Source: a virus. From it: a stretch of DNA of 20,457 nucleotides. Shown piece after piece: positions 1-20,457 of the stretch. The translations under genes were made by a program, and so were the position numbers. The stretch is taken from positions 1 through 20,457 of the IMG/VR virus record IMGVR_UViG_3300030419_004815. One strand, given 5' to 3'. Within the stretch, counting starts at the first letter, position 1. Every line of letters begins with the position of its first letter. The notes below the pieces were generated by a model that saw only the letters and a program-made list of their open reading frames with translations, ran no database searches and was not told the DNA's origin.

Positions 1-1196
1 GTAAAAGTGCTCTAACTGCAAATACTACAGGAGGCGCTAACGTAGCAATAGGTAAAGATGCTATGGCAGCAAATACAACTGCTGATTATAATACGGCTAT
101 TGGTAATACAGTTATGTCTGCCAACACGGAAGGAGAATATAACGTAGCTGTTGGTTATTTAGCTTTAAATGCTAATTCAACTGCTGATAATAATGTTGCA
201 GTAGGTTCAAGTGCTTTAACAGCAAACACCACAGGAACAGTTAATGTTGCGGTTGGAACAAATGCTCTAGCTACAGTTACAACTGCCTCATCTAATACAG
301 CCGTAGGTCATAATGCTTTAACAGCAAATACTTCAGGTAGTGGAAACGTGGCTGTAGGTAAAGATGCAGGTGAAGCAGTAACTACTGCTGCATATACTAC
401 GGCTGTAGGGTATTTAGCGGGAACTAATATAACAACAGGCAGCGACAATACAGCCTTTGGTTCAGAAGCACTAAGAGACGTAACAACAGGAGCAGGAAAT
501 ACAGCTGTAGGAAGTGAAGCGCTCGTAGTAGCAGCAGGAAGTAATAATGTAGCTGTAGGAATAGACACAGGTAAAAGTGTTAGTACAGGCGGAGAAAATA
601 CCCTGATCGGGTATCAGGCGGGTTATAACACTGTATCAATGACTACAGGAAATTATAATGTGTGCATAGGTTCTGCTGTTAGAGGTAGTGGAGCGACAGT
701 AAGTAATGAAATAGCTATTGGATATAATTTTAGTGCTGGTGGAGCAAATACAGTACGTTTTGGACAATCAACTAATTCAGCTACTTTAAGCATAGACGGA
801 TCTGATACTTCATGGGCAGCAGCTTCAGATGAACGATTAAAAGATAACATAAAAGATTCAACTGCAGGATTATCTTTTATAAACGAGTTAAGGCCTGTTA
901 CATATAAATGGAAAGCTAAGAAAGATGTTCCAGAAGATATGTCTCAATATGAAGCTGATTCAGAGGAGCCATGTAAAGGTTTTGGAAAAGTTAATCATGG
1001 TTTTGTAGCTCAAGAAGTAAAGGCTATAATAGACAAACATTCTGATGAAATCGCAGACGGTAATAATATTTGGAGCGAAGACCCAGATGGAACACAGCAA
1101 ATAGCCTTTGGTAATTTAATGCCAATGATGGTTAAAGCAGTGCAAGAACTTTCGGCAAAAGTCGAAGAATTAGAAAGTAAACTTAATAAGGAGTAA
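1..1196 (+). CDS. Tail fibre, 3' part, with YadA-head-like repeats and S74 autocleaving chaperone
   Basis: The reading frame is open from base 3, so the gene starts upstream and only its C-terminal part is seen; the ATG at 63 is internal. The visible protein begins with about 13 tandem units of roughly 17 residues of the type N-V/T-A-V-G...AL..N/T..., as in the left-handed beta-roll heads of trimeric adhesins. Then comes a peptidase S74 (intramolecular chaperone of endosialidase) domain starting at SDERLKDNI. Numbered from the ATG at 63, Ser255 and Lys260 match the spacing of the known Ser-Lys autocleavage pair, so cleavage before Ser255 would free a chaperone of about 123 residues. The last 30 residues, after FGNLMPMMVKA, are a coiled coil. 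Inferred role: trimeric receptor-binding fibre, folded by the C-terminal domain and then trimmed. Confidence is high for the S74 domain and good for the fibre role. Confidence 0.88.
   Translation, partial: KSALTANTTGGANVAIGKDAMAANTTADYNTAIGNTVMSANTEGEYNVAVGYLALNANSTADNNVAVGSSALTANTTGTVNVAVGTNALATVTTASSNTAVGHNALTANTSGSGNVAVGKDAGEAVTTAAYTTAVGYLAGTNITTGSDNTAFGSEALRDVTTGAGNTAVGSEALVVAAGSNNVAVGIDTGKSVSTGGENTLIGYQAGYNTVSMTTGNYNVCIGSAVRGSGATVSNEIAIGYNFSAGGANTVRFGQSTNSATLSIDGSDTSWAAASDERLKDNIKDSTAGLSFINELRPVTYKWKAKKDVPEDMSQYEADSEEPCKGFGKVNHGFVAQEVKAIIDKHSDEIADGNNIWSEDPDGTQQIAFGNLMPMMVKAVQELSAKVEELESKLNKE
39..704 (+). repeat. 51-nt coding repeats of the tail fibre (about 13 units)
   Basis: Units beginning N-[VT]-[AC]-[VI]-G start at 39, 90, 141, 192, 243, 294, 345, 396 and 447 with an exact 51-nt period. 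They continue at 498, 546, 597 and 657 with 48-60 nt units. The DNA copies are diverged but the protein pattern is well kept, so selection is on a repeated structural unit. More copies probably lie upstream of the window. Confidence 0.85.
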
Positions 1197-1199
1197 AAA

Positions 1200-1532
1200 A
1201 TGGCAGTAAGCAAAAAACTTGTAAAAACCGTTCCTTATGTCAAATCCAGTAAAGTGGAAAAATGGCATTTGGAAATGCAATACGAGAACGATAGCGAAGG
1301 TGATGCTACTTACTATAGCACTACCTTTACTGTAGACGTAGAGGCGGTTGACCCTGATTCAGGAGCAACTAACTTTACTAAAGCAGCAAAAGGTACATAT
1401 AGTAATGCAGATTTAGTGAAACTATGTCCTGTTTCTCATTGGGACACAATATTCGCTAGTCAAGTGGATTCAGTTATTACTAATCCCGTTAGCAACCCAG
1501 TACCTGACGAAGCATTTAGCGTACCTAGTTAA
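1200..1532 (+). CDS. Hypothetical protein, 110 aa, next to tail fibre
   Basis: I do not recognise this family. The 110-residue product is soluble, with no signal peptide or membrane segment. The middle (QYENDSEGDATYYSTTFTVDVEAVDP) reads as alternating beta strands, and the end is Pro/Val/Ser-rich and flexible. The start is well supported: an AAGGAG Shine-Dalgarno at 1188-1193 lies six bases before the ATG and overlaps the end of the tail-fibre gene. The position directly after the fibre suggests an accessory of the fibre or tail, such as a small structural protein or assembly factor, but nothing in the sequence proves it. Confidence 0.6.
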   Translation: MAVSKKLVKTVPYVKSSKVEKWHLEMQYENDSEGDATYYSTTFTVDVEAVDPDSGATNFTKAAKGTYSNADLVKLCPVSHWDTIFASQVDSVITNPVSNPVPDEAFSVPS

Positions 1533-1534
1533 AG

Positions 1535-2254
1535 ATGACAGAAGTAGATATTGCTGACGAACATCAAGTCGAGATCTACACCATGCCCGCGGTATTTATG
1601 CTTAAAGCTAAAATACCTGATGAGTATGTAGAAGGTCTTAATGATTACTTAGATGAATTGTTACAGGATGAAGAGAGAAAGTCTTTAGCAAATACTCTAG
1701 TAGGTCAAATTCACCAGGGTGAGCAACTAAATATTCCTCCCTATGAAGATGATAGAGTAAAAGGCTATTCTGAGTATTTAACTAACTTAGGAGCTACTTA
1801 TATTAATCATTTTTCTAGAATGACAGGAAGTAGCTTTAAACATGACAAGCACGTTCAAATGGACGAACTTTGGTCAGTTCATAGCTTTGAAGGAGACTAT
1901 AATCCTATACACGATCATGGCACGAAAACTGTTATGGGTATTTCTTGTACAACTTGGACAAAAGTTCCTAAACAGATACTAGAACAGCCTACGTCTGGGA
2001 CTCCAGAGTATAGTTTATATAATGACTCTGGTCATTCTGACGGATGTTTGGCCTTCAATTATGGTAAAAATAGTTTGTTAGATTCAGAGCGATTATTTCC
2101 ACCACAAAGTTGTGTTGTTAAGCCAGAAATAGGCATGCAATATATGTTTCCTTCTGGATTACAGCACATGGTATATCCTTTCTTTGGAGAGGGTGAAAGA
2201 AGAACAGTTGCTGGAAACTTGAACTGTTTTGATATAGTAGAAAAAAAATCATAG
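1535..2254 (+). CDS. Putative 2-oxoglutarate/Fe(II)-dependent oxygenase
   Basis: This 239-residue protein has the layout of phage 2OG-Fe(II) oxygenases of the cupin/jelly-roll type. An iron-binding HxH (His126-Asp127-His128 in NPIHDHGT) is followed by the distal motif GMQYMFPSGLQH (His211), then ERRTVAGNLN, where Arg222 or Arg223 could hold 2-oxoglutarate. Such enzymes couple oxidation of 2-oxoglutarate to hydroxylation of a protein, nucleic acid or small molecule; the substrate here cannot be read. The first iron ligand pair is HxH rather than the common HxD, although Asp127 is adjacent. The gene starts two bases after the previous stop with only a weak ribosome site. It lies among tail genes, so the target could be a virion protein, but a host-metabolism role is equally possible. 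The fold call is fairly sure; the activity is inferred. Confidence 0.72.
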   Translation: MTEVDIADEHQVEIYTMPAVFMLKAKIPDEYVEGLNDYLDELLQDEERKSLANTLVGQIHQGEQLNIPPYEDDRVKGYSEYLTNLGATYINHFSRMTGSSFKHDKHVQMDELWSVHSFEGDYNPIHDHGTKTVMGISCTTWTKVPKQILEQPTSGTPEYSLYNDSGHSDGCLAFNYGKNSLLDSERLFPPQSCVVKPEIGMQYMFPSGLQHMVYPFFGEGERRTVAGNLNCFDIVEKKS

Positions 2255-2262
2255 GAGTAAAT

Positions 2263-2520
2263 ATGATAGAACAAGAGAATATAGTTGAGGAAACTGAGCC
2301 TAATTTAGAGCTTAGAGATGTCTATATGTTAAATCTGCAACAAGAAATAGAGTCATTTAGAAGTCAACTTCTTAATATTCAATATCAATTAGATATAAGA
2401 GTAACTGCATTAAGTGCTTACCAGGTTTCATTATCTGAAACCTCTTTAACCAATGGTGAACTAAAAGAGGAAGAGGATTTGGAAGAGGATTCTAAATTAA
2501 ACGGTACGGAAGATGCCTAG
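2263..2520 (+). CDS. Small acidic coiled-coil protein, 85 aa
   Basis: I recognise no family. Residues about 17-55 (LRDVYMLNLQQEIESFRSQL onward) form a predicted helix or coiled coil, and the tail from about residue 66 is strongly acidic (GELKEEEDLEEDS). An AGGAG site at 2253-2257, five bases before the ATG, supports the start. The 3' end overlaps the next small gene by eight bases, suggesting coupled translation. It could be an assembly or lysis-module accessory, but this is guesswork from position. Confidence 0.6.
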   Translation: MIEQENIVEETEPNLELRDVYMLNLQQEIESFRSQLLNIQYQLDIRVTALSAYQVSLSETSLTNGELKEEEDLEEDSKLNGTEDA

Positions 2521-2689
2521 AAAAACTACCATGGAAGTAGCGGCAGATCTCGATAAGCATGAAGCAGTTTGTGCTGAGAGATGGCGTGAAACTATCTATC
2601 GCATCAAGCGTTTAGAATTATTAATATTAACTACGCTAATCTCATTGGTAGTGGGAATGGCGACAATTTTATCAGGACAGGTGTTTTAA
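2513..2689 (+). CDS. Small single-pass membrane protein, XhlA/holin-accessory-like
   Basis: A 58-residue ORF starts at ATG 2513, inside the end of the preceding gene (8-base overlap), and stops at 2689. The N-terminal half is an amphipathic helix with LDKHEAVCAERWRETIYRIKR; the C-terminal half (about residues 34-54, LELLILTTLISLVVGMATIL) is one strong membrane span. This layout resembles small phage/prophage haemolysin XhlA-type proteins that help holins or anchor a cytoplasmic helix at the inner membrane. It is followed one base later by another tiny membrane protein. Recognition is from pattern only. A role in lysis or membrane attachment is inferred. Confidence 0.62.
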   Translation: MPRKTTMEVAADLDKHEAVCAERWRETIYRIKRLELLILTTLISLVVGMATILSGQVF

Positions 2690-2690
2690 A

Positions 2691-2846
2691 ATGATTTGGA
2701 CAATAATAAATGTAATAGTATGGATTATTGCTGTGGCTTCGGTTATCTCAGCAATTGCTCCTCATACTAAAAATACTAAAGATGATGCTTTTGTATCAAA
2801 AATTAAAAAAGCAATTGATTTTCTAGCTTTAAATTTCAAGAAGTGA
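2691..2846 (+). CDS. Tiny membrane protein, 51 aa
   Basis: The ORF encodes 51 residues starting MIWTIINVIVWIIAVASVIS, which gives one N-terminal membrane span of about 20-22 residues. A short polar, basic tail follows and ends in a helix (KIKKAIDFLALNFKK). A purine-rich site (AGGACAGG, from 2674) precedes the ATG, which lies one base after the previous stop, and the gene ends six bases before the next large gene. I recall small membrane proteins of this shape ending in D-x-LALN in other phages, but have no named function. It may act with the adjacent 58-residue membrane protein. Confidence 0.6.
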   Translation: MIWTIINVIVWIIAVASVISAIAPHTKNTKDDAFVSKIKKAIDFLALNFKK

Positions 2847-2852
2847 TGAGAG

Positions 2853-4736
2853 ATGCCCTACGCCAAGTATATATTCAAACCAGGAATAAATCGTGAAGGT
2901 ACTGACTATAGTAACGAAGGCGGATGGTATGACGCTAATTTAGTTAGATTTCGTAACGGTTTACCAGAAAAGATTGGGGGTTGGGAAAAAGCTACCTCCG
3001 ATACTTATTTAGGAACTGGAAGAACTCTATATGGTTGGATTAATCTAGCTGGAACTAGGTATTTAGGCGTAGGAACAACATTTAAACAGTATGTTGAACT
3101 TGGAAATACTTTTCACGATATAACTCCTTTAAGGGCAACAACATCAGCGGGAGATGTTACATTTTCTGCTACTAATGGGGATGCAACAATAACTGTTGCA
3201 GACACAGCACACGGGGCAGTTAAGAATGATTTTGTTACTTTTAGTGGCGCTGCTACTTTAGGTGGAAATATCACAGCCAATGTTCTTAATCAAGAGTATC
3301 AAATAGCTACAATTGTTAATGCAAATAGCTACACCATTGAAGCAAAAGATACTGCTGGAGCTACAGTCACAGCAAACAGTAGTGATAGCGGTAATGGAGG
3401 TTCTTCGGTTGTAGGAGCTTATCAAATTAATGTAGGACTAGATACTTATGTAGAAGGTACTGGTTGGGGGCTTCTTGGTTGGGGAAACGGTGGTTTTGGA
3501 AGCGCTGGCTCATTAGATGATACTACTCAATTGCGTCTCTGGAACATGGCTAATTTTGGAGAAGATCTAATTTCTTCAGTTCGTTTAGGAGATATATATT
3601 ATTGGGATCAGTCAGCTGGTACCAATACGAGAGCTTCTTCTTTATCAGATTTAAGTGGCGCTAATCTCCCTCCTACTAAGACGCTACAAGCTCTTGTGTC
3701 GGAGAAAGATAGACATGTTATTTGTTTAGGAGCGGATCCAATTGTAAATAGCAGTAGAACAGGTAGTTTGGACCCTATGCTTATTAGTTGGAGTGACCAA
3801 GAAAGCGCTACAGAATGGGAGCCTAAAGCTACTAATTCAGCGGGATCTCTTAGAATTTCTTCTGGTTCAGAGATTGTAGCTGGGATAAGCGCAAGGGAAG
3901 AAGTTTTGATTTGGACAGATATTTCTATGTATTCCATGCAATATGTTGGTCCTCCTTATACTTTTGGAATCAATTTAATTAATATGGGTGTAGGCTCAAT
4001 AAGTCCAAAATCCCCAGTCAATACTCCACGTGGAGTGTTCTGGATGGATCGAAAAGGATTTTATACTTATGATGGTGCTGTATCACCTGTGCCTTGTAGC
4101 GTACATTACTATGTTTTCAGCGACTTTAATGAAGGACAGGCTTATAAAGTATTTGGCTTTGTAAATAAACAGTTTAACGAAGTTGGATGGTATTACTGTT
4201 CAAGTTCCAGTACAGAAATAGACAGATATGTGACCTACAATTATTTAGAGCAAAGTTGGAGTATTGGACAACTTACTCGCTACGCATGGCTAGATGAAGG
4301 AATTACTTCTTACCCAAGAGCAACTGGTGAGGCTAGTTCTACCCAATATCTATATAAGCATGAAACAGGTAATGATGCAGATGGCTCTCCAATGGACAAT
4401 GTGTATATTGAATCAAGTGATTTTGATATAGACGAAGGAGAATACTTTAGCTTTATTAGGAAAGTTATACCAGATGTTAAATTTACAGGAAGTGGTGGGA
4501 CAGACCAAACCATTAATTTTGTCCTAAAATCTAGAGATTATCCTGGAGATAGCTTAGCTACTGACACAACACAAACAGTTACTAGCTCTACTCAAAAATT
4601 AGATACGCGTGTTAGAGCAAGACAAATAGCTTTTAGAGTAGAGTCAGATGACGACAATAATACAGCTAATAGAAATGGAGTTGGTTGGCGCTTGGGTGCA
4701 ACTCGTTTAGAGCTAAAACCAAATGGTAGAAGATAA
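2853..4736 (+). CDS. Large tail/connector structural protein, P22 gp10-like
   Basis: This 627-residue protein opens with a pattern I associate with podovirus tail-hub or packaged-DNA-stabilisation proteins (P22 gp10-like): GGWYDANLVRFRNG, then EKIGGWEK and GWINLAGTRYLGVGT. The body is rich in short beta strands, with several W/Y-containing repeats (GVFWMDRKGFYTYDG, NEVGWYYCSS, EQSWSIGQL) suggesting a beta-propeller-like fold. An Ig-like or carbohydrate-module-like insert of Thr/Ala/Asn-rich strands lies at about residues 95-185. There is no signal peptide or membrane span. It begins six bases after a small membrane protein gene and overlaps the next gene by one base (TAATG). The role in closing or extending the portal is inferred; the structural-protein call is good, the exact family moderate. 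Confidence 0.7.
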   Translation: MPYAKYIFKPGINREGTDYSNEGGWYDANLVRFRNGLPEKIGGWEKATSDTYLGTGRTLYGWINLAGTRYLGVGTTFKQYVELGNTFHDITPLRATTSAGDVTFSATNGDATITVADTAHGAVKNDFVTFSGAATLGGNITANVLNQEYQIATIVNANSYTIEAKDTAGATVTANSSDSGNGGSSVVGAYQINVGLDTYVEGTGWGLLGWGNGGFGSAGSLDDTTQLRLWNMANFGEDLISSVRLGDIYYWDQSAGTNTRASSLSDLSGANLPPTKTLQALVSEKDRHVICLGADPIVNSSRTGSLDPMLISWSDQESATEWEPKATNSAGSLRISSGSEIVAGISAREEVLIWTDISMYSMQYVGPPYTFGINLINMGVGSISPKSPVNTPRGVFWMDRKGFYTYDGAVSPVPCSVHYYVFSDFNEGQAYKVFGFVNKQFNEVGWYYCSSSSTEIDRYVTYNYLEQSWSIGQLTRYAWLDEGITSYPRATGEASSTQYLYKHETGNDADGSPMDNVYIESSDFDIDEGEYFSFIRKVIPDVKFTGSGGTDQTINFVLKSRDYPGDSLATDTTQTVTSSTQKLDTRVRARQIAFRVESDDDNNTANRNGVGWRLGATRLELKPNGRR

Positions 4737-5059
4737 TGGCTAAGTTGTTAGAAACACGTTTACCTGTCGCCATTAGTGAAGTAGATCCAGGTATATATAA
4801 TCGTTTAGTGCGTATTTTAGAAGTGAACCTAGGGCGTTTTGATCCTACAGCAACTCCTCAATATAACGATAGCACTTTAGACGAAACCATACACAATGCT
4901 GGAGATGTAGTTTGGAATACCAGTAAACAAGTATTACAAGTATATATTGGAGGAAAATGGCAAGATATATCAACAAGAACAGAGGTAGGAGTAGAAGCGA
5001 CAGGAAATGTTGGTTCTTTGAGTGTTATAACCAATGGAGCAATAACGGTATCACTATGA
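4736..5059 (+). CDS. Small putative virion protein, 107 aa
   Basis: The 107-residue product has no recognised family. It starts inside the stop of the previous gene (TAATG at 4734-4738) and its end overlaps the lysozyme start (ATGA at 5056-5059), so it is probably coupled to both. The N-terminal part is mixed helix. The middle, VVWNTSKQVLQVYIGGKWQD, looks like a beta hairpin with a tail-fibre-like W/Y pattern, and the end is Val/Gly/Thr-rich beta. A tail or connector component is a reasonable inference from its neighbour. Confidence 0.6.
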   Translation: MAKLLETRLPVAISEVDPGIYNRLVRILEVNLGRFDPTATPQYNDSTLDETIHNAGDVVWNTSKQVLQVYIGGKWQDISTRTEVGVEATGNVGSLSVITNGAITVSL

Positions 5060-5499
5060 TGGATAGAGAAAAGTTAATAGACGAATTAATCAGGGACGAA
5101 GGACTTAAAACTGAGGTCTATCACGATCATTTAGGCTATGCCACTTTAGGTGTTGGTCACTTAATTGTTGAAGGAGATGAAGAGTTTGGACTACCAGTTG
5201 GTACCCCTGTATCAGAAGATAAAGTAAAAGAGTATCTGAATAAAGACATAGATATAGTTTGTTCTGAATTAGATAGAAATATGTCTTGGTGGCGTAATTT
5301 AGATGATGAGCGTCAAAGGGTAATGGCCAATATGTGTTTTAACTTAGGTTATCCGAGACTCAGTAAGTTTGTAAAGTTTCTAGCAGCTATGCAAGAGGAG
5401 GATTGGAGTAAAGCTGGAGAAGAAATGCTAGATAGTAAATGGGCTACACAAGTAGGAAATCGAGCCCAAAGACTTAAAGATAAGGTGGTTAACGCATGA
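5056..5499 (+). CDS. T4-type endolysin (lysozyme, glycoside hydrolase 24)
   Basis: The product (147 aa) is a muramidase that cuts the glycan strands of peptidoglycan to release progeny. Glu15 (RDEG), Asp24 (YHDH) and Thr30 (ATLGVGH) have exactly the spacing of the T4 lysozyme catalytic set Glu11-Asp20-Thr26. The C-terminal WATQVGNRAQR matches the conserved W...RA.R end. Its length is close to single-domain T4-type enzymes. There is no signal peptide or SAR anchor, so a holin must let it out, and one is encoded 80 bases downstream. I chose ATG 5056, which overlaps the previous stop as ATGA; ATG 5059 is possible. An in-frame ATG at 4957 would lie deep inside the upstream gene and is unlikely. 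Confidence 0.93.
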   Translation: MMDREKLIDELIRDEGLKTEVYHDHLGYATLGVGHLIVEGDEEFGLPVGTPVSEDKVKEYLNKDIDIVCSELDRNMSWWRNLDDERQRVMANMCFNLGYPRLSKFVKFLAAMQEEDWSKAGEEMLDSKWATQVGNRAQRLKDKVVNA

Positions 5500-5579
5500 A
5501 AAGAGTCAGGAAAATAAGACAAAAGCCCATGAAAAATGGTAAAGTATCAAATTATAAAAAGAATCTTAGGAGACCATAA
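5496..5579 (+). CDS. 27-residue highly basic ORF between lysozyme and holin
   Basis: ATG 5496 overlaps the lysozyme stop (ATGA) and the ORF ends at TAA 5577-5579, whose last base begins the holin ATG (TAATG). The peptide starts MKRVRKIRQKPMKNG and ends in KKNLRRP; 12 of 27 residues are Lys or Arg and none is acidic. It also contains the AGGAG (5568-5572) that drives the holin. Either it is a real mini-gene, or it is a leader whose translation couples lysozyme to holin. No function is recognised. The perfect coupling on both sides favours translation. Confidence 0.5.
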   Translation: MKRVRKIRQKPMKNGKVSNYKKNLRRP

Positions 5580-6064
5580 TGAAGTTCGGAATGATTAAGA
5601 ATTTAGTTGGTGCGGTAGCTCCTACATTGGGTTCTGCGTTAGGTGGACCAATGGGAGGTGCAGCAGCGAATATGATAGCCGAAGTGCTTGGCTGTTCGCC
5701 AGAACCAAAAAAGATTCAACAGGCTATGCAACAAGCAACACCTGAGCAATTAGCAGAAATAAAGAAAGTAGAAGCCGACTTTGAAATAAAGATGAAGGAG
5801 CTTGATCTAGACATATATGCACTAGAAACAGCAGACAAACAAGATGCCAGAACTAGGTTTAGTAAAGACTGGACCACTAGAATTATGGGTATCGCTACAT
5901 TGGGAGGATTTTTAGGATATATATTCTTAGTCACTCTTCAGCCACCAGAACAAAATAGCGAAGCTTTAATTAATCTTGTTCTTGGTTATTTAGGTGGACT
6001 AGCCTCTGCGGTTATTTCCTTTTATTTTGGTGCATCACATGGCGGAGAAGAGAAAGAAAAGTAG
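5579..6064 (+). CDS. Holin, 3-TM family
   Basis: This 161-residue protein matches the pattern of the phage Holin_3TMs family. It has a hydrophobic Gly/Ala-rich N-terminal segment (about residues 8-37, GGPMGGAAANMIAEVLG), a charged helical middle with an EQLAEIKKVEADFEIKMKEL coiled coil and QDARTR, then two clear membrane spans (about 102-120 and 131-150) ending in FYFGASHGG plus a charged tail. It would form lesions in the inner membrane that release the lysozyme. AGGAG at 5568-5572 sits six bases before the ATG, which overlaps the stop of the 27-residue ORF. Being immediately downstream of the lysozyme supports the call. Confidence 0.82.
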   Translation: MKFGMIKNLVGAVAPTLGSALGGPMGGAAANMIAEVLGCSPEPKKIQQAMQQATPEQLAEIKKVEADFEIKMKELDLDIYALETADKQDARTRFSKDWTTRIMGIATLGGFLGYIFLVTLQPPEQNSEALINLVLGYLGGLASAVISFYFGASHGGEEKEK

Positions 6065-6073
6065 GAGATAGTA

Positions 6074-7003
6074 ATGGCAGAAAGTAATTGGTGGGAAGAA
6101 TGGGAAGTACCTAATTTTGATGATTGGGGGTACGACGCAGGTTCGGACCAAGATGATCCTTATGGTCTTACTGCTGGACTAGGCTCTTTAATGGAAGATG
6201 AGTCTTGGATGTCTGACCTATTTGACCCATCAGATTGGAGCTACGATCAAAGTTTTGATCCTGGAGACGATTCTTGGATGTCTGATCTATTTGATAGTTG
6301 GAGCTACGACACAGGTTCGGCGCAAGATGATCCTTATGGAATTTTAAGTTCTCTAGATCAATATGGATTTGGAGATTCTGAACAGCCTTGGGATCTTTGG
6401 AATAGCATGGCCTCAGCTAATCAACAAGCTAATCAACCAGCAGAAGATAAAGGAATGTTTGGGTTAGGAATAGGGCCAAGGCTTAAGGACTTTTTCTTAG
6501 GTAGCGACAGTGGTGATAGTGCAAATAAATGGGGTGGGTTTTTAGGTTCATTATTAGGAAGCCCTGGTACTGCGGGAGCAGGAGGCACTGGTCTTCTGGG
6601 TGGAATAGGAGGACTTTTAGGAGGATTTGGAGAATCTCCACTTGGACAACTACTTTTACTCAGATATCTAAACGATAAGCATAAGAAGGCCGAATACGTA
6701 CCTATAGGGCAACAGGCGTTTGCTCATGGAAATGTAACTCCAGAGAATGTACCAGACTATAGAATTTTTAACCTACAACCAGCTTTAATGCCTGGTGTAG
6801 GGTATGCTAATCAGGCTCCTCCCGATCAGGCTCCTCCTGGAATGAAACATGGAGGAATAGCTAGTTTATCAAGTGAAGGACCAGGAGATATTACTTTAGC
6901 AAAACTAGAGCCAGGCGAATTTGTAATGACAAGAAAAGCTACCCAGAATATCGGAGCACAGAATTTATATAAACTAATGAAAGAAGCAGAGAGGATGTCA
7001 TAA
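6074..7003 (+). CDS. Acidic repeat-containing putative virion protein
   Basis: The 309-residue protein is not a named family to me. Residues 1-115 are very acidic and Trp/Asp-rich, with internal duplications (SWMSDLFD twice; DDPYG twice). Residues about 155-195 are Gly/Leu-rich low complexity. The C-terminus carries MKHGGIASL, then LAKLEPGEFVMTRKA and a terminal helix; this GG-I/V...LEPGEFV..K pattern recurs in large virion proteins of marine phages. AGGAG (6063-6067) lies six bases before the ATG. Its stop overlaps the next ATG (TAATG). Lying between the lysis genes and three further virion-type genes, it is probably an internal or tail-associated virion protein. Confidence 0.6.
   Translation: MAESNWWEEWEVPNFDDWGYDAGSDQDDPYGLTAGLGSLMEDESWMSDLFDPSDWSYDQSFDPGDDSWMSDLFDSWSYDTGSAQDDPYGILSSLDQYGFGDSEQPWDLWNSMASANQQANQPAEDKGMFGLGIGPRLKDFFLGSDSGDSANKWGGFLGSLLGSPGTAGAGGTGLLGGIGGLLGGFGESPLGQLLLLRYLNDKHKKAEYVPIGQQAFAHGNVTPENVPDYRIFNLQPALMPGVGYANQAPPDQAPPGMKHGGIASLSSEGPGDITLAKLEPGEFVMTRKATQNIGAQNLYKLMKEAERMS
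6131..6339 (+). repeat. Nested in-frame duplications in the acidic virion gene
   Basis: The segment 6131-6165 recurs at 6305-6339 with three mismatches in 35 bases, a 174-base (58-codon) period. Between them, 6203-6225 recurs at 6272-6294 with one mismatch in 23 bases, 69 bases (23 codons) apart, encoding SWMSDLFD twice. All offsets are multiples of three, so the duplications keep the frame. Confidence 0.8.
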
Positions 7004-7842
7004 TGGAACAATCATATAATAACCCACCACCAGCAACAACCCAAACGCGTTGGGAACAGCCTTGGGTTGAGGCTATGAGGCGTGGATTCTTAGAATCTGC
7101 CTTTGGTCTAGCAGGCACTCCAATGCCTGTTCCAGTAAGACAGTATGCTGGTTTTGACCCTTATGAAATGAGAGCCAGAGAATTAGCAGGAGGCCTTGGT
7201 GGGTTTACTCCTTACATTCAACAAGGTGGTCAAATGATGCAACAGGGAGCGGGTTACTACACTCCACAAGGAATACAACAATTCTATAATCCGTTTGAGC
7301 AAGACGTAGTACAACAAACTATGCAAGATATGCAAGAACAGAATGCTCAAAGAAGTATGCAAAATAGAGCAAATCAGGTTAGTCAAGGAGCTTTTGGCGG
7401 ATCCCGTGGAAGGTTAATGGAACAAGAAAGAGAAAGAGCTTTTGGACGTGGCATGATGGAAGGTATTGGTGGACTACGTTCTCAAGGCTTTGGACAAGCT
7501 ATGCAAGGAGCACAAACCGCAGCAGGTGGCCTAGGACAAATGGGAGGAATGTTTGGGCAACTTGGAATGAGAGGCCAGCAAGGTTTGATGAATCAAGTAA
7601 ATGCCTTTAATCAAATGGGACAAATGGGCCGAGACATACAGAATCAAATGTATGGTGCTCAGTATGATGCTGCTCGACAAATGGCACAGGAACCATGGCA
7701 ACGTATGGCGGGATTACAAAGCATGCTTGGCATGTTACCTAATACGTTTTCGCAAACTACTTTTAACCCTACTTCAAGTGATTTTAATCCTATGAAAGCT
7801 TTAGCAAGTATTTTTGGAGCCCAGCTCCCAGGATGGATGTAA
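7003..7842 (+). CDS. Gln/Met/Gly-rich putative virion protein
   Basis: This 279-residue protein is dominated by Gln, Met, Gly and Ala. Its pattern, YNPFEQDVVQQTMQDM (about residues 95-110) followed by GAFGGSR (about 129-135) and a long Gln/Ala helix, is one I associate with a recurrent unnamed structural protein in marine podoviruses. The N-terminus has WVEAMRRGFLESA and PYEMRARELAGG. It has no membrane span and few charged residues. The start lies within TAATG at 7001-7005, coupled to the gene before. Position next to the giant ejection-type protein suggests an internal virion or DNA-ejection role; that is inference. Confidence 0.6.
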   Translation: MEQSYNNPPPATTQTRWEQPWVEAMRRGFLESAFGLAGTPMPVPVRQYAGFDPYEMRARELAGGLGGFTPYIQQGGQMMQQGAGYYTPQGIQQFYNPFEQDVVQQTMQDMQEQNAQRSMQNRANQVSQGAFGGSRGRLMEQERERAFGRGMMEGIGGLRSQGFGQAMQGAQTAAGGLGQMGGMFGQLGMRGQQGLMNQVNAFNQMGQMGRDIQNQMYGAQYDAARQMAQEPWQRMAGLQSMLGMLPNTFSQTTFNPTSSDFNPMKALASIFGAQLPGWM

Positions 7843-9353
7843 TGAACTGGAAAACAAGGCAAATGTTCTCCGACCGTGAACACGGAATCGTGTCTGGTCT
7901 ATCTCCTATAAATATGCGAGGCGGAGGACCTGTACCTTTACCAGGGTATCAAGAGGGAGGACCTGTACCTCCGTCTATCAATGACCGAGTTGCTGCATTA
8001 GCAGCTAAAATGGGTATTAGTCCTGTAGAAGCACGTGGCATGATTTTAAGAGGAATGGTTGAGAAAAGAGGTGGAACACTTTCTGATGACATAATTAAAC
8101 AATTTGCACAGGGCACAATAACACTACATGAAGCTTTAGCACAAATAAATCAAGCACCTGTACCGAAAATGCAAACAGGTGGGATTGTTCCATTAGATTT
8201 ATTTGAAGAAGGAGATCAAGATATTAATCAAGCCTTAAATATGATGTCAGGTGCAGTAAATCCTCCAGGAGCAGTGGTCGAAGAAACAGAAACCATTTCT
8301 ATTAAAGAAGAACCTTCCCCAATGGAAGAAGCTAGTGATTTCCAGTCAGAGATGATGATGTTAAAGAACGCATTTTTAGATGATATTAGGTTCTATGTTT
8401 CTAGCTCAGGGACCAAGGACTTGGGAGAATATTTGAAAAAAATGAATATTGCCTACGCAAGTGAACTTAAACTGCTAAAAGAAAAGCATGGTGTAGAAGA
8501 AAGTCGCCCAGAAGAACAATTACTTACGGATGAATTTTTACAAGAAATAATGGCAATGACCAATCCAGATAGCGTATCGGAAATACCTGGCTTTGAGGAT
8601 GGAGGACTGGTTACAATTACTGACCCTGAGTTACAACTGATAGGTTGGTCAAGAGAGAAATGGGATGGACTAACTCCCGACCAAAAGAAAATCTTAAAAA
8701 GCCAGTTACTTCTTCAAAGCATAAGGAACAGTCAAAAAGCCCCAGAAGTATCAACTGAACGTTTAGATAATCTTCTTAAGAGAAGAGAGAAGTTAGCTAA
8801 GGAGATAGGAGAAGCAGCGAGTGGTAGTTATTCCTCTTATCTTCCTAGAGCATTACATTATGGAGCAGCTAAGAGAGCAGGAAAACTAGCAGAAGCAAAA
8901 GCCATGGATAAAGTTCTAGCAGACCAAATAGCTACAGAAAGAGCTTTACTATCAAGCGGTAGTAGCAGAGCGGGTCAGGCACTAGATTTCACAGCAGACT
9001 TTCGAAATAGATTTGCTGGACTAAGTAAAGACGAGGAATTTGTAGATCCAATAAAGATGTGGACAGAACGAGAGAAGGTAAACGCAGGCAGATTCGACGA
9101 AGGGTTTGTTAAATATCCTATGTACCAGAGTGTATATGATATGGTGACAGCGGAACTGGTGCCACCTCTACCTGCATATAGTGGGAAAAAGAAGACAAAG
9201 CAGAAGCTAGAAAGCGGGAAAGAAGTGGAAGTTACAGTTGATTTTGTCAAGTTTTTTAACATAAAGAGAAATGACAAAGAATACGCAAACTTACTACCAG
9301 ATGAATTAGCTAAAAAAATAAAAGAGGCCTGGGACAAGGCGGAGGCGGGCTAG
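7842..9353 (+). CDS. Putative internal virion protein with repeated GG-V motifs
   Basis: I take ATG 7842 as the start (503 aa): it forms TAATG with the previous stop, as at 4736, 5579 and 7003, and AGGA at 7830-7833 is well spaced. An in-frame ATG at 7833 would add three residues. The protein has four short Gly-Gly motifs: GGGPVPLPGYQEGGPVP near residues 27-44, MQTGGIVPLDL near 110, and FEDGGLVTI near 250. Helical, charged regions separate and follow them, and the C-terminal half is Lys/Glu-rich helix. No enzymatic motif or membrane span is visible and no named family is recognised. It sits between two likely internal virion proteins, so a structural or ejection role is inferred. Confidence 0.6.
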   Translation: MNWKTRQMFSDREHGIVSGLSPINMRGGGPVPLPGYQEGGPVPPSINDRVAALAAKMGISPVEARGMILRGMVEKRGGTLSDDIIKQFAQGTITLHEALAQINQAPVPKMQTGGIVPLDLFEEGDQDINQALNMMSGAVNPPGAVVEETETISIKEEPSPMEEASDFQSEMMMLKNAFLDDIRFYVSSSGTKDLGEYLKKMNIAYASELKLLKEKHGVEESRPEEQLLTDEFLQEIMAMTNPDSVSEIPGFEDGGLVTITDPELQLIGWSREKWDGLTPDQKKILKSQLLLQSIRNSQKAPEVSTERLDNLLKRREKLAKEIGEAASGSYSSYLPRALHYGAAKRAGKLAEAKAMDKVLADQIATERALLSSGSSRAGQALDFTADFRNRFAGLSKDEEFVDPIKMWTEREKVNAGRFDEGFVKYPMYQSVYDMVTAELVPPLPAYSGKKKTKQKLESGKEVEVTVDFVKFFNIKRNDKEYANLLPDELAKKIKEAWDKAEAG

Positions 9354-9370
9354 TTCCTTAATAAAATGTT

Positions 9371-12300
9371 ATGTCAATTTCCGAAGAAGAACTACGCAGA
9401 ATATTGGGAGAAGATGCGTGGCAACTAGATGAGCAATTAGATACATCTCCACCTATTACAGAAGAACCAGTAGAAGAACCAGTAGAAGAACCAGTAGAAG
9501 AAGATTGGGAATGGCATGCGCCTTTTCAATACGCTGCTGACCAGCCTTTTGAAAACATGGGACGTTCATTAGAAATAATGGGCGCAAAAGGTGTAGGTAA
9601 GTGGTTAAGAGACCTCACAACTTATCCCGAAAACTATGCAGAAGCAAATAAAAAGTTTATGGAAGAACAAGATCCTTCCTTCCAATGGAGCTATTTACCT
9701 AGAGCTATATTAGAACAAGCTGGCCAGTTAGCAGGCTCTTTAGCAACTAGAGTTGGGGGAGCGGCAGTGGGGAGTGCAGTAACTAAGAATCCATTGGGAG
9801 CGTTAGTTGGAGGATTAGCGGGTCCCGCTTTATTTGAGTTTATACAAGTTGTTGGTCCAATTGCACAGGAAAGAGCTGGAGGACCAGGAAACGAAATAAG
9901 TGCAGAAGATTGGGCAATCGCAACTACTACTGCAGCAGCTATGGGAGCACTTAATGCTATTGGTGTTAAAAAGCTAGGAGATGTTATTGACGCCCCAGCT
10001 AACGTTGGCGCACAGGTTTTAAACAAATTTTTTAGGACAGCCGTTGCTGGTGGTAGAGAAGGCATTACAGAGGGAACGCAGTCCATTTTAGAGCAAACTG
10101 GTTCTACTATACTCACAGAGGAGGGAGTTCAAGTAGATCCTAGGCAAGCGGTAGGAGAAGGAATAATAGGCTTTGGTGTTGCTGCCCCAGTTCAAGCAAC
10201 AGCAGAAACATATGCTGGTATCAACCAGGAAGCAATTATAGACGAACAAGACGAGCAAATTGCAGAGGAAACACAAAGACGTATTGATGAGCTTGGAGAT
10301 TTAAGTGAACTAGACATTGATGAATTGAGAGACTTAATTACCGAGCAAGGACACGAAGTAAATATTCTTCCTACTGAAAATAGATCTGATGTTCGTAAAA
10401 AATTAGAAGGGTTTATTAGACAAGACGCAATGCGCGACATAATTGAAGAACAACAAGCAGAGGTGCTTGGTTCTGTTATTTACGAGCCTAAAATAAAAAG
10501 AGAACAGAAAGAAAGATTTAATAATATGTCCCCAGATGAATTAACTAATTATCTTGATGAATCCTTTGGTTCGCCAGAAGCTTATACGGAGTGGGCATCG
10601 AATCAAGGTGTATATAGTTTTGATGCACAAAATGATCCTCTAGGAGATAGTTCTAGAATGGCTTTAGCTATGTCTGAAACTAATAGGATAATTAATAATT
10701 TCAAAAGACCTTCCAAATTAGATAAAAAAGGAATGGAAAGATATGCAAGCGACCTAGTTAATAAATTTACACGTGAGCAATTAATTGATCTTGCTTTAAA
10801 AATTCCAAGTCTTGAAACTGGCCAAGAATTTGGAAGACCTTCTATGAATAAACTATCAAATCAAGCTATAGCTGAAGAAATAGCTCAAGCTCATGCAATC
10901 TGGGAACTAAGTCAAGAAAAGTTTAGAAACATAGGAGATGATCGTAGTATAGATATACCAGTTGAACCTGGCGACATAGATAATCCATTAATCCAACGAA
11001 CACTAAGACAAGATGGAAATGCGCGAAGTGGAATTATTAATTTGTTTTCAAGAGATAGTAAAAAACCCATTGAAATTGGATTTGAAAGAGAAGGTGGCGT
11101 TACAGTGAATGTAGGACCTAATTTAGGTGGTGTTACATACGGAAGTAGGTTAGTAGTGTCTAAAGAACAGCGAGATCCTAGAGCCCAAGAATATGTGGAC
11201 CAGTATGAGCTTGCCAATCTACCCATAGTAAAAATAAATGAAAACATAGAATATGGACATGAGGCTCAAATCGCAAGTATTGAAATGCCACTAGGCACTT
11301 TTCCTCAAATGCAAAGTGATGGAATGAGTAAAGCAATAGGAGCGCTTAATAATTGGTTTAGGCCTTATGGCCAAACAGGGTTAGACCTAGGCCGACGTCG
11401 AAGAGAATATATTGGTAACGTAAGAGCTATGGAAAAAGAAGCTTCTAATCTTGCTTACACATATGAAAAAGCTGTAGCACAAGCTGTGAAAGAAGGAGCT
11501 ATTCCAGACAAAGAAACAGCTGATCGTCTTGGAATGGCTTTTTTAAGAAAAACTGGTACGCATTTGCCTTTAGACAAGGAACAACGTAAATTGATGACAG
11601 AGTTTGTTTCATCTCTACAAGGAGAATTAAGACGAGAAACAAATGATGGGGCCAGACGCGAGATAACGGAGCATATTAATGAACTAGAGTGGGCATTAGC
11701 GGGTAAGCAAAAAACAGAAGTAGCTCTAGAGCAAATTCCAGAAACTATGCAAAAGCCTTTAATGGCTATACGTACAAGCATAGACGCACTAACCAAGCGT
11801 GTTATGACGGAATACGAATCAGATATAGTAACTGAGGAACACAAGAAAACATTAGAAGAAGGAATAAATAGATATGTAACTAGAGCCTTTGCTTTATTTG
11901 AACCTGGTTTGGGTTGGAATCCTAGATTCTCAAAAAAATGGTTAAGAAGTAAAGAAGCACAACAATTTTATGAGCATGCAGTAGCTTCCGTCTATGCTAT
12001 TAATAAAAACAAGCCTAATTATACCAGGGGAAAAGCGAGAAGATATGTTGATGAATTATTAAAATTAGAAAATTTTGAAAGCACTAGAGATCTTGCTAGA
12101 TTACCTGGCATTCTAACAACCACAGAGGAAACACTTAAATTAGAGAGTCCTGGAAGAATTCTAGAAACACGCGCAAATATACCTAGACCACTTAGAAAGT
12201 TAATGGGAGAGATCTCCGAACCCGATCAGGTGGCAATTACTTCATTATCTCGTTTAGCTAAACTTGTTGAGAAGGCTTCTTTTTACCAGGATGTTCGTGA

Positions 12301-14728
12301 ACTTAATGAGGGTCCAGGTCAAATGTTATTTACTCCAAAACCCGTTGGACCTTACCAATATAAAATAGAAAGTGATGAGTTTAATCCGTTAAGTGATATG
12401 TACACTACTAAAGAGATAGCGGAAGTTCTAGGAATAGAATCTAATGATCCTAACAGTGTTAGAACCACATTTTTTAATATATATGATTCGATAATTTTAT
12501 TACCAAAAAGTGCAGTTCAAATGGGTATGATAGTTTTGAGCCCTGCAACACAGGCTAGAAACTTTTATGGAGCTGGTATGATGTTTGTTGGAGCTGGTTA
12601 TACAAGCAAAGATGGTTTACAAGACGCTGTTGAAATCGTTAAACATGATATATTTGGACATATATCATATAAGGATGGTGTGTTAACTCCAGAAGGTAAG
12701 GAAGCAAAACGTCTTTACCAAAAGATGCAAAGACTTGGTATTGTAAATACAAGCGTTACTCTTAATGATGCAGCAGACCTATTTGCAAAGATTAGTGATG
12801 GAGGTAGAAACACAACCATAGCGCAACTAAGTCACAACCTTCAAGCTATAAAAAATACTGCTCCAGGTAAAGTAGTAGATAAAACACTTGGTAGCACGAT
12901 AAGAGGAGCAAAAGCTACCTATGCAGCAGCAGATGATTTTTGGAAGATAGCAGCTTTTTCTGCGGATAGAAGGCAACTTAGAAAAATGTTAGATAATCTT
13001 GTGGCAAATGACAATCGTCAAGAACGTATTGATGAACTAACACAAGCTTTAGAAGTAAATAGAGGAGATAACTTTAGGATAAATGAGATACAACAGGAAA
13101 TTGAAGCCCTAGAGCAAGACATTATAGATAATCCTAATCAAGCATCAGTTAGTGATGACATCAAACTAAAAGTCCTACAAGATTATGCAAGTAAGTTAAC
13201 TACAAAGTTAGGAAAAAATCATACCTCAAATCTTGCTGCTACCCTAAAAAGTACCACCACTCTAGAGGACTATATAGATCAAGTAGCTGCCTATCATGTA
13301 CGTATGCAAATACCTAATTATGATTATGTTGGTAAATTTGCACAGCTAGTAAGGCAATTCCCTATAGGTAATTTTATTGCTTTCCCTACAGAAATACTGC
13401 GTAATGCTGGGAATATTGCACAAATTTCAGCCAAACAGCTTTTCTACAAAATACCCGATAGCCTTATGGAAGAAGGTAATCTTCAAAAACAAAGAATGGT
13501 TTATAAATCTGAAGATGGAACAACAGCTATGGGTCTTCCTACTGGGCAACGACCTTTAATGGCAAACGGGGTTAAAAAGTCCGTCTTAGGAGCAGGTATG
13601 ATAGTTGGGTCAGGCGCTATATTAGAAGCCATAGGACAATGGGCATTTGACGTAGAGGATGAAGAATTAGAAGCTGCATCAGAAGTGGGACCAGAGTATG
13701 CAAGGAATAGTAGAAAGATGCCTGTCTCTAAAGTGAGAGAGGATGGCACTGGATTTGATTTTATAGACTTAACTTGGCTAATGCCTTATGACGGATTAGC
13801 AAGCGTGCAAAAAAGCGTGCAAAATAGTATAAGAGAAGGAGAGTACACAGGAGACTCTATTCCAAAAAGTGTTGTGAAGGGTTTCGTAGATTGGTTGGAC
13901 GAATACCTTACCTCATACACAGGAATATCGATTTCTGCAAAAACACAATTAGAGATACTACAGAATCAAGATTTAGACACAGGCAAACCAATCTATAATC
14001 CAAAAGCTCCGTGGGGGGAATCTTTGATTGAAATGTGGGATCATGCTATAGATAATGCAGGACCAGGTATGGTGTCTCAATTCAGGGATGTTTATAGAGC
14101 TATGCAAGAGGGCGATGAAAGATATGATAAATATTTTAACGATGTAGATTGGCTGAAAGCACAAGCAAGGCTTTTTGGTTTATCTACCTCAAAGATAGAT
14201 CCAAAACAAAGCCTTGGATTTATTGTGCATGACTATAAAAAGTATCTTGAGCAATTTGTAGAAGAAAGACTACGAAGATATGCTTATACGGGAGAGGCTA
14301 TATCCGAAGAAGATATTTTACAGGCATGGTCCGAAGCACAAGATATTTGGTGGAGAGGTCAACAACAGTTATATTTTCAGATTGAATCAATGAGATTGTT
14401 AAAACTTAGTGATAGAGAAATAAGAAAACAATTAAACGAAAGATTTGATAAAGGTACAGGTGTACCTTCTAACTTTACCAGTTCCATAATGAAAGGAAAA
14501 TTTACTCCGTACATACCACACAAAGATATTAGAAAAAAGTTTCTTGCAGGTCAAAGAAGACTTAAAAAACTACAAGAAGAGAAAGGTCTAGATCCAGAAG
14601 CTATAACTAGGAGCTGGCCGAGTAAAGAAATACGAAGAAGGGAAAATTTATTAAAAAACAGGAGAGAAGGAGGATATGATCTTAAGAAGTTTTCTTCTGC
14701 TCCTCGTCCATGGGAAGAGGAAGACTAA
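9371..14728 (+). CDS. Giant internal virion / DNA-ejection protein, 1785 aa
   Basis: This is the largest gene in the window. After an acidic start with three EEPV repeats (residues 31-44), a Gly/Ala-rich hydrophobic region (about 118-165) contains ATRVGGAAVGSAVTKNPLGA, followed by GGREGITEGTQSILEQTG and AVGEGIIGFGVAAPV. I associate these with very large virion or polyvalent proteins of phages. Long charged helices follow. Near residues 1040-1070, LLPKSAVQMG plus LSPATQARNFYGAGMM resembles the large-polyvalent-protein-associated domain LPD38; further on are ADDFWKIAAFSADRRQ (about 1187) and PNYDYVGKFAQLVRQFPIGN (about 1315). No lysozyme or transglycosylase motif is clear. By analogy with T7 gp16 and pelagiphage internal proteins, it may be ejected to carry DNA across the envelope. 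It has no good Shine-Dalgarno. Its end overlaps the opposite-strand nuclease gene by 47 bases. Confidence 0.78.
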   Translation: MSISEEELRRILGEDAWQLDEQLDTSPPITEEPVEEPVEEPVEEDWEWHAPFQYAADQPFENMGRSLEIMGAKGVGKWLRDLTTYPENYAEANKKFMEEQDPSFQWSYLPRAILEQAGQLAGSLATRVGGAAVGSAVTKNPLGALVGGLAGPALFEFIQVVGPIAQERAGGPGNEISAEDWAIATTTAAAMGALNAIGVKKLGDVIDAPANVGAQVLNKFFRTAVAGGREGITEGTQSILEQTGSTILTEEGVQVDPRQAVGEGIIGFGVAAPVQATAETYAGINQEAIIDEQDEQIAEETQRRIDELGDLSELDIDELRDLITEQGHEVNILPTENRSDVRKKLEGFIRQDAMRDIIEEQQAEVLGSVIYEPKIKREQKERFNNMSPDELTNYLDESFGSPEAYTEWASNQGVYSFDAQNDPLGDSSRMALAMSETNRIINNFKRPSKLDKKGMERYASDLVNKFTREQLIDLALKIPSLETGQEFGRPSMNKLSNQAIAEEIAQAHAIWELSQEKFRNIGDDRSIDIPVEPGDIDNPLIQRTLRQDGNARSGIINLFSRDSKKPIEIGFEREGGVTVNVGPNLGGVTYGSRLVVSKEQRDPRAQEYVDQYELANLPIVKINENIEYGHEAQIASIEMPLGTFPQMQSDGMSKAIGALNNWFRPYGQTGLDLGRRRREYIGNVRAMEKEASNLAYTYEKAVAQAVKEGAIPDKETADRLGMAFLRKTGTHLPLDKEQRKLMTEFVSSLQGELRRETNDGARREITEHINELEWALAGKQKTEVALEQIPETMQKPLMAIRTSIDALTKRVMTEYESDIVTEEHKKTLEEGINRYVTRAFALFEPGLGWNPRFSKKWLRSKEAQQFYEHAVASVYAINKNKPNYTRGKARRYVDELLKLENFESTRDLARLPGILTTTEETLKLESPGRILETRANIPRPLRKLMGEISEPDQVAITSLSRLAKLVEKASFYQDVRELNEGPGQMLFTPKPVGPYQYKIESDEFNPLSDMYTTKEIAEVLGIESNDPNSVRTTFFNIYDSIILLPKSAVQMGMIVLSPATQARNFYGAGMMFVGAGYTSKDGLQDAVEIVKHDIFGHISYKDGVLTPEGKEAKRLYQKMQRLGIVNTSVTLNDAADLFAKISDGGRNTTIAQLSHNLQAIKNTAPGKVVDKTLGSTIRGAKATYAAADDFWKIAAFSADRRQLRKMLDNLVANDNRQERIDELTQALEVNRGDNFRINEIQQEIEALEQDIIDNPNQASVSDDIKLKVLQDYASKLTTKLGKNHTSNLAATLKSTTTLEDYIDQVAAYHVRMQIPNYDYVGKFAQLVRQFPIGNFIAFPTEILRNAGNIAQISAKQLFYKIPDSLMEEGNLQKQRMVYKSEDGTTAMGLPTGQRPLMANGVKKSVLGAGMIVGSGAILEAIGQWAFDVEDEELEAASEVGPEYARNSRKMPVSKVREDGTGFDFIDLTWLMPYDGLASVQKSVQNSIREGEYTGDSIPKSVVKGFVDWLDEYLTSYTGISISAKTQLEILQNQDLDTGKPIYNPKAPWGESLIEMWDHAIDNAGPGMVSQFRDVYRAMQEGDERYDKYFNDVDWLKAQARLFGLSTSKIDPKQSLGFIVHDYKKYLEQFVEERLRRYAYTGEAISEEDILQAWSEAQDIWWRGQQQLYFQIESMRLLKLSDREIRKQLNERFDKGTGVPSNFTSSIMKGKFTPYIPHKDIRKKFLAGQRRLKKLQEEKGLDPEAITRSWPSKEIRRRENLLKNRREGGYDLKKFSSAPRPWEEED
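9461..9502 (+). repeat. 12-nt tandem repeat (3.5 copies) encoding EEPV
   Basis: The unit gaagaaccagta occurs three times without mismatch from 9461 to 9496, followed by half a copy. It encodes EEPV-EEPV-EEPV-EE near the N-terminus of the giant virion protein. Identical copies in frame suggest recent slippage and a flexible acidic spacer. Confidence 0.85.
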
Positions 14729-15398
14729 ACTTCTCGACTCTTTCCATCCAAGCATCTGCCGCTCTATTAAATTCATCTCCTTCTAAGATAAACTCTTGAT
14801 ATAGACAATCCACAGAGCACATCATTATGACACCTTTTTTAATGTCTGTTCCGTAGAGTTCGTTATGAGCTAAAGCATAGGCAGCTAATTGCTGGAAATA
14901 ATCCCAAACCCACTGTCTGCGTTTAGGTCTATTAGTTTGTTTAAAATCCATAATAGACAGTTCGTCATTATGTACTCCAACAACATCAGCCTTACCAGCA
15001 TATTTATCTGGATAGAAAAGTGATATTTCACAGCCATAAACTTGAGATATGTTAGGGAACCCTTCGTCCATAATCGTACAGGCCATTTTATAAGCTCTTT
15101 TCTGTTGAGCATTTTCTGGCTTGTAGTCCCAGATATTTCCGTCTCTAAGTTGGCGCTCCAGGAGGTCGTGCATGTATGTTCCTCTTGTCGCAGCTTCTAT
15201 TCTTATACGCTCCGCTTCCTCCTCACCTACTTTTTGGATCCATTTCTTAAGGAAATCTCCTTCTTTGGTTCCTGATAAAACAGTAGTTACGGAAGGAAGT
15301 TTTTGACCGTTACAATCATAAAACCTACCATGCCTTCTATCTTCACTAGAAAACACGCCATACTCATACGGAGATTCGTATAGTATTTTATGCTTCAT
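14682..15398 (-). CDS. PD-(D/E)XK nuclease, RecB/Cas4-like fold
   Basis: This 238-residue protein shows the full RecB-type nuclease signature in order: TRGTYMHDLLE with His77, the beta-strand Glu124 (YGCEISLF), GKAD with Asp138, DFKQT with Asp151 and Lys153, and QQLAAY with Gln170-Tyr174. Such phage enzymes act as 5'-3' or structure-specific DNA exonucleases in recombination, replication and host DNA turnover. It lacks the N- and C-terminal cysteine set of Fe-S Cas4, and no helicase is fused, so a stand-alone phage exonuclease fits best. It starts two bases after the ribbon-helix-helix gene, with AAGG (plus-strand 15406-15409) as ribosome site, so the two are probably cotranscribed. Its 3' end overlaps the opposite-strand giant virion gene. 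Confidence 0.87.
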   Translation of the reverse strand: MKHKILYESPYEYGVFSSEDRRHGRFYDCNGQKLPSVTTVLSGTKEGDFLKKWIQKVGEEEAERIRIEAATRGTYMHDLLERQLRDGNIWDYKPENAQQKRAYKMACTIMDEGFPNISQVYGCEISLFYPDKYAGKADVVGVHNDELSIMDFKQTNRPKRRQWVWDYFQQLAAYALAHNELYGTDIKKGVIMMCSVDCLYQEFILEGDEFNRAADAWMERVEKFSLPLPMDEEQKKTS

Positions 15399-15400
15399 GC

Positions 15401-15571
15401 TTATGCCTTGGGTACGTCGTTTAATCTTCCACTGTCGAGATCTGCTTTCAGTCTCTTAATAGCATAAGCAAATACATTGCTAGTAGGTCTTTCAGTTTGT
15501 TCTCCAATCTGAGACGCTGTTTCAACAATTTCTTTTCTTATTGCTACACTTTTCCATTTAGTAGTGTCCAT
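15401..15571 (-). CDS. Ribbon-helix-helix DNA-binding protein, 56 aa
   Basis: A short ORF starts at the ATG complementary to 15569-15571, with AGGAG (plus-strand 15578-15582) six bases upstream, and ends at TAA 15401-15403. The 56-residue product has the Arc/MetJ/CopG layout: an N-terminal beta strand KWKSVAIR, helix A (KEIVETASQIGEQ), a turn with RP(T)S, and helix B (NVFAYAIKRLKADL). The RP-T-S turn followed by an Ala/Ile/Leu-rich helix is typical. RHH proteins bind palindromic DNA as dimers of dimers and often repress their own promoter. A perfect 14-bp palindrome and a TATAAT box lie just upstream. It precedes the nuclease gene by two bases and likely controls it. An antitoxin role is a weaker alternative, since no small toxin is adjacent. 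Confidence 0.75.
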   Translation of the reverse strand: MDTTKWKSVAIRKEIVETASQIGEQTERPTSNVFAYAIKRLKADLDSGRLNDVPKA

Positions 15572-15591
15572 TGATTACTCCTGTTGGTTTC

Positions 15592-15597
15592 ATTATA
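15592..15597 (-). promoter_or_regulatory. Candidate -10 box TATAAT before the RHH gene
   Basis: The minus strand reads TATAAT at 15597-15592, a perfect sigma70-type -10 hexamer, 20 bases before the RHH ATG and upstream of its AGGAG. A start of transcription near 15585 would give a leader of about 14 bases. At 16-18 bases upstream there is no good TTGACA; the palindrome (15608-15621) occupies the -35 region. This is the only sizeable intergenic gap on the minus strand, which favours a real promoter. Confidence 0.55.
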
Positions 15598-15607
15598 CAA
15601 TATAACA

Positions 15608-15621
15608 TAGGATATATCCTA
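15608..15621. promoter_or_regulatory. 14-bp perfect palindrome, candidate RHH operator
   Basis: TAGGATATATCCTA at 15608-15621 equals its own reverse complement. It lies 10 bases upstream of the TATAAT, over the expected -35 region, 37 bases from the RHH start, and it includes the TAG stop of the polymerase gene. RHH repressors commonly bind such short palindromes, so autoregulation is a reasonable inference. A short palindrome in AT-rich DNA could also be chance. Confidence 0.5.
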
Positions 15622-17490
15622 ATTTTTCTTAGGGGTTTCCATAGAGTCGCCCCAGTTTTTTCCAAGTTCGGCATCTACCTTGTTTGGAATATCCAAAGGT
15701 ACAGCTTCTTCCATAATACGACAAATGTTTGCAACATCCTCCTCACTCTTTACCGAGAACACCAGTTCGTCGTGTACTTGTAAAAGAGGTAAATAGCCTT
15801 CTTTATAGCAATTTACCATCGCTTGTTTGGTCATGTCTGCTGCTGACCCTTGAATTAGTTTATTAAGTGCTTTGTAAACAAAGGCTCTCTTAATCTCGCC
15901 ATTATATTCATGCACCGCTTCTTTATGTTTTAAGGGCCTTCCAGTCCCATATTTAAGTGGTTCCCACATATCAAAGTGACAACGCCTTCCTAGAATAGTT
16001 TTAATATACCCTTTCTGATTAGCGCTTCTCATTACTGAATCAGCTAGTTGCCTAACAAATGGAGCATAGGTATTAAACTTCTGTAAGATCTCAGAAGCTT
16101 CATCTACTGTTACGCCTAGCTGATCGGCTAGTTTACCTTTGCCCATTCCATACATAATACCAAGACCAATAGTCTTAGCAGTCTTTCTATCTATATCTAC
16201 TAAGTTTGCTACCTCCTGGTGAAAATCTGCATCACCTTCATGGTAGGCGTCTGCAATTGCATCTGCTCCATCATATCTAGATCTACTTGCATAATGAGTT
16301 AGTATTCTAGGTTCTTGCTGAGAGAAATCAGCAGAACACCACTGCTCTCCTTCTTCTGGTAAGAACAAGGAACGTATGAGTGGTCCAATTTCTTTATTAC
16401 GTGCAGGGACTTGCTGTAAGTTTGGATTGCTCATGGACAACCGACCTGTAACAGTTCCACCTGTTTCTCCTTTCAGTTGCCTTATTTCTGCATGTATTCT
16501 TCCATTGTGCTCATGCTTAAGTATAGAATCAATAAAGGTACTGTGAGTCTTGTTTACCTCTCTTGCTTCTCTAATCAATTGAGCAATTGGGTGACTATGA
16601 TTCTCTAAAAAAGCTTTTGTAAAACTAGGTAATCCAGTAGGTGTTCGTAGGTAAGAAAGCTTAAGTGAATCAAATACCTTAGCTAATGACTTAGCTGCCC
16701 ATAGTTGTACCTCTTTCACTCCAGACTCTTTCTTTATCTTTTGTATTATTTGTTTCTCTCTTTTAATTAGTTCAGTTTTTAAAGACTCCGCTCTTTCTAA
16801 ATCAACACGAACTCCTTTTTGTTTCATTGCAAGTATGACTGGGAGCACTTCCATTTCTAAATCAAAGACATTCCAGAGGTTTTGTTCCTCCAGTAAAATC
16901 TTGAAGTGATTCCATAACTTAAGCGTGAGGGCGGCGTCCTGTGTTGCATAAGTGCCTACATATGCTGATGGTAAGCGCCACATTTCAGCCTTGGGATCCA
17001 ATCCCCACTCCTCTGCAGCTTCATTTAGTTCCGCTTCTGTTTTACCCTCATTTATATACTCTCTACCTAGTGCATTGAGGGTGTACCAGAATTGGTTCTC
17101 ATCTATGAGGGGAGCAACAATCATAGTATCAATAATTCTACCGTTGACCTTAACTCCTTCTCTGGTTAACCACCCCACATCATAAGTAGCATTATGAAAA
17201 ATCTTGTCACTATTAGTAGCACAGACTTTTTTAGTGAATTCGATAACTTTCTTTTTAGGAAAGTTAAATCCAGTTTCGTGTCCAAATGGAAAATAGTTTT
17301 CATAACCTTCAATAGCGAAAGATATACCTACTACTTCTCCGTCTCCTCTAATATAACCTGGACCCACTTCTTTTAATCCTGGATCTCTGGTTTCTAAATC
17401 AATGGCTATCTCTTTTGCTTGAGATAGTTTTTCAGTTGGGAATGTATCAGGTGCAATCCATTCCGTTGGGGGTTTATAAACAAAGCTCAT
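15619..17490 (-). CDS. polA: Family A DNA polymerase with 3'-5' exonuclease (Leu762 type)
   Basis: The 623-residue enzyme replicates the phage genome. The proofreading domain is intact: Exo I IAIDLET (Asp31, Glu33), Exo II NATYD (Asp104), Exo III YATQD (Tyr181, Asp185). The polymerase domain has TGRLSMSNPNLQQVP (348-362), motif A SADFSQQEPR (Asp388, Glu393), motif B RKTAKTIGLGIMYG (Arg435, Lys439, Tyr447) and motif C QVHDE (His573, Asp574, Glu575). There is no 5'-3' exonuclease domain, as usual in phages. At the position of E. coli Phe762 the residue is Leu443 (codon at 16162-16164), a variant described as common in marine viral polymerases. The start codon overlaps the helicase stop as ATGA, pointing to coupled translation with the helicase. 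Confidence 0.96.
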   Translation of the reverse strand: MSFVYKPPTEWIAPDTFPTEKLSQAKEIAIDLETRDPGLKEVGPGYIRGDGEVVGISFAIEGYENYFPFGHETGFNFPKKKVIEFTKKVCATNSDKIFHNATYDVGWLTREGVKVNGRIIDTMIVAPLIDENQFWYTLNALGREYINEGKTEAELNEAAEEWGLDPKAEMWRLPSAYVGTYATQDAALTLKLWNHFKILLEEQNLWNVFDLEMEVLPVILAMKQKGVRVDLERAESLKTELIKREKQIIQKIKKESGVKEVQLWAAKSLAKVFDSLKLSYLRTPTGLPSFTKAFLENHSHPIAQLIREAREVNKTHSTFIDSILKHEHNGRIHAEIRQLKGETGGTVTGRLSMSNPNLQQVPARNKEIGPLIRSLFLPEEGEQWCSADFSQQEPRILTHYASRSRYDGADAIADAYHEGDADFHQEVANLVDIDRKTAKTIGLGIMYGMGKGKLADQLGVTVDEASEILQKFNTYAPFVRQLADSVMRSANQKGYIKTILGRRCHFDMWEPLKYGTGRPLKHKEAVHEYNGEIKRAFVYKALNKLIQGSAADMTKQAMVNCYKEGYLPLLQVHDELVFSVKSEEDVANICRIMEEAVPLDIPNKVDAELGKNWGDSMETPKKN

Positions 17491-19037
17491 ATAACATACC
17501 TGTAATAATCATCTTGGGCTTGAATTAAATATAAATTATCTATGGTACGTGTAACTGCAACATAGAATTGTCGGTGTAGCCCATCTGGTTGTAACATGGA
17601 ATTACGTTTCTGTGCTTTAGATAAATCTAAATATACAGCTACGTTTTCCGCTTCCCCACCTTTCGCCTGGTGAATTGTCGAAATGACGATGCGTGGATCT
17701 CCGTGTAAATCTTCTTCGTTCTTAATTGCTCTTTCTATAAAACTTCTTCTTTCTACGTCTATTGTTTTTTCAAAAACTTCTATCCAATTCTTTCCCATGC
17801 ACTCTTCTCTAAAACCAAAGTTATCCACTATTTCTCGGAGGTTTACCATTTGTGCTTTATTGGGAGCTTGACTAACTTGTGAAATGAATCCTCTTTTAAC
17901 TCCACTTTTGCCAAGATACTGATATAAGTCATCTAGTTCACCTACGCTTATTTCTTCTTCATTAGATAGTTTTTCCCATACATCGAGAGCTGTCATCATT
18001 TTACGAGGAATATATCTATAGTGATTGTGAGTAAATGGATAGCCATTATCTATTAAATACTTTCTTATGTTATATCCTTTAGAAGCATCTGTTAACATGT
18101 AATCACAAGAGGCAAGCACCAACCAGTTTCCTTTGTCAAGTGGAAGAATTTCTGGGGAGCTTACTCTGTTGACAGTTCCTTTCTCTTCTCTTGGCTTATA
18201 TTTCTTAGGCTCTCTACTAATAATTCGCTTAGAAATTTTTTCTGCAATTGGATGAACTTTAGATGGAATACGAAAAGATTGATCTAGAACAATATTTTTT
18301 CCTTCGTATTGAACAAAACGTTGTGGCCTAGCTCCATTCCATTCATAAATAGCCTGGTCATCATCTCCCGCTATATAAGTATGTGTGGCCACTTGTGCCA
18401 ACTTATCAACAAGCCTCCAATTTATTTCAGCTAAATCTTGTGCTTCATCTACTATTAAAACCTCTAGATCGGGAGGAGTTCCATCCTCTAAAAATTTATT
18501 AATCATATCCGCAAACGAATACACAGGAGGAACTCTAGACAATCTAAAGGACTCCCATGCTTCTGAAATAGGCTCTAACATATGAGAAACAACCCCTTTT
18601 CTTTCTTCCTTGTCTAAGGACAAACGTTCATCCTTTAAAGATCTACAGTTTGTTTTTGCTCTTTCCATAATATCGAAATAGGGATCTTGGACCACGGACC
18701 TAAGTGCTTTGGTTCCAGTTCCATATTTCTTACTAAGATTGAAATTGTATTCTTCCAAGAAATCAAAGATGTGCCTTCCATTAAGTACCTGGGATATTCC
18801 CATGATACGTTTACAGAAAGCATGACTTGTACAAAAATAAGGCATTTCATCAAAGCCTAACCCAAAACGTAAATGAGCTCTGTTCTTTCCTTCCTCAGCT
18901 GCTTTTACAGAGAAAGAAATAAAAGCTATTTTCTCTGGTGGCGTACCTTTGTCTAAATATTCTTCAATGATGTTCATTAGAGTAGTAGTCTTACCAGTGC
19001 CGGGAGGACCAAAATATTTAGTAATATTTACTCCCAC
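17487..19037 (-). CDS. SF1 (UvrD/Rep-like) DNA helicase, GTG start
   Basis: This 516-residue ATPase carries the superfamily 1A motifs in order: Walker A GPPGTGKT (10-17), Ia SFSVKAAEE, motif II VDEAQD (196-201), motif III GDDDQAIYEWNGA (from 224), motif IV DQSFRIP (Arg256), motif V STIHQAKGGEAENV (from 453) and motif VI FYVAVTRT (Arg497). It should unwind DNA 3'-5' at the phage fork, or act in recombination with the RecB-like nuclease gene farther downstream. The start is GTG at 19035-19037 on the minus strand, five bases from an AAGGA (plus 19043-19047); it overlaps the primase end by 10 bases. At 516 residues it is shorter than cellular UvrD (about 720), with reduced 1B/2B insertions. Confidence 0.93.
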   Translation of the reverse strand: MGVNITKYFGPPGTGKTTTLMNIIEEYLDKGTPPEKIAFISFSVKAAEEGKNRAHLRFGLGFDEMPYFCTSHAFCKRIMGISQVLNGRHIFDFLEEYNFNLSKKYGTGTKALRSVVQDPYFDIMERAKTNCRSLKDERLSLDKEERKGVVSHMLEPISEAWESFRLSRVPPVYSFADMINKFLEDGTPPDLEVLIVDEAQDLAEINWRLVDKLAQVATHTYIAGDDDQAIYEWNGARPQRFVQYEGKNIVLDQSFRIPSKVHPIAEKISKRIISREPKKYKPREEKGTVNRVSSPEILPLDKGNWLVLASCDYMLTDASKGYNIRKYLIDNGYPFTHNHYRYIPRKMMTALDVWEKLSNEEEISVGELDDLYQYLGKSGVKRGFISQVSQAPNKAQMVNLREIVDNFGFREECMGKNWIEVFEKTIDVERRSFIERAIKNEEDLHGDPRIVISTIHQAKGGEAENVAVYLDLSKAQKRNSMLQPDGLHRQFYVAVTRTIDNLYLIQAQDDYYRYVI

Positions 19038-20457
19038 GCTTTTCCTTCTTCTATGTTTTTAAATTCTAATGGGGAAATCTCTTCTGCAAACTCATTAATA
19101 TCCAGGACCCATATCTTTTTATTTCCAATAGATTTATCTATGTATTTAGAAATATTAGAGGCTCCCATTTCTTTTAATTCAGTAAATACTTCTGCTTCTT
19201 TAACCGTACGCATCCTTTTAAATTCTTGTATAAATAGAACCACATCTCTACCAGTGAACCACCATTGCTTTGCTCCGTCCTCCTCATATCTATACACACC
19301 TTTAGAAGCTATAGAAAGTTTGGAAGAAGATTCAGACAATCTACAAAATTCATAAATAGCTTCTTGTAAAAGACCTTGTTTAGTCATATCAGAAGGTACA
19401 TCCACTTCTTGTACATCTTGTAATAAAGCATTTAACTTAGCCACCCAGTCAGACTTTTTAACATCTGGTGGGCATTGATTTAAAACTTCCATACAACGTT
19501 GTTGAAACATAGAGAAGTTATGTAGTTGCTTAGTATCTAAAACAATTGTTCTTCCATCTACATCTAAATGCCATAGTGGAGGATCTGTTAAATATTTTCT
19601 AAGACCACCGAACTTAGGATCTCTTTCTGAGGCATCAATACCATGACGACGCGTTACACATATTCCACTCTGACAAAAATCAACTAATGGTGGTTTACTA
19701 CACTGGTATCTATATTCATTCTTTTCTAGACTTTGAATAATTGTATTTAATTCACTATGCGATAAAGCTTTGGTACAAACTGTTTTATTTATATCCTGGA
19801 GCTTGTCTTTCCATTCTTCTCCTTCTGGATAAACTTTCCGTAGGAGCACCCCATAATTTAACAAAGCATTATTTCGCATGCCTTCTGGAATCCCATTTAA
19901 TTTCATATGAACTAAACACGGTGGAGCTTCATCCCAGATAGTATTTCCTTTAGGGATTTGTTTCTTCCTAGTTTTCTTAACTGGTAGGTATTTATCCAGT
20001 TGAGCTTCTGTAACAGATTTCTCTTCTGCAATTTTAAAAAACTCTTCTATATTTGCTGCCTCACCATCAGACTTTAACGCAAACCGAGTTGTATCTTCTC
20101 CTGCGAAGTAAGGCATATTAAGCCAGTTACCTGTTTGTTTCTCTTTTGGTATTTGTTTAGACCATTCATATTGCTTGGGAAAGATTTCATCCCCCGTTCT
20201 ACCTAAAGAAGCAGCTATTTCTTCTAGCTTACTTTGTATTTTTATAGCTGGTATTGGTTGCTTAGTGAATAAAAATAAATGCACTCCACCTGATTTAGTC
20301 ATACAAGGAACCAGGGGTAAGTCCATTTCTTTAATGACGTCTAATAATTTAGATGTATCTATTGGGTATTCATCTACATCAATGCAACCCCATTTACACG
20401 TTTCATCATCCTTTAAAGGAATAACTCCAATAGATGTTTCGCCCTTAAGATGATTTT
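19028..20457 (-). CDS. Archaeo-eukaryotic-type (TOTE-like) DNA primase, 5' partial
   Basis: The frame stays open from the stop at 19028 to the window end, so the N-terminus is missing; the ATG at 20326 is internal. About 475 residues are visible. AEP motif I is WGCIDVDEY (Asp26, Asp28 of the visible part) and motif II is KSGGVHLFLF (His59). Then come GDEIFPKQ and GNWLNMPYFAG, a pattern I associate with TOTE-type primases. A later region has PPC, EGMRN and four cysteines (visible positions 180, 252, 261, 266), a possible Zn or Fe-S site. The last 60 residues resemble a winged helix. There is no helicase domain; the overlapping downstream SF1 helicase probably supplies it. Role: RNA or DNA primer synthesis. 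Confidence 0.85.
   Translation of the reverse strand, partial: NHLKGETSIGVIPLKDDETCKWGCIDVDEYPIDTSKLLDVIKEMDLPLVPCMTKSGGVHLFLFTKQPIPAIKIQSKLEEIAASLGRTGDEIFPKQYEWSKQIPKEKQTGNWLNMPYFAGEDTTRFALKSDGEAANIEEFFKIAEEKSVTEAQLDKYLPVKKTRKKQIPKGNTIWDEAPPCLVHMKLNGIPEGMRNNALLNYGVLLRKVYPEGEEWKDKLQDINKTVCTKALSHSELNTIIQSLEKNEYRYQCSKPPLVDFCQSGICVTRRHGIDASERDPKFGGLRKYLTDPPLWHLDVDGRTIVLDTKQLHNFSMFQQRCMEVLNQCPPDVKKSDWVAKLNALLQDVQEVDVPSDMTKQGLLQEAIYEFCRLSESSSKLSIASKGVYRYEEDGAKQWWFTGRDVVLFIQEFKRMRTVKEAEVFTELKEMGASNISKYIDKSIGNKKIWVLDINEFAEEISPLEFKNIEEGKAWE

Follow-up and report, generated by a model that had tools for sequence, protein, structure and literature searches.

What does a putative DNA-binding protein of 56 residues regulate when its gene lies between the polymerase and exonuclease genes of a phage replication operon? 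The stretch of DNA analyzed (the window, 20,457 nucleotides) carries on its minus strand a primase gene (19028..20326) and a UvrD-like helicase gene (17487..19037) in the same operon as polA, which encodes a family A DNA polymerase (15619..17490). Directly downstream of polA is the gene for a small ribbon-helix-helix (RHH) protein (15401..15571, ATG start), followed by a gene for a PD-(D/E)XK exonuclease (14682..15398), which matches the phage family phrog_298 and is presumed to be co-regulated with the RHH gene. The primase and helicase genes overlap, as do the helicase and polymerase genes, and the 47 nucleotides between the polA stop and the RHH start codon are the only real spacer among the operon genes in the window.

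A first-pass annotation had reported the 56-aa open reading frame, a Shine-Dalgarno sequence, a TATAAT hexamer and a perfect 14-bp palindrome at this junction, and all are present. The Shine-Dalgarno-like CAGGAG (15577..15582, minus strand) is kept in most relatives, the -10 hexamer TATAAT (TGTATAAT; 15592..15597, minus strand) would belong to a promoter for the RHH and exonuclease genes, and the palindrome TAGGATATATCCTA (15608..15621) is the presumed operator. The nuclease gene was likewise correctly placed two bases beyond the RHH stop, with its ATG at 15398. At the upstream border, the primase frame runs beyond the window end, where its true start lies, and position 20326, given as the start, probably falls inside the gene; the stretch upstream of it (L229:3-230) holds a short run of ambiguous codons. 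At the other border, the exonuclease gene and a plus-strand gene for a 1785-aa virion protein converge, and their 3' ends overlap by 47 bp (14682-14728).

Identity and conservation of the small protein

The window protein matched no family in a Pfam search and gave a weak match to PHROG 3180, 'Arc-like repressor' (E = 0.017). A profile built from 31 relatives was more informative; its best PDB match was engineered Arc (E = 1.5e-4), with weaker matches to Arc, AvtR, CdbA and Mnt, all of them RHH proteins. The AlphaFold2 monomer (pLDDT 84.7) has an extended N terminus followed by helices at residues 13-26 and 30-47. When this model was searched with Foldseek, the top matches were Arc (first), ORF56, MazE6, MatP and CopG, the leading hits being RHH proteins; the E-values were weak, as expected for only 56 residues. 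A distant relative (L295) exceeds the cut-off of the Pfam family RHH_5 (PF07878; 31.4 versus 26 bits), as the window protein does not; among Pfam families, RHH_5 and Arc (PF03869) come closest to it. The strand-helix-helix fold of about 45 residues expected of the superfamily was found in the model and its structural neighbors, and kinship to known RHH proteins in the profile matches and in relatives above the RHH_5 cut-off. Judged by sequence profiles and the predicted fold, the protein is an Arc/CopG-type RHH protein, as first proposed.

Arc contacts DNA through Q9, N11 and R13. In a manual alignment these positions are occupied by W6, S8 and A10; W6 and S8 are invariant in the family alignment and A10 is nearly so.

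Viral contigs were scanned with the RHH, exonuclease and polymerase proteins as queries, which yielded a clade sample of 43 distinct upstream sequences. The RHH gene lies between the polymerase and exonuclease genes in every phage found that has a polymerase at least 72% identical to that of the window and a contig covering the junction. The first-pass annotation had described the gene as an insertion in the replication operon, a view that is not supported; the gene did not enter recently, as all phages found in the clade carry it. Codons 1-44 are under purifying selection (median dN/dS 0.11, median dS 1.28), and in most relatives the RHH and exonuclease genes are separated by 2 nt or overlap by 4 nt (ATGA or GTGA). 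No second copy of the gene was found, each of the 12 records searched having one. In two related lineages, a peroxiredoxin gene (AhpC/TSA, PF00578) sits between the RHH and exonuclease genes (L031:5340-5849, also L032 and L033; L090:3492-4001) and would therefore share the same promoter.

Named phages were considered as carriers of the gene, and no convincing homologue was found in 50,697 phage records. The polymerases of HTVC023P and DSL-LC04 are related, but the gene order differs. Where the polymerase is about 55% identical (HTVC023P-like), the polymerase and exonuclease genes are apart and no RHH gene was seen between them. The sole match among genome contigs (L310, NZVD01000050.1) is filed under a Rhodopirellula MAG; since it carries the genes of the phage operon described here, it is probably of viral origin and was placed in the MAG by binning.

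The motif TIGLGIMYGM of the window polymerase contains a Leu that we liken to Leu762, and the window genome encodes SNF2 and UvrD helicases, as Leu762 PolA virioplankton do. The paper describing Leu762 PolA virioplankton with these two helicases covers helicase and RNR neighbors; the word repressor is absent from it (PMC6302109). None of the papers searched contains both 'pelagiphage' and 'ribbon-helix-helix'.

The dyad and predicted promoter between polA and the RHH gene

The polA TAG stop (15621-15619) forms part of the palindrome (15621-15608). With a predicted +1 near 15585, the palindrome covers about -36 to -23. There is no good -35 hexamer: at 17-bp spacing the sequence reads AGGATA, a poor match. 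A sigma-70 consensus scan did not list this promoter. Its -10 element is better conserved, TGTATAAT being invariant in 18 sequences with the standard layout. The 23.9-kb record has only two copies of TGTATAAT: one belongs to the RHH promoter, and the other, past the window end (G000:22395-22402, L229), precedes the divergent SNF2 helicase gene. That TGTATAAT marks a shared class of phage promoters is only weakly suggested, as second copies stand in different places in different genomes.

A palindrome of this length is not rare. The window contains two perfect palindromes of at least 14 bp, versus 1.7 expected from dinucleotide shuffles, although the chance of finding one within the 69-bp segment from the end of polA to the RHH ATG is 0.8%. 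We rejected the palindrome as significant by itself, and the case must therefore rest on its conservation. A search upstream of homologues, suggested at the outset, recovered the same dyad in 21 sequences of the window's own lineage. Its core, GATATATC, is invariant in all 21, as are its four central, symmetric bases. The -10 hexamer always follows the dyad center at exactly 17 bp, even though the ATG lies at distances from 42 to 46. A natural variant, AAGATATATCTT, occurs among relatives, and L015 has a perfect palindrome of 26 bp. One further lineage member (L244) has a degraded dyad, GATATGTC, and was left out of the set of 21. Taken singly, members of the lineage give inverted-repeat p-values of 0.003 to 0.3 against shuffles.

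Changes in the two half-sites are paired. Eight of the 21 sequences have G-C as the flanking pair and 11 have A-T; the other two (L010 and L017) show a G/T intermediate. On the polymerase tree the A-T state occupies two separate groups (L162-L168 and L004-L013), with the intermediate L010 as sister to the latter; the change from AGGA/TCCT to AAGA/TCTT thus arose at least twice. Retention of the dyad merely on account of the polA stop codon was rejected, since it persists where that stop has shifted (L017 and L162-L168). The promoter itself is doubtful in L162-L168, although the dyad is kept there; the hexamer at 17-bp spacing is TAAAAT, not TATAAT, and this imperfect -10 abuts the Shine-Dalgarno sequence.

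The site is also nearly unique. The pattern RRGATATATCYY is found at the polA-RHH junction in 18 of 18 records of the window's lineage, with a single extra copy in each of two of them; judged by eye, neither extra copy has a TATAAT at the right spacing. Near-uniqueness fits autoregulation and not a regulon, and a regulon of several sites was rejected accordingly. Loss of the open reading frame or palindrome among related phages had been set beforehand as grounds for abandoning the proposal; instead, both are conserved.

Other arrangements in related phages and competing explanations

The layout is not universal. In a related lineage (L018-L024, polymerases 80-82% identical), the RHH gene follows polA after 8-21 nt, both the dyad and the spacer being absent, and neither of two records from this lineage contains RRGATATATCYY. 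The two dyad-less genomes examined share no non-coding palindrome elsewhere. Relocation of the operator was considered and rejected, since the only long palindrome common to both, CGTAAATTAATTAATTTACG (20-22 bp, perfect; L312:10012 and L315:12250), is inside a small coding gene, which we take to be DUF1289-like. Two deeper lineages (polymerases 73-75% identical) have other inverted repeats at the promoter, each present once per genome: CCTAATATAT-GTTGT-ATATATTAGG and TTATAC-TTTT-GTATAA. The first clearly beats shuffles in L034 alone (p = 0.003, against 0.09-0.7 elsewhere), and the second in no case (p = 0.35-0.7). These repeats are no more than suggestive.

More distant relatives, about 35-45% identical (L041-L061 and L284-L309; MD[TP]xKWKS[VI]AV and similar), head a replication operon. 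The order is SNF2 helicase, then RHH, DUF7307, a Pam3 gp34-like protein, primase and UvrD helicase, the later genes being named partly by resemblance to those of the window; sometimes a UPF0102-like nuclease gene lies on the opposite strand between the SNF2 helicase and RHH genes. Many of these operons show, by eye, TTGACA-17-TATCTT and, near the predicted +1, an almost symmetric CCACTAAATTAATGG. In L049 and L062, whose polymerases are 49% identical, the RHH gene is again behind polA. At the head of the window's own operon stand genes for DUF7307 and a gp34-like protein, with the SNF2 helicase gene divergent from them, and no RHH gene was found there. The family thus seems tied to replication operons, in various positions, and its members appear to regulate such operons generally in these phages.

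These arrangements bear on whether the main targets of the protein are other promoters of the phage or its host, or whether it serves replication as an accessory DNA-binding protein, with the dyad at its own promoter being minor or the site of another factor. The gene persists in the lineage without the dyad, distant relatives head whole replication operons, so that targets may lie elsewhere, and an exact-pattern search would miss degenerate sites. Against this, the site is almost unique to the RHH promoter in the 18 records and the dyad-less genomes offer no shared non-coding alternative. We regard this explanation as unlikely, though it is the strongest of the competitors.

We think it less probable still that the dyad acts in RNA, as a hairpin or terminator where polA ends, or that it is a promoter part recognized by a polymerase factor of host or phage. 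The overlap with the polA stop, the place of the dyad where a -35 box is expected, and the G/T intermediates, which would also pair as G-U in RNA, are compatible with such roles. The isolated stem, however, is just 5 bp (-3.9 kcal/mol), another hairpin is preferred in context, and folding is nothing unusual relative to shuffles. There is no T-run, no entry in the terminator scan and no Rfam match, so a hairpin or terminator is not supported. Moreover, the four central bases, which would form the loop, are invariant and symmetric, and an element common to promoters would be expected at further places in the genome, where the dyad is not seen. A toxin-antitoxin-like pair with the RHH protein as antitoxin is very improbable: the RHH gene directly precedes a nuclease gene, an order shared with type II modules whose antitoxin is an RHH protein, but that nuclease belongs to a phage exonuclease family and not to a known toxin family, its phrog_298 relatives in other phages do not lie near an RHH gene of this family, RHH relatives at operon heads are away from the exonuclease so that pairing is not obligate, and peroxiredoxin can separate the two genes.

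Candidate autorepression at the internal promoter

The explanation we favor, and consider probable, is that an RHH dimer binds TAGGATATATCCTA at the internal promoter and limits expression of its own gene and the exonuclease, as a CopG-like autorepressor. It is the best reading because relatives keep both the open reading frame and the dyad, and the dyad hardly occurs outside this site. A dimer, or a pair of dimers, would sit on the dyad and cover about -36 to -23, blocking RNA polymerase at the promoter whose -10 element is TATAAT (15597-15592). Transcription of the RHH and exonuclease genes would thereby be held at a set level. The upstream primase, helicase and polymerase genes would be unaffected, and their transcription would reach the RHH and exonuclease genes by read-through only. 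The interpretation in the first-pass annotation is partly supported: autorepression with separate control of the exonuclease is favored, and a universal layout or an inserted gene is not supported. We infer DNA binding, promoter activity, the transcription start and repression, as well as a benefit of capping the exonuclease level. Claims on timing are not supported.

The kind of system is already known, namely a small RHH autorepressor adjoining a replication gene. CopG of plasmid pMV158 is the auto-repressor of copG-repB (PMC5717011), and its dimers occupy the copG promoter by cooperative binding, in competition with RNA polymerase (PMC5703833). The window protein resembles CopG in being a very small RHH protein, encoded first in a pair whose second member is a replication gene, and in its presumed repression of its own promoter. 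In the CopG system, too, the binding site overlaps the -35 region. As in a CopG-type system, the gene stands before a replication gene and is linked to it, by the close RHH-exonuclease junctions here and as the first gene of a primase-helicase operon in distant relatives; a symmetric site overlapping its own promoter was found in the window's lineage and not in L018-L024. The window system differs in belonging to a phage and not a plasmid, in having an exonuclease and not an initiator downstream, in being embedded in a larger operon, and in its dyad sequence, with an operator that is presumed. Arc of phage P22, a 53-aa phage RHH repressor and the first structural match, is the other close parallel. 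Arc works within a temperate phage's immunity region, whereas the window gene is in a replication operon and has different residues on the DNA-facing strand. The RHH family and its operator are new to the collections searched.

A broader proposal, which we offer tentatively and hold as possible but not favored, is that MDxxKWKS[VI]A proteins form a widespread, hitherto undescribed family of replication-operon regulators in uncultivated marine phages with related PolA, SNF2 and UvrD genes. At the operon head it might set the dose of most replication genes, and in the window's clade a private internal promoter might meter the exonuclease only, so that the position of the autorepressor would decide which part of the machinery is throttled. 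A gene short enough for annotation to miss is among the most conserved features of the replication region, and with the dyad it provides a concrete candidate operator-regulator pair in marine phages known solely from metagenomes. If autorepression is correct, the exonuclease would be dosed apart from the other replication proteins, and feedback would offer a simple way to limit a nuclease potentially harmful to replicating DNA.
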